A DNA stretch of 64,000 bases, taken from positions 1 through 64,000 of the forward strand of contig NZ_ATVA01000018.1 in assembly GCF_000420485.1 (NCBI RefSeq), given 5' to 3'. Source of the stretch: Paucidesulfovibrio longus DSM 6739. Its GTDB lineage: Bacteria; Desulfobacterota; Desulfovibrionia; Desulfovibrionales; Desulfovibrionaceae. Position numbers and translations under genes: made by a program. The notes beneath the pieces were generated by a model, which searched no databases, was not told the origin of the DNA, and saw only the letters and a program-made list of their open reading frames with translations. This document shows, in pieces, positions 1 through 64,000 of the stretch. Each line of letters opens with the position of its first letter. Position 1 is the stretch's first letter.

Positions 1-61
1 CGATTAACGCGCCGTTATTTCGTTTCCCCTCCCCGCCGCGCGGAGCGCGAGCGGTAAAAGG

Positions 62-106
62 GGTTCCCAGGGGCCGCGGGCCCCTGGGCCGCCGGAGGCA
101 TTCTTC
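62..106 (+). repeat. REP-like intergenic hairpin repeat, copy A
   Basis: A 10-bp hairpin (CCCAGGGGCC, loop GCG, GGCCCCTGGG) runs straight into the tail CCGCCGGAGGCATTCTTC. The same hairpin-plus-tail occurs at 21437-21482 and, inverted, at 21245-21291, with a decayed relative at 28463-28497. All copies lie between genes. This is what a dispersed REP/BIME-like element looks like. Its function is unknown; here it lies downstream of the minus-strand gene that ends at 141 and could act as its transcript end. Confidence 0.7.
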
Positions 107-142
107 TCTTCTCTTTTCTTCTCTTTTCTTCTCGTCTTTTCT
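107..142. repeat. Low-complexity TCTTC/TTTTC pyrimidine tract
   Basis: This is a run of short C/T units (TCTTC, TTTTC) with almost no purines on the plus strand. It sits directly between REP copy A and the stop codon of the neighbouring minus-strand gene. Such tracts are prone to slippage, but no open frame crosses it in a way that would suggest phase variation. Confidence 0.6.
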
Positions 143-554
143 ATGGCCTTGCGTCCTCGCCCGTCCGTCCGCTCATGGGCGCGCGTCCGGCGGCCTGCCG
201 GGCCAGCTCCCAGACGCGGAAATCGTACACGGCCCCGGCCAGGTCGCGCTCCGGCAGTTCCAGGCGTTCGGCCAATTCGCGCAGTTGTTCGGACTCGTAG
301 TCGGGGTCGAAGATCGAATCGAGCATGCCGGACCCGGTGTTCATGGCCAGGGGCGGCGCGCTCACGAAGCCCGCGAAGTCGTCGCAGGCGGTATCGGGCC
401 GGATGCCGTGCTTGAGGCAGAGCAGCTTGATGATCTGGCGGGCGTCCGGGTCGGGCTGCTGGGCCTGGGCCGGAGCGGGTGCGTGCAGGGAGGCGAGGAG
501 CAGCGCCAGGGCGAGAAGGAGCGGGGCAAAGGTGCGGGAGCGGGTGTCGGTCAT
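141..554 (-). CDS. Small secreted protein of unknown function
   Basis: The product is 137 aa. It has a clear N-terminal signal peptide: basic start, a Leu/Ala-rich core at about residues 9-25, and an A-Q-A type cleavage region near 31. The mature part is acidic and helical, with two cysteines near residues 45 and 56 and no domain I recognise. No lipobox is visible, so export to the periplasm is the simplest reading. It starts 5 bases after the selD stop, so it is probably cotranscribed with selD. That arrangement gives no direct functional clue. The stop codon abuts a pyrimidine tract and a REP-like repeat. Confidence 0.7.
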   Translation of the reverse strand: MTDTRSRTFAPLLLALALLLASLHAPAPAQAQQPDPDARQIIKLLCLKHGIRPDTACDDFAGFVSAPPLAMNTGSGMLDSIFDPDYESEQLRELAERLELPERDLAGAVYDFRVWELARQAAGRAPMSGRTGEDARP

Positions 555-559
555 GGGGA

Positions 560-1630
560 TTACTCATTGCGCGCCGGCAGCAGGGCGAGACGCGGCGCGT
601 CCGGGTCGGCGAGGGGCCTTGCGCGTCCGATGACGTGGGCGGGTTCGCCCAGGTCCGCGAGCATGGCCCGGCAGTCGGCGAGCTTGTGCGGCGGCACGGC
701 CAGGAGCAGGCCTCCGGACGACTGCGCGTCGAACACGAGGTCGCGCCGGATGGGGTCGATGTCCGGCGAGGCGGCGCAGCGCGGCAGGTAGAAGTTGCGG
801 TTGCAGATGGACCCGGCGGGCAGGAGGCCCACGGCGGCGAGGTCCACGGCGTCGTCGAAAAAGGGAACCTGGTCGAGCCAGATCTCGGCGGCGCAGCCGC
901 TGGCCTGGCAGAGTTCGAGCAGGTGGCCGCCCAGGCCGAACCCGGTCACGTCCGTGGCTCCGGTCAGGCCCAGTTCGCGGACCGCGCGGCCCGCGTTGGC
1001 GTTCAGGCGGCCGCACCACCGGATGAGGGTCTGCTCGAAGCGATCGGCCCCGTCCCAGTCGGCCTTGAGGGCCGTGGCGAGCACGCCGGTGCCCAGGGGC
1101 TTGGTCAGCACGAGCAGGTCGCCGGGCCGCAGGCCCCGGTTGGTGGCCATGCGTTTCGGATCGACGCTGCCGGAAACGGCCAGGCCGTACTTGACCTCGT
1201 CGTCCTCCACGCTGTGGCCTCCGGCGGGCACGGCTCCGGCTTCGAGCACGGCTTCCAGGCCGCCTTCGAGGATGGCGCGCAGGAGGGTGGTGGGCAGTTC
1301 CTTGACCGGGAAGCAGACGATGTTCATGGCCGAGAGCGGCTCCCCGCCCATGGCGTAGACGTCGGACAGGGCGTTGGCCGCGGCGATGCGTCCGAACCCG
1401 TGGGGATCGTTGACGATGGGCGTAAAGAAATCCACGGTCTGCACCAGGGCGCGTCCTTCCGGGAAGCGCAGCACCACCGCGTCTTCGTTGTCGCCCGCCT
1501 GTCCGGCGAGAATGCGCGGGTCAGGCGTACCGCCGCCCAGCCCGGCCAAGGTCCGCTCCAGAACCTCCGGAGCGATCTTGGCGGCTCAACCCGCGGATTT
1601 GGCGCGCTTGACCAGTTCGTACTCTGCCAT
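560..1630 (-). CDS. selD: Selenide, water dikinase (selenophosphate synthetase), selenoprotein
   Basis: SelD makes selenophosphate from selenide and ATP, the selenium donor for selenocysteyn-tRNA. The frame from the ATG at 1628-1630 is interrupted by one TGA at codon 15 (1586-1588), then continues to the stop at 560 (356 residues counting the TGA). The context is K-S-A-G-U-A-A-K. The family has a catalytic Cys or Sec here followed three residues later by an essential Lys, and both positions fit. A glycine-rich segment (GLGGGTPDP) and the ATP-binding core follow. A bacterial SECIS-like hairpin lies just behind the TGA. A start after the TGA would remove the catalytic residue, so the longer selenoprotein frame is preferred. 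A small secreted protein follows in the same operon. Confidence 0.93.
1555..1573 (-). promoter_or_regulatory. Bacterial SECIS element within selD
   Basis: On the minus strand, 12 bases after the UGA at 1588-1586, the sequence folds into a 7-bp stem (GCTCCGG with CTGGAGC, one G-U pair) and a 5-base loop AGGTT. Bacterial SECIS hairpins bound by SelB carry a GG-U loop at about this distance from the UGA. In E. coli fdhF the loop is AGGUCU. The match in position and loop supports UGA decoding as selenocysteine. Confidence 0.75.
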
Positions 1631-1756
1631 GTCCGTTCCTGTTCCGTTTGTCGTTCATCGCCGTGCGGCGGCGTGCTTTTCTGGATAGCAGAGAAGGGCG
1701 CGCTTGCCCAGGCGCGGGCACGGTTGCGGCGCTGTTTTCGCGACGGCGGATCTTTC

Positions 1757-1773
1757 CGGCACGGCTCTTGTAT
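1757..1773 (+). promoter_or_regulatory. Possible sigma-54 promoter
   Basis: CGGCACGG, then CTC, then TTGTAT resembles the sigma-54 pattern TGGCACGG-N3-TTGCAT: 7 of 8 and 5 of 6 bases match at the right spacing. The -12 GC pair is GT here, which weakens the case. A transcript from this site would start near 1785 and read the two small CxxC genes at 1821 and 2137. Confidence 0.35.
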
Positions 1774-1820
1774 TGATAGCAGCGAACGGGTGGGAAACCG
1801 TCAGCATCAGGAGATCGAAA

Positions 1821-2075
1821 GTGAAGAATCAATGCAGCAAGTGCAAGCATGACATCGACAATTGGGATTTCTACGTGGAGTCGCGCAGCGGCAAGATTTG
1901 CAGTTCCTGCCTCGTGGCCCAGGAAATGCCGAGCCAGGAGTACAAGTCGCTCTTCAAGCCGGGCAATGCCCAGCGGGAACAGGGAGTGCGGATCTCCACC
2001 CTGCGCGGCCTGGAAGAGCTGGGCCTGCGCGATTTGGAACAGGAACCGTTGTCCCTGGCCCGTTCCAACGGGTAG
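1821..2075 (+). CDS. Small twin-CxxC (zinc-ribbon-like) protein
   Basis: The product is 84 aa from a GTG start, chosen because AGGAG lies 7 bases upstream at 1809-1813. Cysteines at 5, 8, 27 and 30 form CxxC-X18-CxxC, the usual layout of a small zinc knuckle. The rest is charged and helical, with no membrane segment. I do not recognise a family. The next gene (2137-2418) has exactly the same cysteine spacing, so the two look like a diverged tandem duplication, 61 bases apart and probably one transcript. Zinc binding is inferred from the motif. The partner or target is unknown. Confidence 0.75.
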   Translation: MKNQCSKCKHDIDNWDFYVESRSGKICSSCLVAQEMPSQEYKSLFKPGNAQREQGVRISTLRGLEELGLRDLEQEPLSLARSNG

Positions 2076-2136
2076 GGGCTCGGGGGCCGACGCATTGCGG
2101 CACGTTGCGAAGACCTGACAGCCGGAGGGAACCGAA

Positions 2137-2418
2137 ATGTCCAGGCAATATTGCGATTTTTGCCATCAACCCATGGAAAGCATCGACTTTCATCTCAGCA
2201 TCAAGGGCGGCTGCGTCTGTCCGGCCTGCGTGCCGCTGGTGCGCAGCGTGGGCTGGGAAGGGCGTCAAGAAAATGACTATGCCGACGTGGCCGGATATGG
2301 ACCGGGCCTGCCCAGCCTGCCCGGAACGGACGAGGCCGTGCGGGCTCCGCTGCGCGTGTTTTCCCGCCACGCCTCGCGAGCCATGCCCCGGCCCGTGCTG
2401 CGGCCCATGTTTTCCTAG
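2137..2418 (+). CDS. Small twin-CxxC protein, paralogue of the upstream gene
   Basis: The product is 93 aa. Cysteines at 6, 9, 28 and 31 repeat the CxxC-X18-CxxC pattern of the preceding protein, with an extra Cys at 26. The positions D-F-x-(V/L)-(E/S) between the two pairs also align. After residue 35 the sequences differ, and this one ends in a basic, proline-rich tail with several Arg residues that could contact nucleic acid, though that is speculation. CGGAGGGA lies upstream of the ATG. A strong terminator follows at 2461. No known family is recognised. Confidence 0.75.
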   Translation: MSRQYCDFCHQPMESIDFHLSIKGGCVCPACVPLVRSVGWEGRQENDYADVAGYGPGLPSLPGTDEAVRAPLRVFSRHASRAMPRPVLRPMFS

Positions 2419-2460
2419 CGGCTCGGCGACCGCCTCGCGCCGTTGGGATGCGGCGCATGA

Positions 2461-2505
2461 AACCGCGCCCGGACTTCCTTACGGGAGGCCCGGACGCGGT
2501 TTTTG
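2461..2505 (+). terminator. Rho-independent terminator after the twin-CxxC genes
   Basis: AACCGCG-C-CCGG pairs with CCGG-A-CGCGGTT across a single C/A mismatch, followed by TTTTTG. It closes the plus-strand pair of small genes and separates them from the convergent copZ. Confidence 0.8.
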
Positions 2506-2526
2506 TCTTCTTTTGCGGGGCGCGGG

Positions 2527-2727
2527 CTAGTCCGCGACCTCGTATCCGGCCTTTTCGATGTTTTCCTTGACCTTGGCGTCGCTGTCCTTGGCCGAGGAAT
2601 AGGTCACGCGGCCCGTGGCGAGGTCCACGGTGACGTTTTCCACGCCGTCCACGGTCTCCACTGCCTTGGTCACGGCGGCCTTGCAATGGCCGCAGCTCAT
2701 GCCCTTTACGGTGATCTTCCTTTCCAT
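2527..2727 (-). CDS. copZ: Heavy-metal-binding copper chaperone (CopZ-like)
   Basis: The product is 66 aa, a single HMA (ferredoxin-like) domain of the usual chaperone length. The metal motif M-S-C-G-H-C lies at residues 10-15 (Cys 12 and 15). Proteins of this type carry Cu(I) in the cytoplasm and hand it to the N-terminal HMA domains of a P1B-type ATPase. The gene starts 3 bases after the stop of copA, so the two are cotranscribed and very likely partners. The motif is also used by a few zinc or mercury carriers, but the CPC ATPase next door favours copper. Confidence 0.9.
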   Translation of the reverse strand: MERKITVKGMSCGHCKAAVTKAVETVDGVENVTVDLATGRVTYSSAKDSDAKVKENIEKAGYEVAD

Positions 2728-2729
2728 GT

Positions 2730-5504
2730 TCACTTCTCCTGGCTGTTGAAGGCGCGCAGGCGCAGGGCGTTGGACACCACGGTCACGGAACTGAGCGCCA
2801 TGGCTGTTCCGGCGATCATGGGATTCAGGCCCGGCCCGCCGAAGATGACGAGCAGCCCGGCTGCCACCGGGATGCCCAGGACGTTGAAGGCGAAAGCCCA
2901 AAAAAGGTTCTGGCGGATGTTGCGCATCACGGCGCGCGAGAGGCGCAGGGCCGTGAGCAGCCCGTTCAGTCCGCCGCGCAGCAGGACCACGTCTCCGGCC
3001 TCCACGGCGGAGTCGATGCCGGAGCCCATGGCGATGCCCACGTCCGCGCGGGCCAGGGCCGGGGCGTCGTTGACCCCGTCGCCGACCATGGCGATGCGCC
3101 CGTGTTGCTGAAGCTCGGCCACGGCGTCCGCCTTGCCGCCCGGCAGGATGCGCGCGCGGACCTCGTCGATGCCGAGCTGCGCGGCAATGGCCCGCGCCGC
3201 CGGTTCCGCGTCGCCCGTGAGCATGATCGTGCGCAGGCCCAGGCCGTGCACGCGGCGGACGACCTCGGCGCTTTCCTCGCGGGCCGTGTCGGCCAGGGCC
3301 AGAATCGCGGCCAGGGAGCCGTCCACGGCCAGGTGGAGCGCGGTCTTGCCCTGGGCGGCGAAGCCCTGGGCCGCCTGGTCCGCATCGTCCGGCACGGCCA
3401 CCCCGTTTTCGTCCATCAGCTCGCGGTTGCCGAGCAGCACGGCGGCGGCTTCCCCGTCCTCGTCCACTTCGGCGCGCACGCCCCGGCCCGGAACGGAGTC
3501 GAAGGAGCGCAGCCCCGGCGCGGCCAGACCGCGATCCTTGACGGCGCGCAGGATGGCCAGGGCCAGGGGATGCTCGCTCTGGGACTCGGCGGCCCCGGCC
3601 AGGGCGATGGCGCGGTGTTCGGGGTCGCCCCCGGAGCCGAAGCCCGGCGCGGTCCAGAGGCCGTCCAGGGCGGGTTCGCCGCGCGTCAGGGTTCCGGTCT
3701 TGTCGAAGGCCAGGGTGCGGATTTCGCTCAGGGCCTGGAGCGCGCCGCCGCTCTTGACCAGCACGCCGAGCTGCGCGCCGCGTCCGGTGCCGACCATGAT
3801 GGACATGGGCGTGGCCAGGCCCATGGCGCAGGGGCAGGCGATGACCATGACGGCCACGAAGATGCGCAGGGAAAAGGCGAAGTCGGCTCCGCCGAGGAAA
3901 TACCAGGCCAGTCCCGCGGCCGTCGCCGTGGCCATGACCGCCGGAACGAAATAATAGCTGACCCGGTCCGCGAGGCTGGCGATGGGCGCCTTGGAGCCCT
4001 GGGCGCGGCGGACCATCTCCACGATGCGGGCCAGGGTGGTCTCGGAGCCGACGCGCTCGGCGCGCATGACCAGGCTGCCCGTGGTGTTCAGGGAACCGCC
4101 CGTGAGCGCGTCTCCGGCCTGCTTGGTCACGGGCAGGGGCTCGCCCGTGAGCATGGATTCGTCCACGCCGGAGCGGCCCTCCACGACCACGCCGTCCACG
4201 GGAATGCGCGCGCCGGGCCGGATGCGCACGAGGTCGCCGGGGCGCACTTCCTGGGCGGGAATCTCGCGTTCCTCGCCGTTTTCGACCAGGAGCGCGGTGT
4301 CCGGGGCGAGGTTCATCAGCGAGCGGATGGCCTCGGAGGTGCGCTGCTTGGAGCGGGCCTCGAAATACTTGCCCAGCGAGATCAGGGCGATGAGCACCGC
4401 CGCCGACTCGAAGTAGAGGTCCATGGCCTTGGCCTGGGGGTTGAATCCGTAGGCCGGGCCGAGGGCGATTTCCACGGTGTTCCAGAGCGAATAGAGAAAG
4501 GCCGCGCCCGTGCCCACGGCCACAAGGGAATCCATGTTCGGGCCGCCGCGCAGCAGCGCGGGCACGCCGCTGGTGTAGAAGAACCTGCCGGACCAGAGCA
4601 CGGGCAGGGTCAGGGCCAGCTGGAGCAGGGCGAAATTCAGGGGGGCGTGCGCCGGGTCGAGCCCGGCGGGCAGAGGCAGGCCCCACATGTGGCCCATGCT
4701 GACCACGAGCAGGGGCAGGGCGAAGAGAAAGGCCGGGATGAGGCGGTTGCGGCGGCGGCGCAGGTCTTCGGCCGCTTCGCGGCGGCGCTCGTCGAAGCGT
4801 TCCTGTTCGGTCATGCCGCCCGCGCCGGAACCGGGCTGTTCGCGGCTCTCGTAGCCCGCGTCGCGGATGGCCTTTTGCAGCTCGGCCCGGCTGATCTGCG
4901 CGGGGTCGAAGGTGAAGCTGCCGGAATTGTCCGCAAGGCTGACCTCGGCTCCGGAAACGCCGGGCAGCTCGCGCACGGCGCGCTCCACGCGGGCCACGCA
5001 GGAAGCGCAGCTCATGCCCTGGATGTCCAGGCGAAGGTTTTCCTCGCCGGGCGCGCCCTGGGGCTCCGGGGCGGCGGGTTCGGGCAGGCGGACCTCGAAG
5101 CCCAGCCCGGCCACGGCGGATTCGATCTCCTCGCGGCTCAGGGATTCAGGGTCGTATTCCAGGCTCAGGGATTCGTCGGCGAGGCTGACGGAAACGGCGG
5201 AGACGCCGGACTTCTTGCCGAGCACGCGCTCGATGCGCGCGGCGCAGGCCCCGCAGTGCATGCCCTTGACCGGGGCGTTCACGCTCACGGCGGCCTTGCC
5301 GGGCTCCGGGCCTTGGGGCAGGGGAATCTCGCCCTTGGCCAGGGCCTCGGCTCCGGGCAGGGATTCCGCAGTGGGGCGCAGCTCCGGCAGAGCCTCGGCA
5401 GCCGCCTCCACCTTGCCCGCGAGCACGCGCTCCCGCTCCTCGGCGCGGGCGTCGGTGTCCGGTTCGCGTTCCGGCTGATCGTTTTCCGTCTTGTCGCTGG
5501 TCAT
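2730..5504 (-). CDS. copA: Cu(I)-exporting P1B-type ATPase
   Basis: The product is 924 aa, pumping monovalent copper across the inner membrane with ATP. A long acidic N-terminus (about 75 aa) precedes two HMA domains: G-M-H-C-G-A-C (Cys 84/87) and G-M-S-C-A-S-C (Cys 166/169). Eight membrane helices are expected. The CPC metal site is in helix 6 near residue 556, the phosphorylated Asp of DKTGT is near 600, and GDGVNDAP is near 806, so the pump looks complete. The ATG at 5502-5504 is chosen because GAGGAG lies about 9 bases upstream; a longer frame toward 5633 lacks family resemblance. The ~75-residue leader before the first HMA is longer than usual. A Fur-box-like site lies 143 bases upstream. 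Confidence 0.93.
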
Positions 5505-5646
5505 GCTGCTGCGCTCCTCGCTTCGGGCCGCGTCCGGATCCTGTCCTGCCGGATGCGGCTCGTATCGATTAATGTAAGCATCGGGCGGAAAAATGCAAAT
5601 GCTCCTTTCCGGTGCGCTTCTCCGCATTCGCAATAGGAATAATCAT

Positions 5647-5665
5647 GAAATTGATTCCCATTGTC
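5647..5665. promoter_or_regulatory. Fur-box-like site upstream of copA
   Basis: Read on the minus strand, GACAATGGGAATCAATTTC matches 14 of 19 positions of the classical Fur box (GATAATGATAATCATTATC). It is an AT-rich island in a GC-rich intergenic region (5505-5813) that otherwise shows no gene. The only gene positioned to use it is copA. It could instead bind another Fur-family regulator such as Zur or PerR. Confidence 0.45.
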
Positions 5666-5813
5666 AATACTGAGGATGGAACGGTCGGGCGGATCGGGGG
5701 AGCGCCGAGCGAAGAGAGAGGGATCGGGATTCGTCTGCGGAGGGCGACGGGAAAAGAGGGCAGGAGGAACCGCGTGCAGGCGGCGAAAGGCGCTGAAAGG
5801 GTCCGGGCGCGGT

Positions 5814-6212
5814 TCAGGCCACGGCCAGCAGGTTGCGGCTCGTCTGGTTCGCGGTCGGGGAAAGGGCGTTCTGGTAGGCGCGCAGTCCGTTGCGGCGCTG
5901 GGGAGGAATTCGGGAGAGCGTTTCGGAAGCGGCGCTGCCGACCATTTCGTTGCGCAGGGAGGCGGTTTCCAGGGACTGGTCGAAGCCGGAACGCGCCGCG
6001 GAGCGAGCCTTGGGCGCGGGTTCGAGCTGGACGTCCTCGGCGGTGTAGGTCAGGCCGAAGCTGCCGAGCTGGAACCCGAAGGTGCGCGTGCGCACGCGGG
6101 CCTTGGCCGGGGCGTCCGACGCGGCGCGCGCGGCTTCTGTCGCCGCGGCCTGGGCGCTGCGGGCGTATTGCTGGGTGATCTGGGCGCTGCGGCCTGTGAT
6201 GGCGGCTGTCAT
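5814..6212 (-). CDS. Unknown protein, Ala/Arg-rich
   Basis: The product is 132 aa from the ATG at 6210-6212, which has GGACAGGA upstream. The N-terminal 50 residues form a likely amphipathic helix rich in Ala and Arg; the middle has beta-type pattern (F-G-F-Q-L-G-S-F-G-L-T-Y); the C-terminal part is polar with S/T/N/Q. There is no signal peptide, membrane segment or cysteine. The helix-then-sheet order and the motif around residue 60-70 do not point me to a known family. The gene begins 57 bases after the terminator of the predicted small RNA, so a read-through transcript could link the two. Confidence 0.6.
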   Translation of the reverse strand: MTAAITGRSAQITQQYARSAQAAATEAARAASDAPAKARVRTRTFGFQLGSFGLTYTAEDVQLEPAPKARSAARSGFDQSLETASLRNEMVGSAASETLSRIPPQRRNGLRAYQNALSPTANQTSRNLLAVA

Positions 6213-6269
6213 GCGTCCTGTCCTTCGGCTCCGGCGCGGTTTCGCGTGCCGGGGGAAACCAGCGGGCAT

Positions 6270-6299
6270 AAAAAAAGCCCGACCCCAAACGGCCCGGCT
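6270..6299 (-). terminator. Strong intrinsic terminator of the predicted small RNA
   Basis: On the minus strand AGCCGGGCC pairs with GGTCGGGCT (one mismatch, one G-U) around a GTTTGG loop, followed by seven T residues at 6276-6270. It reads only in the minus direction. No coding region ends in front of it, which is why a noncoding transcript is proposed. Confidence 0.85.
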
Positions 6300-6383
6300 G
6301 TCCTCGCGCCGTTGCGCGACCATCCCTGAAGGAAGCCCGGTGCGCCTCCGTTCCCTGGAGGCAGGGGACGAAACGTCCCCTTA
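6270..6383 (-). ncRNA. Predicted small RNA (~114 nt), function unknown
   Basis: A near-consensus promoter (6391-6419) points at this stretch and a strong terminator ends it, with no open frame between. The RNA would begin at about 6383-6381 and fold at once: GGGGACG/CGTCCCC with a TTT loop; GCCTCC/GGAGGC with loop AGGGAAC; a weaker middle fold; TCGCGC/GCGCGA with loop AACG; then the terminator hairpin. GGA triplets recur in loops and linkers (AGGGAAC, CAGGGATGG, CGAGGAC), a pattern seen in CsrA-binding RNAs. I cannot match it to SRP RNA, tmRNA, RNase P RNA or a common riboswitch. It could alternatively be an attenuator leader for the gene at 5814-6212. Confidence 0.65.
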
Positions 6384-6390
6384 GTCAATC

Positions 6391-6419
6391 TTTATACTCC
6401 TTCGGCATGGGCCTGGCAA
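6391..6419 (-). promoter_or_regulatory. Sigma-70 promoter for the predicted small RNA
   Basis: On the minus strand TTGCCA (-35, 6419-6414) and TATAAA (-10, 6396-6391) are separated by exactly 17 bp; each matches consensus at 5 of 6. The start would fall near 6384-6381, at the first base pairs of the RNA's 5' hairpin. Confidence 0.7.
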
Positions 6420-6428
6420 GCCCCATGC
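6405..6428. promoter_or_regulatory. Dyad overlapping the small-RNA -35 box
   Basis: GCATGGG and CCCATGC form perfect 7-bp arms around a 10-base centre that contains the -35 hexamer of the small-RNA promoter. The site also lies about 70-95 bases before nfnA on the other strand. Its position is that of an operator for a dimeric regulator, but it could be a chance hairpin. Confidence 0.4.
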
Positions 6429-6498
6429 TAACAGGGTTGCCAAGGGCCTTGCGAAAACGTAGATTCCCCTTCCCCCAATATTAAGCAGGAAGGCTTTG

Positions 6499-7344
6499 AT
6501 GTACAAAATCGTGAATAAGCGGTCGCTCATTCCCGGACAGACCAGCATGCTCGTGATCGAGGCTCCCCAGGTGGCGCTCAAGGCCGAGCCGGGGAACTTC
6601 GTCATGCTCCGCGTGCACGAGCAGGGCGAGCGCATTCCCCTGACCATCGCGGACGCCGATCCCGAAGCCGGGACCATCACCCTTGTTTTTCTCGTCGTCG
6701 GCAAGACCACGGCCCACCTCGATTCCCTGGAGGAAGGCGACAGCCTCCAGGACGTCTGCGGCCCCCTGGGCAGGCCCACGGAAATCGAGAGCCGGGGCAC
6801 CGTGGTCTGCGTGGGCGGCGGCACGGGCGTCGCGGCCATGCACCACATCGCCAAGGGACACGCCCGCGCCGGGAACCGGGTCATCGCCATCGTGGGCGCG
6901 CGCTCCGAGAGCCTGCTGCTCTTCTGCGACGAGCTGGCGGGCTTCTGCCCGGAGGTGCGCATCGCCACGGACGACGGCAGCCGGGGGCACAAGGGCTTCG
7001 TGACCCAGGTGCTCCAGCGGCTCATCGACGAGGGCGAGGAGATCGCCGAGGTCGTGGCCGTGGGTCCGGTGCCCATGATGCGCGCCGTGGCCGAACTGAC
7101 CCGGCCTTACGGCATCAAGACCACGGTCAGCCTGAACTCGATCATGGTGGACGGGATCGGCATGTGCGGCGCGTGCCGGTGCAGCGTGGGCGGGGAAACC
7201 CGGTTCGCCTGCGTGGACGGCCCGGAATTCGACGGCCACGAGGTGGATTTCGACGAGCTTTGGCGTCGCCTGGGCCAGTTCCGCGAGCAGGAGGCCGTTT
7301 CCAGGGAACATTTCCATCAGTGCCGCTGCGGGGAGAGCAAATGA
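6499..7344 (+). CDS. nfnA: NADH-dependent ferredoxin:NADP+ oxidoreductase, small subunit
   Basis: The product is 281 aa, the FAD/NAD-binding subunit of the electron-bifurcating NfnAB complex (also called sulfide dehydrogenase subunit). NfnAB couples NADPH oxidation to reduction of ferredoxin and NAD+. An N-terminal flavin domain with R-I-P-L-T-I precedes an NAD-binding domain (GGGTGVA near residues 110-116). A C-terminal [2Fe-2S] motif has Cys 223, 226, 228 and 238. The ATG at 6499 follows AGGAAGG with 5-base spacing; a TTG one codon earlier is less likely. The stop overlaps the nfnB start by four bases (ATGA), so translation is coupled. Plant-type dihydroorotate dehydrogenase electron-transfer subunits are similar, but the partner settles the call. 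Confidence 0.93.
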   Translation: MYKIVNKRSLIPGQTSMLVIEAPQVALKAEPGNFVMLRVHEQGERIPLTIADADPEAGTITLVFLVVGKTTAHLDSLEEGDSLQDVCGPLGRPTEIESRGTVVCVGGGTGVAAMHHIAKGHARAGNRVIAIVGARSESLLLFCDELAGFCPEVRIATDDGSRGHKGFVTQVLQRLIDEGEEIAEVVAVGPVPMMRAVAELTRPYGIKTTVSLNSIMVDGIGMCGACRCSVGGETRFACVDGPEFDGHEVDFDELWRRLGQFREQEAVSREHFHQCRCGESK

Positions 7345-8768
7345 CCCAGGAACAGAGCGCGAAAAAGGGAAGAAAGATTCAGCCCCGCGTGGCCATGCCC
7401 GAACAGCCCGCGCGCGAGCGGAGCGGCAACTTCGACGAGGTGGCCCTGGGCTACCGCCGCGAGGACGCCCTGGCCGAGACCGCACGCTGCATCCAGTGCA
7501 AGAACCCCAAGTGCCGCAAGGGCTGCCCCGTGGAGATCGACATCAAGGGCTTCATCGGGCGGCTCCAGCAGGACGACCTTTCCGGCGCGCACGAGATCAT
7601 CCGGCAATACAATTCCCTGCCCGCGGTCTGCGGCCGGGTCTGCCCGCAGGAAAGCCAGTGCGAGGGCGCGTGCGTGCTCGCCGCCAAGGGCGAACCCGTG
7701 GCCATAGGCCGCCTGGAACGCTACGTGGCCGATACCTTTGCGGCGTCCGGAGCCTGCGAACAGCTCACGGGCACGCGCGAATGCACCCTGGACAGGCCCT
7801 TGCGCGTGGCCTGCGTGGGCGGCGGCCCCGCCGGGCTGAGCTGCGCCGGACACCTGGCCGCGCTCGGCGTCAAGGTCACGGTCTTCGAGGCCCTGCACGA
7901 GGTGGGCGGCGTGCTCGTCTACGGCATTCCCCGCTTCCGCCTGCCCAAGGCCGTGGTCCGGCGCGAGGTGGAAGCCATGCGCGCCCTGGGCGTGGAGTTC
8001 GTGACCAACTGGGTCGCGGGCCGCACCTTCCAGCTGCGCGAACTCATGGAGCAAGGCTTCGACGCGGTCTTCATCGGAGTGGGCGCGGGCCTGCCGCGCT
8101 TTTTGAACGTGCCGGGCGAGAACCTGCTCGGCGTGTACTCGGCCAACGAATATCTCACCCGCGTGAACCTGGGCCGGGCCTTCAGCTTTCCGGACCACGA
8201 CACCCCGCCCCCGCACACGGGCCGGGTCGTGGTCGTGGGCGGCGGCAACGTGGCCATGGACGCCGCGCGCACGGCCCTGCGCCTGGGCGCGGACGAGGTC
8301 ACGATCCTGTACCGCCGCACCGAGGCGGAGATGCCCGCGCGCGCCGAAGAGACGCACCACGCCCTGGAAGAGGGCGTGAAGCTGCGCTGCCTCTGCTCGC
8401 CCATCGCCTTCAACGGCGACGCGGACATGAAGCTGACCTCGGTCACGGCGCAGCTCATGGAGCTGGGAGCGCCGGACGAGTCGGGCCGCTGCCGCCCGGT
8501 CTGCGTGGAGGGCGCGAGCGAGGAAATCCCGGCGGACACGGCGGTCATCGCCGTGGGCACCCGGCCCAACCCCATCCTGCTGGAGGCCACTCCGGAACTG
8601 GAACTGAACAAGTGGGGCTACATCCAGGCCGATCCGGAAACCGGGGAAACCTCCATGCCGAACGTCTTTGCCGGTGGCGACATCGTCACGGGCGCGGCCA
8701 CGGTCATCTCGGCCATGGGCGCGGGACGGCGCGCAGCCAAGACCATCGCCGAGCGCTTCCTGGGCTGA
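7341..8768 (+). CDS. nfnB: NADH-dependent ferredoxin:NADP+ oxidoreductase, large subunit
   Basis: The product is 475 aa, the bifurcating subunit. The N-terminal iron-sulfur domain has C50-x2-C53-x4-C58-x3-C62-P and a second cysteine set in V-C-G-R-V-C-P near residues 95-110, enough for two [4Fe-4S] clusters. Two Rossmann motifs follow: GGGPAGL near 159 for the FAD that bifurcates, and GGGNVAMD near 300 for NADPH. It is also similar to the small subunit of glutamate synthase, but the adjacent NfnA and the absence of a GltA-type large subunit favour NfnB. It acts in the cytoplasm, balancing NADPH, NADH and ferredoxin pools in anaerobes. Confidence 0.93.
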   Translation: MTQEQSAKKGRKIQPRVAMPEQPARERSGNFDEVALGYRREDALAETARCIQCKNPKCRKGCPVEIDIKGFIGRLQQDDLSGAHEIIRQYNSLPAVCGRVCPQESQCEGACVLAAKGEPVAIGRLERYVADTFAASGACEQLTGTRECTLDRPLRVACVGGGPAGLSCAGHLAALGVKVTVFEALHEVGGVLVYGIPRFRLPKAVVRREVEAMRALGVEFVTNWVAGRTFQLRELMEQGFDAVFIGVGAGLPRFLNVPGENLLGVYSANEYLTRVNLGRAFSFPDHDTPPPHTGRVVVVGGGNVAMDAARTALRLGADEVTILYRRTEAEMPARAEETHHALEEGVKLRCLCSPIAFNGDADMKLTSVTAQLMELGAPDESGRCRPVCVEGASEEIPADTAVIAVGTRPNPILLEATPELELNKWGYIQADPETGETSMPNVFAGGDIVTGAATVISAMGAGRRAAKTIAERFLG

Positions 8769-8901
8769 GGCGATCCTCCTTCCATATCGCGGCATGGGCC
8801 GGAGGGTGCGAAAGCGTCCTCCGGTTCATGGTCATGCGGACCGCCGGAACAGACATTCGCGGGCGGGCCGCGAACCGTTCCATCATGACAACAGGAAACG
8901 C

Positions 8902-10095
8902 ATGCCTTTCGCATTGGATGTCCGGACCATCATTTTCCTGATCTTCTTGGGCGACGTCGTCTCGACCTTGCTGCTCTGGGCCTATGGGCGGGACCGGAAA
9001 AACGAATTGCCCTTTCGGGCCTTTATGGCGGGCAAGGCGTTGCAGGCCGTGGGCTGGCTGCTGATGGGCCTTCGGGGAGCCATCCCTGCCGAGCTGTCCA
9101 TCGGCCTGGCCAACTTCTCGTTTTTCCTCGGATTCGCCCTGGCCGCCTTTGCCATGACCAGCATCGGCCGGGAGCGCCCGGAGCGGCTGCTGCGGTTTTA
9201 CCTCGGCCTCGGCCTGGCCACGGGAATCGGCTTCCTGCTGATCCGCTTTCAGGACGTGAACGTGCGCATCGCCTATTCCATGTTCGTGGATTCCCTCTGC
9301 TTCACGCTGCCCGTGGCCGCGTATCTCGTGCTGGACCGATCCAAGACGCGGCTCGATTTCGTGCTTTCCGCACTGTACGGGTTTTCGAGCCTGGCCCTGT
9401 TCTTCCGGGGCGTTTTGGCTCTGCGCTTCCCTCAGGCCACCTTGATGGAATGGAATTCCTACCAGGCCTTTTCGCTCCTTCCCGCCTACCTGCTGCTGCT
9501 CGTGGGCAACGGAGGCTTTCTGCTGTTGATGAAGCAGGATTCCGACCGGGAACTGCTGCTCGCGGCCACGCATGACGGGCTGACGGGCCTGCTCAACCGC
9601 AAGACCTTTCTGGAGCGGGCCGAGGGCATGCTGGCCCTGTCCGCGCGGCAGGGCGAGGCCGTGTCCCTGTTCATGATCGACATCGACCACTTCAAGCGGG
9701 TCAACGACACCTTCGGCCACCAGGAGGGGGACCGGGTGCTGCTGGACTTCGCGGCCACGGTGGGCGGTGCGCTGCGGCGGTCCGACGTGTTCGGCCGCTA
9801 CGGCGGGGAGGAGTTCGTGGTCTTTCTGCCGGGCACGGGGGAGGAGGAGGCGCGCCTTGCGGCCGAGCGGCTGCGCGCGGCGGTCGAGGCCCGCGAGCTG
9901 CGCTCCCGCAGCGGCAAGCCCCTGCGCTATACCGTGAGCGTGGGAATCTGCACCAGCCGTCCGGACGCGGCCTCGGACATGGAAGAGCTGCTCCGCCTGG
10001 GGGACAAGGCCCTCTACCGGGCCAAGGACCAGGGCCGCAACCGCGTGGCCCGGTGCGCCGCTTCCGGAACGGAGATTCCGGTTCCCGCTTCCTAA
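8902..10095 (+). CDS. Membrane diguanylate cyclase
   Basis: The product is 397 aa. The first ~210 residues form about six or seven membrane helices with short loops and no obvious ligand domain. The C-terminal GGDEF domain has the active-site form GGEEF at residues 301-305 and an inhibitory RxxD site (R-R-S-D, Asp 295) five residues upstream, so it should make c-di-GMP and be feedback-inhibited. The ATG at 8902 follows an AGGAAA site. Its last four bases overlap the convergent glycosyltransferase. No EAL or HD-GYP partner is nearby. Confidence 0.9.
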   Translation: MPFALDVRTIIFLIFLGDVVSTLLLWAYGRDRKNELPFRAFMAGKALQAVGWLLMGLRGAIPAELSIGLANFSFFLGFALAAFAMTSIGRERPERLLRFYLGLGLATGIGFLLIRFQDVNVRIAYSMFVDSLCFTLPVAAYLVLDRSKTRLDFVLSALYGFSSLALFFRGVLALRFPQATLMEWNSYQAFSLLPAYLLLLVGNGGFLLLMKQDSDRELLLAATHDGLTGLLNRKTFLERAEGMLALSARQGEAVSLFMIDIDHFKRVNDTFGHQEGDRVLLDFAATVGGALRRSDVFGRYGGEEFVVFLPGTGEEEARLAAERLRAAVEARELRSRSGKPLRYTVSVGICTSRPDAASDMEELLRLGDKALYRAKDQGRNRVARCAASGTEIPVPAS

Positions 10096-11168
10096 TCCCT
10101 GTCCGGGCGCAGGGCGCGCAGCCGCGCGGTCATCATCCGGCCCACGCGGGCCGGGGAAAAGCGTTTCGTCACGGCCTGGGCGCGCAGGCGCATGTCCGGG
10201 TCCGTGCCGCGCAGGGCGCGGCGCATCTCGCGCTGGAGCGCGGCCAGGTCCGGTTCGGCCCAGAGCATTCCGGCCTGGAAATACGGCGGCAGCGCGGCCA
10301 GGTCCGTTTCCGTCACCGGGACGATCCGGAAGGGCAGGGGGCGGCTGTTGCGCTCGTCCATGAAGGTCATGTTGCCGGACCAGCCCGTGGCGATGACGCG
10401 GTTGCCCTCGGCCAGGGCTTCGGACAGCCCCAGTCCCCAGGCCTCGGCCCGGTGCGGGCTGACGTAGCAGCGGCAGAGCCGGTGCAGGGCGGCGATTTCG
10501 CCGTCCGTGAACTCGCCCTCCAGGGAAAGCACGCCGGGCAGGTGCGAGAGATCCAGGCTGTGGCGGTATTGCTTGACCACGAAGCCCACGCGCACGGAGC
10601 CGAAATCCGGGCCGCGGGGTTGGTCGGGCGATTGGCCCGAACCTTGGCCGGGATGCAGCTCGGCGCGCAGCCCGGCAAAGGCGCGCAGGGCCGCGAGGAG
10701 ATTCTTGCGCCGGTTGGCCGCGTCCGCGATGGTGTAGAACCAGTAGGTGTCGTCCCTGTGGCCCAGAAGCGCGGCGACCCGCGCCAGGTCGGCCTCGGCG
10801 GGTTCGGTCCGTTCGACCGCGTGCGGAATCACGTGCACGTTTTGCACGCGGGGCGCGAAGATGTCGCGGCTGAACTCCGAACAGGTCCAGACCTCGTCCG
10901 CCAGTTGCAGCGGAGCGGCGAACGCCTCCGGCAGGGGCGCGGCCTCGAACACGCAATAGGCCGCCACGGGCGTTCCCGCAGGCAGGCCCTCCCGGCGCAG
11001 GCGCTCCAGGTGGCCCGGCAGAAAGGGCGGCTCGTCGTGGATCACGGCGACGTGGGCCTTTGCCGGATCGTCCACGAGCTCGTGCCCGGCTCCGGCAAGG
11101 GCCGCCATGTTCGCGCGCCCGGCCTGGGCGTGGCTGACGTATTCTCCGAGCTGGTAATAAACGCGCAT
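10092..11168 (-). CDS. GT4-type glycosyltransferase
   Basis: The product is 358 aa. The C-terminal half has the nucleotide-sugar-binding pattern of GT-B enzymes: Y-V-S-P-H-R-A-E-A-W-G-L-G-L-S-E-A-L, a variant of the E-x7-E motif, then a Gly/Asn loop. The N-terminal half begins M-R-V-Y-Y-Q-L-G-E-Y, a typical GT-B first strand. There is no signal peptide or membrane helix, so it acts at the cytoplasmic membrane face. Another glycosyltransferase lies 79 bases upstream on the same strand. Donor and acceptor cannot be told from sequence; cell-surface polysaccharide is likely. Confidence 0.85.
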   Translation of the reverse strand: MRVYYQLGEYVSHAQAGRANMAALAGAGHELVDDPAKAHVAVIHDEPPFLPGHLERLRREGLPAGTPVAAYCVFEAAPLPEAFAAPLQLADEVWTCSEFSRDIFAPRVQNVHVIPHAVERTEPAEADLARVAALLGHRDDTYWFYTIADAANRRKNLLAALRAFAGLRAELHPGQGSGQSPDQPRGPDFGSVRVGFVVKQYRHSLDLSHLPGVLSLEGEFTDGEIAALHRLCRCYVSPHRAEAWGLGLSEALAEGNRVIATGWSGNMTFMDERNSRPLPFRIVPVTETDLAALPPYFQAGMLWAEPDLAALQREMRRALRGTDPDMRLRAQAVTKRFSPARVGRMMTARLRALRPDRD

Positions 11169-11247
11169 CAGGCGCCCTCCGTGGTCCCTTCGCGGGGGTT
11201 TTCGCCCGTGCGGCGAGCCGCGTGCCGATTATTTCGCTGCGCGCGGC

Positions 11248-12942
11248 TCATTCCGTCTCCAGCAGGTCGTGCTTCACGGCCCAGAGCAGCAGGGCGCGGG
11301 CCTCTTCGGGCCCGGCGCAAAGCCCGGCGGCCAGCAGCCCCTCGGACAGCTCCGCAGCGGTCGCGGGCTTGCGGGCCATGAACAGCAGCCGCCGGATGCC
11401 TTCTTCCTCCACCAGTCCGGCAAGGCCCGGATAGATCAGGGGCGCGTCCTTGCGGCGGTAGGTGGCCTCGCCCGTGCGGCCCAGGCGCAGGCGCGTGCCG
11501 TCCGAAAGGTTGCGGCTGGCGTAGCCCGCGAAGACGCGCGCGAAGCCGACCTGCGAGGGATGCGGCGCGTGCGCGGCGCCCCGGTCCTGGCCGAAGCCCG
11601 GCGGAGCGGGCAGGGTCCAAAGCTCGTCCCAGAGCTCCAGGTAGCTCTCCATGACCGCCTGCCAGGTGTAGCAGCGCTCCACGCGGCTGCGGGCCGCCCC
11701 GCCCAGCCGCCCGCGCAGGGCCGGGTCCGCGTGCAGCCGCGCGATGGCCCCGGCCAGGGCCGGAATGTCCACGGCGGTGCGCTGGGCCAGGAGCAGGTGG
11801 TACTGGTTGTCGAAAAGCAGCGGAGCCATCAGGTCGAGCCGCTCGGAGCGGTCCGGTCCCAGGGTGGGCACGGTCAGCCCCGTTTCTTCCGGCAGCACGA
11901 GGTCGCGGTAGCCGTCGTAGTCCGAAACCACGGCGGGCAGCCCGGCCGCTGCCGCCTCCAGCACGGTCAGGCCGAAGGTTTCCTGCGGGTTGTCCGCGAC
12001 GGAGAGAAACACGTCCGCCGCGCGGAAGAGCGCGAGTTTGCGGCGTTCGCCGGGCCGGGGAAAAATGCGCAGGTCCAGGCCGATGTTCCCGGCCAGCCGT
12101 TCCAGCGTGGCCGGAAAGGCGTCGTTTTCGTCCAGCCAGCCCGCCAGGACCAGCGTGGTGTTTTCCGGCCGGGGGCCGCTTGCCGGGTCCGCGTCCTGGA
12201 AGCAGCGCTGAAACGCGCGCAGCAGCGGCAGGAGGTCCATCTTGGAAAAGTGGGAGAGCCTGCCGAAGACGAGATGGACCGTGCGCTTTGGGTCCAGGTC
12301 CAGCTCGGCGCGCAGGGCCGCGCGCTGCTCCGGCGCGGCCGGGGTGATCGCGGCGGCGTCCACGCCCAGGGGCACGCGCCGCAGCGTGGGCTGGCCGAAC
12401 TCGTCGCCCAGGCCGTAGCCCTCGCGCAGTTGGCGGAAATACGCCTCCACCGCGGCCCGGCCCGCGCGGGAGGTGCAGACCACGCAGTCGCGCGGGGACG
12501 CGCCCGGCCAGAGGTGCCGCAGGAAGGCCTCGGCGTAGCCCGCGTAGGACAGGGAATGGGTCACGCCCGTGATGGGGAACGCGGCGGGGCTGTGGGCGTT
12601 GCGCACGCGGGCCAGGGCGGGCTGGTAGGTGATGCAGTCGGACTGGTGGAAGCAGTGGTACGGCTCCCTGGCGAGCCGGGCCGGAAGCTCGCGCCGGTCC
12701 AGCACGCGGCATTTTTCCGCCGAGGCCGGAAACAGCTCCCGCAGCAGCTCGGCCTGGGAAGCGCGGTGCTCCTGGTCGCCCAGGAAGAAATGGTACTCGT
12801 CGAAGGGATCCGCCGCGAGCAGCGCGGCCAGAAATCCGGTGTTGGCCACCTTGCGGCCCAATACGGCCCCGGATTCCAGGAACGGGTCCAGGCTGCCCCA
12901 AATCCGGCGCACTGCGGCGCGCTTGCTCTGGCTGTTCGTCAT
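11248..12942 (-). CDS. GT4-type glycosyltransferase with C-terminal extension
   Basis: The product is 564 aa, about 170 longer than a standard GT4. The donor-binding core runs to about residue 425: V-F-G-R-L-S-H-F-S-K-M-D near 235 and P-Q-E-T-F-G-L-T-V-L-E-A near 320-330 (E-x7-E). A C-terminal part (about 440-564) with a predicted winged-helix-like or helical fold follows, ending in K-H-D-L-L-E-T-E. I do not recognise that extension. The gene is 79 bases upstream of the other glycosyltransferase, likely the same operon, and diverges from a diguanylate cyclase at 13193. The acceptor is unknown. Confidence 0.82.
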   Translation of the reverse strand: MTNSQSKRAAVRRIWGSLDPFLESGAVLGRKVANTGFLAALLAADPFDEYHFFLGDQEHRASQAELLRELFPASAEKCRVLDRRELPARLAREPYHCFHQSDCITYQPALARVRNAHSPAAFPITGVTHSLSYAGYAEAFLRHLWPGASPRDCVVCTSRAGRAAVEAYFRQLREGYGLGDEFGQPTLRRVPLGVDAAAITPAAPEQRAALRAELDLDPKRTVHLVFGRLSHFSKMDLLPLLRAFQRCFQDADPASGPRPENTTLVLAGWLDENDAFPATLERLAGNIGLDLRIFPRPGERRKLALFRAADVFLSVADNPQETFGLTVLEAAAAGLPAVVSDYDGYRDLVLPEETGLTVPTLGPDRSERLDLMAPLLFDNQYHLLLAQRTAVDIPALAGAIARLHADPALRGRLGGAARSRVERCYTWQAVMESYLELWDELWTLPAPPGFGQDRGAAHAPHPSQVGFARVFAGYASRNLSDGTRLRLGRTGEATYRRKDAPLIYPGLAGLVEEEGIRRLLFMARKPATAAELSEGLLAAGLCAGPEEARALLLWAVKHDLLETE

Positions 12943-13192
12943 GCTTCCAACAAATCCGTTTCAGCGCCGTTTGTCAAACGTTGTCGCCTTGATCGCCGCG
13001 GACATCGGGACGGACGCGGCGCGGCCGCGCGTGTTTCGGCAGTCCGCAATTTGACGCTGCGGCGCGCCCGCTCCCGCGGCTGCGGAGATATCCGCCGTTT
13101 CGCCGGAGAGTTGCGGAAGCGGATTCCATTGGCCTTCAATTTGCAACGAAGGAGTCGGGAAATATTTTCCTTGCGCTCAAGGAGGCGGAAAA

Positions 13193-14662
13193 ATGAACCA
13201 CGAAGGCAGACAGGAAACCATGTGGGGCCTGGGTCTGAACGACCCGGAAGCGGCCCGTATACAGGAAGCCGTGGGCGAGGGATTCGAGCTGCGCAACTAT
13301 CCGGAGGGCCGCGCGCCCCTGGACGAGATCGCGCCCGAAGAGCAGCCCGGCACCACCTGGATCCCCTGGCGCATCTGGGAAAGCATTCCCGAGCAGGGCA
13401 AGGAAGCCTTTCGGGAGATGGAGCACACCCAGCGCATTCTCATCCAGGACGAGGACGACCGCGTCATGGAACTGGACGAGGTGCTGGAGGAGGGCTTTCT
13501 CACGGCCATCCGCGCGCCCCTGACCCGCGACAAGGTCCAGGACGCGCTCTTCCGGGCCAAGGAAGTCACCAGCCTCTACTCGGACATCTACCGCATGACC
13601 GAGGAGATCATCCTGGAGCGCGAGCTGCTCAAGCGCAAGACCGACCAGCTGCTCTTCCTGAACCGTTTCCTGACCAACGCCACGGGCAGTCTCGACCCGG
13701 CGGAAATCCTGGGCCAGGCCCTGGACGACCTGAACCTGCTCCTGCCCGTGAAGCTGCTCCAGGCCGCTTTCTGGCAGCGCAACGCCGAAACAGGGGAATC
13801 CGAGGTGGAACTGCTCCTGGACGCGCGCCTGGGCAAGGACATCGAGGCCAAGTGGATCGAATTTCTGCTCGACACCGCCCTGCGCAACGAGGGCGGCCCC
13901 ATCGGAGGGTTCCAGGTCGAGCACATGGACACCAAGGGCGAGCCCCTGCCCCCGGAGGCCGGGCGCTCGGTGATCCTGCCCCTGGCCGGGCCGCAGGGCC
14001 AGTTCGGCTGCCTGGCGCTGCTGTGCGACCGCGAAATCCGGCTGGCCAAGGACCAGGTCCAGACCCTCAAGTCCGCCGTGCGGCACCTGGGGCTGGCCCT
14101 GAACAACGCCCGCCTCTACCGCGAGGTCAAGATCCGCGCGGACCGCGACGGTCTGACCAAGCTGCACAACCGCCAGACCTTCGACCGCCGCCTGGCCGTG
14201 GAACTCAAGCGCAGCCAGCGCTACGGCAATTCCCTGGCCCTGCTCATGGTCGATCTCGACCACTTCAAGCAGGTCAACGACACCCACGGCCACGCCGCGG
14301 GAGACATGGTCCTGCGCGAGGTGGGCGCGCTGCTCCAGGACTCCGTGCGCAGCTGCGACATCGCCGCGCGCTTCGGCGGCGAGGAGTTCGCCCTGCTCCT
14401 GCCCCACACCCACGAGGCCGACGCCTGGAAGCTGGCCGACCGCATCCGGCGGCGCATCGAGAAGCTGCGCTACAACTATGCGGGAAAGTCCCTGTCCATC
14501 ACCGCCAGCATCGGGGTTTCCTCGCTTGCTCCCGGCTGCCTGGACAAGGAGAACGACCTGCTCCTGCGGGCGGACCAGGCCCTCTACCTGGCCAAGGCCA
14601 ACGGCAGGAACACCGTGGCCACCTCGGCCCAGTGCGCGAACTCGCGGAGCCTGAGCAGCTAG
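13193..14662 (+). CDS. Cytoplasmic GAF-like/GGDEF diguanylate cyclase
   Basis: The product is 489 aa. The N-terminal 150 residues are acidic and unfamiliar. A coiled segment near 150-165 leads into a GAF-like domain (about 165-315). The GGDEF domain follows, with GGEEF at 395-399 and an RxxD site (R-S-C-D) five residues before it, so c-di-GMP synthesis with product inhibition is expected. No membrane segment is seen. AAGGAGG lies 6 bases before the ATG. It diverges from two glycosyltransferases across 250 bases in which I see no other gene, which fits c-di-GMP control of a surface polysaccharide but does not prove it. A strong bidirectional terminator follows. Confidence 0.9.
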   Translation: MNHEGRQETMWGLGLNDPEAARIQEAVGEGFELRNYPEGRAPLDEIAPEEQPGTTWIPWRIWESIPEQGKEAFREMEHTQRILIQDEDDRVMELDEVLEEGFLTAIRAPLTRDKVQDALFRAKEVTSLYSDIYRMTEEIILERELLKRKTDQLLFLNRFLTNATGSLDPAEILGQALDDLNLLLPVKLLQAAFWQRNAETGESEVELLLDARLGKDIEAKWIEFLLDTALRNEGGPIGGFQVEHMDTKGEPLPPEAGRSVILPLAGPQGQFGCLALLCDREIRLAKDQVQTLKSAVRHLGLALNNARLYREVKIRADRDGLTKLHNRQTFDRRLAVELKRSQRYGNSLALLMVDLDHFKQVNDTHGHAAGDMVLREVGALLQDSVRSCDIAARFGGEEFALLLPHTHEADAWKLADRIRRRIEKLRYNYAGKSLSITASIGVSSLAPGCLDKENDLLLRADQALYLAKANGRNTVATSAQCANSRSLSS

Positions 14663-14710
14663 GCGGGATTTGCACCCCTCGCGGCCGAAACCGGCAAAGG
14701 CGAGAAAAAA

Positions 14711-14743
14711 GGCCGCGTTCCGGTGCATGGAACGCGGCCTTTT
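14711..14743. terminator. Bidirectional intrinsic terminator
   Basis: An 11-bp perfect stem (GGCCGCGTTCC with GGAACGCGGCC, loop GGTGCAT) has TTTTC after it and a run of six A before it. It can end the plus-strand cyclase gene and the minus-strand gene at 14815. Confidence 0.9.
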
Positions 14744-14814
14744 CTTCGTGCGCCCACAGCGGGGAAAAAACCGCCGCGCCGCCGGAGAGGGCGTCCTCCC
14801 CGTTATCCTCCGTG

Positions 14815-15171
14815 CTAGAGCACCGCCTTGAGCACCTTGGCGATGGCGGGGTGCTCCACGCGCAGCCTGCGCTCCTGGAGCATCCTGTCGGCGGCGTCGT
14901 TCATGGCCTGCTCGAGCCAGGCTCTGGAGGCGGTGATCTTGCCAAGCCGGATCACGGCGGCGTCGCCGTCGCGCAGCAGTTCGTATTCCTCCACGACCAG
15001 AGTGGTCTCCTCGCTTTCGCCTTCCAGGAGCACGTCTACGAGCAGGCGGTGCGCCGAGGTGTCCAGGCGCAGGTTGGAGATCTTGCCGTAGCGGGAGAAT
15101 TTTTCGTTCAGGGCCATGCGCAGGGCGGCGGAAAGGCCCATGTCCTTGATCTGTCTTAACTTCTCAAGCAT
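14815..15171 (-). CDS. Hypothetical protein of 118 aa
   Basis: The sequence has a predicted helix (residues 1-25), a beta-strand block around N-L-R-L-D-T and L-L-V-D-V-L-L-E-G, another strand block around L-V-V-E-E-Y-E-L-L, and a helical C-terminus ending in L-K-A-V-L. There is no signal peptide, membrane segment or cysteine, so it is a small soluble cytoplasmic protein. I do not recognise a family. It starts 31 bases after the stop of a glycosyltransferase and the two are probably cotranscribed, so a role in the same surface process is possible. Confidence 0.7.
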   Translation of the reverse strand: MLEKLRQIKDMGLSAALRMALNEKFSRYGKISNLRLDTSAHRLLVDVLLEGESEETTLVVEEYELLRDGDAAVIRLGKITASRAWLEQAMNDAADRMLQERRLRVEHPAIAKVLKAVL

Positions 15172-15202
15172 GTGGTGCTCCTTGTGCTTGGTGTGGGAGG
15201 GG

Positions 15203-16210
15203 TCAGCCTTGGCGCAGGCCGTCCCAGATGTCGAGAATGTCGCGTTGCTGCGCCTCCAGGGAGTAGGCGTCGGCGGTGAGCCGGGCGTTGTGGAGCGCGG
15301 CGGCGTAGGCGGGGGTGCGGCCCTGCACCCAGGCCACGGCCTCTTCGAGCAGCAGGGCCGCGTCGAGCACGTCGAGGTCGGCGCACCAGAGGCCGTTGCC
15401 GCCCCAGGGCACGTCGCGCACGGGCCACCAGGGGGTGAAGCGCGGGTTTTGCTGGGCGGGGCGCATGTAGTCCCAGCCGCCGTAGCCGGAAAAGCCCACG
15501 CTGAGGCAGCCGCTGGCCATGGCTTCCAGGGGCGGCAGGGGGCAGCCCTCGGGAAAGCCCGTCATCAGGAAGACGTGCGAGCGGGCCAGGATCCGGGCCA
15601 CGCCAAAGGCGTCCATGCCCTCGATGGGCGTCCAGCGGACTTCGGCCTCCGGGTTGCGGGAGTGGAAGATGTCCTGGATCTGGCGGGCCTGGGCCTTGTT
15701 CTTGCGGGGCATGTAGGCGATGCGCACCGGGCCGTCCGGCTTGGAGCCGGGCGTGGCGAAAAGCTCGCGGTCGATGCCGGGCCGGAGCACGGGCGCGTCG
15801 CGGCCCGTTGTCTCGCGCACGAAGTGGGCCACGGGTTCGGACACGGCCAGGAATTCCACGGGCAGCCGGCTCCAGGTGATGTTTTCCGGCAGAGAGGAGA
15901 AGAGGTAGGCCCAGTTCTGGACGTAGCTGACGCAGCGCGCGCCCGCTTCCAGGCCGGGGGCCAGGGCGTTGACCCAGCCCTCGGGCACGAGCCAGAGGTC
16001 GCCGGGCCGGAGCGCGAGATCCTTCCAGGCCAGCTCCGGGGCCGCGCCCTTGAGTCCGGAGGGCGTCCACTGGGCGGGCTCGCGCAGGACCAGGGCGGCC
16101 TCGTGCCCGGAGCCCGGCCCGACGGCGTGCAGGGTCGCGGCGATCTGCCGCAGCACGGTGATGCCGCCTGCGGCCTGCTTGACCGGCGGAAGGAAGATGT
16201 AGGTGCGCAT
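15203..16210 (-). CDS. Glycosyltransferase (GT-B fold)
   Basis: The product is 335 aa starting at M-R-T-Y-I-F-L-P-P, a GT-B first strand. A glycine-rich G-G-I-T-V-L loop follows near residue 15-20. In the C-terminal half, G-F-P-E-G-C-P-L-P-P-L-E-A-M-A-S-G (near 220-240) is the donor-sugar motif. Cysteine in that motif is uncommon but occurs in relatives. No convincing ribosome-binding site precedes the ATG at 16208-16210, and no better in-frame start was found. The partner gene at 14815 follows it. Substrate unknown. Confidence 0.8.
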   Translation of the reverse strand: MRTYIFLPPVKQAAGGITVLRQIAATLHAVGPGSGHEAALVLREPAQWTPSGLKGAAPELAWKDLALRPGDLWLVPEGWVNALAPGLEAGARCVSYVQNWAYLFSSLPENITWSRLPVEFLAVSEPVAHFVRETTGRDAPVLRPGIDRELFATPGSKPDGPVRIAYMPRKNKAQARQIQDIFHSRNPEAEVRWTPIEGMDAFGVARILARSHVFLMTGFPEGCPLPPLEAMASGCLSVGFSGYGGWDYMRPAQQNPRFTPWWPVRDVPWGGNGLWCADLDVLDAALLLEEAVAWVQGRTPAYAAALHNARLTADAYSLEAQQRDILDIWDGLRQG

Positions 16211-16238
16211 GTATGGGGAAAGACCATAAATGTGCGTG

Positions 16239-16262
16239 CTTGGCAAGGGCGGCCTTGCCAAG
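16239..16262. promoter_or_regulatory. Perfect 10-bp dyad between divergent genes
   Basis: CTTGGCAAGG, spacer GCGG, CCTTGCCAAG form a perfect inverted repeat between the glycosyltransferase (minus) and the sensor kinase (plus), about 30 bases from the first and 80 from the second. That is a fitting place for an operator, for example autoregulation by the response regulator encoded downstream. A chance RNA hairpin is the alternative. Confidence 0.5.
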
Positions 16263-16340
16263 GCCGTGACATTGGGCAAAAGTGTGCCCAGGCTCGTTTC
16301 GGGGCGGCTGGGCTCCGAAGAACGCATGCCGGGAGGGTAC

Positions 16341-17957
16341 ATGAGCGACGAAATCAACGCCGCGCCGGAAGGCTCGGCCTCGCAGCAGGGCGAACGCTCC
16401 GGGGAGCGGCCTGCCGCCACCGCCGCGCCGGAGAGGACCGGGGCCGCTGCGGACGCGGCCCCGCGCCGCAGAAGGCTGCGCACGAGCCTGCGGCTCCAGC
16501 TCTTCGCCCTGCTCGCGGCGCTGGTGCTGGTGGCCGCGCTCTGGTCCGGGTTCACGCTCTGGTCCAACAGCCGCACCCAGGCCCTGGTGGTGCGCATGGT
16601 GGATCAGGACGTGGCCTCCCTGGCCGTGGCCCAGTCCCTGGAGAACGAGCTGGTCATGCAGAAGGGCTACGCCACCTATTATTTTTTGAATGCGGACGAC
16701 GCCTGGCTGGAGCAGCTGGAAAAGCATCGCGAAGCCTTCGAGGAACGGCTGGTGGCCGCAAGGGGCATGGCCCAGACGGCCGGAGCGCGCGAGCTGCTCG
16801 GACGCATCGAAGCCGAATACCTCCGCTACGTGCTGAACAAGGACCGGGTCATCGCGCTCTACCGCGACGACAAGCGCGAGGCCGGAGCCCGGCTGCACTG
16901 GGAGGTGCGCCGCCAGTTCGACTCCCTGCGCGACCTTTGCGGCCGCTTCCGCAAGCTGCACGAGCGGATGATCCGCGAGGCCGGGGCGGAATACAAGGCC
17001 CAGGCGCGCTTCGTTTCCGCGCTCTCCTGGACGGCCATGCCCCTGGCCCTGTGCCTGGGGCTGCTGCTGGGCTGGCTGCTGCTGCGCCGCGTGCTCGACC
17101 CGATCCGCAGGCTGGCCGAGGAGGGCGGCGGGTTCTGCGAGCTGCCCCCCGGGCGGGTCATGGACGAGGTCAAGGCGCTTTCCAGCCGCATGGAGCTGCT
17201 CGTGGCGGACATGGACCAGACCCACAGCAAGCTGGTGCAGAGCCGCGAACACCTGATGCAGGCCGAGAAGCTGGCCATGGTCGGCAAGCTGGCCGCGGGC
17301 GTGGCCCATTCCATCCGCAATCCGCTGACCTCGGTGAAGATGCGGCTGTTTTCCCTGGAGCGCGGGCTGAGCATGAACGACACCCAGCGCGAGGACTTCG
17401 AGGTCATCAGCGAGGAAATCGCGCACCTGGACACCATCATCCGCAATTTTCTGGAATTTTCGCGGCGGCCCAAGCTGCGCGTCCAGCAGGTCAGCCCGTC
17501 GGACATCGTGGACACCACCCTGGACCTGCTGCGCCACCGCTTCGACTCCGGCGGGGTGGAGCTGCGGCTCATCCGGGGCCGCAGGCTGCCGGAGGTCGGC
17601 GCCGATCCCGACCAGCTCAAGGAAGTCCTGGCCAACCTGCTGCTCAACGCCTGCGAGGCCATGGGCCCCGGCGGGACCATCACCATCCGCGAGGAAACGG
17701 GCGTCATGGAGCCCCAGGGCAAGGTCGCCCTGATCCGCATCGACGATACCGGGCCGGGCATCCCGGAGCACCTGCGCGAGCAGGTCTTCGATCCGTTCTT
17801 CTCCACCAAGGAGGAGGGCACGGGCCTGGGCCTGGCCATTGCCAAGCGCATCATGGAAGAACACGGCGGCTGGCTGAACCTGCGCACCACGGGCAAGGGC
17901 GCGGGCTTCGTGCTGGTGCTGCCCTGCCGCTCGGAGGGAGTATGGCACAGATACTGA
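16341..17957 (+). CDS. Sensor histidine kinase, NtrB/ZraS-like
   Basis: The product is 538 aa. A basic Arg-rich stretch (41-48) precedes membrane helix 1 (about 53-73), a periplasmic sensor of about 155 residues that is largely helical (4-helix-bundle type), and helix 2 (about 230-250). The dimerisation domain carries phosphorylated His 323 in V-A-H-S-I-R-N-P, and the ATPase domain has N (N-L-L-L-N-A-C-E), D-D-T-G-P-G-I and G-T-G-L-G-L-A-I boxes. The ATG at 16341 follows GGGAGGG closely. It overlaps the next gene by 16 bases. The periplasmic ligand is unknown; the pairing with an NtrC-type regulator is standard. Confidence 0.9.
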   Translation: MSDEINAAPEGSASQQGERSGERPAATAAPERTGAAADAAPRRRRLRTSLRLQLFALLAALVLVAALWSGFTLWSNSRTQALVVRMVDQDVASLAVAQSLENELVMQKGYATYYFLNADDAWLEQLEKHREAFEERLVAARGMAQTAGARELLGRIEAEYLRYVLNKDRVIALYRDDKREAGARLHWEVRRQFDSLRDLCGRFRKLHERMIREAGAEYKAQARFVSALSWTAMPLALCLGLLLGWLLLRRVLDPIRRLAEEGGGFCELPPGRVMDEVKALSSRMELLVADMDQTHSKLVQSREHLMQAEKLAMVGKLAAGVAHSIRNPLTSVKMRLFSLERGLSMNDTQREDFEVISEEIAHLDTIIRNFLEFSRRPKLRVQQVSPSDIVDTTLDLLRHRFDSGGVELRLIRGRRLPEVGADPDQLKEVLANLLLNACEAMGPGGTITIREETGVMEPQGKVALIRIDDTGPGIPEHLREQVFDPFFSTKEEGTGLGLAIAKRIMEEHGGWLNLRTTGKGAGFVLVLPCRSEGVWHRY

Positions 17958-19363
17958 TCGTGGACGACGATTCCCAGCTGCGGCTGAGCTTCGAGCGGCT
18001 GCTCCGCTCCGAGGGCCACGAGGTCCGCGTGGCCGCGTCCGGCGAGGCCGGAGTGGAGGCCGTGCGCGCCCAGGTGCCGGACCTCGTGGTCATGGACGTG
18101 CGCATGCCGGGCATGAACGGGCTTCAGGCCTTTCAGCGCATGCGCGAGATCGAGCCCCGGCTCCAGGTGATCATCATGACCGCGTTCGCGTCCACGGACA
18201 CGGCCATCGAAGCCACCAAGCTCGGCGCCTTCGACTACGTGCTCAAGCCCTTCGACATCCCGGACATCCTTCAGCTCATGGGCCAGGCCCTGGAAGCCGG
18301 GCGGGTCATGCGGGGCCGCGTGGCCATGGACGCCGGGCCGGACACCACGGAAGGCGAGGCGCTCATCGGCCGGTCCGGGGCCATGCACGAGATCTACAAG
18401 GCCATCGGCCGGGTCGCGCCCACGGAAGCCACGGTGCTCATCCGGGGCGAGTCCGGAACGGGCAAGGAATTGGTGGCCCGCGCCGTGTACCAGCACAGCC
18501 TGCGCGGGCAGAAGCCCTTCGTGGTCATCAACTGCGTGGCCATCCCGGAAACGCTGCTGGAGAGCGAGCTTTTCGGCTACGAGAAGGGCGCGTTCACCGG
18601 GGCTGTCAGCCGGCGGGTGGGCAAGATCGAAAAGGCCCACGGCGGCACCGTGTTCCTGGACGAGATCGGAGACATGCCCGAAGGCATCCAGGCCAAGATA
18701 TTGCGGCTTCTCCAGGAAAAGAAAATCGAGCGCCTGGGCGGTCACGGAGCCATTCCCGTGGACGTGCGCATCATCGCGGCCACGAACCGCAACCTCGAGG
18801 CCGCCGTGGCCGAGGGCCGCTTCCGCGAAGACCTCTACTACAGGCTCAAGGTCGTCAGCATCTACCTGCCGCCCCTGCGCGAGAGAAAGGACGACATCGC
18901 CCTGCTCGCCGAGTACTTCCTGGCCCGTTTTTCCAGGGAGATGGGCATGGACAATCCCGGCCTGACCCGCGAGGCCGCGGACTTCCTCCGCGCGCAGAGC
19001 TGGCACGGCAACGTGCGGGAGCTGGCCAACAAGCTGCACCGCGCCGTGATCTTCAGCCGGGGCTGCCCCGTGGGACCGGACGAACTGGCCCTGGCCGCGG
19101 AGGAGCGCCAGGAGGAGCCCGGCGGGGGCGGCGACGGAAGCGACCCGGTGCGGGCCTGGGTGCGCCGGAGCCTGGCCAGCCACGGCGGCGGCGACGCCTT
19201 CGAGGCCATCGTCAACGCCGTGGGCAAGATCGCCGTGGGCGAGGCCCTGGAGATGACCGGCAACAACCGCACCCGTGCGGCCAAGCTGCTGGGCATGTCG
19301 CGGCCCACGCTGCTCGCGCGCATCGAAAAGTACGGACTCAAGGTCGGCACCAGGGTCAGCTGA
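17942..19363 (+). CDS. Sigma-54-dependent NtrC-family response regulator
   Basis: The product is 473 aa. The receiver domain has phospho-acceptor Asp 52 (V-V-M-D-V-R-M-P-G). The AAA+ domain has Walker A GESGTGKE at 169-176, the sigma-54 contact loop GAFTGA at 216-221 and D-E-I-G-D as Walker B. The C-terminal Fis-type helix-turn-helix is in the last 40 residues ([17 protein letters not shown]). It would activate sigma-54 promoters when phosphorylated by the overlapping kinase. The target genes are not evident here, but the perfect dyad at 16239 is a candidate site. Confidence 0.95.
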
Positions 19364-19548
19364 GCGGCCCGCCCGCCCTACGGGGCGCGCCGGGCTTTCC
19401 GGACGCGGGCTATAACCCTGTTGACAGCGCGGGGCACGGCGCATAGGCCGATGCTCTTTCGCGTGAGCCTCCAGCCCCTCGGCCCGATCATTCCTTCCCG
19501 GCCATCGACTGCGCCCACGGAGACACTGCCCGCCAAGGAGATGACTCT

Positions 19549-21246
19549 GTGCCGACCGCTGTTTTGTCCCGCTTTCAGGCGCACCTGCCCGCCAGCGTCC
19601 GTTGCTTCCGTCAGGGATATTCCCTTTCCTCCCTGAGGTCCGACCTCCTTTCCGGCCTCACGGTGGGCATCGTGGCCCTGCCGCTGTCCATGGCCTTTGC
19701 CATCGCCTCGGGCACCACGCCCGAGCGCGGCCTGTTCACGGCCATCGTGGCGGGCATCGTGATTTCGCTCCTGGGCGGCTCCCGCTTTCAGATCGGCGGT
19801 CCCACAGGCGCGTTCGTGGTCATCATCGCCGGGGTCATCGCCCGCCACGGCTACGAGGGGCTGGTGCTGGCGACGCTCCTGGCCGGAGCCGGGCTCGTGG
19901 TCCTGGGGATGCTCGGATTCGGCAAGCTGCTCAAGTTCATCCCCTATCCCGTGATCACCGGGTTCACCGCGGGCATCGGCGTGCTCATCTTCACCACCCA
20001 GATCAAGGACTTCTTCGGCCTGAGCATAGAAAACATCCCGGCGGACTTTCCGGGCCGGGTGCGGGCCTGCTTCGCGGCCATGCCCGGCTTCGACCACACC
20101 TCCCTCTGGCTGGGCGCGGCCACCATGCTTTCCATGCTCCTGATCCGGCGCTTCGTCCCGCGCATTCCCGCGCCCATCGTGGGCATCGTGGTGGCCACCG
20201 CAGCGGCCTGGGCCTTCGGGCTGGACGTGGAAACCATCGGCACCCGGTTCGGCGGCATTCCCGCGAGCCTGCCGCACTTCTCCCTGCCCTCGGGCTTTGC
20301 GCCGCATATCCGGGAGGTCATCCCCGACGCCATGACCCTCATGCTGCTGGCCGGAATCGAATCCCTGCTCAGCGCCGTGGTCGCGGACGGCATGACCGGG
20401 GACCGGCACGACGCCTCCACCGAGCTGGTGGCCCAGGGGCTGGCCAATCTCGGCTCCGTCCTCTTCGGGGGCATTCCGGCCACAGGGGCCATCGCCCGCA
20501 CCGCCACGAACATCCGCGCGGGCGCGCAAACGCCCCTGTCCGGCGTGATCCATTCCCTTTCCCTGGTGGCCTTCATGCTCGCCTGCGCGCCCCTGGCCTC
20601 GCACATTCCCCTGACCAGCCTCGCGGCCGTGCTCATGATCGTGGCCTGGGACATGAGCGAGGCGCACCGCTTCCGCCGACTGCTGCGCGCGCCCAAGTCC
20701 GACTCCGCGGTCATGCTCATCACCTTCCTGCTCACGGTCTTCGTGGACCTGACCGTGGCCGTGGAAGTGGGCGTCGTGCTCGCGGCCATGCTCTTCATGC
20801 GGCGCATGAGCGATCTTTCCGGCATCGAGCCGGTGAACCAGTGCCTGCTGCCCGTGGTGCGGGGCGTGGCCGACGCCGGGCACCGCCTGCCCAAGACCGT
20901 GGTCTACGAGATTTCCGGACCCATGTTCTTCGGCATGGCCCAGCGCTTCATCGACGTGATGCGCTTCACCCGGCAGGCTCCGGAAGCCATCGTCCTGCAC
21001 ATGGCCCAGGTGCCGAGCATCGACGCCACGGGCGAGGAAGCCCTGAAATCCGTGGTGCGCCAGGGACATGCGCGCGGCATCCGCATGGTGCTCTCCGGCG
21101 TGCAGCCGCGCGTGCGCGCCGTGTTCGAGCGCATGGGCACGCGGCAGCTGCTGGGCGCGGAAAACATCTTTCCGGATCTGGCCACGGCCATGGCCGCGAT
21201 CGAGGCCCCGGACCAGGGCGCGGGGCAGGACACGGACCAGGGTTGA
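19549..21246 (+). CDS. SulP-family anion transporter with STAS domain
   Basis: The product is 565 aa from a GTG with AAGGAG 8 bases upstream. The membrane part (about residues 30-430) has the 14-helix SLC26/SulP pattern, with conserved helix segments T-V-G-I-V-A-L-P-L-S-M-A-F-A and G-G-P-T-G-A-F near 84-90. The C-terminal STAS domain (about 440-550) has D-A-T-G-E-E-A-L. These transporters carry sulfate, bicarbonate or other anions. In a sulfate reducer sulfate is tempting, but bicarbonate is equally possible. No partner gene supports either. Confidence 0.87.
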   Translation: MPTAVLSRFQAHLPASVRCFRQGYSLSSLRSDLLSGLTVGIVALPLSMAFAIASGTTPERGLFTAIVAGIVISLLGGSRFQIGGPTGAFVVIIAGVIARHGYEGLVLATLLAGAGLVVLGMLGFGKLLKFIPYPVITGFTAGIGVLIFTTQIKDFFGLSIENIPADFPGRVRACFAAMPGFDHTSLWLGAATMLSMLLIRRFVPRIPAPIVGIVVATAAAWAFGLDVETIGTRFGGIPASLPHFSLPSGFAPHIREVIPDAMTLMLLAGIESLLSAVVADGMTGDRHDASTELVAQGLANLGSVLFGGIPATGAIARTATNIRAGAQTPLSGVIHSLSLVAFMLACAPLASHIPLTSLAAVLMIVAWDMSEAHRFRRLLRAPKSDSAVMLITFLLTVFVDLTVAVEVGVVLAAMLFMRRMSDLSGIEPVNQCLLPVVRGVADAGHRLPKTVVYEISGPMFFGMAQRFIDVMRFTRQAPEAIVLHMAQVPSIDATGEEALKSVVRQGHARGIRMVLSGVQPRVRAVFERMGTRQLLGAENIFPDLATAMAAIEAPDQGAGQDTDQG

Positions 21247-21291
21247 AGAGGGCCTCCGGCGGCCAAGGGGCCCGCGGCCCCTTGGATCCCC
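21245..21291 (-). repeat. REP-like repeat, copy B (inverted)
   Basis: Reverse-complemented, this is the same unit as copies A and C: hairpin CCAAGGGGCC, loop GCG, GGCCCCTTGG, followed by CCGCCGGAGGC. It begins at the SulP stop codon and faces copy C across 145 bases that hold two more hairpins. Confidence 0.7.
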
Positions 21292-21296
21292 TTTCG

Positions 21297-21342
21297 GCAG
21301 CGAAGCCCTGACCGCGCAATCGCGCGGTCAGGGCTTCGCTGC
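21297..21342. repeat. Perfect 21-bp inverted repeat
   Basis: Arms of 21 bp (21297-21317 and 21322-21342) match without a mismatch around the 4-base loop AATC. There is no T run, so it is not a classical terminator. It is among the longest perfect hairpins in the window and lies between two facing REP-like copies. Confidence 0.9.
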
Positions 21343-21393
21343 GGGAGGGCGACGCGGATTCCGCTCCCCCGTCCCGACCCCCGGAAACGATTC

Positions 21394-21431
21394 GCGCCGG
21401 GAACCGGATGCGGAGCATCGGTTCCCGGCGC
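21394..21431. repeat. Long hairpin with one bulge
   Basis: GCGCCGGGAACC-G-GATGC pairs with GCATC-GGTTCCCGGCGC around a GGA loop (17 bp, one bulged G). It is the second long hairpin of the repeat cluster and has no T run on either side. Confidence 0.8.
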
Positions 21432-21436
21432 AGAAT

Positions 21437-21482
21437 GGGATTCCAAAGGGGCATTGCCCCTTTGGCCGCCGGAGGCATTCTT
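21437..21482 (+). repeat. REP-like repeat, copy C
   Basis: CCAAAGGGGC, loop ATT, GCCCCTTTGG, followed by CCGCCGGAGGCATTCTTC: same architecture and same tail as copy A, in the same orientation. The hairpin arms differ from copy A but keep pairing, i.e. compensatory changes. It ends 20 bases before the M24 peptidase stop. Confidence 0.75.
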
Positions 21483-21502
21483 CCTGCCTCTATTCTTGAT
21501 TC

Positions 21503-22579
21503 TTAAAGCACTTCGCAGCCGTCCTCGGTGACGAGCACCTCGAACTCCCAGCGCACGCCGCCCCAGTCGGGCCAGTAGAGTCCGGGTTCCACGGTGACGA
21601 CCATGCCGGGCCGGAGCACGCCGGAGGCGATGGAGGAGAGGCTGGGGGCCTCGTGGGTTTCCAGGCCGATGCCGTGGCCGATGCCGTGGGTGAAGCGGTC
21701 GGCCACGTCCTGTTCCTCGAAGAAGTCGCGTGCGGCCTTGTAGGCTTCGGCCAGGGGCAGTCCGGGCTTGATGATCTCGATGGCCTTCTGCTGCGCGGTC
21801 TTGACCATTTCGCGCACGGAGCGGAAGCGCTCGGAAACGTTCTCGCCGATCCAGAAGGTCCGGGTCTGGTCCGAGCAGTAGTCGTTCAGGCGGCAGCCCA
21901 TGTCGATGAGCACCAGCTCGTTTTCCTTGAGCGCCTTGTTTCCGGGAATGGCGTGGGGCAGGGCCGCGTTGGGGCCGACGCCCACGATGGTGGAGAAGGA
22001 CAGCCCGCTGGCGCCCCATTCGCGGAACATGCGCTCCGCGTTCCAGGCGACCTCCTCTTCGGTCTGTCCGGGCCGCAGCGAATCCTCCAGCGCGCGGAAA
22101 ACGCGGTGGTTCAGGGCGCAGGCGGCCTTCATGCGCTTGATTTCCTCCTCGTCCTTGATGACCCGCAGGTCTTCCACGAGGTTTTCCGTGGGCGCAAGCT
22201 CCACGTATTCGCGCAGCTTTTCGTAGTCGTAGAGGTGCATGGCCTTCGGCTCGAAGCCGAAGGAGCCTATGCCGAGCCCCTTGAGGAAGGGACCGACCTG
22301 GTCGAATTTGCGGCCTGCGTAGATGAACACGTCCTCCGCCGGAAAAACGCGCTTGGCCGCGTCTTCGTAGCGGGGATCGGTGAGCAGCTTGTCTCGGCCG
22401 TTGGCGGCGACCACGAGCCAGCCTGCGGACTCGTTGCACTGGGAGTCGTGCAGCTCGAATCCGGAGAGGTAGTAGCGGTTGGCCGCGTGGCTGACCAGAA
22501 GGGCGTCGAGCCCCTCGTCCCTGAGCCGTTGACGCAGCGCCTCGCGGCGCCGTTCATGGGTGGCGTTCATGTTCGTCAT
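21503..22579 (-). CDS. Xaa-Pro aminopeptidase-like metallopeptidase (M24B)
   Basis: The product is 358 aa, the usual size for short bacterial prolidase/aminopeptidase P proteins that cut X-Pro bonds in peptides. The N-terminal creatinase-type domain (1-130) precedes the pita-bread catalytic domain with the dinuclear-metal ligands: Asp in L-I-D-M-G and in S-D-Q-T-R-T, His in H-G-I-G-H-G-I-G-L, and two Glu in V-E-P-G and near the C-terminus (W-E-F-E). All five are present, so it is probably active. It is cytoplasmic. Start ATG 22577-22579 overlaps the stop of the upstream FAD oxidoreductase (ATGA), so translation is coupled. Confidence 0.88.
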   Translation of the reverse strand: MTNMNATHERRREALRQRLRDEGLDALLVSHAANRYYLSGFELHDSQCNESAGWLVVAANGRDKLLTDPRYEDAAKRVFPAEDVFIYAGRKFDQVGPFLKGLGIGSFGFEPKAMHLYDYEKLREYVELAPTENLVEDLRVIKDEEEIKRMKAACALNHRVFRALEDSLRPGQTEEEVAWNAERMFREWGASGLSFSTIVGVGPNAALPHAIPGNKALKENELVLIDMGCRLNDYCSDQTRTFWIGENVSERFRSVREMVKTAQQKAIEIIKPGLPLAEAYKAARDFFEEQDVADRFTHGIGHGIGLETHEAPSLSSIASGVLRPGMVVTVEPGLYWPDWGGVRWEFEVLVTEDGCEVL

Positions 22580-23943
22580 GATGGGAGGGTGTAAGTGGTT
22601 TCGGCCTTGTCTTCAAGTATTCGTTGCGCCCATTCCACGCCCTGCATCACGGAATGGTCCATGTTGCCGACCTCGTATTTCCAGCCGCCGAAGCGCCCCC
22701 GCGAATAAATGCCGAACGATTCCAGCCGGGGCTGGATCGCGGCCAGGGCCGCGTCGCGCTCCAGGGTGGGCACGGGGTAGGCGTATTCCCGGCTCATCTC
22801 GAAGCGCGCGGCGAGCCGCATTTTTTCGTGCGCGGCGAGCATTTCGGCGTTTTCCAGCCCGGAGAGGGCGCGCTCGAAAAGCGATTCCAGGTCTTCGGGC
22901 TTGTGGGCCGAGGAGGAGGTCTCGCACATCAGCGCGCGCTGGCTGCCGGGCTTGGCCGTGTTTTCGGGCGAATAGTTGTGGAAGTTGGTCACGCGGTAGA
23001 AGGGCGAGTCCCCTTCCGGGAAATACATCCAGCAGCGGGAATCCTCGCGGGAGCCGTCCAGGCCGACCCCGGAGATGTGCACGGAATTGTGCGCGAGCTT
23101 TCCGGCCGCCTCGACCAGGGCCGGGTCCGGGGCGTCCAGCCAGCGCGCGCAGAGCAGGTCCAGCGGGCCGGTGTTCAGGAGCTTGTCGTAGCTGACGCTC
23201 AGGCCCTGGGCCGTGGTCGCGGTGCGGCCCTCGGCATCGATGCGGGCCACGGCCTCGCCGTAGCGGATGCGGTCTTCCACGCGCCGGGCCAGGGCGCGGA
23301 AGATGGCTCCCGTGCCGCCTCGGCGGGGAAAGCGGAAGGTGTTGTTCGGGCCCCAGCCCACGTCGTCGCGCTCCAGAACCACGTTCTTGAGCACGCTTTC
23401 CATGTCCACGAGGCTGACGCGCTCGCCGATCCAGGAATAGGACATGCGCTCCGGCGGCGTGGCCCAGACCTTGAAATTATAGGGGCGCATGAAGATCGAG
23501 GCGATGCCCGCGCCGAACACGGCGTCGATCCACTCCCCGAAGTTCGCCGGGCGCAGGTCCGGTCCCGGCTCCGGCCTGCGTCCGGGCAGCAGTCCCTCCA
23601 CGCAGCGCCAGCGCGCCTCGGGCGGCAGGTGGCGGATGTTGTTCTGGAAGGGATAGGGCACCCAGGTTCCCGCGGCCCGGATCCAGGATTCGCGCTCGTG
23701 CTCGAAGAATTCTCCGTCGAGCAGCTCGTCCGTGAGCCGGTCGAAGTAGGGATAGTGCGAGAAGAGCACGTGGCCGCCGAAATCCCAGGTGAAGCCGTCG
23801 CGGTCCTGGAAGCTGGCCGCCAGTCCGCCGGGGTGGGTTTCGCGCTCCAGCACGAGGAAGGAGTTTTCGCCCAGCTCGGCCAGGCGGTGCGCCGCGCCGA
23901 GTCCCGTGGGACCGGCTCCGATGATGAGATATTTGACCCGCAT
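22576..23943 (-). CDS. FAD-dependent amine-oxidase-type oxidoreductase
   Basis: The product is 455 aa from M-R-V-K-Y-L-I-I-G-A-G-P-T-G-L-G-A, a perfect FAD-binding Rossmann start. The rest resembles the UDP-galactopyranose mutase/protoporphyrinogen oxidase/amine oxidase superfamily (W-D-F-G-G-H, W-G-P-N-N-T-F-R-F-P, G-G-T-G-A). The C-terminal R-F-G-G-W-K-Y-E-V-G-N-M-D-H resembles UDP-galactopyranose mutase relatives. A surface-sugar mutase or a related oxidoreductase is possible. The partner peptidase is translationally coupled but gives no clear functional link. The ATG at 23943 is preferred over a longer frame that lacks the Rossmann start. Confidence 0.78.
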   Translation of the reverse strand: MRVKYLIIGAGPTGLGAAHRLAELGENSFLVLERETHPGGLAASFQDRDGFTWDFGGHVLFSHYPYFDRLTDELLDGEFFEHERESWIRAAGTWVPYPFQNNIRHLPPEARWRCVEGLLPGRRPEPGPDLRPANFGEWIDAVFGAGIASIFMRPYNFKVWATPPERMSYSWIGERVSLVDMESVLKNVVLERDDVGWGPNNTFRFPRRGGTGAIFRALARRVEDRIRYGEAVARIDAEGRTATTAQGLSVSYDKLLNTGPLDLLCARWLDAPDPALVEAAGKLAHNSVHISGVGLDGSREDSRCWMYFPEGDSPFYRVTNFHNYSPENTAKPGSQRALMCETSSSAHKPEDLESLFERALSGLENAEMLAAHEKMRLAARFEMSREYAYPVPTLERDAALAAIQPRLESFGIYSRGRFGGWKYEVGNMDHSVMQGVEWAQRILEDKAETTYTLPS

Positions 23944-24039
23944 GCCCCGACCATGCTGGATTTCGCAGTTGTTGGCAAGATTTCGCCGCGCAGATGGCCT
24001 TGTTATAGTTTCTTGTCGTGTCACCGACCTTTTTCCTGG

Positions 24040-24057
24040 CCGTAACGTGTTCGTAAC
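24040..24057 (+). promoter_or_regulatory. PhoB-box-like direct repeat upstream of pstS
   Basis: CCGTAAC-GTGT-TCGTAAC is a pair of 7-bp direct repeats with a 4-base spacer, the 11-bp periodicity of a Pho box. Each unit agrees with the PhoB half-site CTGTCAT/C at about 5 of 7 positions. It lies 81 bases before the pstS start. Binding by PhoB is inferred. Confidence 0.5.
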
Positions 24058-24137
24058 TCCTCGCTGGTAAAACCCAGCCTCGACATCAATTCGTCATTTC
24101 GTTTTCAACGCTTCAACCATTCTCGGAGGAATTTTTA

Positions 24138-24956
24138 ATGAAGAAGCTTCTTATGCTCGTCGCCGTGTTCGCCATGATGGTTTCCACGGCCTACGCCGGC
24201 AAAGTCGAAGTCAAAGGCTCCACAACCGTGCTGCCCCTGATGCAGGCGGTCACCGACCACTTCAACTCCAATCCCGACCTGGGCATCCAGATCTCCCTTT
24301 CCGGCGGCGGCTCCTCCAACGGCGCCAAGGCGCTCATCGACGGCACCACCGACATCGGCATGATGTCCCGCGACATCAAGGAGAAGGAAATCGAGGCCGC
24401 CAAGGCCAACGGCCGCACCCCGGTCCAGTTCGTCGTGGCCTACGACTGCATCGTGCCCGTCGTCCACCCGAACAACCCCGTCTCCGAGATCACCATTCCC
24501 CAGCTGCTCGCCATCTACTCCGGCAAGATCACCAACTGGAAGGAACTGGGCGGCAAGGACGCCGAGATCGTGGTCATCTCCCGCGACACCTCCTCCGGCA
24601 CCTACGACTGCTGGAAGGATAAGATCATGCATTCCGACGGCGGCAAGAACAAGGTCTTCCCCGGCGCTTCCCTGCTGGCTTCCAACGGCGCCGTGGCCCA
24701 GGCCGTTTCCAAGAACGAGCAGGCCATCGGCTACGTCGGCCTGGCCTACGTCAACTCCGAGCTGAAGGCCCTGCCCGTGGACGGCGTGCACGCCGGCGTC
24801 AAGACCGCCATGGACGGCTCCTACCCCATCTCGCGCGGCCTGAACCTCTACACCGCGGGCCAGCCCACCGGCGACACCAAGACCGTCATCGACTTCCTGA
24901 TGAGCCCCACTGGTCAGGAGATGGCCGCCAAGCAGGGCTTCATCCCGGTCAAGTAA
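24138..24956 (+). CDS. pstS: Phosphate ABC transporter substrate-binding protein
   Basis: The product is 272 aa, exported by a signal peptide (residues 1-20, A-Y-A cleavage). The mature start G-S-T-T-V-L and the S-R-D-T-S-S-G-T motif are phosphate-binding loops of the PstS family. It delivers phosphate to the PstC-PstA channel. A good GGAGGA site precedes the ATG and a Pho-box-like repeat lies upstream. A strong hairpin in the 100-base gap to pstC may raise pstS output relative to the permease genes. No cysteine lipid anchor is present. Confidence 0.93.
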   Translation: MKKLLMLVAVFAMMVSTAYAGKVEVKGSTTVLPLMQAVTDHFNSNPDLGIQISLSGGGSSNGAKALIDGTTDIGMMSRDIKEKEIEAAKANGRTPVQFVVAYDCIVPVVHPNNPVSEITIPQLLAIYSGKITNWKELGGKDAEIVVISRDTSSGTYDCWKDKIMHSDGGKNKVFPGASLLASNGAVAQAVSKNEQAIGYVGLAYVNSELKALPVDGVHAGVKTAMDGSYPISRGLNLYTAGQPTGDTKTVIDFLMSPTGQEMAAKQGFIPVK

Positions 24957-24987
24957 CCAAACGTCAAGGCGTTACGTGTGAAAACGT

Positions 24988-25023
24988 CCGCCGGAACCGC
25001 TTCGCAAGAGGCTGTTCCGGCGG
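24988..25023 (+). promoter_or_regulatory. Intercistronic hairpin between pstS and pstC
   Basis: CCGCCGGAAC and GTTCCGGCGG form a perfect 10-bp stem around a 16-base loop, with no T run afterwards. Hairpins at this place in transporter operons often protect the upstream binding-protein message from 3' decay, so pstS would be made in excess. Confidence 0.7.
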
Positions 25024-25056
25024 GCCTGTTCCCAAGAATCAAAGAGGTACCGCTCC

Positions 25057-26421
25057 GTGGACAGGACCAACATCTACATCGTCGCCGGACTTCTGGTCGC
25101 GGCTTTTCTGGCCTTCTGGGGCCATGAAAAGGCGCAGCCCGACAGCGTCGAACGTGTCTTTGCCCAGCAGATCGAGATGGGCCGGGGCCGCGCTCTGCCC
25201 GACGACAGCATGGCCACCGCGCTCAAGGAGATGGAACGCTACGTCACCTTCGCCTTTACCGAGGAGATGGACACCCGCATGGGCGGAGCGGACCAGAATC
25301 AGGCGGCCCTGAACGACGCGCTCCAGGAACTGAGCAATATTTCCAAGGACATCACCGAACGGGGCGCAAAGCTCCGCCGCCAGGGCAAGGGCGCCCAGCT
25401 CATGCAGGGCGGGCTCGACTTCCTCGACCGCTTCCTGCAGGAACGCATGGAGTCGCGGGCCACCCTCTGGTACGTCTTCGCGGGCATCTTCGCCTTCTTC
25501 AGCGTGCTCACGGGGACGCTGCGGGCCTTGCGGCTCCAGCGCCGCACCCGCGACAAGCTGATCCAGGGCGTGTTCTTCGCCACGGCCCTGACCTCGATCA
25601 TCATCCTCGGCCTGATCATGGTCTTCCTCTTCATCGAGGGGCTGCCCATCTTCAAGCATGTCGGCATCTCGGACTTTCTTTTCGGGCTGGGCTGGTACCC
25701 CACGGACGACGATCCCGAATTCGGCATCTTCCCGCTGATCATCGGCTCGCTCTCCGTCACGGTGCTTTCCTCGGCCATCGCCATTCCGCTCGGCGTCATG
25801 ACCGCGCTCTACCTCGCGGAAATCGCGTCCCTGCGCGTGCGCAACATCGTCAAGCCCATCATCGAGCTGCTCGCGTCGCTGCCCTCGGTCGTCATCGGCT
25901 TCTTCGGCATGGTCGTGGTCGCGCCCTTCCTGCAGAACACCTTCGACATCAACACCGGCCTGAACATGTTCAACGCCTCGCTGATGCTGGCCTTCATGTC
26001 CGTGCCGACCATCACCTCCGTGTCCGAGGACGCCATCTACGCCGTGCCCCTGGAGCTCAAGGAAGCCTCCCTGGCCCTGGGCGCGACCCACTGCGAGACG
26101 ATCTGGAAGGTCGTGGTTCCGGCTTCGCTTTCCGGCATCAGCACGGCGGTCATCCTGGGCATGTCCCGGGCCATCGGCGAAACCATGGTCGTGCTCATGG
26201 TCGCGGGCGGAGCGGGCATGATCCCGGACTCCATCTTCGACCCGGTCCGGCCCATGCCGTCCTCCATCGCGGCGGAGATGGGCGAGGCCCCGCTCGGCAG
26301 CGACCACTACCACGCGCTCTTCGCCATCGGCATCGTGCTCTTCCTGTTCACCATGGTCTTCAACGTGATCGCGGACCACATCGCCAACAAGTACAAGCAG
26401 GTCGGCGCGGCCACGCTCTAG
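25057..26421 (+). CDS. pstC: Phosphate ABC transporter permease with extended N-terminus
   Basis: The product is 454 aa from a GTG with AAAGAGG upstream. The C-terminal ~270 residues are the permease domain, with the EAA-type loop (K-E-A-S-L-A-L-G-A-T) that contacts the ATPase. The first ~170 residues are unusual: a helix at 5-22, a helical polar domain to about 135, and further helices. Typical PstC is about 310 aa. The extension may reach into the periplasm and modulate coupling to PstS. The gene is 13 bases before pstA. Confidence 0.9.
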   Translation: MDRTNIYIVAGLLVAAFLAFWGHEKAQPDSVERVFAQQIEMGRGRALPDDSMATALKEMERYVTFAFTEEMDTRMGGADQNQAALNDALQELSNISKDITERGAKLRRQGKGAQLMQGGLDFLDRFLQERMESRATLWYVFAGIFAFFSVLTGTLRALRLQRRTRDKLIQGVFFATALTSIIILGLIMVFLFIEGLPIFKHVGISDFLFGLGWYPTDDDPEFGIFPLIIGSLSVTVLSSAIAIPLGVMTALYLAEIASLRVRNIVKPIIELLASLPSVVIGFFGMVVVAPFLQNTFDINTGLNMFNASLMLAFMSVPTITSVSEDAIYAVPLELKEASLALGATHCETIWKVVVPASLSGISTAVILGMSRAIGETMVVLMVAGGAGMIPDSIFDPVRPMPSSIAAEMGEAPLGSDHYHALFAIGIVLFLFTMVFNVIADHIANKYKQVGAATL

Positions 26422-26434
26422 GAGGAAGCAGACA

Positions 26435-27343
26435 ATGCAGCAAACCGCACAAGACATCGCGGCCATTCTGGATCTGGCCGAAAAGCGCAACAAGAAGCGC
26501 AAGGTCGTGGAGGCCGTGACCTTCGGGCTGTTCAAATCCGCGGCCGGAGTCTGCGGACTGGGCCTGGCCATCATCCTCGGCTTCCTGCTCTACAACGGCC
26601 TGCCCGCCATCACCTGGGAATTCCTCTCGCAGCAGCCGCGCAACTCCATGACCGAGGGCGGCATCCTGCCCTGCATCGTGGGCACCTTCCTGCTGGCCAT
26701 CAGTTCCATGGTCGTGGCCCTGCCCCTGGGCGTGGCCTCGGCGATCTATCTCAACGAGTACGCCCGGCCCGGCAAGCTGCTGCGCGTCATCCGCATCGGC
26801 ATCAACAACCTCGCGGGCGTGCCCTCGGTGGTCTTCGGCCTCTTCGGCCTGGGGCTGTTCGTCACGGTCATGCAGCTCGGCGTGTCCATCGCCGCGGGCG
26901 CGCTGACCCTGGGCGCGCTGACCCTGCCCGTGGTCATCGGCACCACCGAGGAGGCCATGCGTTCCGTGCCCGACACCTACCGGGAAGCCTCCCTGGGCCT
27001 GGGCGCGACCAAATGGCAGACCATCTACCGCGTGGTCCTGCCCGCGGCCCTGCCCGGCATCCTCACGGGCTCGATTCTCTCGCTCTCCCGCGCGGCGGGC
27101 GAAACCGCCGCGATCATGTTCACGGCCGCGGTCTTCTCCACGCCGGACATGCCGCAGAGCATCTTCGACGACGTCATGGCCCTGCCCTACCACATCTACG
27201 TGCTGGCCACGGCCGGAACGAACATCGAACAGACCCGGCCCCTGCAGTACGGCACGGCCCTGGTGCTCATCGCCCTGGTCCTGGGCATGAACCTGGTGGC
27301 CATCTTCCTGCGGGCCAGGCTGCAAAGAAAGCTTTCGAAGTAG
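26435..27343 (+). CDS. pstA: Phosphate ABC transporter permease
   Basis: The product is 302 aa of the usual PstA length with six membrane helices and the EAA loop R-E-A-S-L-G-L-G-A-T near residue 190. It forms the heterodimeric channel with PstC. GGAGGA precedes the ATG. No pstB or phoU follows: the next gene is a hemerythrin, so the ATPase must be encoded elsewhere. Confidence 0.93.
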   Translation: MQQTAQDIAAILDLAEKRNKKRKVVEAVTFGLFKSAAGVCGLGLAIILGFLLYNGLPAITWEFLSQQPRNSMTEGGILPCIVGTFLLAISSMVVALPLGVASAIYLNEYARPGKLLRVIRIGINNLAGVPSVVFGLFGLGLFVTVMQLGVSIAAGALTLGALTLPVVIGTTEEAMRSVPDTYREASLGLGATKWQTIYRVVLPAALPGILTGSILSLSRAAGETAAIMFTAAVFSTPDMPQSIFDDVMALPYHIYVLATAGTNIEQTRPLQYGTALVLIALVLGMNLVAIFLRARLQRKLSK

Positions 27344-27492
27344 CCTTCGTCCATGCGTTGATCCGCGATCCGGCGGGCCTGGGGGGGAACACTCCGGGCC
27401 CGCCGCTGTTTTTCGACGCGGCGGCAACAGGTAGGGTTGCCTGGCGACCCGCTTCCGTGCATATTCAATATTGGGACGAGGGGGTATGCGGT

Positions 27493-27918
27493 TTGCCGAT
27501 CATAGAATGGACCGAAGACATGAGCGTCGGGGTGGAAACCCTCGACGAGCAGCACAAGGATCTCGTGCGCCTCATCGACGCCGCCTACCGGGCGGTGATG
27601 GACGAGGGCGGCGAAGAGGACCGGAATGTCGCCGCATCCCTGGTCCGGGACATGAAATCCTACGCCATGGACCACTTCGCCCTGGAGGAGGACCATATGC
27701 GCAGCCTGGGCTATGCGTCCTTTGCGGAGCACGCCTTCATGCACAAGGAGTTCCTCCGGCGCGTGGCCGAGCTGGAGCGGCCCTCGATGGGCCAGGACAA
27801 GAAAGTGGACGTGTTCCTCTTTCTGGCGGACTGGCTGCGCACCCACATCCTGCGCGAGGATCTCGACTTCGGCGATTACGCCCGTTCGCTCGCCCGCGCT
27901 TCCAAATCCAGCAAATAA
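27493..27918 (+). CDS. Bacteriohemerythrin
   Basis: The product is 141 aa, the usual size, reached by a TTG start (27493) with GAGGGGG 8 bases before it; no ATG start near there gives the full domain. The di-iron ligands are present with correct spacing: His 21, His 61, Glu 65, His 80, His 84, His 118 and Asp 123. These proteins bind O2 reversibly in the cytoplasm, for storage, sensing or protection in anaerobes. The last 43 bases overlap the convergent alkyltransferase gene. It is not obviously part of the pst operon, since 149 bases separate it from pstA. Confidence 0.9.
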   Translation: MPIIEWTEDMSVGVETLDEQHKDLVRLIDAAYRAVMDEGGEEDRNVAASLVRDMKSYAMDHFALEEDHMRSLGYASFAEHAFMHKEFLRRVAELERPSMGQDKKVDVFLFLADWLRTHILREDLDFGDYARSLARASKSSK

Positions 27919-28385
27919 GCCTTCATTTCCAGGCCGCAGGGGTTCGTGAAGCCCGTGAGCGCTCCGTTGGCCGCGACCACGCGGTGGCAGGGCACCACCA
28001 GGGGCCAGGGATTCGCGCCCAGGGCGCGGCCCGTGGCCCGCGCGCCGTTCGGGCTGTCCGCCATGCGCGCCAGCTCGCCGTAGCTCGCGGTGCGTCCCTG
28101 CGGCACCTTCTCCGCCAGCGTGCGCAAGACTCGCGCCGTAAAGGGCGAGAGGCTGTTCCAGTCCAGGGGCAGGTCCGGCCAGCGGGGTTCCTCGCCGCGC
28201 ACGTAGCGCTCCAGGGCCGCCTGCACGGCGCTCCCCAGGGGGGAAAGGTCCGGGTCCGGACCGGCGCCCGTGGCCCAGGAAAGCTCGATTCCGCTTATCT
28301 TGTCGGCGTCGTGGACCAGGGTCAGCCGCAGTTTTCCCGCCTCCACGGATTCGGTGCGCTCAATGCGATGACGTTTTGCGCTCAT
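27876..28385 (-). CDS. ogt: Methylated-DNA-[protein]-cysteine S-methyltransferase
   Basis: The product is 169 aa. The catalytic motif P-C-H-R-V is present with Cys 133, and the helix-turn-helix region G-R-T-A-S-Y-G-E-L-A precedes it. The enzyme removes O6-alkyl groups from guanine by transferring them irreversibly to that cysteine. There is no Ada N-terminal regulatory domain, so the single-domain Ogt class is right. The C-terminal end overlaps the convergent hemerythrin gene, which is unusual but seen elsewhere. Confidence 0.92.
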   Translation of the reverse strand: MSAKRHRIERTESVEAGKLRLTLVHDADKISGIELSWATGAGPDPDLSPLGSAVQAALERYVRGEEPRWPDLPLDWNSLSPFTARVLRTLAEKVPQGRTASYGELARMADSPNGARATGRALGANPWPLVVPCHRVVAANGALTGFTNPCGLEMKAYLLDLEARASERA

Positions 28386-28462
28386 GGATCGTCCTCCTGG
28401 TTTGAAGATAAGCGTTTTCCGCCCGGAGGCAAAGCCGTGTTCCGGCGCTCCGGCCAGGGTCG

Positions 28463-28497
28463 TCTCCGGCGGTCCGGGCGCACGCCCCTTGGGAATC
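28463..28497 (-). repeat. Degenerate REP-like element, copy D
   Basis: TCTCCGGCGG, a reduced GGGC...GCCC hairpin and CCCCTTGGGAATCC follow the order of copy B with several changes. It lies between the alkyltransferase start and the radical SAM stop. I rate it as a decayed copy; a chance match is possible. Confidence 0.4.
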
Positions 28498-28518
28498 CGG
28501 TTCTCCGCCCGTGCGGCG

Positions 28519-29433
28519 TCAGCCTGCGATCCGGCAGCCCTGGCTGATCTCGAGCCGGGCGAGGCGGTCGTGGACGGCGGCGAGCAGCGCCTGCTTGCGC
28601 GCGGCCCAATCCGGGGCGAGCAGTTCGCCGGGAGCGGCGTCGCCCGTGAGCCGGTGGATCACGATGTCGGGCCGCAGGCGCGCCAGGGCCTCGCAGACCG
28701 CGCGCACGTATTCGTCGCGTTCGGGCGGGGCGTATCGCCCGGCCCGGTACTCGGCGGCCAGAGGCGTGCCCTCGCAGACGTAGAGATTGTGCAGTTTTAT
28801 TCCGCAAACGGGCAGGGCGTTCAGAAAGTCGATGCCCGCGAGAAAGTCGTCGGCCGATTCTCCGGGCAGGCCCGCGATGAGGTGGGCGCAGACCTTGATC
28901 CCCCGGCGGGCCGCGCTCTCGGCCGCGCGGGCGAAGCAGGCCGCGTCGTGCCCCCGGTTGATGCGTCGCAGGGTTTCGTCGCGGCAGCTTTGCAGGCCGA
29001 GGTCGAGCCAGGTTTCTCCGGGCAGGGCCGCGAGCAGGTCGAGCTTTTCCGGATCCAGGCAGTCGGGCCGGGTGCCGATGCAGAGGCCGACCCTGCCGGG
29101 CAGGGCCTCCAGTTCGGCCAGGACGGTCCGCAAGCGCTCCAGAGGGCCGTGGGTGTTGGAAAAGGACTGGAGATAGGCCAGAAAGAGCCGGGCCTTGTAT
29201 TTCTTGGCCAGCCGCGCGCGCCAGTGGTCCCACTGGGCGGCAAGGTCCAGGCCCTGGCCGAGCAGGCCGGAGCCGGAACCGTTGGCGTTGCAGAAGGCGC
29301 AGCCCGCGCGGGAGAGGGTGCCGTCGCGGTTCGGGCAGGAAAAACCCGCGTCCAGGGGAATCTTTTGCACGCGTTCGCCGAAACGTTTGCGAAGATGGCC
29401 GGAGAGGGCGTTGTAGGGGCGTTCCTGGGTCAT
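28519..29433 (-). CDS. Radical SAM protein, TIGR01212/YhcC family
   Basis: The product is 304 aa. The iron-sulfur cysteines are C33-x11-C45-x2-C48, the spacing typical of this family. The core continues through G-T-R-P-D-C and a beta/alpha barrel pattern (L-I-A-G-L-P-G-E). The family is widespread and its chemistry is unresolved; E. coli YhcC is the reference. It lies about 230 bases from divergently transcribed mreB and is not clearly in an operon with anything here. All core positions are intact. Confidence 0.88.
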   Translation of the reverse strand: MTQERPYNALSGHLRKRFGERVQKIPLDAGFSCPNRDGTLSRAGCAFCNANGSGSGLLGQGLDLAAQWDHWRARLAKKYKARLFLAYLQSFSNTHGPLERLRTVLAELEALPGRVGLCIGTRPDCLDPEKLDLLAALPGETWLDLGLQSCRDETLRRINRGHDAACFARAAESAARRGIKVCAHLIAGLPGESADDFLAGIDFLNALPVCGIKLHNLYVCEGTPLAAEYRAGRYAPPERDEYVRAVCEALARLRPDIVIHRLTGDAAPGELLAPDWAARKQALLAAVHDRLARLEISQGCRIAG

Positions 29434-29589
29434 GCGGGGTGCTGTTTCGGGCTTGGGCGCGCTCGCCGCAGGGCGGTGCGTTCCGGGTTTTCCGCTGCGA
29501 TTGCGCGGGGGCGCCGAGGGGCCGACTTGCGGGCAATGCTGGGGAGGTTGTTGCCCCCCAAGGTTTCTTCTGTTAGGTCACTTGCATGA

Positions 29590-30705
<1,116 letters not shown>

Positions 30706-30709
30706 AGAG

Positions 30710-31543
30710 GTGAAGCCCAAACGGCTCGCAGTGATCGCTCTGGCCGGTCTGTTCGTCTATCTGGCCCTCTACACCTGGAACCTGCGCACCGGTCACCTGG
30801 ACGCGCTGACCTCCGCCACGGGGCTGGAGGTCACGGGCTGGGTGCTGCAACCGGGGCGCTGGATTGCGGACGAGGCTTCCGAGTATTGGCACCGATATGC
30901 CTTTCTCGTGGGCGTGGAGCGCGAGAACGAACGCCTGCGCGGCGAGCTGGACCGCATCGCCCTGGAGAACGTGGCCCTGCGCGAGCAGGCCGTGGCCACC
31001 CGGAGGCTGGAGCGGCTCCTGCGCTTCCATCCGCCCAAGGACTGGGTCACGGAAGGCGTGCGCGTGGTCGCCCACCGCATGGGTCCGGCGGCCGCCCTCG
31101 AAACCGTGATGATCGACAAGGGACTTTTCAGCGGCATCACCGAGGACATGCCCGTGGTCACCACCAAGGGCGTGGTCGGGCGGGTGCTCAAGGCGGGCGT
31201 CACCGTCTCCCAGGTCATGCTGCTCACGGACGTGAACAGCGCCGTGGCCGTGGTCGGCCAGGAGCACCGCACCAAGGGCGTGGCCTTCGGCCGCGGTCCG
31301 GGCAAGGATCTCGCCGTGCGCTACATGAACATCAACGCCGACCTCCAGCCGGGCGAACTGCTGATTTCTTCCGGACTGGCGGGCATCTATCCCAAGGGAA
31401 TGCCCGTGGCCGTGATCACCAGGGTGGAGCGTTCCGAGCTGTCGCTGTTCCTGGACGTGACCGCGACCCCGCTCGTGGACGCGGGCGAGCTGGAGGAGGC
31501 CCTGGTCATGCGTCCCGCCTCCCCCGAGCCCGGAGGCATGTGA
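30710..31543 (+). CDS. mreC: Rod-shape-determining protein MreC
   Basis: The product is 277 aa: an N-terminal membrane helix (about 7-23), a coiled coil around 60-105 that mediates dimerisation, then the beta-barrel domain with V-V-T-T-K-G-V-V-G-R-V near 150. It links MreB to the penicillin-binding protein in the periplasm. The start is uncertain: GTG 30710 sits directly behind AGAGAGG (very short spacing), and an alternative GTG lies at 30731. The gene begins 4 bases after mreB, so coupling is likely. Confidence 0.92.
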   Translation: MKPKRLAVIALAGLFVYLALYTWNLRTGHLDALTSATGLEVTGWVLQPGRWIADEASEYWHRYAFLVGVERENERLRGELDRIALENVALREQAVATRRLERLLRFHPPKDWVTEGVRVVAHRMGPAAALETVMIDKGLFSGITEDMPVVTTKGVVGRVLKAGVTVSQVMLLTDVNSAVAVVGQEHRTKGVAFGRGPGKDLAVRYMNINADLQPGELLISSGLAGIYPKGMPVAVITRVERSELSLFLDVTATPLVDAGELEEALVMRPASPEPGGM

Positions 31544-31544
31544 C

Positions 31545-32015
31545 GTGTTCGGCTTCGTCTGGTGGGCGCTGTATTGCCTCCTGGCGATCTGGCTCCAGTA
31601 TTTCTTCCCCGGACTGGACTTCCTGGCCCCGGCCCTGGTGGTCAGCATGCAGGAGGAGCGCTGGTGGCGCAGCTCGGTCTGGCTGCTGCTCGCGGCCGTG
31701 CTGCTGCAGGACGGCATGGGCAGCCTGGGCTTCGGCTACTCCCTGGCCTGGTACGGCACGCTCGTCCTGGCCTATCAACTGGGCCGCCGCTTTTTCGACC
31801 CCCGCAGCGTGGGGCTGGTCATCCTTCTGGGCGCGTTTCTCGGCTGGCTGCATTTTTCCCTGACCTTCTCCCTGATCCGTCTCGAGGGCATGAATTTTTC
31901 CCTGCATCACGTGGTTTGGGAGTCCGTGGCCCAAGGCGTGGTCTTCCCGGCCTTCTGGTTCTTCATCCACAAGTCCTTCCCGGAGCGTTTGAAAGAAGAT
32001 GAGCGGACTGCTTAG
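31545..32015 (+). CDS. mreD: Rod-shape-determining protein MreD
   Basis: The product is 156 aa with a GTG start behind GGAGG. It is a small membrane protein with four to six helices, matching the MreD slot between mreC and PBP2. Sequence conservation in MreD is weak everywhere, so position and topology carry the call. The end overlaps the next gene by 17 bases. Confidence 0.83.
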   Translation: MFGFVWWALYCLLAIWLQYFFPGLDFLAPALVVSMQEERWWRSSVWLLLAAVLLQDGMGSLGFGYSLAWYGTLVLAYQLGRRFFDPRSVGLVILLGAFLGWLHFSLTFSLIRLEGMNFSLHHVVWESVAQGVVFPAFWFFIHKSFPERLKEDERTA

Positions 32016-33804
32016 TCCTCATGAAAAAGAGCCCCCCCGCCACGGCCTGCTGCTTCTGCAGCTGCTGATCCTGGGCGTTTTCTGCGTCTTCACGCTGCGT
32101 TTCTGGTATCTTCAGGTCCACGAGGGGCAGGAGTTCGCCCGCAAGGCCAAGGCCAACCAGCTCCGCCGCGAGCACGTCTACGCGCCGCGGGGGCTGATCC
32201 GCGCGCGCGGCGGCGAGCTGCTGGCCACCAACGAGCCCGCCTACGCCCTGGGGCTCGTGCGCGAGGACTGCCACGACGTGGAGGCCACCCTGGACGCGGT
32301 CAGCCGCTGGACCGGCCTGGACCGGGCCAAGCTCGCCGAGGTCTACCGCAAGGGACGCGGCAAGGTGAAGCCCTTCGAGCCGCTGATCCTCAGCCAGGAC
32401 CTGGGGTTCAAGGAGGTGGCCGAGGTCGAGGCGCACAAGCTGCGCTGGCCCGGCCTGGAAATCCTGGTCCGCTCCCGCCGCAACTACAGCTACGGCGACC
32501 TGTTCTGCCACGTGCTCGGCTACGTGGCCGAGGCCAACGAGTCCGAACTGGACAACGACGACGGCCTCTCCCTCGGCGACAACGTGGGCAAGCTCGGCCT
32601 GGAAAAGGTGCTGGAAACCCGCCTGCGCGGCATCAAGGGCGTGCGCGAGTTCGAGGTGGACGTCACGGGCCGGCGCATGGCCGAGGTCAACACCCTGCCG
32701 CCCAACGCGGGCGAGGACGTGACGCTCGCCATCGATCTCAAGCTCCAGAGCCTCGTGCACGAGGCCATGGCCGGGAAGGAGGGCGTGGTCGTGGTCATGG
32801 ACGCGGACAGCGGGCAGGTGCTCGCCCTGCTCAGCGCCCCGACCTTCGACGCCAACCATTTCGCCGGGGGCATCTCCTCCGAGGAGTGGCGCAAGCTTTC
32901 CGACGACCCCCAGCACCCGCTCCTGAACCGCGTGACCCAGTCGGCCTATCCGCCGGGCTCGGTCTTCAAGCTGGTCATGGCCGGGTGCGGGCTCAAGGAG
33001 GACATGCTCAACCCCAGCGAGACGGTGTTCTGTCCGGGCTCGCTCAGCCTCGGCAGCCACGTCTTCCGCTGCTGGCGGCGGGGCGGCCACGGCAACGTGA
33101 ACCTGCGGCGCGCCCTGGTCGAGTCCTGCGACGTGTATTTCTACCGCCTGGGCATGAAGCTCGGCGTGGACCGCATCAGCGCCTTTTCCTTCGCCTGCGG
33201 GTTCGGCAAGCCCACGGGCATCGACCTGCCGCACGAGAAGGGCGGAAACATCCCCACGCGCGAATGGAAGCTGAAGACCTTCGGCGAACGCTGGCAAAAG
33301 GGCGAGGATCTCAACTTCGCCATCGGCCAGGGCTACACCCTGGTCACCCCGCTCCAGGTGGCGCGCTACATCGCCGCGCTGATCAACGGCGGCAAGCTGC
33401 TCAAGCCGCAGCTCCTGGCGAGCGCCGAACCCGAGGTGCAGACCCAGATCCCCCTGAACGCGCATGAGCGGGAGCTGATCAAGGACGCCATGGTCCGCAC
33501 CGTGGAAGACCCCTCCGGCACCTGCTGGCGGGCGCGCACGCCCGGAGCCGTGGTCGGGGCCAAGACCGGCACGGCCCAGGTGGCCCGGCTCACGGACGAA
33601 CTCAAGGCCCTCAAGGACGAAGACATTCCGTACAAGCTCCGGGACCACGCCTGGATGGCCGGTTTCGGGGAAAAGGACGGACGCCGCTACGCCGTGGTCG
33701 TCATGGTCGAGCACGGCCTGCACGGTTCCTCCGGGGCCGGTCCCGTGGTCAAGGCCTGCATGGACTATCTCTTCCCCCAGACGCCCAAGGGCGCGGGGAA
33801 ATGA
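31999..33804 (+). CDS. mrdA: Penicillin-binding protein 2 (elongasome transpeptidase)
   Basis: The product is 601 aa. A membrane anchor (about 16-36) precedes a dimerisation domain and the transpeptidase domain with all three penicillin-binding motifs: S321-V-F-K, S376-C-D (SxN variant) and K522-T-G-T. It cross-links peptidoglycan during rod elongation together with RodA, next in the operon. The S-x-D form in place of S-x-N is a known variant in elongation-type PBPs. Confidence 0.95.
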   Translation: MSGLLSPHEKEPPRHGLLLLQLLILGVFCVFTLRFWYLQVHEGQEFARKAKANQLRREHVYAPRGLIRARGGELLATNEPAYALGLVREDCHDVEATLDAVSRWTGLDRAKLAEVYRKGRGKVKPFEPLILSQDLGFKEVAEVEAHKLRWPGLEILVRSRRNYSYGDLFCHVLGYVAEANESELDNDDGLSLGDNVGKLGLEKVLETRLRGIKGVREFEVDVTGRRMAEVNTLPPNAGEDVTLAIDLKLQSLVHEAMAGKEGVVVVMDADSGQVLALLSAPTFDANHFAGGISSEEWRKLSDDPQHPLLNRVTQSAYPPGSVFKLVMAGCGLKEDMLNPSETVFCPGSLSLGSHVFRCWRRGGHGNVNLRRALVESCDVYFYRLGMKLGVDRISAFSFACGFGKPTGIDLPHEKGGNIPTREWKLKTFGERWQKGEDLNFAIGQGYTLVTPLQVARYIAALINGGKLLKPQLLASAEPEVQTQIPLNAHERELIKDAMVRTVEDPSGTCWRARTPGAVVGAKTGTAQVARLTDELKALKDEDIPYKLRDHAWMAGFGEKDGRRYAVVVMVEHGLHGSSGAGPVVKACMDYLFPQTPKGAGK

Positions 33805-33837
33805 CGCAATATAAAATGTAAAGGGCGGGCGAGGCGC

Positions 33838-34944
33838 ATGGATCGCAAGTTTCTTCTCTCCATCAACTGGCCGCTGGTCGGCGTCACCGCGGTGCTTTTC
33901 TTCCTGGGCGTCCTCAATCTCTATTCCGCCAGCGGGTTTCGCATGGAAGAAGGGCTCAACGTGGACCCCTACTTCCGCAAGCAGCTCATCTGGGGTCTCA
34001 TGGGGCTGCCGTGCATGGCCGTGTTCATGCTCGTGGACTACCGCCACCTCAAGACCGCGGCCTGGCCCCTGTTCTGGCTCACGGTGGTCATGCTCGTGGC
34101 CGTGTTCTTTTTCGGCAAGACCATCTACGGCGCTCGGCGCTGGATTGATCTCGGCTTCATGCACTTCCAGCCCAGCGAAATGGCCAAGATCAGCGTGCTC
34201 ATCCTGGGCGCGCGGCTGCTCTCGCGCGACACGGGCAAGCTCGACTTTCTCCAGCTGGGGGGCATTTTCGGCGTCTGCTGCCTGCCCGTGATCCTGGTCA
34301 TCAAGCAGCCGGACCTCGGCTCCGGCCTGAGCGTGTTCCTGATCCTGGGCGGCATGATCCTCTACAGGGGGCTGACGTCCCGCGTATTGCGAACGCTCAT
34401 CGTGGCCGTGCCCGCCACCCTGCCCCTGGCCTGGTTCGCGCTCCACGACTACCAGAAGCGCAGGATCGTCTCCTTCCTGAACCCGGAGAGCGACCCCAAG
34501 GGCGCGGGCTACCACAAGCTCCAGTCCGAGATCGCGGTCGGCTCCGGCGAGCTCTGGGGCAAGGGCTTTCTCGGCGGCACCCAGAGCCACTACCGCTTCC
34601 TGCCGGAAAAGCACACGGACTTCGCCCTGGCGGTCTTTTCCGAGGAGTGGGGCTTCGTCGGGTCCATGGTGCTGCTCAGCCTGTTCTGCGCCTTTCTCTA
34701 CCAGATCGCCCTGGTCGCGCGCGACGCCAAAGACCTTTTCGGGAGCTACCTCGCCGCAGGAGTGTTCTTCTATTTCTTCTGGCAAATCCTCATAAATATG
34801 GGTATGGTGCTAGGGCTGATGCCGGTGGTGGGCATCCCCCTGCCATTCTTGAGTTATGGGGGCAGCGCCACCCTGGTGAACTTCTGTCTGGTGGGGCTCG
34901 TACTGAACGTTTCCATGCGCAGGTTCCTGTTCAAGAAGGTCTAA
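33838..34944 (+). CDS. rodA: Rod-shape-determining glycosyltransferase RodA
   Basis: The product is 368 aa, a SEDS-family membrane protein with about ten helices that polymerises lipid II glycan strands. Signature segments are L-N-L-Y-S-A near 27-32, F-Q-P-S-E near 107-111 and the C-terminal P-F-L-S-Y-G-G-S. It works with the PBP2 encoded immediately upstream. Confidence 0.95.
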   Translation: MDRKFLLSINWPLVGVTAVLFFLGVLNLYSASGFRMEEGLNVDPYFRKQLIWGLMGLPCMAVFMLVDYRHLKTAAWPLFWLTVVMLVAVFFFGKTIYGARRWIDLGFMHFQPSEMAKISVLILGARLLSRDTGKLDFLQLGGIFGVCCLPVILVIKQPDLGSGLSVFLILGGMILYRGLTSRVLRTLIVAVPATLPLAWFALHDYQKRRIVSFLNPESDPKGAGYHKLQSEIAVGSGELWGKGFLGGTQSHYRFLPEKHTDFALAVFSEEWGFVGSMVLLSLFCAFLYQIALVARDAKDLFGSYLAAGVFFYFFWQILINMGMVLGLMPVVGIPLPFLSYGGSATLVNFCLVGLVLNVSMRRFLFKKV

Positions 34945-34975
34945 ACGGGATCAGGCAGGGGAGAGGAGGAGAGAG

Positions 34976-35332
34976 ATGGCCAAGGACGAGATCAACGCCT
35001 TTCTCGGGGCGGGGACCAACTATCACGGCAAGCTGAACTTTCAGGGCTCGGTCCGCATCGACGGCACCTTCACGGGTGAAGTGGAGTCGGACGGCACCCT
35101 GGTCATCGGCAAGGACGCCGTGGTCGAGGGTACCATTCTGGTGGGCCAGCTGGTGCTTTCCGGCAGGCTGACCGGCGAGGTGGAGGCGCGGCAGAAGGTT
35201 TCCCTGAAGAAGACCGCCGACATGAAGGGCGACATCCGCACTCCTGTGCTCATCATGGACGAGGGTGCGGTTCTGGAAGGTCGTCTGACCATGGGGTCGC
35301 TGGACGCGCTTCCTTCCAGCTCCGAGAGCTGA
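34976..35332 (+). CDS. Bactofilin
   Basis: The product is 118 aa with a DUF583 core of repeated beta-helix turns (G-K-L-N-F-Q-G-S-V-R-I-D-G, G-T-L-V-I-G, V-E-G-T-I, L-S-G-R-L-T-G) and short polar ends, the standard bactofilin layout. Bactofilins polymerise without nucleotide and scaffold wall-modifying enzymes at curved or polar sites. The gene is 31 bases after rodA, so it belongs to the shape operon rather than being isolated. A weak terminator separates it from the ATP synthase genes. Confidence 0.92.
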   Translation: MAKDEINAFLGAGTNYHGKLNFQGSVRIDGTFTGEVESDGTLVIGKDAVVEGTILVGQLVLSGRLTGEVEARQKVSLKKTADMKGDIRTPVLIMDEGAVLEGRLTMGSLDALPSSSES

Positions 35333-35392
35333 GCTTCTCTTTCATCCCATTTTCTGTCATCATTTCGTACGGTTAGTGGCATTGCTGCCTTG

Positions 35393-35413
35393 GGCTTTTC
35401 TGAAAAAGCCTTT
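35393..35413 (+). terminator. Weak intrinsic terminator after the shape operon
   Basis: GGCTTTT, loop CTGA, AAAAGCC, then TTT. It is short but placed between bactofilin and the atp genes and would separate the two transcription units. Confidence 0.5.
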
Positions 35414-35440
35414 GACAGCCTCGGCAAAGTGAGATAAAGC
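35412..35440 (+). promoter_or_regulatory. Probable promoter of the ATP synthase operon
   Basis: TTGACA at 35412-35417 (perfect -35) is followed at 17-bp spacing by TAAAGC, a weak -10. A transcript would start near 35447, 40 bases before the first atp gene. The -10 box is poor, so extra factors may help. Confidence 0.45.
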
Positions 35441-35487
35441 GCAAGCACTTTGACCCAAATTTCACAACCTCAGTCGGGGGAGAGCGT

Positions 35488-35910
35488 ATGGTTATACCTG
35501 ATAAATCAATCTTCATCCAATTCGTCAACTTCGTGCTGATGCTGATCCTGCTGAACTGGGTTCTCATCAAACCCATCCGCGGCATCATTCAGAAGCGCAA
35601 GGAGTTGATGGCCGAGCAGATGGGCGGCATCGAAAAGTTCACCTCCGAGGCCGAGACCAAGCTCAAGGACTATGAAGCCGCTCTGGACGCCGCCCGCAAG
35701 GACGGCATGGAAATCCGCAGCCAGCTCAAGGGTGAAGGCTCCGCCAAGGAGCAGGAGATCATGTCCGCCGCCGGTGCTCAGGCCGCAGCCACGCTGCGCG
35801 AGGCCGAGGCGAAGATCGAGGCCGAGACGAACAGCGCCATGGACGCGCTGAAGAAGAGCGTTGACGGCTACGCGCAGAAGGCCACGAACAAGATTCTTGG
35901 CCAGGCATAA
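35488..35910 (+). CDS. atpF': ATP synthase F0 subunit b'
   Basis: The product is 140 aa with one N-terminal membrane helix (about 9-25) and a long Ala/Glu/Lys-rich coiled coil. Two b-type genes in tandem (this and the next) mean a b/b' heterodimer stalk rather than a b2 homodimer. It anchors the F1 head through the delta subunit. There is no atpB or atpE here. Confidence 0.9.
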   Translation: MVIPDKSIFIQFVNFVLMLILLNWVLIKPIRGIIQKRKELMAEQMGGIEKFTSEAETKLKDYEAALDAARKDGMEIRSQLKGEGSAKEQEIMSAAGAQAAATLREAEAKIEAETNSAMDALKKSVDGYAQKATNKILGQA

Positions 35911-35933
35911 CAGACGGTAAGGAGGGGTTCGTT

Positions 35934-36548
35934 TTGAAATTGAGACGGTTCGCACTCTGGGCGTTGGTCGCCGCCTTCGTGCTGGGACTTGTTGGCGTCG
36001 CATACGCCACGGGCGCCGGCGCAGAAGCGGCTGAAGCAGCGCACGAGGGAGGTCATGCGGAGGCTCACGGCATCCCCTGGGGCAACTTTGCTGCTCGCGT
36101 CGCCAACCTGGTGATCTTCATCGGCATCATCTGGTGGGCTGCCGGCAGCAAGCTGAAGGCTTTCTTCGGCGGACGCAAGGGCGAAATCCGCGAAGAGCTG
36201 AACAGCCTCGAGGTTCGCAAAGCCGAAGCCGAAGAGAAGCTCAAGGGCGTCGAGCGCGGCATCGCCAACCTCAACCAGGAAAAGCAGAAAATCCTCGACG
36301 AGGCCAAGAAGCAGGGCGAAGCCCTCAAGGTCGCCATCATCGAGAAGGCCGAGCGCGACGCCGAGTCCATGAAGGAACAGGCCAAGCGCACCGCCGAGAA
36401 CGAAGCCAAGGCCGCCATCGACAAGATGCGCGGTGAAATGGCCGAGCTCGTGGCGGACGCGGCTGCGACGATGGTCAAGCAGCAGCTTTCCGAAAAGGAC
36501 CATGAGCGTCTTGTGGACGAATACTTAACAAAGGTGGTGCTCAATTGA
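35934..36548 (+). CDS. atpF: ATP synthase F0 subunit b
   Basis: The product is 204 aa starting with TTG (35934) behind AAGGAGGGG with ideal spacing. The N-terminus adds a signal-like hydrophobic stretch (5-25), then a His-rich linker and the true membrane helix near 42-60, then the peripheral-stalk coiled coil. The extra N-terminal hydrophobic stretch is longer than in most b subunits. It overlaps atpH by four bases (TTGA). Confidence 0.9.
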   Translation: MKLRRFALWALVAAFVLGLVGVAYATGAGAEAAEAAHEGGHAEAHGIPWGNFAARVANLVIFIGIIWWAAGSKLKAFFGGRKGEIREELNSLEVRKAEAEEKLKGVERGIANLNQEKQKILDEAKKQGEALKVAIIEKAERDAESMKEQAKRTAENEAKAAIDKMRGEMAELVADAAATMVKQQLSEKDHERLVDEYLTKVVLN

Positions 36549-37096
36549 CCGGGAACGTTGTAGCTCGCAGATACGCCAAAGCTCTTTTCGCCGTGGGACA
36601 GAAGTCCGGCGGAGAAGCGCTTGACGCGTTCGGCAAGGAGTTGTCCGCGCTCGCCGGTGTTCTCGACGGTTCGCCCGAGGCGTTCTCGTTCTTCAAGAAC
36701 CCCGCCTTCAGCGCCGAAGAAAAGAAATCGGTTCTGAAAAAGCTCGCGGAAAAGGTCGCTGTCGGACAGATGATGCAAAACTTTTGCGATCTGCTGGCCG
36801 ACAAGGACCGGGTGGATGTCCTGCCTTGTATCGCCGAAGATTTCCAGAGCATGCTCGACCAGGAAAACGGCGTCATCGCCGGTTCCCTGGTGACCGCGTT
36901 TGAGCTCTCCGACGGCCGCAAGAAGGAGCTCACCGACAAGCTGGAAAAGCAGACCGGCAAGAAACTCGATCTGGATTTCGCCACCGATGCGGATATCCTC
37001 GGCGGCGTCGTGCTCAAAGTTGGCGACAAAGTGCTGGACGCGAGCCTCCGCGCTCAGCTCGACATTTTGAAAGAACAGATCAAAAGGGGTGAGTAG
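36545..37096 (+). CDS. atpH: ATP synthase F1 subunit delta
   Basis: The product is 183 aa from a TTG that overlaps the atpF stop. The family pattern A-R-R-Y-A-K-A-L-F opens the N-terminal six-helix bundle and L-G-G-V-V near 158 marks the C-terminal part. It joins the stalk to the alpha3beta3 head. Confidence 0.92.
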
Positions 37097-37100
37097 GGCC

Positions 37101-38609
<1,509 letters not shown>

Positions 38610-38625
38610 CCCTGGGAGGTGACTT

Positions 38626-39501
38626 ATGGCATCACTTAGGGACGTACAAAACAAGATCGCCAGCGTCAAAAAGACGAAGCAGATCACCAAGGCCATGAAC
38701 ATGGTGGCCTCGGCGAAGCTGCGCAAGGCGCAGGAGCGGATCGAAAGATTCCGCCCCTACGCTGCGAAGTTCTATGAGATGCTGCGCGAACTGGCCGGCG
38801 GGGCCGATCCCTCCGTGCATCCTCTTCTCGAGGTGCGCGAAGAGGTCAAGACCTGCGGCATCGTATTGGCAACCTCCGACCGCGGCCTGTGCGGCAGCTT
38901 CAACGCCAACCTGATCAAGGCGGGACTGAAGCTGGCGGCCCAGAAGAAGGCCGAGGGCAAAGAGGTCAAGTTCTACTGCGTCGGCAAAAAGGGCAACGAT
39001 GCGGTTCGCAAGCTGGAGTATGAAATCGTCAAGGGCTATCGCGATGCGATGGGCAGCTTCGATTTCACGCTCGGCATGGAAGTGGGCAACATGATCATTG
39101 ATGCCTACATCCAGGGCGAACTCGACGAAGTCCACCTCGTCTACGGCGAGCTCATCAGCATGGGCAGGCAGGAGCCGGTGGCTCTTCCGCTGCTGCCCCT
39201 TGCTCCCGAGCAGGCCGTCGCCGAGGAAGCTCCCGCCGCGCAGGAATACATCTACGAGCCTTCGGTCGAGGGCTTGCTGGCCGAACTGCTTCCGCGGTTC
39301 ATCAAAGTCCAGGTCTATCGTGGCCTCTTGGACACCTCTGCTTCCGAGCATGCTGCGCGTATGGCTGCCATGGACAATGCGACCAAGGCTTGTGATGATA
39401 TGACCCTGTCTTTGACGCTTCTTTTCAACAAGACGCGCCAGGCGGCTATCACCACGGAACTCATGGACATCGTCGGCGGCGCTGAAGCGCTCAAAGGATA
39501 A
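38626..39501 (+). CDS. atpG: ATP synthase F1 subunit gamma
   Basis: The product is 291 aa, the rotor shaft. The N-terminal helix (M-A-S-L-R-D-V-Q-N-K-I) and the C-terminal helix (T-R-Q-A-A-I-T-T-E-L-M-D-I-V-G-G) that fill the beta3 core are intact. An insertion of about 20 residues (Ala/Glu/Pro-rich) near 190-210 is a family-variable loop. Confidence 0.96.
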   Translation: MASLRDVQNKIASVKKTKQITKAMNMVASAKLRKAQERIERFRPYAAKFYEMLRELAGGADPSVHPLLEVREEVKTCGIVLATSDRGLCGSFNANLIKAGLKLAAQKKAEGKEVKFYCVGKKGNDAVRKLEYEIVKGYRDAMGSFDFTLGMEVGNMIIDAYIQGELDEVHLVYGELISMGRQEPVALPLLPLAPEQAVAEEAPAAQEYIYEPSVEGLLAELLPRFIKVQVYRGLLDTSASEHAARMAAMDNATKACDDMTLSLTLLFNKTRQAAITTELMDIVGGAEALKG

Positions 39502-40917
<1,416 letters not shown>

Positions 40918-40928
40918 AAGAGGTGGTC

Positions 40929-41351
40929 ATGGCTAATACCATCCTTCTGGAAATCGTCACGCCCGATCGGAAAGTGCTGTCCGAGGACGTGGAATATGTG
41001 GGAGCGCCCGGTGCTCTCGGCGAGTTCGGCGTATTGCCGAACCACATTCCCTTCCTCTCCGCTCTGGGCATCGGCAACCTGTACTACAAGATCGGCGGCA
41101 AGACGTTCTACGTCTTCGTGGCCGGCGGGTTCGCCGAAGTGAGCGGGACCAAGATGACGGTGCTGGCCGAAGTCGCGGAATTGGCGTCCGAGATCGACAT
41201 CGATCGCGCCCGCAAGGCCCGCGAACGCGCTGAGCAGCGCTCGGCCAAGGCCAAGGAGAACGTGGATTGGGCACGCAACCAGGCTGCCCTTCGCCGCGCG
41301 GTCGCTCGCATGAGCTGCCGCGAGAGCGGTTCCCGCTCCGGCACCTGCTAG
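40929..41351 (+). CDS. atpC: ATP synthase F1 subunit epsilon
   Basis: The product is 140 aa with the N-terminal beta sandwich ([12 protein letters not shown] near 29-40) and a C-terminal two-helix region whose last ~25 residues are Arg- and Ser-rich and end in Cys. It regulates ATPase activity. It closes the operon, with a strong terminator after it. Confidence 0.95.
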
Positions 41352-41383
41352 TCTTCTGGCTACGCATCAATACGCCTTAACAA

Positions 41384-41414
41384 GGGGCGAACCGGTCGAC
41401 CGGTTCGCCCCTTT
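41384..41414 (+). terminator. Strong intrinsic terminator of the atp operon
   Basis: GGGGCGAACCGG and CCGGTTCGCCCC form a perfect 12-bp stem around a TCGA loop, followed by TTTCCTTT. Confidence 0.9.
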
Positions 41415-41492
41415 CCTTTGGACGGGCTTGCCATGCGCGCGAGGACAAGCTACGTCATCGGCGACAGTTTCACCCAAAAAGGAGTGAAGTCC

Positions 41493-42875
41493 GTGTTCGA
41501 CAGCAATATCGCCGCGCTTGTGCTGGCGGCGGGCAAGGGAACCCGCATGCATTCCCCGCGGCCCAAGGTTTTGCAGGAGCTGCTCGGCGAGCCCATGCTC
41601 CATTACGTCTACGAGGCGCTTGAGCCGCTGTTCGGCAAGAGCGTGCGGACCGTGGTCGGCCACGGCCGCGACGAGGTCGCCGCGCGGTTTCCGAATTGGC
41701 GCGACGGATTCATCGTCCAGGAGCGCCAGCTCGGCACGGGGCACGCCCTCATGGAGTCCATGGACGAGCTGGACCGCATGGGATGCGAAAGCGTCTTCGT
41801 GGTCAACGGGGACACCCCGCTCATCGGCGGCGCGCCGCTGGCCGGCTTTCTCCAGTCCATGAGCCGCGACATGCAGGCCGACGTGGCCTTCATGACCATC
41901 ACCCTCAAGGATCCGGGCGCGTTCGGCCGCGTGATCCGCAAGGAGGGCCACGTCCAGGCCATCGTCGAGGCCAAGGATTACAGCATCGCGGAACACGGCC
42001 CGGCCACGGGCGAGGTCAACGCGGGCATCTACCTGCTGCGCCTGGCCGCCGTGCGCGAGCTGATCGGCGAGCTGACCAACGAGAACAAGAGCGGCGAATA
42101 TTACATCACCGACCTCGTGGACCTGGGCGTGAAGCGGGGCCGGGTGGTCATGGGCTACAACTGCGGCGCGGACCCGAACCTCATGGGCGTGAACTCGCCG
42201 AAGGAGCTGGTCCAGGCCGAATTCAGCCTGCGCAAGAAGATCGTTTCCCAGTGGCTGGACAAGGGCGTGATCATCCACGCGCCCGAAAGCGCCACCATCG
42301 GTCCCGACGTGGTGCTGGAGCCGGGCGCGGAGTTGTACGGGCCTTTCGAGCTGTACGGCAAGACGCATGTGGCCAACGGCGCCGTGGTCCAGTCCAACAC
42401 CTGGATCAAGGACAGCCGGATCGCTGCCGGGGCCGTGGTGCGCGCGTTTTCGCACCTGGAACAGGCCGAAGTGGGCGAGGACTGCGTGGTCGGTCCGTAT
42501 GCCCGGCTTCGTCCGGGCGCGGTGCTCGCGGAGCAGGCCAAGGTGGGCAACTTCTGCGAGGTCAAGAAGGCGAGCATCGGCAAGGGCTCCAAGGTCAGCC
42601 ATCTCACCTACCTCGGTGACGCCGTGATCGGCGCGGGGGTCAACGTGGGCGCGGGCACCATCACCTGCAACTACGACGGCAGGAATAAATTTCAGACCAC
42701 CATCAAGGACGGGGCCTTCATCGGCTCCAATTCCGCGCTGGTGGCCCCGGTGACCGTGGGCGAGAACGCGCTCGTGGGCGCCGGTTCCGTGATCACCAAG
42801 GATGTTCCGGACGGAAATCTGGCCGTGGCCAGGGGCCGACAGGCCAATATCGCCCGCAAGCGCGGGGACTCTTGA
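41493..42875 (+). CDS. glmU: Bifunctional GlmU (UDP-GlcNAc pyrophosphorylase/acetyltransferase)
   Basis: The product is 460 aa from GTG 41493, chosen because AAAAAGGAG lies 8 bases upstream. The N-terminal nucleotidyltransferase domain starts L-A-A-G-K-G-T-R-M; the C-terminal left-handed beta-helix carries the acetyltransferase with repeated hexapeptides (I-G-A-G-V-N, V-G-A-G-T-I). It makes UDP-N-acetylglucosamine for peptidoglycan and lipopolysaccharide in the cytoplasm. It is followed by the ZapB-like gene. Confidence 0.95.
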   Translation: MFDSNIAALVLAAGKGTRMHSPRPKVLQELLGEPMLHYVYEALEPLFGKSVRTVVGHGRDEVAARFPNWRDGFIVQERQLGTGHALMESMDELDRMGCESVFVVNGDTPLIGGAPLAGFLQSMSRDMQADVAFMTITLKDPGAFGRVIRKEGHVQAIVEAKDYSIAEHGPATGEVNAGIYLLRLAAVRELIGELTNENKSGEYYITDLVDLGVKRGRVVMGYNCGADPNLMGVNSPKELVQAEFSLRKKIVSQWLDKGVIIHAPESATIGPDVVLEPGAELYGPFELYGKTHVANGAVVQSNTWIKDSRIAAGAVVRAFSHLEQAEVGEDCVVGPYARLRPGAVLAEQAKVGNFCEVKKASIGKGSKVSHLTYLGDAVIGAGVNVGAGTITCNYDGRNKFQTTIKDGAFIGSNSALVAPVTVGENALVGAGSVITKDVPDGNLAVARGRQANIARKRGDS

Positions 42876-42906
42876 TTTTCGAAAAGGAACCGGATATTAC
42901 GGAAAC

Positions 42907-43083
42907 ATGGAAATCATTGCTCGGCTGGAAAGCAAGTTTGACGAGATGCTAAGCAAAATCAGCGCGTTGGAAGAAGAAAACCAACGCCTGAAGGCACTGG
43001 TCGAGCAGGAAACCGACAACAGGCGGCAGGTGCGGGAACGCATCGAACGCCTCCTGGAGCGGATCGAGGGACAGTCCGGATAA
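42907..43083 (+). CDS. ZapB-like short coiled-coil protein
   Basis: The product is 58 aa, almost wholly heptad-patterned coiled coil (E-I-I-A-R-L-E-S-K-F-D-E-M-L, then L-K-A-L-V-E-Q). It lies 11 bases before zapA, the position where ZapB-like cell-division coiled coils are often found. Sequence alone cannot prove the name. It probably acts in the cytoplasm with ZapA at the division site. Confidence 0.7.
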   Translation: MEIIARLESKFDEMLSKISALEEENQRLKALVEQETDNRRQVRERIERLLERIEGQSG

Positions 43084-43094
43084 GGGGACATGCC

Positions 43095-43343
43095 ATGCCG
43101 CGCTATTCCCTGTCCCTGTGCGGTCTGGAAGTTACCTTCCGGACCGACGCTGAAGCGGACCGCATCGAAGCCGCCAAGGCCCTGCTTGAAGAGCGAGTGA
43201 ACAGCTTGAGCAAGAGCGGTGGCAGCATCAGCAAAGATAAGCTGCTCGCGTGCGTTGCCCTCGGGCTGGCGGATGACTATCTTGAGTCGGAAGCCTCCCG
43301 AAGGCGGATGGAAGAGCGAATCGGCGAGCTTTTGGAGAGATAA
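43095..43343 (+). CDS. zapA: Cell division protein ZapA
   Basis: The product is 82 aa with the ZapA N-terminal strand pattern (P-R-Y-S-L-S-L-C-G-L-E-V-T-F) followed by helices. It bundles FtsZ protofilaments. The 6S RNA gene follows, as it does behind zapA in many proteobacteria, which supports both calls. Confidence 0.9.
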   Translation: MPRYSLSLCGLEVTFRTDAEADRIEAAKALLEERVNSLSKSGGSISKDKLLACVALGLADDYLESEASRRRMEERIGELLER

Positions 43344-43377
43344 ACCGGGCCGATAACAGGCCCGACTGAAAACGTGA

Positions 43378-43560
43378 ATACCCCTGGGGAGTTGGTGATT
43401 GTCCGATGGTTTTTGAGCCAATGTATTCAAAAAGGGATCCAAGCCCAGGCCAACCCCTGTGCATGCCCGGCCTTGCCGGGAAGCCTGACGGTGGCCGGCG
43501 GAGCCCACCTGGTCAAACCAGGTTCAAAACTGACGGCAACACGGCCTCCCGGGGCTCCGT
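43378..43560 (+). ncRNA. ssrS: 6S RNA
   Basis: This ~183-base segment behind zapA has the 6S outline: a terminal stem made from CCCCTGGGGAG and CTCCCGGGG near the two ends, a large open bubble, and internal hairpins GCCCGGCCTTGCCGGG and ACCTGGTCAAACCAGGT. The middle reads like E. coli 6S (GCATGCCCGG, AAGCCTGA, then a hairpin before GTTCAAAACTG). 6S RNA binds the housekeeping RNA polymerase holoenzyme in stationary phase. Exact ends are approximate. Confidence 0.8.
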
Positions 43561-43774
43561 TTAGATAACGGCATGGCGGAAGGCGCGCACGCAAAGGCGT
43601 GAGCGCCCGCCCGCCGTGGTCCGGTCTGCTTCTCTCCCGCCGAAATCCGGTTTCGAGACCGGCTCCTTCCGTATGCACTCACCGAATTGCGAGTGACGAC
43701 CGCCCGTGCGCGAACGCGGCGAGGCGGAAATATCAGGCCGTCGTGCCTGTCAACATACAAACAAGGAGTGCGCC
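43561..43774 (+). other. Intergenic region between 6S RNA and rny, with hairpins only
   Basis: No coding frame with family resemblance is visible. The stretch has small hairpins (CCGGT with ACCGG, CACTC with GAGTG). The 6S 3' trailer and the rny promoter may both be in it. No tRNA folds from it. Confidence 0.5.
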
Positions 43775-45328
43775 ATGTTCGAAGCGCTATTTGTTTTGGC
43801 GGGTCTCGTTGCCGGAGGGGGCACGGGATACCTGCTGCATAGACATATCTCCGCGAAAAAAGTGGGCGATGCCAACGACCTGGCCAAGCGCATCGTCGAG
43901 GAGGCACGCAAGGAAGCGGACGCCCTGAAAAAGGAACTGCGCCTCCAGGCGCAGGACGAGATTTATTCGCAGAAAAAAGAGCAGGAACAGGAGTTCAAGA
44001 ATCGCGAAAGCGAGCTGAAGAAGCAGGAAACCCGTCTTCAGGAAAAAGAGGAACGCCTGGAATCCAAGCTGGAAAAGGTCGCGGGCAAGGAGTCCGAGGT
44101 CAACCAGATGGAGAAGCGGCTCATCAAGCTCGAAAAGGAGCTGGAAGACCGCCGTGAAGACCTCGACCGCCTCTGGGACGAGCACGACCAGAAGCTTCAG
44201 GAAATCTCCGGACTGACCAAGGAAGAGGCGCGCGAGCAGCTCATGACGGAGATCGAGTCGCGCACGCGGCACGAGGCCGGCAAGATGGTCCGCGCCATCG
44301 AGATGGAAGCCAAGGAGACCGCCGATAAAAAAGCCAAGGAAATTCTTTCCCTGGCGCTCCAGCGCTACGCCGGGGAATATGCGGGCGAGCACACCGTCAC
44401 CGCCGTGACCCTGCCTTCCGAGGACATGAAGGGCCGGATCATCGGCCGCGAGGGCCGCAACATCCGTGCGCTGGAAGCCGCCACCGGCGTGGACCTGATC
44501 ATCGACGACACCCCGGAAACCGTGGTGCTCTCCGCGTTCAGCCCGCTGCGCCGCGAAGTGGCCAAGCTCGCGCTCGAACGTCTGATCCACGACGGACGCA
44601 TCCACCCCGCGCGCATCGAGGACATCGTCAAGAAGGTCGAGCAGGAGCTGGAAGTCAAGCTGCGCGAGATCGGCGAACAGGCCACCTTCGACGTGGGCGT
44701 GCACGGCATCCACCCCGATCTGATCAAGCTGCTCGGACAGCTCCAGTACCGCACCAGCTTCTCGCAGAACGTCCTGCACCATTCCCTCGAAGTGGCCTTC
44801 CTCTGCGGCATCATGGCCGCCGAGCTGGGACTCGACGAGAAGCAGGCCAAGCGGGCCGGGCTGCTGCACGACATCGGCAAGGCCGTGGACCACGAGATCG
44901 AAGGCCCCCACGCCACCATCGGCGCGGACCTGGCCAAGAAGCACGGCGAGTCCAAGGCCATCGTGCACGCCATCGCCGCGCACCACGAGGACGTGCCCCC
45001 GCAGTCCATCCTGGCGAACCTGGTCCAGGCCGCAGACTCCCTGTCCGGCGCCCGGCCCGGCGCGCGCAAGGAGCTGCTGGAAAACTACGTCAAGCGTCTT
45101 GAAGAGCTGGAAGGCATCGCCACCGGCTTCCGCGGCGTGGCCAAGGCCTACGCCATCCAGGCGGGCCGAGAAATCCGCGTCATGGTCGATTCCGACCGCG
45201 TGGGCGACGACGACACCTACGTGCTCTGTAAGGACATCTCCGAAAAGATCGAAAACAACATGACCTATCCCGGTCAGATCCGCGTGACCGTGATCCGCGA
45301 GAAGCGCGCCGTGGGATACGCGAAATAA
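43775..45328 (+). CDS. rny: Ribonuclease Y
   Basis: The product is 517 aa from the ATG with AAGGAG 6-7 bases upstream; a longer frame toward 43706 is not preferred. The N-terminal membrane helix (about 4-20) is followed by a long coiled coil (30-200), a KH domain ([12 protein letters not shown] near 220-235) and an HD domain ([10 protein letters not shown] near 366). It is the endonuclease that initiates mRNA decay at the membrane. All motifs are intact. Confidence 0.96.
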
Positions 45329-45350
45329 GGCGTACGGCATGCCTGGGGGC

Positions 45351-45374
45351 GGGGAACCCGTCACGGGATTCCCC
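45351..45374 (+). repeat. Hairpin behind rny
   Basis: GGGGAACCCG, TCA, CGGG-A-TTCCCC forms a 10-bp stem with one bulged A, directly behind the rny stop. It is followed 38 bases later by the stronger terminator at 45413. Confidence 0.55.
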
Positions 45375-45412
45375 CTCCCCCGGGCTTCCGCTCCGACCTG
45401 AATTTTCCCCTT

Positions 45413-45453
45413 GCGCGGAGCCGTCGGACAAACCGACGGCTCCGCGCGTGTTT
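45413..45453 (+). terminator. Strong hairpin terminator between rny and the YmdB-like gene
   Basis: GCGCGGAGCCGTCGG and CCGACGGCTCCGCGC form a perfect 15-bp stem around ACAAA. The tail GTGTTTG is short in T, so it may be partial and allow read-through into the next gene. Confidence 0.7.
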
Positions 45454-45468
45454 GCGAAGGCCGAAATA

Positions 45469-46257
45469 ATGAAGATACTTTTCCTCGGTGACATCGTGGG
45501 CCGTCCCGGCCGCAAGATCGTCAAGGAACGCCTGCCGCGTCTGCGCGAGTCGCTGGGGCTGGACATGGTCGCGGCCAACGGCGAAAATGCTTCCGGCGGC
45601 CTGGGCCTGTCCGCGAAGAACGCCCGCGAACTGCTGAACGCGGGCGTGGACGTGCTCACCAGCGGCAACCACGTCTGGAAGTTTCAGGACGTGGGCTCGT
45701 TGCTGCGGGGCGAGGCGCGCGTGTTGCGGCCTGCCAACTATCCGCCCGGCGCGCCCGGCAGGGGCGTGGGCATCTACGAGCTGCCGGGCTGCGCTCCCGT
45801 GGCCGTGCTCAACGTCCAGGGCCGCACCTTCATGCCGCCTGTGGATTGTCCGTTCCGCTGCCTGGACGCGCTCCTGGCGGAAGTGCCGGACGAGGTGCGC
45901 GTGCGGCTGGTGGATTTTCACGCCGAGGCCACAAGCGAGAAGATATCGCTCGGCTGGCATCTGGACGACCGGAAGTCCGGCCGGGTCAGCGCCCTTGCCG
46001 GAACGCACACCCATGTGCAGACCAACGACGCGCGCGTGCTGCCGGGCGGCATGGGCTACGTCACGGACCTGGGCATGTGCGGTCCGCGCGACGGCTGCCT
46101 GGGCATGAAGCCGGGGCCCATCGTGCAGCGCTTCCTGAACGGTCTGCCGGCAAAATTCGAGGTCGCGGGCGGGGTTGCGGTTTTACAAGGTGCGCTTTTT
46201 GACATAGACGAATCCACGGGCCGCGCGCGCAGCGTGCGCCTTGTCAATGAAACTTGA
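45469..46257 (+). CDS. ymdB: YmdB/TIGR00282-type metallophosphoesterase
   Basis: The product is 262 aa from M-K-I-L-F-L-G-D-I-V-G-R-P-G, the first metal-binding strand. Further ligands are N-G-E-N-A-S-G-G, G-N-H-V-W and H-T-H-V-Q-T-N-D. This family cleaves cyclic nucleotides and small phosphodiesters and is often paired with RNase Y, as here. Function in this group is inferred from B. subtilis YmdB. Confidence 0.9.
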   Translation: MKILFLGDIVGRPGRKIVKERLPRLRESLGLDMVAANGENASGGLGLSAKNARELLNAGVDVLTSGNHVWKFQDVGSLLRGEARVLRPANYPPGAPGRGVGIYELPGCAPVAVLNVQGRTFMPPVDCPFRCLDALLAEVPDEVRVRLVDFHAEATSEKISLGWHLDDRKSGRVSALAGTHTHVQTNDARVLPGGMGYVTDLGMCGPRDGCLGMKPGPIVQRFLNGLPAKFEVAGGVAVLQGALFDIDESTGRARSVRLVNET

Positions 46258-46272
46258 GCGGAACGTGAGGCG

Positions 46273-46860
46273 ATGATGCGGAGCGTATGCGTTTTTCTGG
46301 GCTCCTGCCCCGGCAGCGACCCCGTCTATGTGGCGCGGGCGCAGGAGCTGGCGCGCCTTGTGGCGCGGCGGGGCATGACCCTGGTCTACGGCGGGTCCAA
46401 TGTGGGCTGCATGGGCAAGCTAGCGGACGCTGCCCTGGCCGAGGGCGGCCGGGTCGTGGGCGTGATTCCGAAGGTTCTTCGGGACAAGGAAATCGCGCAC
46501 AACGGCCTCAGCGAACTGCACGTGGTCGAGGGCATGATGGAGCGCAAGCGCCTGCTGCTCGATCTCTCGGAAGGCTTCATCAGCATTCCCGGCGGGATGG
46601 GCACCATGGACGAGTTCTTCGAGGCCCTGACCTGGACCCAGCTTGGGCTGCATGACAAGCCCAACGGGCTCTTGAACGTGAACGGATATTACGACCATCT
46701 GCTGGCGTTTTTGGAACATGGCGCGGACCACGGCTTCATCCGTCCGCAGCATCGGGGCCTCTGGCTGGTGGACGGCGAGCCCGAAGCGCTGCTGGAGAGG
46801 ATGGAGGCCTGGAAGCCGGTGCGGGGCGGAAAATGGGCCGAGCGGCCCGATCTGGACTAA
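46273..46860 (+). CDS. LOG-family (TIGR00730) protein
   Basis: The product is 195 aa with the signature P-G-G-M-G-T-M-D-E-F near 100-110 and a nucleotide-binding opening V-C-V-F-L-G-S-C-P-G. Members hydrolyse nucleotide monophosphate N-glycosidic bonds (the cytokinin-activating LOG activity) or are lysine-decarboxylase-like by annotation only. ATG 46273 or 46276 are both possible; the second has better spacing to GAGG. It probably belongs to one operon with the neighbouring genes. Confidence 0.88.
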   Translation: MMRSVCVFLGSCPGSDPVYVARAQELARLVARRGMTLVYGGSNVGCMGKLADAALAEGGRVVGVIPKVLRDKEIAHNGLSELHVVEGMMERKRLLLDLSEGFISIPGGMGTMDEFFEALTWTQLGLHDKPNGLLNVNGYYDHLLAFLEHGADHGFIRPQHRGLWLVDGEPEALLERMEAWKPVRGGKWAERPDLD

Positions 46861-46872
46861 CGGAGTTTGGAG

Positions 46873-48138
46873 ATGAATATTTTCGATGAGTTGAAGTGGC
46901 GCGGTCTGGTCAACCAGGTTTCGGACGAGGAAGGGGTCCGCGAGTACCTCTCCGAGCCGGGTCGCGTGATGTATTGCGGTTTCGACCCCACGGCCGAGAG
47001 CCTGCACATCGGCAACCTGGTGCCGCTGCTCTGCCTCGTGCGCATGAAGCGCGCCGGCCACAAGCCCATCTTCCTGCTGGGCGGGGCCACGGGCCGCATC
47101 GGCGACCCCTCCGGCAAGGACAAGGAACGGGACATGTCCGACGAGACCGTGCTGGACATGCGCGCCGCCAAGATCGAGGCCCAGGTGCGGGCTTTTGTGC
47201 AGCGCAATTCGGACGGCGACGCGGACGTGGCCAACAACTACGACTGGACCAAGAACATGTCCGCGCTGGGCCTGCTGCGCGACATCGGCAAGCATTTCAC
47301 CATCAACTGGATGCTCCAGAAGGAATCGGTCAAGAACCGCATCGTGCGGGAGGAAACCGGCATTTCCTATACCGAGTTCTCCTACATGGTGCTCCAGGGC
47401 ATGGACTTCTGGTGGCTCTACAAGAACCGCGACTGCCGTCTTCAGATCGGCGGCGGCGACCAGTGGGGCAACATCACGGCGGGATGCGAACTGATCCGGC
47501 GCAAGGAGCAGGGCTCCGGCTACGCCCTGACCTTCCCGCTGATCACCACGGCCTCGGGCAAGAAGTTCGGCAAGAGCGAGGGCAACGCGATCTGGCTGAA
47601 CGCCGAGATGACCAGCCCCTACGCCTTCTATCAGTTCTGGCTGAATACCGAGGACGCGGACGTGGTCAACTTCCTCAAGTACTTTACGTTCCTGGACCAG
47701 GAGCAGATCGCGGAGATCGCGGAAAGCGTGGAGAAGGAGCCGCACCTGCGCCTGGGGCAGAAGCGGCTGGCCGAGGAGGTCACCCGCATGATCCACGGCC
47801 AGGACGAGCTGGACAAGGTCCAGGCGGCCACGGATGTGCTCTTCGGCGGCGGGGACATCGCCCGCGTGGATGCCGCCACGTTGAAGCAGGCCCTGGGCGC
47901 GGCTCCGGCCATCACCTGCGCGCGCGGCGAACTGCCCGACGTGCCGCAGATGCTCGTGGACCTCGGACTGGCCAAGTCCAAGGGACAGGCCCGCAAGGAC
48001 ATGCAGGCGGGCGGGGTCTACGTGAACCAGCAGCGCGCGGACGCCGACTATGCGCCGAGCGAATCGGATTTCATCGGCGGCGAGTTGCTGCTCCTGCGCA
48101 AAGGCAAGAAGAATTACGGGCTGGTAGTGCTCGGCTGA
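46873..48138 (+). CDS. tyrS: Tyrosyl-tRNA synthetase
   Basis: The product is 421 aa, class I. The HIGN motif is at residues 45-48 and K-F-G-K-S at 231-235; a C-terminal S4-type RNA-binding domain follows (A-K-S-K-G-Q-A-R-K-D near 375). It charges tRNA-Tyr. The ATG at 46873 follows CGGAG. Its terminator is also the left boundary of the Fic module. Confidence 0.96.
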   Translation: MNIFDELKWRGLVNQVSDEEGVREYLSEPGRVMYCGFDPTAESLHIGNLVPLLCLVRMKRAGHKPIFLLGGATGRIGDPSGKDKERDMSDETVLDMRAAKIEAQVRAFVQRNSDGDADVANNYDWTKNMSALGLLRDIGKHFTINWMLQKESVKNRIVREETGISYTEFSYMVLQGMDFWWLYKNRDCRLQIGGGDQWGNITAGCELIRRKEQGSGYALTFPLITTASGKKFGKSEGNAIWLNAEMTSPYAFYQFWLNTEDADVVNFLKYFTFLDQEQIAEIAESVEKEPHLRLGQKRLAEEVTRMIHGQDELDKVQAATDVLFGGGDIARVDAATLKQALGAAPAITCARGELPDVPQMLVDLGLAKSKGQARKDMQAGGVYVNQQRADADYAPSESDFIGGELLLLRKGKKNYGLVVLG

Positions 48139-48187
48139 GCAGTGATCAACGGCCCGGATGCCCCGCCACTGGACGGGGAGCGTCAGG

Positions 48188-48242
48188 CGCTTGTCGATAA
48201 ATGACGAAAAGGGCGGTCCTGCGGGGCCGCCCTTTTTGCGTG
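48188..48242 (+). repeat. tyrS terminator region, left copy of a direct repeat
   Basis: CGCTTGTCGATAA starts a segment that contains a 9-bp stem (GGGCGGTCC/GGGCCGCCC, loop TGCG) followed by TTTTTGCGTG. The right copy at 49699-49760 has the same head (12 of 13 bases) and the same tail, but a different hairpin centre. It ends the tyrS transcript. The remaining bases up to 48480 are purine-rich and hold no recognisable gene. Confidence 0.75.
48211..48237 (+). terminator. Intrinsic terminator of tyrS
   Basis: GGGCGGTCC, loop TGCG, GGGCCGCCC (one T-G pair), then TTTTT, with AAAA in front. It can act in both directions. Confidence 0.88.
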
Positions 48243-48484
48243 GGGAACAGGAAAAGGAGCCGGAGCAAGGAACGTTGTCGAGGTGCGGAGAACCGAAGGG
48301 GAGCGCCGGAACGGAAAGGGGCGCAGCGCGAACAGAGCGGTTCGAGTGTGGAAGGCTGTTCGCGCGAGGCCTGCGCGGGCCGGTTCGCCAGGGAGAAGAC
48401 CGACTCCAAGCAAAACGGGCGCAGGAAGTGTCCAGCGGCAAAGAGGACTCCTTGCAAGTTTGTTTGGGGTTGAGTAAACTAGCG

Positions 48485-48523
48485 TGTCACTTGACAAGAC
48501 AATTTTGAATTTAATCCTGTCAA
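48485..48523 (+). promoter_or_regulatory. TGTCA/TGACA operator-like cluster before the Fic gene
   Basis: TGTCA-CT-TGACA is a short inverted repeat (48485-48496) and TGTCAA recurs at 48518-48523. The TTGACA at 48491 is also a perfect -35 box. The region is clearly AT-richer than its surroundings. Position and spacing suggest repression by the Fic protein's own winged-helix domain or another regulator. No -10 box at a standard 17-bp spacing is evident. Confidence 0.45.
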
Positions 48524-48545
48524 ATAGGAAGGATGTGTTTCCAAA

Positions 48546-49682
48546 ATGTCAGTCAAAATTGATACAAAATCCTGCATGACACACAAGGCGGGCAAGTTCG
48601 AGTTCTCCTGCGAGTACGACGAGCAGCGCATCCGTCCGCTTCAGGTGGAGGCTCAGGTGCTCTATCGCACCGTGGCGGACCTGCCGATTCTCCCGGACAT
48701 GGCCAGCCAACTGGAAGAGGAACTGATCCGCCGCTCCATTTTCGGCACCGCCGCCATCGAGGGCAACGCCTTGAGCCAGGAGCAGGTGGACGTGGTCCTG
48801 AAGGGCGGGGAAGGGCGATCCTCGGAAGTGCGCGCGGAACAGGAGATACTCAATCTCCAGCGTCTCTATGCCTTGCTGCGCGCCAAGGGAAAGTGCATGC
48901 CGCAGCCGCTCGCCGAGGCGACCGTGCGCAGCGTGCACGAAATGGTCACGGGTGGCATCGAATACTACCACAATTCGCCGGGCAGGTACCGCAACGAGAT
49001 GGTCAAGGTGGGGGATGCGGCCCACGGCGGCGTGTACACTCCGCCGAAAATTCTTGCGGACATCCAGACCCTGATGTCGGAATGGTGCGACTGGCTGAAC
49101 CAGGACGCGCTGCTGAACGGCGACCAGATGCTTCGCGCCGCCCTGGCGCACTATTATCTGGGGCTGATCCACCCCTTCCAGGACGGCAATGGTCGGACAG
49201 CGCGATTCCTCGAAGGAATGATTCTGCACGGGGGCGGCTTCAAGTATCTGCCGCAAACCATGTCCAACTACTACTACCGCCGATTGGACGCCTATTTCGG
49301 GGTGTTCTCGGAATCCAGGAAAGCTGGAAACGTGACAGCGTTTCTGGAATTTTTCTATTCCGGAGTCATCGAGAGCATCGATAATATTCGTGAGCAGGTC
49401 GTCTCCGCTATTCGACGATTTTCCATTCGCGATTTCATTGCATTTCAGCGCGCGGAACGTCGAATCACCAAACGTCAGTACGAGCTGTTGGATCTTTTGC
49501 TCCGAGCGCCAATAAACTTCCGCCTCGGCGACCTCTTTACCGATCCTCTGCTCCGCCCGCTCTACTCCGCAGTGAGCGAGTCCACGGCGCGTCGCGATCT
49601 GCGGAAGCTGGAAGGGGAAGGCTACTTGGTTCGCCCGGAGGGTTTGGACCGTTACGAGCTTAACCTGCGCATGCTGGGATAG
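48546..49682 (+). CDS. Fic-domain protein, class II, with C-terminal winged helix
   Basis: The product is 378 aa. The Fic core H-P-F-Q-D-G-N-G-R-T-A-R starts at residue 209, all catalytic positions present. An inhibitory helix motif T-A-A-I-E-G (Thr 68, Glu 72) matches the S/T-x3-E-G/N consensus, so it is the self-inhibited class with inhibition in the N-terminal domain. A winged-helix DNA-binding domain occupies the C-terminal ~90 residues. Such proteins transfer AMP or other nucleotides to targets and often control their own gene. Codon use and upstream AT content differ from the neighbours, which suggests transfer. The target is unknown. Confidence 0.9.
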   Translation: MSVKIDTKSCMTHKAGKFEFSCEYDEQRIRPLQVEAQVLYRTVADLPILPDMASQLEEELIRRSIFGTAAIEGNALSQEQVDVVLKGGEGRSSEVRAEQEILNLQRLYALLRAKGKCMPQPLAEATVRSVHEMVTGGIEYYHNSPGRYRNEMVKVGDAAHGGVYTPPKILADIQTLMSEWCDWLNQDALLNGDQMLRAALAHYYLGLIHPFQDGNGRTARFLEGMILHGGGFKYLPQTMSNYYYRRLDAYFGVFSESRKAGNVTAFLEFFYSGVIESIDNIREQVVSAIRRFSIRDFIAFQRAERRITKRQYELLDLLLRAPINFRLGDLFTDPLLRPLYSAVSESTARRDLRKLEGEGYLVRPEGLDRYELNLRMLG

Positions 49683-49698
49683 CAGCGGGAAAACCGAA

Positions 49699-49760
49699 CG
49701 CTTGCCGATAAGCGGCGCGGAAAAGAAGGCGGTTTCGGAGAGGGACCGCCTTTTTGCGTG
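49699..49760 (+). repeat. Right copy of the terminator-type direct repeat
   Basis: CGCTTGCCGATAA at the head and CCGCC-TTTTTGCGTG at the tail match the left copy at 48188-48242. In between the hairpin differs (AAGGCGGT/ACCGCCTT). It lies directly behind the Fic gene. Two copies bracketing one atypical gene suggest insertion at, or duplication of, a terminator. Confidence 0.65.
49726..49755. terminator. Terminator between Fic and the PHP-glycosyltransferase
   Basis: AAGGCGGT and ACCGCCTT form an 8-bp stem, with TTTTT on the right and AAAAGAA on the left, so it can serve both the Fic gene and the convergent gene ending at 49806. Confidence 0.7.
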
Positions 49761-49805
49761 AGAGCGGGGCGCCGGAGTGACGGGGGCCGGGTGGTCGGGG
49801 AGGGC

Positions 49806-52247
49806 CTACATATAGCGTCCGCTGCGCACGGATTCGCCGAAAATCTCCCAGGTGCGCAGGAACGTGGCGTCGAAGGTGCGGTCCTCCATGCCGTCGCGCG
49901 CGGCCTTGGCCATGTAGAGGCGGCGTTCCGGGTAGTCCGCCAGGGCGAGCATGCAGCGCGCAAAGGCGTCCGGATTGCCCGCCTCGGCGATGAGCCCGGT
50001 CTGGTCCGGCTTGATGTTCTCCTGCGGTCCGCCCATGTCGGAAACGATGGCGGGCAGTCCGGAAGCCTGCGCTTCCAGGACCACGTTGCCGAAGGTGTCC
50101 GTGGCCGAGGGGAAGACGAAGATGTCCGCGCTGGCGTAAGCCTGGGCAAGGTCTTCGCCCTCGAGCACGCCCGTGAAGAACGCGGGCAGTCCGCGCAGAT
50201 CGCGGCGCATCTCTTCCAGGTATGGTCCGTCGCCGACCACCACCAGCTCGCAGCCGGGGCGCTGGGCCTGGACCTTGCGGAACGCCTCGCAGAGCACGTG
50301 CAGGTCTTTTTCGCGCGAGACGCGGCCCACGTAGAGGAATTTCGTGCCCGAGCCCATCTGCCGCTTGCGGAAGAAGCCGTTGCGCTTGGAGGGGTGGAAA
50401 CGGTTGGTGTCCACGCCGCGCGGGTAGACGATGATCTTTTCCGCGTCGATCCCGTGGGAGGAGAGTTCCTCCCTGACCGCGTGGGACGGCGCGTAGACTA
50501 CGCTCATCTGGTTGTAGAACCAGACCATGAAGCGCCAGGCCGCGTCTTCCAGGGCCTGGTCGTCCGTGAAAGCGCCGATGTATTGCGGAAACGCGGTGTG
50601 GTAGGTGCCGTGGCAGGGAATCTTGAGAATCTTGGACACGGCCAGGGCCGCGAGCCCCACCGGCCCGGGCGTGGCCGCGAGGATGAAGTCGAAGTCCTGC
50701 TCGAAGCAATAGGTGAGCATGTCCAGCAGGGGCGGGTAGTGCAGGGTCAGGCCGGGATACTCCGGAAGTTCCATGCTGCCCACGGGCTCGAAGCTCTTCA
50801 CGCCGGGCTCGCTGCGCCCCTGGCCGCAGGTGATGACCCGCATCTGCTTGTTGTGGCGGTCTACCAGGGAAACCTGCTGGCGGATGGTCCGGGCCACGCC
50901 GTTGACCTCGTCGAAGGTGTCCGTGAAATGCGCCACCTTGAGCCCCTGGGCGCGCGGGCGATGCGGGGTTTTGCCGAAGACCCTGAGCACGTCGTCGCAG
51001 AAGCGCCGCTCCCGCGAGAAGAGGTCGTAGCTGACGAAATACGGAGCCAGCAGGGCGTAGAAGGCTCCGGCCGAGCCCACGGTATGGAAGATGTCGAAAA
51101 AGCGGCCGCCTCGCACGGTCTGCATGGTCCGCTCGGCGAACTGGTGCATGATCCTGCCCGTGGACTGGTTCACGAAGCGGGACCACTGCTTTTCCACTTC
51201 CAGAACGTCGTCGATGCGCCCGTCCGCCAGCTCCATGAGCGTGTCGTCGTGCAGGATGATGTCCGTGGCCTGCCGGAGCATCATGTCCTGGGCCGTGCGC
51301 TCGCGCCCGAAGTAGGACCAGCAGGCGGTCTTGCCCCGGCTGACCAGGCGCTTCAGCCCGGAGAACATGCCGGGCAGCTCGCGGCGGCGCAGGTCCAGGG
51401 CGTTGTCCGCGAAGCGGAAGCAGATGTGCTTGGCCGAGGAACCCTGGGCGCGGATGCGGCTTTTGTAGAACTGGTAGGCGATGCCGTAGAGGTTGTGGGC
51501 CATGGTCTGGGGCGTGGCCGCGATTCCTTTGGGCCGCCCCGCGCGCAGGGCCAGTTGCCGCTTGAGGTTTTCCAGGCTGGCGGGGCCGTCCAGTTCCGTG
51601 TGCACGCGGCCGATGTTCAGGGAGGAGTGGTCGTCCGAGCCGCCGGTGAGTCCCTTGTTCCAGGGCTCTTCGCCGTGGGGTTCGATGCCGTGCCGGTCGG
51701 CGAGGCGTTCGATGTCGAAGCGGGTCAGGGATTCGATGATCTCCCGCAGAACCCGGTTCTGCATGGCGTCGCGGGTGCCGTTCAGCTCGAAGGAATTGAA
51801 GAGCAGCAGGCACTTTTCGAAGTGGTGGGGCTGGAGGCGGTCGTTGACCGCGAAGAGCGGATGGGCCAGCACGTGCGTGATTTGCTGCTCGCGCAGCCAG
51901 GGAACCAGCTCGAAGACGTTGCCGCGCAGCCGGGTGATCTCCGCGTGCTGGGCCTCGGTGATGTCGAAGGCGAGCACGTGCAGCTTGCACTTGTCCTCCG
52001 GGAAATACGTGGTGATTTCCTCGGAGACGAAGGTGTCGGGAAGATGCGCGATTTCGAGGCTCCCCGCCAGGGTGTTGTGGTCCGTGACGGTCACGAGGCC
52101 CATGCCCTGCGCCTTGGCGGTTTCGTAGATCAGGCGCGGTTCGGTGAAGCTTTCGGGGCAGCCGATCTTCTGCAGCAGCCATTGCGAGGGCCGCGTGGAA
52201 TGCTTGGAATGAACGTGAAGATCGATGCGGAAGGTACGGTTGTCCAT
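49806..52247 (-). CDS. PHP-domain/GT4 glycosyltransferase fusion
   Basis: The product is 813 aa from ATG 52245-52247 (AAGGTG 6 bases before it); GTG 52256 is an alternative. The N-terminal ~250 residues are a PHP phosphoesterase domain with metal ligands in D-L-H-V-H, T-D-H-N, L-A-H-P and S-D-D-H. A linker of about 150 residues follows. From about 410 a GT4 domain starts T-D-T-F-D-E-V-N-G-V, with P-S-A-T-D-T-F-G-N-V-V-L-E-A near 705 as the donor motif. Similar C-terminal sequences belong to alpha-mannosyl- and lipid glycosyltransferases. The combination implies coupled glycosyl transfer and phosphate-ester cleavage on one lipid or polysaccharide, but no substrate can be named. Confidence 0.85.
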   Translation of the reverse strand: MDNRTFRIDLHVHSKHSTRPSQWLLQKIGCPESFTEPRLIYETAKAQGMGLVTVTDHNTLAGSLEIAHLPDTFVSEEITTYFPEDKCKLHVLAFDITEAQHAEITRLRGNVFELVPWLREQQITHVLAHPLFAVNDRLQPHHFEKCLLLFNSFELNGTRDAMQNRVLREIIESLTRFDIERLADRHGIEPHGEEPWNKGLTGGSDDHSSLNIGRVHTELDGPASLENLKRQLALRAGRPKGIAATPQTMAHNLYGIAYQFYKSRIRAQGSSAKHICFRFADNALDLRRRELPGMFSGLKRLVSRGKTACWSYFGRERTAQDMMLRQATDIILHDDTLMELADGRIDDVLEVEKQWSRFVNQSTGRIMHQFAERTMQTVRGGRFFDIFHTVGSAGAFYALLAPYFVSYDLFSRERRFCDDVLRVFGKTPHRPRAQGLKVAHFTDTFDEVNGVARTIRQQVSLVDRHNKQMRVITCGQGRSEPGVKSFEPVGSMELPEYPGLTLHYPPLLDMLTYCFEQDFDFILAATPGPVGLAALAVSKILKIPCHGTYHTAFPQYIGAFTDDQALEDAAWRFMVWFYNQMSVVYAPSHAVREELSSHGIDAEKIIVYPRGVDTNRFHPSKRNGFFRKRQMGSGTKFLYVGRVSREKDLHVLCEAFRKVQAQRPGCELVVVGDGPYLEEMRRDLRGLPAFFTGVLEGEDLAQAYASADIFVFPSATDTFGNVVLEAQASGLPAIVSDMGGPQENIKPDQTGLIAEAGNPDAFARCMLALADYPERRLYMAKAARDGMEDRTFDATFLRTWEIFGESVRSGRYM

Positions 52248-52266
52248 TTGGTTCACCTTGATGGGG

Positions 52267-52614
52267 CTAGGCGCAGGCTTTGAGGGCGCGTTCCGCCTCG
52301 GCCTGGCAGTGCACGCAGAGATCGGCGGCGGGGTTGGCTTTGATGCGCGCGAGGCCGATGTCCTCGCCGCACTCCAGGCAGACGCCGTAGTCGTCGTCCA
52401 GGTCCAGGCGTCGGAGGGCGCGTTCCAGAGCGGCCAGCTGCACGGAGCGGCGAGCGCGAAGGGCCATTTCCAGGTTGTGCTGGGTCAGCAGCGTTGCGAA
52501 GTCGTTGTTGTCGGCGCAGGTCTCCAAGGAGACGCCCTCGCCTCCGACAGCGGAAAGATGTTCCAGTTGCTGTTGCAGGTAGCGACGGATTTCCTCTTTG
52601 TACTTCGTGGTCAT
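52267..52614 (-). CDS. DksA/TraR-type zinc-finger protein
   Basis: The product is 115 aa with a helical N-terminus and the four-cysteine zinc finger C-L-E-C-G-E-D-I...C-V-H-C-Q near residues 80-103. The family binds the secondary channel of RNA polymerase and adjusts stable-RNA and stress promoters. A good GGAGGA site precedes the ATG. It starts a unit in which the PHP-glycosyltransferase follows 19 bases later, an unusual pairing. Confidence 0.85.
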   Translation of the reverse strand: MTTKYKEEIRRYLQQQLEHLSAVGGEGVSLETCADNNDFATLLTQHNLEMALRARRSVQLAALERALRRLDLDDDYGVCLECGEDIGLARIKANPAADLCVHCQAEAERALKACA

Positions 52615-52791
52615 GGCTGTCCTCCGGGTCGTGGTCGGATCAGTTGTGGAAGAAACAAATTGGGCTGCTGTATACCGCAGGCATCCGGGGCCAGTGTTGC
52701 GACCCGGTAACGATTGTTCGACATTTGCCCGACAAGTGGTCGCCCCTCTGCGGCCTCGACCTTGGGTGGAAACAGGAGTATCACTGCGGCC

Positions 52792-53232
52792 ATGAAAGGC
52801 ATGTACGTACTCATCGCGCTGGTGGCCGGGGCCTTGGTGCCCCTTCAGGCGGGCATCAACGTCCGGCTCAAGCAGGCCGTGGGCGACCCGGTGCTCTCGG
52901 CCATGGTTTCCTTTGCCGTGGGCACGCTGGCCCTGGCGGCCTGGTGTTTCGCCACGCGCCCGGTGCTCTCCGTGGTCTCGGGGGCGCGCGGTCCCTGGTG
53001 GATGTGGATCGGGGGCTTCTTGGGCGCGTTCTTCGTGGCCGCGACCATCCTGCTGGCCGAAAAGGTCGGGGCAGGGGCCATGCTCGCCTGGATCATCGCC
53101 AGCCAGCTCATGGCCGGGATGCTGCTCGACCATTTCGGCGTGCTCGGCTACGTCGTGCGGGAAATCAGCCCCATGCGCATCCTGGGCGTCTGCCTGCTCG
53201 TGGCCGGAGCCGTGCTCGTGCAGCGTTTCTAG
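52792..53232 (+). CDS. YdcZ/DUF606-type small membrane transporter
   Basis: The product is 146 aa with about five membrane helices, the usual half-size DUF606 protein of the drug/metabolite superfamily. The substrate is unknown. AGGAG lies 13 bases before the ATG, a long spacing; M-Y-V-L three codons later (52801) is an alternative start. It diverges from the DksA-like gene over 177 bases that contain no other gene. Confidence 0.75.
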   Translation: MKGMYVLIALVAGALVPLQAGINVRLKQAVGDPVLSAMVSFAVGTLALAAWCFATRPVLSVVSGARGPWWMWIGGFLGAFFVAATILLAEKVGAGAMLAWIIASQLMAGMLLDHFGVLGYVVREISPMRILGVCLLVAGAVLVQRF

Positions 53233-53368
53233 GCCGGGCCGCCCGGTCCGCGCCGCTTCAAAAAAACAGCGTCTTCGTGTATGCAGCACGTCGACGGCGA
53301 CGCCACGCGCCACGCGCTGGCGCGCGCCCGTTTTTCGCGCACGACAACAAGCATTGACAGGGAGCGGT

Positions 53369-54226
53369 ATGGAATTCCTGAAAGATTTCAAGGCGACCTG
53401 CCGGATGGTCAAGATCGAGCATTCGGTCTTCGCCCTTCCCTTCGCCTACATCGGACTTTTCCTGGCCTCGGACGGCAGGCCCGGCGTGGTGGAATTCCTG
53501 GCCCTGACCGTGGCCATGGTCGCGGTGCGCTCCTTTGCCATGGCCGTGAACCGCCTGCTGGACGCGGACATCGACGCCAGGAACCCGCGCACCCAGGACC
53601 GGCCCCTGGTCACGGGCGAATTGGGCCGGGGCTTCACCCTGCGCTTCATCGCGGGCTGCGGACTGGTCTTCATAGCGGCCTGCGCCGTGCTGAACTGGCT
53701 CTGCTTCCTGCTGGCCTTCCCGGCCCTGGCCTGGTCCGCGTTCTACAGCCTGACCAAGCGCTTCACCCCCTGGTGCCACTATGCTCTCGGCTCGGTGCTG
53801 GGCCTGGCACCCCTTGCGGGCTGGCTGGCCCACGAGCCCGTGCTGACCCTGCCGCCCGTGCTCTTCTTCTTCGGCGTGACCCTCTGGGTGGCGGGCTTCG
53901 ACCTGCTCTACGCCTGCCAGGACGCGGACTTCGACCGCGAGCAGGGCCTGAAGTCCATTCCGGCGAGCTACGGCATCGGCGCGGCCCTGCTGGCTTCCTC
54001 CCTTTCCCACGTGGTGGCCGCGGCCTTCTTTCTGCTGGGCGGCTGGGCAGCCGGGCTGGGCGGCATCTACTATCTGGTCGCGGGGGCGGTTTCCATGATA
54101 CTGATCTGGGAACACAAGCTCATCAGCGAGGAGGATATGAGCCGCGTGAACGTGGCCTTCTTCACGCTCAACGGCATCATCGCCGTGGGCCTCTTTGCGG
54201 GAGTGCTGCTGGACATCTACTTCTGA
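53369..54226 (+). CDS. UbiA-family prenyltransferase (menaquinone pathway, MqnP-like)
   Basis: The product is 285 aa with eight or nine helices and both Asp-rich motifs: N-R-L-L-D-A-D-I-D (61-69) and D-A-D-F-D-R-E-Q-G near 187. It attaches a polyprenyl chain to an aromatic acid. In menaquinone-using anaerobes with the futalosine pathway the corresponding enzyme is MqnP. 4-hydroxybenzoate prenyltransferase (UbiA) cannot be ruled out. CAGGGAG precedes the ATG at 5 bases. Confidence 0.85.
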   Translation: MEFLKDFKATCRMVKIEHSVFALPFAYIGLFLASDGRPGVVEFLALTVAMVAVRSFAMAVNRLLDADIDARNPRTQDRPLVTGELGRGFTLRFIAGCGLVFIAACAVLNWLCFLLAFPALAWSAFYSLTKRFTPWCHYALGSVLGLAPLAGWLAHEPVLTLPPVLFFFGVTLWVAGFDLLYACQDADFDREQGLKSIPASYGIGAALLASSLSHVVAAAFFLLGGWAAGLGGIYYLVAGAVSMILIWEHKLISEEDMSRVNVAFFTLNGIIAVGLFAGVLLDIYF

Positions 54227-54243
54227 ACCGAAGCGGGGGACGC

Positions 54244-55605
54244 GTGCAGGAAATCTCCTTGCCGCAATGGCAGGAACTGGCCCGGGCGGCCGAGCAATGG
54301 CTGCGCGGAAGCGTGCTGACCTTGAACACTCTGGGCCAGGCGGGAGCGGTGCTGCTCTGCACGGTGCTCGGCCTGCTCCTGGGCCGCCTCGCCCAGCGGG
54401 CCTTCGAGCGTCGCTTCGAGCAGCAGCTCGTCTCCACGGACTACCTCGGCAAGCTCATGCGCGCCGTGAACCGCGTGCTCTGGCTCAGCGTGGCCGGAGT
54501 GCTCCTGAGCGTGGCCGGGGTGGCCTTCCGCACCTTCGCCACCGGGGCGCGCCTTTTGGACGTGGCCACGACGCTGGCCCTGGCCTGGATCGCCATCCGC
54601 CTCGCCTCCGGCCTGATCCTGCGCCGCTTCTGGGGCAAGGTGGCCTCGATCTCGGTCTGGATTCTGGTGGCCCTGGAAGTGGTGGGGCTGCTCCAGCCCA
54701 TGCAGGAGTTCATGGACGGCCTGTCCATGAACTTCGGGGACGTGAGCGTATCGCTGCTTCAGGCGCTCAAGGCCGTGCTGCTCTTCGTCCTGCTCTACCA
54801 GATCGCATCGGCCATGAGCCGTTTTTCCGAGGAGCGCCTGAACCGCAACACGCACCTGACGCCCTCGGCGCGGGTGCTTTTCGGCAAGGGCGTGAAGTTT
54901 TCGCTCTTCACGCTGGCCTTCGTGCTCTCCCTGAGCAGCGCGGGCGTGAACCTGACCAGCCTGGCCGTGCTTTCCGGCGCCATCGGCGTGGGCATCGGCT
55001 TCGGGCTCCAAAAGATCTTCGCCAACCTCGTCTCCGGGGTGATCCTGCTCTTCGAGAAATCCGTCAAGCCGGGCGACGTCATCGAGGCGGGCGGGGTCCA
55101 GGGCACCGTGCTCTCGCTGAACGCGCGCTTCACCTCCGTGCTGACCCGCGACGGCAAGGAATACCTCATCCCGAACGAGAATCTGATCACCAACGAGGTG
55201 GTCATCTGGACGCACCGCGACAGCAACGTGCGGCTGAAGGTTCCCGCGGGCATCTCCTACAACGCGGACCCGCGGCTGGCCATGCGGCTGATGGAGGCGG
55301 CCGCGCTGCAAACCCCGCGCGTGCTGCCCTCGCCGCCGCCCCTGGCCCGCTTGATAGGGTTCGGGGACAGCAGCGTCGATCTGGAGGTGCGGATCTGGAT
55401 CAGCGACCCGGAGGAGGGCGTGGTCAACGTCAAGAGCGACGTGCTCCTGAACATCTGGGACGCCTTCAAGGAGCACGGCATCGAGATTCCCTTCCCGCAG
55501 CGCGACCTGCATTTGCGCACCCCGTTCCCGCACGAGGGTTCGAAGGAGCAGGAAGCGGCTGAACCTGACCCGGGGAGCGACCCGGATTCGGAAACGAACG
55601 GATAG
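54244..55605 (+). CDS. MscS-family mechanosensitive channel
   Basis: The product is 453 aa from a GTG behind GGGGGA. Four N-terminal helices lead to the MscS core: pore helix G-A-I-G-V-G-I-G-F-G-L-Q (about 252-263) and the cytoplasmic beta domain with D-V-I-E-A-G-G-V-Q-G-T-V. The C-terminal tail is acidic and proline-rich. These channels open under hypo-osmotic shock. A second MscS homologue starts 7 bases after it. Confidence 0.92.
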   Translation: MQEISLPQWQELARAAEQWLRGSVLTLNTLGQAGAVLLCTVLGLLLGRLAQRAFERRFEQQLVSTDYLGKLMRAVNRVLWLSVAGVLLSVAGVAFRTFATGARLLDVATTLALAWIAIRLASGLILRRFWGKVASISVWILVALEVVGLLQPMQEFMDGLSMNFGDVSVSLLQALKAVLLFVLLYQIASAMSRFSEERLNRNTHLTPSARVLFGKGVKFSLFTLAFVLSLSSAGVNLTSLAVLSGAIGVGIGFGLQKIFANLVSGVILLFEKSVKPGDVIEAGGVQGTVLSLNARFTSVLTRDGKEYLIPNENLITNEVVIWTHRDSNVRLKVPAGISYNADPRLAMRLMEAAALQTPRVLPSPPPLARLIGFGDSSVDLEVRIWISDPEEGVVNVKSDVLLNIWDAFKEHGIEIPFPQRDLHLRTPFPHEGSKEQEAAEPDPGSDPDSETNG

Positions 55606-55611
55606 ACGACC

Positions 55612-56826
55612 ATGGAACAGCTTCGCACCCTGCTCGACCACTATCCCTGGATCCGCGACGCGCTCTACGTCCTCGGCCTGCTGGCCGGGGCGCGGCTGGC
55701 ACTGGCCCTGGCCCGGAGCGTGGCCGTGCGGGCGGTCCAGGCCGTGATCCAGCGCACGCGCATCAGCTGGGACGATTCCCTGGAAAAGCGCCGCGTGTTC
55801 CACATCCTGGCCTGGTTCGCGCCTCTGCTCGTGCTTTCCCAGCTCGGCCTCGTGTTTCCGGCCCAGGCGGACTGGATCAGCCGGGGGGTGAACGCCCTGT
55901 CCCTGCTCGTGGGCGCGCTGGCCCTTTCGGCCATTCTTTCCGCCCTGAACGACATCTACCAGACGCTGCCCCTGTCCGGCAGGCGGCCCATCAAGGGCGC
56001 GGTGCAGCTGGTGCGGCTCTTCGTCTTCATCATGGCCGGGGTGGCCATCCTGGCCTTGCTGCTGGGCCAGTCCCCCTGGGGCCTGCTCTCCGGGGTGGGC
56101 GCGTTCACCGCCGTGCTCATGCTCGTGTTCCGCGACACCATTCTCTCCTTCGTGGGCGGGCTGCGGCTCATCGGCGGCGACCTCGTGCGCCGGGGCGACT
56201 GGCTGGAGGTTCCCGGCTTCGGCGCGGACGGCGAGGTCATCGACATCGCCCTGCACACGGTCCTGGTCCAGAACTGGGACAAGACCATCGTCTCCATCCC
56301 GACCTTCAAGCTCGTGGATGGCGCGTTCAAGAACTGGCGCGGCATGACCGACGCGGGCGGCAGGCGCATCAAGCGCTCCCTGATCCTGGACCAGGCCTCG
56401 GTGCGTTTCGCGGACGAGCGGCTGCTGGCTTCCCTGCGCAAGGTGGAGCGGCTGCACGACTACCTGGAGGTCCGCGAGCGCGAGATCGAGGAATGGAACG
56501 GCGCGCGCGGCGTGGACTCCTCGCACCCGCTCAACGGCCGACGGCTGACCAACCTGGGCTGCTTCCGGGCCTACGTGGTGCGCTACCTGCGCGAGAACGT
56601 GAAGCTGCGCCAGGACATGACCTTCCTGGTGCGGCAGTTGGAGCCCACGGCCGAGGGCCTGCCCCTGGAGGTCTACGTCTTCACCAACGACACGGCCTGG
56701 GCCGCGTACGAGGACATCCAGTCCGACATTTTCGACCATCTTCTGGCGGCGCTGCCCTGGTTCCAGCTGCGCGTGTACCAGCGCAACCAGGCTCCGGACC
56801 CGCGCACGCCCGAAGTCCTGCCCTGA
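55612..56826 (+). CDS. Second MscS-family channel-like protein
   Basis: The product is 404 aa with four or five N-terminal helices, the pore segment G-V-G-A-F-T-A-V-L-M-L-V-F-R-D and the beta-domain start R-R-G-D-W-L-E-V-P. It then carries a ~150-residue soluble C-terminus with L-R-K-V-E-R-L. It resembles the YbdG/YjeP branch more than the preceding one and is 7 bases from it. A heteromeric or specialised function is possible. Confidence 0.88.
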   Translation: MEQLRTLLDHYPWIRDALYVLGLLAGARLALALARSVAVRAVQAVIQRTRISWDDSLEKRRVFHILAWFAPLLVLSQLGLVFPAQADWISRGVNALSLLVGALALSAILSALNDIYQTLPLSGRRPIKGAVQLVRLFVFIMAGVAILALLLGQSPWGLLSGVGAFTAVLMLVFRDTILSFVGGLRLIGGDLVRRGDWLEVPGFGADGEVIDIALHTVLVQNWDKTIVSIPTFKLVDGAFKNWRGMTDAGGRRIKRSLILDQASVRFADERLLASLRKVERLHDYLEVREREIEEWNGARGVDSSHPLNGRRLTNLGCFRAYVVRYLRENVKLRQDMTFLVRQLEPTAEGLPLEVYVFTNDTAWAAYEDIQSDIFDHLLAALPWFQLRVYQRNQAPDPRTPEVLP

Positions 56827-56854
56827 GCGGGCGAACACATCCAAGGAGGCGGGC

Positions 56855-57289
56855 ATGCGGCTGACGGGACTGCTGATCACGCTGGCGCTGCTGGCGGTCA
56901 TCTGGGAACTGGGCTGGGGCCTGAGCGGCCTTTCGCGGCTCGGCCCGCGCGAACTGCGCCGCAGGCTCGACTCCGGGTGGAAGCCGCTGCTGATCGATGT
57001 GCGCACCCCGCGCGAATACCGCTGGTTTCACATTCCGGGCGCGATCAACGCGCCGTTCGGCTCCGCCGAGCTGGAAACGGCCCTGGAGCTGCACGCCCGC
57101 GCGGACCAGAGTCCGCCGCCCGTGGTCTTCATCTGCATGACGGGGCACCGCTCCCCCCTGGCCGCCTGGAGCCTGCGCCGCACCGGACTGGGCGAGGTCC
57201 ATGACCTGGCCGGGGGCATGCTCGCCTGGAAGTTCATCGGCGGGCCCACGGTGGAGGGGCCGGAGCCGTTCGGTTCCGGCGGGAGCTGA
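56855..57289 (+). CDS. Membrane-anchored rhodanese-like sulfurtransferase
   Basis: The product is 144 aa. An N-terminal hydrophobic helix (4-25) is followed by one rhodanese domain with catalytic Cys 94 in C-M-T-G-H-R-S. Rhodaneses move sulfane sulfur. The membrane tether suggests a surface-proximal role, periplasmic or cytoplasmic; the sequence does not decide. AAGGAGG precedes the ATG. It follows the channel genes by 28 bases and may share their transcript. Confidence 0.85.
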   Translation: MRLTGLLITLALLAVIWELGWGLSGLSRLGPRELRRRLDSGWKPLLIDVRTPREYRWFHIPGAINAPFGSAELETALELHARADQSPPPVVFICMTGHRSPLAAWSLRRTGLGEVHDLAGGMLAWKFIGGPTVEGPEPFGSGGS

Positions 57290-57312
57290 GCGCGCTTCCC
57301 TGCTTTGGAAGG

Positions 57313-58008
57313 CTAGGGGGCGTCCTGCTCCGGGAGCGCGGGCCTGCCTTTGGCCCGGACCCGCTTTTTTTCAAATTCGGGCACTTCGAATTCCGGTGCA
57401 TGGTCGAATCCGGGGCAGCCCTGGCGCTGCGCTCCTTCCGAGTCGTAGGGATAGGCCCTGCATTTGAGCGGCTTGTGCTCGTGGATGGAGCAGCCCCGGC
57501 CCCCGCCGGGCAGACGCGCCAGCCAGGGGCAGCGCTTGAAGTATCTTCCTGTGCGCGGATTGACCCAGGCTTCATAGAAAACGTAGGCCGGGCGGTCCAC
57601 CCGGCGCACCAGACGGAGGATGCGCGTCAGCCCCGCGGCTTCCCACTCGCGCACCTGTTCCGGAGCGATGCGGCCCCGGGCCGCGTCGCCCAAGCGCTGG
57701 CAGCAGCGGCCGCAGCGCGTGCAGGCGAAGCCCTGCGGCGGCATGTCGAATTCGGCCAGGGCCTTCAGGGCCAGTGCTTCCGGAGTCAGCCCCCAGATGG
57801 CGGCAACGTCGCCCGCCATGCGCAGGGTGCACTGGTCCCGGTCCAGGCCGCGAAATTCGTAAAGGGGATGGGGGTAGGTGACGAAGGCCTGGTCCGCTTC
57901 GCGGCGGGCCGTGCAGAGCACCAGCCCGGAAGCCGCGTCGCAATGGTTCGTGACCTCGAACCCCGACTTGAGCAGAAATTTTTCCAGCACAGAGAGCGAC
58001 AGACGCAT
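57313..58008 (-). CDS. YkgJ-family cysteine-cluster protein
   Basis: The product is 231 aa from M-R-L-S-L-S-V-L; a longer start at 58077 is not supported by family sequence. The zinc/iron cysteine motif C-T-R-C-G-R-C-C near residue 117-124 is the YkgJ signature, followed by further cysteines (C-P-W, C-S-I-H, C-R-A-Y-P). The function of this widespread family is unclear. The strand faces the rhodanese convergently. Confidence 0.85.
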   Translation of the reverse strand: MRLSLSVLEKFLLKSGFEVTNHCDAASGLVLCTARREADQAFVTYPHPLYEFRGLDRDQCTLRMAGDVAAIWGLTPEALALKALAEFDMPPQGFACTRCGRCCQRLGDAARGRIAPEQVREWEAAGLTRILRLVRRVDRPAYVFYEAWVNPRTGRYFKRCPWLARLPGGGRGCSIHEHKPLKCRAYPYDSEGAQRQGCPGFDHAPEFEVPEFEKKRVRAKGRPALPEQDAP

Positions 58009-58167
58009 GATGCGCACCCCCGCACAGACCGGTTTCGCGGACGCCACTCCGGCGGTCGCAATGGTCAGGGGATACACCCGGCACGGAAGCGGCGCAAGAG
58101 GGAGTGATGGAATTTATTTCCTTCCACTTCGGCAGGTTGCGCTCTTCGACCAAGCAAAGCGGCAGCG

Positions 58168-59685
58168 CTATTCCATCGCCACGACGCGGTTTCTGCCCGC
58201 CTGCTTGGCCTTGTAGAGGGCCTGGTCCGCCCGGCGCAGCGCCTGGTCCAGCCCTTCGCCCGGATCGAGGGCGGCCACGCCGAAGCTGACCGTGATCCGC
58301 AGGCGGCCCGCGGACGTCTCGATCTCGGATGCGCTGATGCCTGCGCGCAGTTTTTCCGCCGTGCGCACGGCTTCGGCCAGCCCGGTTTCCGGCAGCAGAA
58401 TCTCGAACTCCTCCCCGCCCATCCTTCCGAGGCGGTCGCCCTGACGCAGCCGGGCCTGAAGCTCGCTCGTCAGCCCCCGCAAGACCTCGTCGCCAACGCC
58501 GTGGCCGTAACTGTCGTTGACCCGCTTGAAGTGATCGATGTCCAGCGCCAGCAGGGCCAGAGGCCGTCCATAGCGAAGGGCGCGGTCCACCTCGCGTTCC
58601 CCGATTTCCAGCAGCCTCCTGCGGCTGCGCACTCCGGTCAGCTCGTCCGTGTTGGCGATCTCGCGCAGGCGCAGGTTCGCGGCTTCCAACTCGCGTGTGC
58701 GTTCGCGCACGCGGGATTCCAGCTTGCTGCGGTGCGCGCGCAGCTCGCGCATGACGGCCTGGATGTAGTGGAAGGGCGGCAGCAGGCAGAGCAGGAACGA
58801 GACCAGGGTCGCGTAGGACGTGGCCGCGGTTCGCTCCACAAAGGGGCCGTATCCCCTGGCCGTGGCCGCGGCGCTGGAAATGCTGATGATCAGCAGGGCG
58901 GTGGAAAGGCCGCGCAGGCCGGAACAGAAAGCGAAGAAGAGCAGCAGCGGAAGAATCAGGTAGCGGCTTTGCGGCAGGTGCACGAAGGCCAGCCAGCAGA
59001 GCCCCAGGGTGAGCAGCAGGGCTGAAAGCGTGGACGCGGGTCGAGCCAGATCCTGGGCGTGCGGCTCCGAGCTGCGGAAGGCGAAGAAGAGCGGGACCAC
59101 GAGGCAGATGCCGAGGGTGTCGCCGAGCACGACGATCAGCCCGTGCAGCGCCACCTGGGAGAGCTGCACCGTGTCGGTGTAGCCGCCGAGATGGATGACG
59201 GCCACCACGAGCCAGGAGGTGGCCAGGCAGGGAAGCAGGGCCACGTAAAACAAAAAGCGGATGACCCCGCGTCCCGTGGAGAACGGGTCGCCCGGAAGCA
59301 TGCGCCGGTAGAGCGTGAAGGCCAGCGCGGGTTGCAGCGTGTCCACGGCTGCCGGACCCAGCGACCAGAGCAGGTCGATGGTTTGGAGGCAGGATTGCGG
59401 GCCGGAAGCGAGAAAGGGCGCATTGGCCGCGTACGAGCCGATGAAGACGGCGGGCAGGGCGCGCCAGCCGAAGAGCAGCAGGCCAGAGAGGGCCACGCCC
59501 GCCGGAAGCCAGATCACGGTGAGGTTGCCGGGAGGCAGGGAAGCGAAGGCCATGCCGAGTCTGGCCGCGAACACATAGACGGCGACGAGGCCCAGCTGCG
59601 AGGCAGCAAAGCCCAGCCGTGTCGAGCTGAAGAAGCCCGCGCCGCCCCCGCCGGGGTGCGGCATATTCTGATCGAATTCGTGCAT
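58168..59685 (-). CDS. MASE1-like membrane diguanylate cyclase
   Basis: The product is 505 aa. Eight or nine membrane helices in the first ~310 residues carry P-A-G-V-A-L-S-G and P-L-F-F-A segments of the MASE1 sensor. A short coiled coil (~315-335) connects to the GGDEF domain, with GGEEF near 423-427 and an RxxD site (R-Q-G-D) five residues before it, so it should make c-di-GMP with feedback inhibition. It is the third active-looking GGDEF protein of the window and the third with an I-site. The signal sensed by MASE1 domains is not known in general. Confidence 0.9.
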   Translation of the reverse strand: MHEFDQNMPHPGGGGAGFFSSTRLGFAASQLGLVAVYVFAARLGMAFASLPPGNLTVIWLPAGVALSGLLLFGWRALPAVFIGSYAANAPFLASGPQSCLQTIDLLWSLGPAAVDTLQPALAFTLYRRMLPGDPFSTGRGVIRFLFYVALLPCLATSWLVVAVIHLGGYTDTVQLSQVALHGLIVVLGDTLGICLVVPLFFAFRSSEPHAQDLARPASTLSALLLTLGLCWLAFVHLPQSRYLILPLLLFFAFCSGLRGLSTALLIISISSAAATARGYGPFVERTAATSYATLVSFLLCLLPPFHYIQAVMRELRAHRSKLESRVRERTRELEAANLRLREIANTDELTGVRSRRRLLEIGEREVDRALRYGRPLALLALDIDHFKRVNDSYGHGVGDEVLRGLTSELQARLRQGDRLGRMGGEEFEILLPETGLAEAVRTAEKLRAGISASEIETSAGRLRITVSFGVAALDPGEGLDQALRRADQALYKAKQAGRNRVVAME

Positions 59686-59816
59686 GGCCGCCCCTCTCGC
59701 GGTTTCCGCCGAATCGTATCCCCTGTTTTCAGGCTAACACCTTTCCGGATCGGGAGGCAAGCCGGATCAAGGAAACCGAGAGCTTATCAACAGGAAGGTG
59801 GGCGGGATAGAACGGC

Positions 59817-62390
59817 TCAACCCAGCACGGGCAGCAGCTCCCGGCGCAGTTCCTCGATGCGCTCGTCGCCCACGTAGCGCATCCCCCCGGAGTCGCGCAC
59901 GTAGAAGATGTCGGCGATTCGTCCGGATTTGGTCGTGATCTTGGCGAGATGGACCTCGATGCCGAGGCGCTCCAGGCAGCGGGCGATGTCGTGGAGCAGG
60001 CCGATGCGGTCGGGCGCGGCCACCTCGAGGATGGTGTAGAAATCGCTGGTCGTGGTGTCCACCTTGATGTCCGGCGGCAGGGGCGGGGCGGTCTTGGTCT
60101 GGTGCAGCGGCGAGCGGCGCATCTGCTCCAGTTTTTCCGCCGGGGAAATCTCGCCGGACAGCGCGCCGTGCATGGTCCTGGCCAGCTGCTCCCAGACCGT
60201 GTCCGGGTAGAGCCTGTCCTGGGGCGGGCTGACGCGGAAGACGTCCACCACGAGGCCGCTCCCCCAGGTGAACACGTCCGCGGAGAGGATGTCGAAGTGG
60301 TGCAGGGTCAGGCTGCCCGTGAGCCGGGCAAAGCGGCCGGGCATGTTTTCGCAGACCGCGGTCACGTCGAACGCGCCGGGCACGGAGGATTTGCGGGCTT
60401 CGAGAAGCACCTTGCGGTCCGGCGACTCCTGGAACCGGCGGACCATTTCCAGGTGGCGGGCCAGGTCTTCCGGCGGCAGGGCCTGAAAGGCGCGCAGGGA
60501 GATCTTGTCCAGGTGCCTGGCCACGAACTTGGGCGGCAGGGTGCGTTCGGCGATGGTGCGCACCGTTTCCTTGGCCTCCAGAAGCTGCTGGGCCGCGAAA
60601 GGAGCGGACATGGGGCCGTGGGTGAACAGGTTGCGGGCCTTGAGGAACAGCTCGGAAAAGAGCGAATGGGTCCAGGAGCTCCAGGCGCGCGGCCCCGTGG
60701 CCATGCTGTCCGCCGTGGAGAGCAGGTGGAGCATGATCAGGCGCTCCAGCGAGCCCGCCACGCTGGTGAACTGGGCAACCACGGATTCGTCCGAAAGATC
60801 CTTGCGCATGGCCGTCTTGGGCAGCAGCAGGTGGTGCAGGACCAGGAAGGCGACCTCCTCCACGTCCTGCGGCGGCACGCCGAAGCGCGGCAGGATTTCC
60901 CGGACCAGCTCGGCTCCGGCGTAGCTGTGGCCGGGGCGGCTCTTGCCCAGGTCGTGGAAGAACCCGGCCAGAAGCAGCAGCTCCGGCTTGCGCACCTCCG
61001 AGGCCAGGGACGCGAGGTAGCCCCCCTCGCCGCGCAGGAAGCCCGCGAGATTGGCCACCGTGACCAGGGTGTGCGGCCCCACGGGATGCACGTGGTAGTC
61101 GTCGAACTGCACGAGATGCTGCACCGCGCCGAATTCCGGGATCAGTGCGGCCAGGAAGTCGGTTTCGAGCATCATGGTCGCGGCGTGCGCACCGTGGGGG
61201 CGGCCCATGATGAAGAGCAGCTCGTAGAGGGTTCCGGGCGTGGTGGCCAGGGACTGCGCCCAGCTCCGGGCGCGGCGGCGCACCAGGCGCAGCGTGTCCA
61301 GGGAGAGGGGCAGGCCTGTTTCCGCGGCGTGGCGAAAGAGCAGCAGCGCGGTTTCGGGCCGCGTGGCCGCGTGTTGCGGATCGCGCAGGCGCAGGCCCTC
61401 GGGCGCGTCGAGTACCTCGCCCATGCGGCGGGAGCGGCGGAATCGCGGAGGAAAGCATTCGCGCAGGAACGCGCTGCGCAGGGATTTGATCCGGGCCATG
61501 GAGCGGTGCAGCCTGGACAGGAATTCCTCGACGCCCAGGGCGCGCTCGTGGGGGTTCTGGTCCGGGGTGCAAAAGCCGCGCATTTCGGCCACGCGGGGCT
61601 GAAGATCGAAGAAAAGCGTGTCCGTGCGGCGGCCCGTGGCCAGATGCAGGGCGGTGCGGGCCTGGAGGATGAAGGCGAAGTCCTCGGTGAGGCGCTCGCG
61701 TTCGCCGCCGGAAAGAGGGTTGTCCCAGCGGCGGCCAGCGCTGAGCAATACGGAGCACCAGCCGATCTGGTGCGCGTCGCGCAGCGCGCCGAGCCCGTTC
61801 TTGAGGTCCGGTTCGAGCAGGGCGCTGGAGTCGCCGTAGCGGTCCTCGCGTTCCACGTTGCGCTCGTTGAGCCATGCGGCGAAGCCGCGTCCGCGCCCCT
61901 TGGCGAAGCTGGCGAAGGACTCGTTGAAGCGGCGCATCAGGCCGGGATCGCCCGCAATGAAGCGGGCGTCGAGCAGGGAGGCGAGCACCTGATGGTCGTT
62001 GCGGGCCAGGGATAGGCAGTCCTTGAGGGTGCGCACGCCGTGGCCAAGGTCCAGGCCCAGATCCCAGAGCGGGTGGAAGAGCGAGGCGGAGAGCTGTTCG
62101 GCCTCGGCGGGAATGCGGCCCTTGAAGAGCAGCAGCACGTCCACGTCCGACGCCGGGCAGAGTTCGTTGCGCCCGTAGCCGCCCACGGCCACCAAAGCGA
62201 ACGGGACCGCCCGGAGGCCGGGACAGGCGTCCACGGTCTCCTCCAGGCGGTCCCGGAAGTAGTCGTCCATGAGGCGGGCGGCCTTGGCCGGGAATCCCTC
62301 GACATTGCCCTGGCGGGCGAATTCGGCGAGGCGTTCCCGCTCGCGGCCCAGTGTCGTGGCCGGGCCGGGCCTCCCGTCAATTTCGGTCAT
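59817..62390 (-). CDS. glnD: Bifunctional PII uridylyltransferase/uridylyl-removing enzyme
   Basis: The product is 857 aa, the usual GlnD length. The nucleotidyltransferase motif G-G-Y-G-R-N-E-L with D-x-D is near 70-88; an HD domain for removal of UMP has F-F-H-D-L-G-K-S near 474; two ACT domains lie near 670 and 785. GlnD senses glutamine and modifies the PII protein encoded next to it. All catalytic positions are visible. Confidence 0.95.
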   Translation of the reverse strand: MTEIDGRPGPATTLGRERERLAEFARQGNVEGFPAKAARLMDDYFRDRLEETVDACPGLRAVPFALVAVGGYGRNELCPASDVDVLLLFKGRIPAEAEQLSASLFHPLWDLGLDLGHGVRTLKDCLSLARNDHQVLASLLDARFIAGDPGLMRRFNESFASFAKGRGRGFAAWLNERNVEREDRYGDSSALLEPDLKNGLGALRDAHQIGWCSVLLSAGRRWDNPLSGGERERLTEDFAFILQARTALHLATGRRTDTLFFDLQPRVAEMRGFCTPDQNPHERALGVEEFLSRLHRSMARIKSLRSAFLRECFPPRFRRSRRMGEVLDAPEGLRLRDPQHAATRPETALLLFRHAAETGLPLSLDTLRLVRRRARSWAQSLATTPGTLYELLFIMGRPHGAHAATMMLETDFLAALIPEFGAVQHLVQFDDYHVHPVGPHTLVTVANLAGFLRGEGGYLASLASEVRKPELLLLAGFFHDLGKSRPGHSYAGAELVREILPRFGVPPQDVEEVAFLVLHHLLLPKTAMRKDLSDESVVAQFTSVAGSLERLIMLHLLSTADSMATGPRAWSSWTHSLFSELFLKARNLFTHGPMSAPFAAQQLLEAKETVRTIAERTLPPKFVARHLDKISLRAFQALPPEDLARHLEMVRRFQESPDRKVLLEARKSSVPGAFDVTAVCENMPGRFARLTGSLTLHHFDILSADVFTWGSGLVVDVFRVSPPQDRLYPDTVWEQLARTMHGALSGEISPAEKLEQMRRSPLHQTKTAPPLPPDIKVDTTTSDFYTILEVAAPDRIGLLHDIARCLERLGIEVHLAKITTKSGRIADIFYVRDSGGMRYVGDERIEELRRELLPVLG

Positions 62391-62414
62391 GGCGCGCAGC
62401 GTTTCCGGTCTGGG

Positions 62415-62780
<366 letters not shown>

Positions 62781-64000
62781 TTACAGCTGGTAGCCGGTTT
62801 CGCTGTGCAGGGTGTTGTCCAGGCCCTTCATCTCTTCTTCATCGGTGGCGCGCATGCCCACAACGGCGTCCACGATCTTGAAGAGGACCACGCTGGCGAT
62901 GAAGCAGAAGGCCCAGGTGATCACCACGGAAACGAACTGTATCCAAAGTTGATTCGGATTGCCATAGAAGAGGCCCAACTGCGGCACGCCGTCGAATTCG
63001 ACGATGCCGGAGGCGAAAAGGCCGGTGGCCAGCGCTCCCCAGGTTCCGCCCACGCCGTGGATGCCGACCACGTCCAGGGCGTCGTCGTAGCCGAGCTTGT
63101 TCTTGAGCATGATGCCGCCGAAGCAGATCACTCCGGCGAGGCCGCCGATGACCAGGGAAGCCCAGGGATCGACGAAGCCCGCGGCAGGGGTGATGGCCAC
63201 GAGTCCGGCCAGCGCGCCCGAGGCCGCGCCCAGGGTGGTGGGCCTGCCGGAGTGCAGCCACTCCACGACGACCCAGACCACGCAGGCGGCGGCAGCGGCC
63301 ATGTGCGTGGTCACGAAGGCGTTGGCCGCGATGCCGTCCGCGGCAAGAGCCGAGCCCGCGTTGAAGCCGAACCAGCCGAACCAGAGCATGCCCGCGCCCA
63401 GGGCGGTCATGGGCAGGTTGTGCGGGATGAAGGCTTCCTTGCCGAAGCCGCGGCGCTTGCCGAGCAGCAGCGCGCAGGCCAGGGCCGCCGCGCCGGAGCT
63501 CATGTGCACCACGGCGCCGCCGGCGAAGTCGAGCGCGCCCATCTGACCGAGCAGGCCGCCGCCCCAGACCATGTGGCACATGGGCGCGTAGACCACGAGC
63601 AGCCAGAGCGAGGAAAAGAGCACGAAGCCGCTGAATTTGATGCGTTCGGCATACGCGCCGGAGATCAGCGCCGGGGTGATCACCGCGAACATGCACTGGA
63701 AGATCATGAAGGTCAGATGCGAAAGGTTGCCGCCTTCCTGGGCCGGGCCCATGCCCACGCCGCTGAGGAAGAGGTAGTCCAGCCCGCCGATGACGCCGCC
63801 GATGTCCGAGCCGAAGGACAGCGAATAGCCGACCAGCGCCCAGAGCACGGAAACCAGACCCATCATGAAGACGCTGTGCATCACGGTCGAGAGCACGTTT
63901 TTGCTGCGGACGAGACCGCCGTAGAAGAGAGCCAGCCCGGGCGTCATGAAGAGCACCAACGCGGCACAGATCAGGATGAAGGCATTGTCCACCGGATTCA
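62781..64000 (-). CDS. amt: Ammonium transporter (start one base beyond the window)
   Basis: At least 406 residues of an eleven-helix Amt/MEP protein are present; the stop is at 62781. The classical core (G-L-A-L-F-Y-G-G-L-V, H-M-S-S-G, W-F-G-W-F-G-F-N, H-G-V-G-G-T-W) is complete. GTG 63990-63992 could start it, but the next codons upstream read N-P and then xTG with two of three bases inside the window, so the natural M-N-P-V-D-N-A-F start is almost certainly just off the edge. The gene is cotranscribed with glnB and glnD, the usual arrangement for nitrogen control. Confidence 0.95.
   Translation of the reverse strand, partial: NPVDNAFILICAALVLFMTPGLALFYGGLVRSKNVLSTVMHSVFMMGLVSVLWALVGYSLSFGSDIGGVIGGLDYLFLSGVGMGPAQEGGNLSHLTFMIFQCMFAVITPALISGAYAERIKFSGFVLFSSLWLLVVYAPMCHMVWGGGLLGQMGALDFAGGAVVHMSSGAAALACALLLGKRRGFGKEAFIPHNLPMTALGAGMLWFGWFGFNAGSALAADGIAANAFVTTHMAAAAACVVWVVVEWLHSGRPTTLGAASGALAGLVAITPAAGFVDPWASLVIGGLAGVICFGGIMLKNKLGYDDALDVVGIHGVGGTWGALATGLFASGIVEFDGVPQLGLFYGNPNQLWIQFVSVVITWAFCFIASVVLFKIVDAVVGMRATDEEEMKGLDNTLHSETGYQL

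Follow-up and report, generated by a model that had tools for sequence, protein, structure and literature searches.

In the 64,000-nt stretch of Paucidesulfovibrio longus DNA analyzed here (hereafter the window), a gene that we take to be nfnA diverges from a second gene, ORF132, and the region between them carries two putative promoters and a structured element (Table 1). Judged by NfnA, the nearest named relatives are Desulfovibrionaceae, such as Desulfovibrio sp. STF2_139, Pseudodesulfovibrio and Humidesulfovibrio. A preliminary description of the element had proposed a promoter and a U-rich terminator without giving a strand. A coordinate check placed all features of the element on the minus strand, reading from 6419 to 6270, and recovered both the TTGCCA-17-TATAAA promoter and the U7 terminator there. 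A simple promoter/terminator scan, which demands T at the sixth -10 position, missed this promoter, and the terminator was also absent from its output; the evidence for both predicted signals is their conservation. Recurring short blastn matches had hinted at a sigma-54 promoter on the plus strand (GG-N10-GC, 6404–6419), a candidate that we rejected because the minus-strand sigma-70-type pair is kept in relatives.

Table 1. Features of the ORF132–nfnA intergenic region and flanking genes (window coordinates).
Feature	Position	Strand	Remarks
ORF132, 132 aa, gene under putative control	5814..6212	-	frame starts 57 nt past U-run
Leader RNA	6270..6384	-	assumed start near 6384 to end of U-run, about 115 nt
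Intrinsic terminator with U7	6270..6298	-	folding and coordinate check
P3 3' strand, GGACAGCCGG	6294..6303	-	doubles as 5' arm of terminator
P4 hairpin, CGCGC-AACG-GCGCG	6305..6318	-	double changes in 4/5 pairs across 29 relatives
Second GGA motif, CAGGGAUGG	6320..6328	-	putative second CsrA site; GGA here in 28/29 aligned relatives
P3 5' strand, CCGGGCUUCC	6331..6340	-	R1 alignment and folding
Hairpin A, GCCUCC[AGGGAAC]GGAGGC	6344..6362	-	equivalent of P2 of the c-di-GMP-I aptamer; putative first CsrA site
Extra 5' hairpin, GGGGACG-UUU-CGUCCCC	6364..6380	-	outside modeled core
Sigma-70-type promoter	6391..6419	-	-35 TTGCCA 6419–6414, 17 bp, -10 TATAAA 6396–6391
Divergent nfnA promoter, TTGCCA-17-TAGATT	6437..6465	+	outside element; sequence pair also in G001, G002
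nfnA, divergent neighbor	6499..7344	+	outside element; NF004862, 402.9 bits, cut-off 220

ORF132 matched no Pfam or NCBIfam family above cut-off, and its single-sequence predicted fold was poor (pTM 0.27). Homologues (E 1e-4) occur in 111 of the 288 genomes of the family and adjoin nfnA in several relatives. At five loci with non-adjacent nfnA, the neighbors of ORF132 are mixed (Pyr_redox/TrkH, DUF3536, PhoH/PIN, MCP-HNOB, CdhD and an exonuclease) and gave no function. In the window, the ORF132 ATG is preceded by AAGGACAGGACGC. The element had been described as free of open frames, which is strictly wrong: a 169-aa frame that opens at ATG 6323 crosses the leader in frame with ORF132, although the part of it kept in relatives begins only at about ATG 6212.

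The putative transcript is predicted to be structured, as had been claimed for it. It folds to -55.6 kcal/mol, compared with a mean of -45.75 kcal/mol for dinucleotide shuffles (z = -2.83; 2 of 200 shuffles equal it), and the three GGA motifs originally quoted are present as AGGGAAC (6356–6350), CAGGGATGG (6328–6320) and CGAGGAC (6306–6300). An RNA cut short of the terminator folds into hairpin A, P3 and P4 (-46.2 kcal/mol), whereas the full-length RNA folds the terminator instead of P3. A full-length RNA that retains both P3 and hairpin A is 7.2 kcal/mol less stable; hairpin A is open in the full-length minimum fold, and forcing it costs 2.2 kcal/mol. In these predictions, the alternative folds are laid out as a P3 antiterminator against a terminator. 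The hairpin A loop of the window copy has 7 nt, compared with the ANGGAN hexaloop of most relatives, on a stem of six or seven pairs, and the second GGA site has a weak stem.

By blastn over 99 genomes, the full element was found only in its own genome and was absent even from the other two genomes of the genus. Relatives nonetheless carry upstream of ORF132, in the same order, a sigma-70-type promoter, a hairpin and a structured stretch, with a U-run after these in several genera. Our set of 110 leaders comprised the 111 ORF132 matches minus G223 and G232, plus G030. In 91 of these, a TTGN(C/A)(A/T)-17-TANNNN promoter is followed, no more than 70 nt past the assumed start, by a GGA-loop hairpin; this looser test has no shuffle control, and 19 leaders fail it. 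The hairpin lies about 30 nt past the assumed start (median of the 91). We then built a covariance model, R1, from 29 leaders chosen for diversity, with the window excluded. RNAalifold alone gave a P3 unlike that of the c-di-GMP-I aptamer (see below), and the covariation test used the aptamer structure drawn by hand. Under this structure 91.7% of cells were paired, compared with 83.6% when shuffled and at most 54.4% when slid, a figure biased in favor of the structure because it was drawn on the tested sequences. Double changes were seen in 57 cells compared with 18.4 when shuffled, so that the comparison across relatives that had been suggested as a check revealed covarying stems.

The same changes bear on whether the inverted repeats, which sit between two divergent promoters, could instead be bound, as DNA, by a regulator of the nfnAB promoter. 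The stems of hairpin A vary with compensation (GCUUCC/GGAAGC, UUCCC/GGGAA, CUCC/GGAG, GUUUCC/GGGAAC and others) around an unchanged GGA loop, the reverse of the behavior expected of a DNA palindrome. The hairpin also accompanies ORF132 at loci from which nfnA is absent because it lies elsewhere (G007, G011 and G033). We consider the DNA-site reading highly improbable.

The best R1 match in the 64-kb window was the element itself (6370–6271, 26.8 bits, E 1.4e-7; next match 11.3 bits, E 0.059), with an E-value of 8.1e-6 in a search of all 288 genomes; the calibration was short, so these E-values are rough. The score of 26.8 bits is no higher than many cross-matches of R1 to ordinary c-di-GMP-I riboswitches, and the identity of the window copy as an ORF132 leader therefore rests on the model and synteny together. 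R1 gave 53 matches of at least 45 bits in the 288 genomes, and 52 of them sit no more than 400 nt upstream of ORF132. At the 53rd (G281; L319 379–1644), the leader RNA and ORF132 are separated by a DDE_Tnp_ISL3 transposase gene. Strong aptamer-type matches occur in 52 of the 111 genomes with ORF132.

This distribution indicates that the leader is linked in cis to ORF132 and is probably not the free-standing, novel small RNA first proposed. A trans-acting RNA that sequesters CsrA in the manner of CsrB or RsmY, with the terminated leader titrating the protein whether or not it also has a cis role, is nevertheless an alternative to weigh. Like CsrB, CsrC, RsmY and RsmZ, the element has GGA-loop hairpins and its own promoter and terminator, two of its GGA sites lie about 30 nt apart, and a terminated product would build up whenever attenuation occurs. 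However, it has only two or three such sites and is linked in cis to one gene, and several genera keep the hairpin with a scarce or absent U-run (for example 0 of 7 hairpin-bearing leaders in genus g10 and 1 of 11 in g25). A sequestering role in trans thus seems unlikely.

The preliminary description had read the GGA motifs as the binding pattern of CsrA. Under a strict test (stem of at least 4 pairs; A, GGA and the closing C-G fixed), a C[ANGGAN]G hairpin was found in 81 of the 110 ORF132 leaders. Dinucleotide shuffles gave an expectation of 0.39, and in the stretch farther upstream 3 of 110 passed. Comparison thus bears out the pattern for the leader class, but the window copy, with its 7-nt loop AGGGAAC, is among the 29 leaders that fail the strict test. 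At 80 named loci, including some from genomes without ORF132, the strict hairpin was present on the nfnA strand in none and on the other strand in 32. All four bases occur at the first N of the loop, and C, U and A at the last. Where the second GGA is present, it lies 30–33 nt from the first in 26 of 28 leaders, the distance in the remaining two having been counted to a nearer GGA; a GGA also occurs in the P3 region of 6 of 31 ordinary c-di-GMP-I riboswitches.

Of the 59 genomes searched, 50 have a CsrA gene, among them that of P. longus (G000:C11:459117-459275; 77.1 bits, cut-off 27). ORF132 is absent from all four family genomes without CsrA but also from 13 of 31 with it, so co-presence says little. 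ANGGAN is the hexaloop of RsmE complexes, and CsrA acts at riboswitch leaders (PMC7652899, PMC5338858). Extra loop nucleotides can lower RsmE affinity, and most SELEX hairpins have four or fewer contiguous pairs (PMC7652899). The leader class resembles CsrA/RsmA target leaders in its C[ANGGAN]G loop and in having two GGA sites about 31 nt apart. It differs in that the putative sites are built into an aptamer-type fold, that hairpin A is distant from the Shine-Dalgarno sequence, that its stems are often longer than those of SELEX ligands and, in the window, that the loop has 7 nt.

The aptamer in question is that of the c-di-GMP-I riboswitch. At gathering thresholds, the only Rfam match in the window was 6S RNA (43378–43559, plus strand; 91.5 bits, gathering score 46.4), and a permissive scan found no member of the c-di-GMP-I clan at the element. 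A permissive match to anti-hemB at the element (11.5 bits, E 4.2) was dismissed as chance. A search of the P. longus genome with c-di-GMP-I-GGC (RF03167) up to E 10 returned 10 matches that did not include the window copy. The Rfam run that had been proposed for this region therefore leaves the window copy itself unrecognized. However, when ten loci were scanned, RF03167 matched the leaders of G021 and G029 (43.5 and 42.3 bits, respectively; cut-off 59), and c-di-GMP-I (RF01051) matched the G006 leader with 26.2 bits against a cut-off of 35; the seven remaining loci had no Rfam match up to E 1. The earlier view that no standard RNA family fits is not supported, because leaders homologous to the element match the c-di-GMP-I clan, albeit below cut-off.

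In the RF03167 matches, hairpin A corresponds to the P2 helix of the aptamer. P. longus also has two ordinary c-di-GMP-I-GGC riboswitches outside the window, one preceding a frame for an HD_5-domain protein (C18:221076-221150, L321; 73.2 bits) and the other preceding a frame for a TPR protein (C13:335007-335082, L322; 62.5 bits). R1, with which 46 loci were searched, finds these as well, at 22.7 and 16.7 bits, which fits descent of the leader from the c-di-GMP-I clan. The leader class shares with RF03167/RF01051 the P2–P3 architecture, the leader position and the blocks GCCAA, GGAAA, CCACGGG and GCCGGG. It differs in an extra P4 segment with the second GGA, in scores that for the relatives lie below gathering and for the window amount to no match, with an incomplete ligand pocket, and in the loop of P2. 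This loop was GNRA in 31 of 31 ordinary riboswitches, the best-scoring ones, by a loose pattern checked by eye at the 30 best-placed loci plus one more; the ANGGAN pattern of the same test also matched 9 of the 31, in the P2 stem rather than the loop. By contrast, the window and all 29 aligned relatives have an A-N-GGA loop and lack the GNRA loop that docks onto P3.

The pocket of the c-di-GMP-I aptamer includes G20, A47, A48 and C92 in Vc2 numbering (PMC3764141), positions also named in PMC4744006. In the R1 alignment, the window has C at the equivalent of G20 and lacks A48-A49; an alternative hand alignment keeps G20 but places it within a closed helix. The P2 internal loop of the window copy is likewise closed up, and together these features make c-di-GMP binding by the window copy unlikely. 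Pseudodesulfovibrio-type relatives keep G20 and A47–A49 when mapped by hand. In genus g8 (for example L119 and L137), the G20 equivalent reads A in most alignment rows; the G20A change shifts c-di-GMP-I aptamers toward cGAMP.

Two readings of the window copy turn on these observations. In the first, it would be a working c-di-GMP-I riboswitch whose GGA loop is merely a different P2 loop, with CsrA uninvolved. Homology to the clan and the retention of P3 and of its overlap with the terminator agree with this, but the pocket positions are missing in the R1 alignment, the P3-docking loop is missing throughout the aligned leaders, and the GGA-loop hairpin stays in leaders in which no aptamer is visible by eye (for example in g10, g25, G001 and G002). 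We regard a working riboswitch as distinctly unlikely. In the second, the window copy would be a decaying relic without function, in keeping with its missing pocket positions and enlarged loop and with the lack of a visible aptamer or U-run in G001 and G002. Yet the copy still has its promoter and hairpin A, the second GGA, P3 and the terminator, despite DNA divergence beyond the reach of blastn, and we find loss of function very doubtful. A U-run is present at the place of the terminator in the syntenic relatives G006, G009, G029 and G030; its absence from G001 and G002, which belong to the same genus, implies that even members of one genus do not share attenuation.

Our preferred explanation, to which we assign a probability of roughly 0.6, is that the element is a cis-acting transcription-attenuation leader of ORF132, controlled by CsrA and derived from a c-di-GMP riboswitch. 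It draws on the conserved promoter, hairpin and GGA loop, the overlap of P3 and terminator in folding, the cis linkage, the homology and the csrA gene in the genome; from these we infer transcription, binding of CsrA and of ligand, and the direction of their effects. RNA polymerase would start near 6384 and make hairpin A, followed by P3 with P4. As the terminator uses the 3' strand of P3 for its 5' arm, P3 would serve as an antiterminator. If P3 persisted, ORF132 would be transcribed; if it were lost, transcription would stop at 6270 and release a leader of about 115 nt. In relatives with an aptamer, c-di-GMP would favor P3 and read-through. CsrA bound to hairpin A and to the GGA about 31 nt further on could bias the choice between P3 and the terminator, or could act on RNA stability or 5'-end protection. 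Where a genus has no U-run, hairpin A might act on stability, translation or Rho-dependent termination. The leader class is thus perhaps dual-input. Since the pocket of the window copy looks decayed while its CsrA-type sites, P3 and terminator are kept, control by CsrA is the more likely surviving input there.

How such a leader arose can be sketched tentatively, with a confidence that falls somewhat short of even. In the Desulfovibrionaceae, an ANGGAN loop able to bind CsrA may have taken the place of the structural GNRA loop on P2 of a c-di-GMP-I riboswitch, and another CsrA site may have arisen in P3, placing CsrA and c-di-GMP on one fold. The pocket would later have been lost in some lineages, including that of the window, leaving a purely CsrA-controlled leader whose terminated form may feed back on CsrA. 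The switch between motile and sessile life is governed by both CsrA and c-di-GMP. If this scenario is correct, a structural loop of a riboswitch has become a CsrA hairpin and forms a compact gate between the two, offering a view of a riboswitch being converted into a leader under protein control, and the uncharacterized ORF132 family becomes a possible lifestyle gene.

Comparable dual leaders precede moaA of E. coli (Moco) and the thi operon of Legionella (TPP), where a CsrA motif likewise lies in or overlaps a riboswitch-type leader; the Legionella thi leader also has a predicted terminator (PMC5338858, PMC7652899). Those cases involve other aptamers and other bacterial groups, whereas in the ORF132 leaders a CsrA-type loop has taken over the position of an aptamer loop and occurs in aptamer-free leaders as well. 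Among the matches listed in literature searches on CsrA together with riboswitches and c-di-GMP, on CsrA in Desulfovibrio, on Desulfovibrio c-di-GMP riboswitches and on c-di-GMP-I-GGC, titles and opening abstracts describe no ORF132-type leader; the titles listed for the first three show no work on CsrA targets in the Desulfovibrio group. One c-di-GMP-I riboswitch is reported in Oleidesulfovibrio alaskensis G20, upstream of norR (PMC11124144); the terms nfn and GEMM are absent from that paper.

Some leaders depart from the common layout downstream of hairpin A. In L183 (G288), a long insertion lies within the P3/P4 region, and R1 matches the leader in two pieces. In the Humidesulfovibrio-type genus g29 (L224–L228 and L231), the stretch before the U-run repeats the 5' strand of hairpin A, GGCUUCC. 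The 3' strand of hairpin A could there pair with either copy, giving these leaders a different-looking expression platform.
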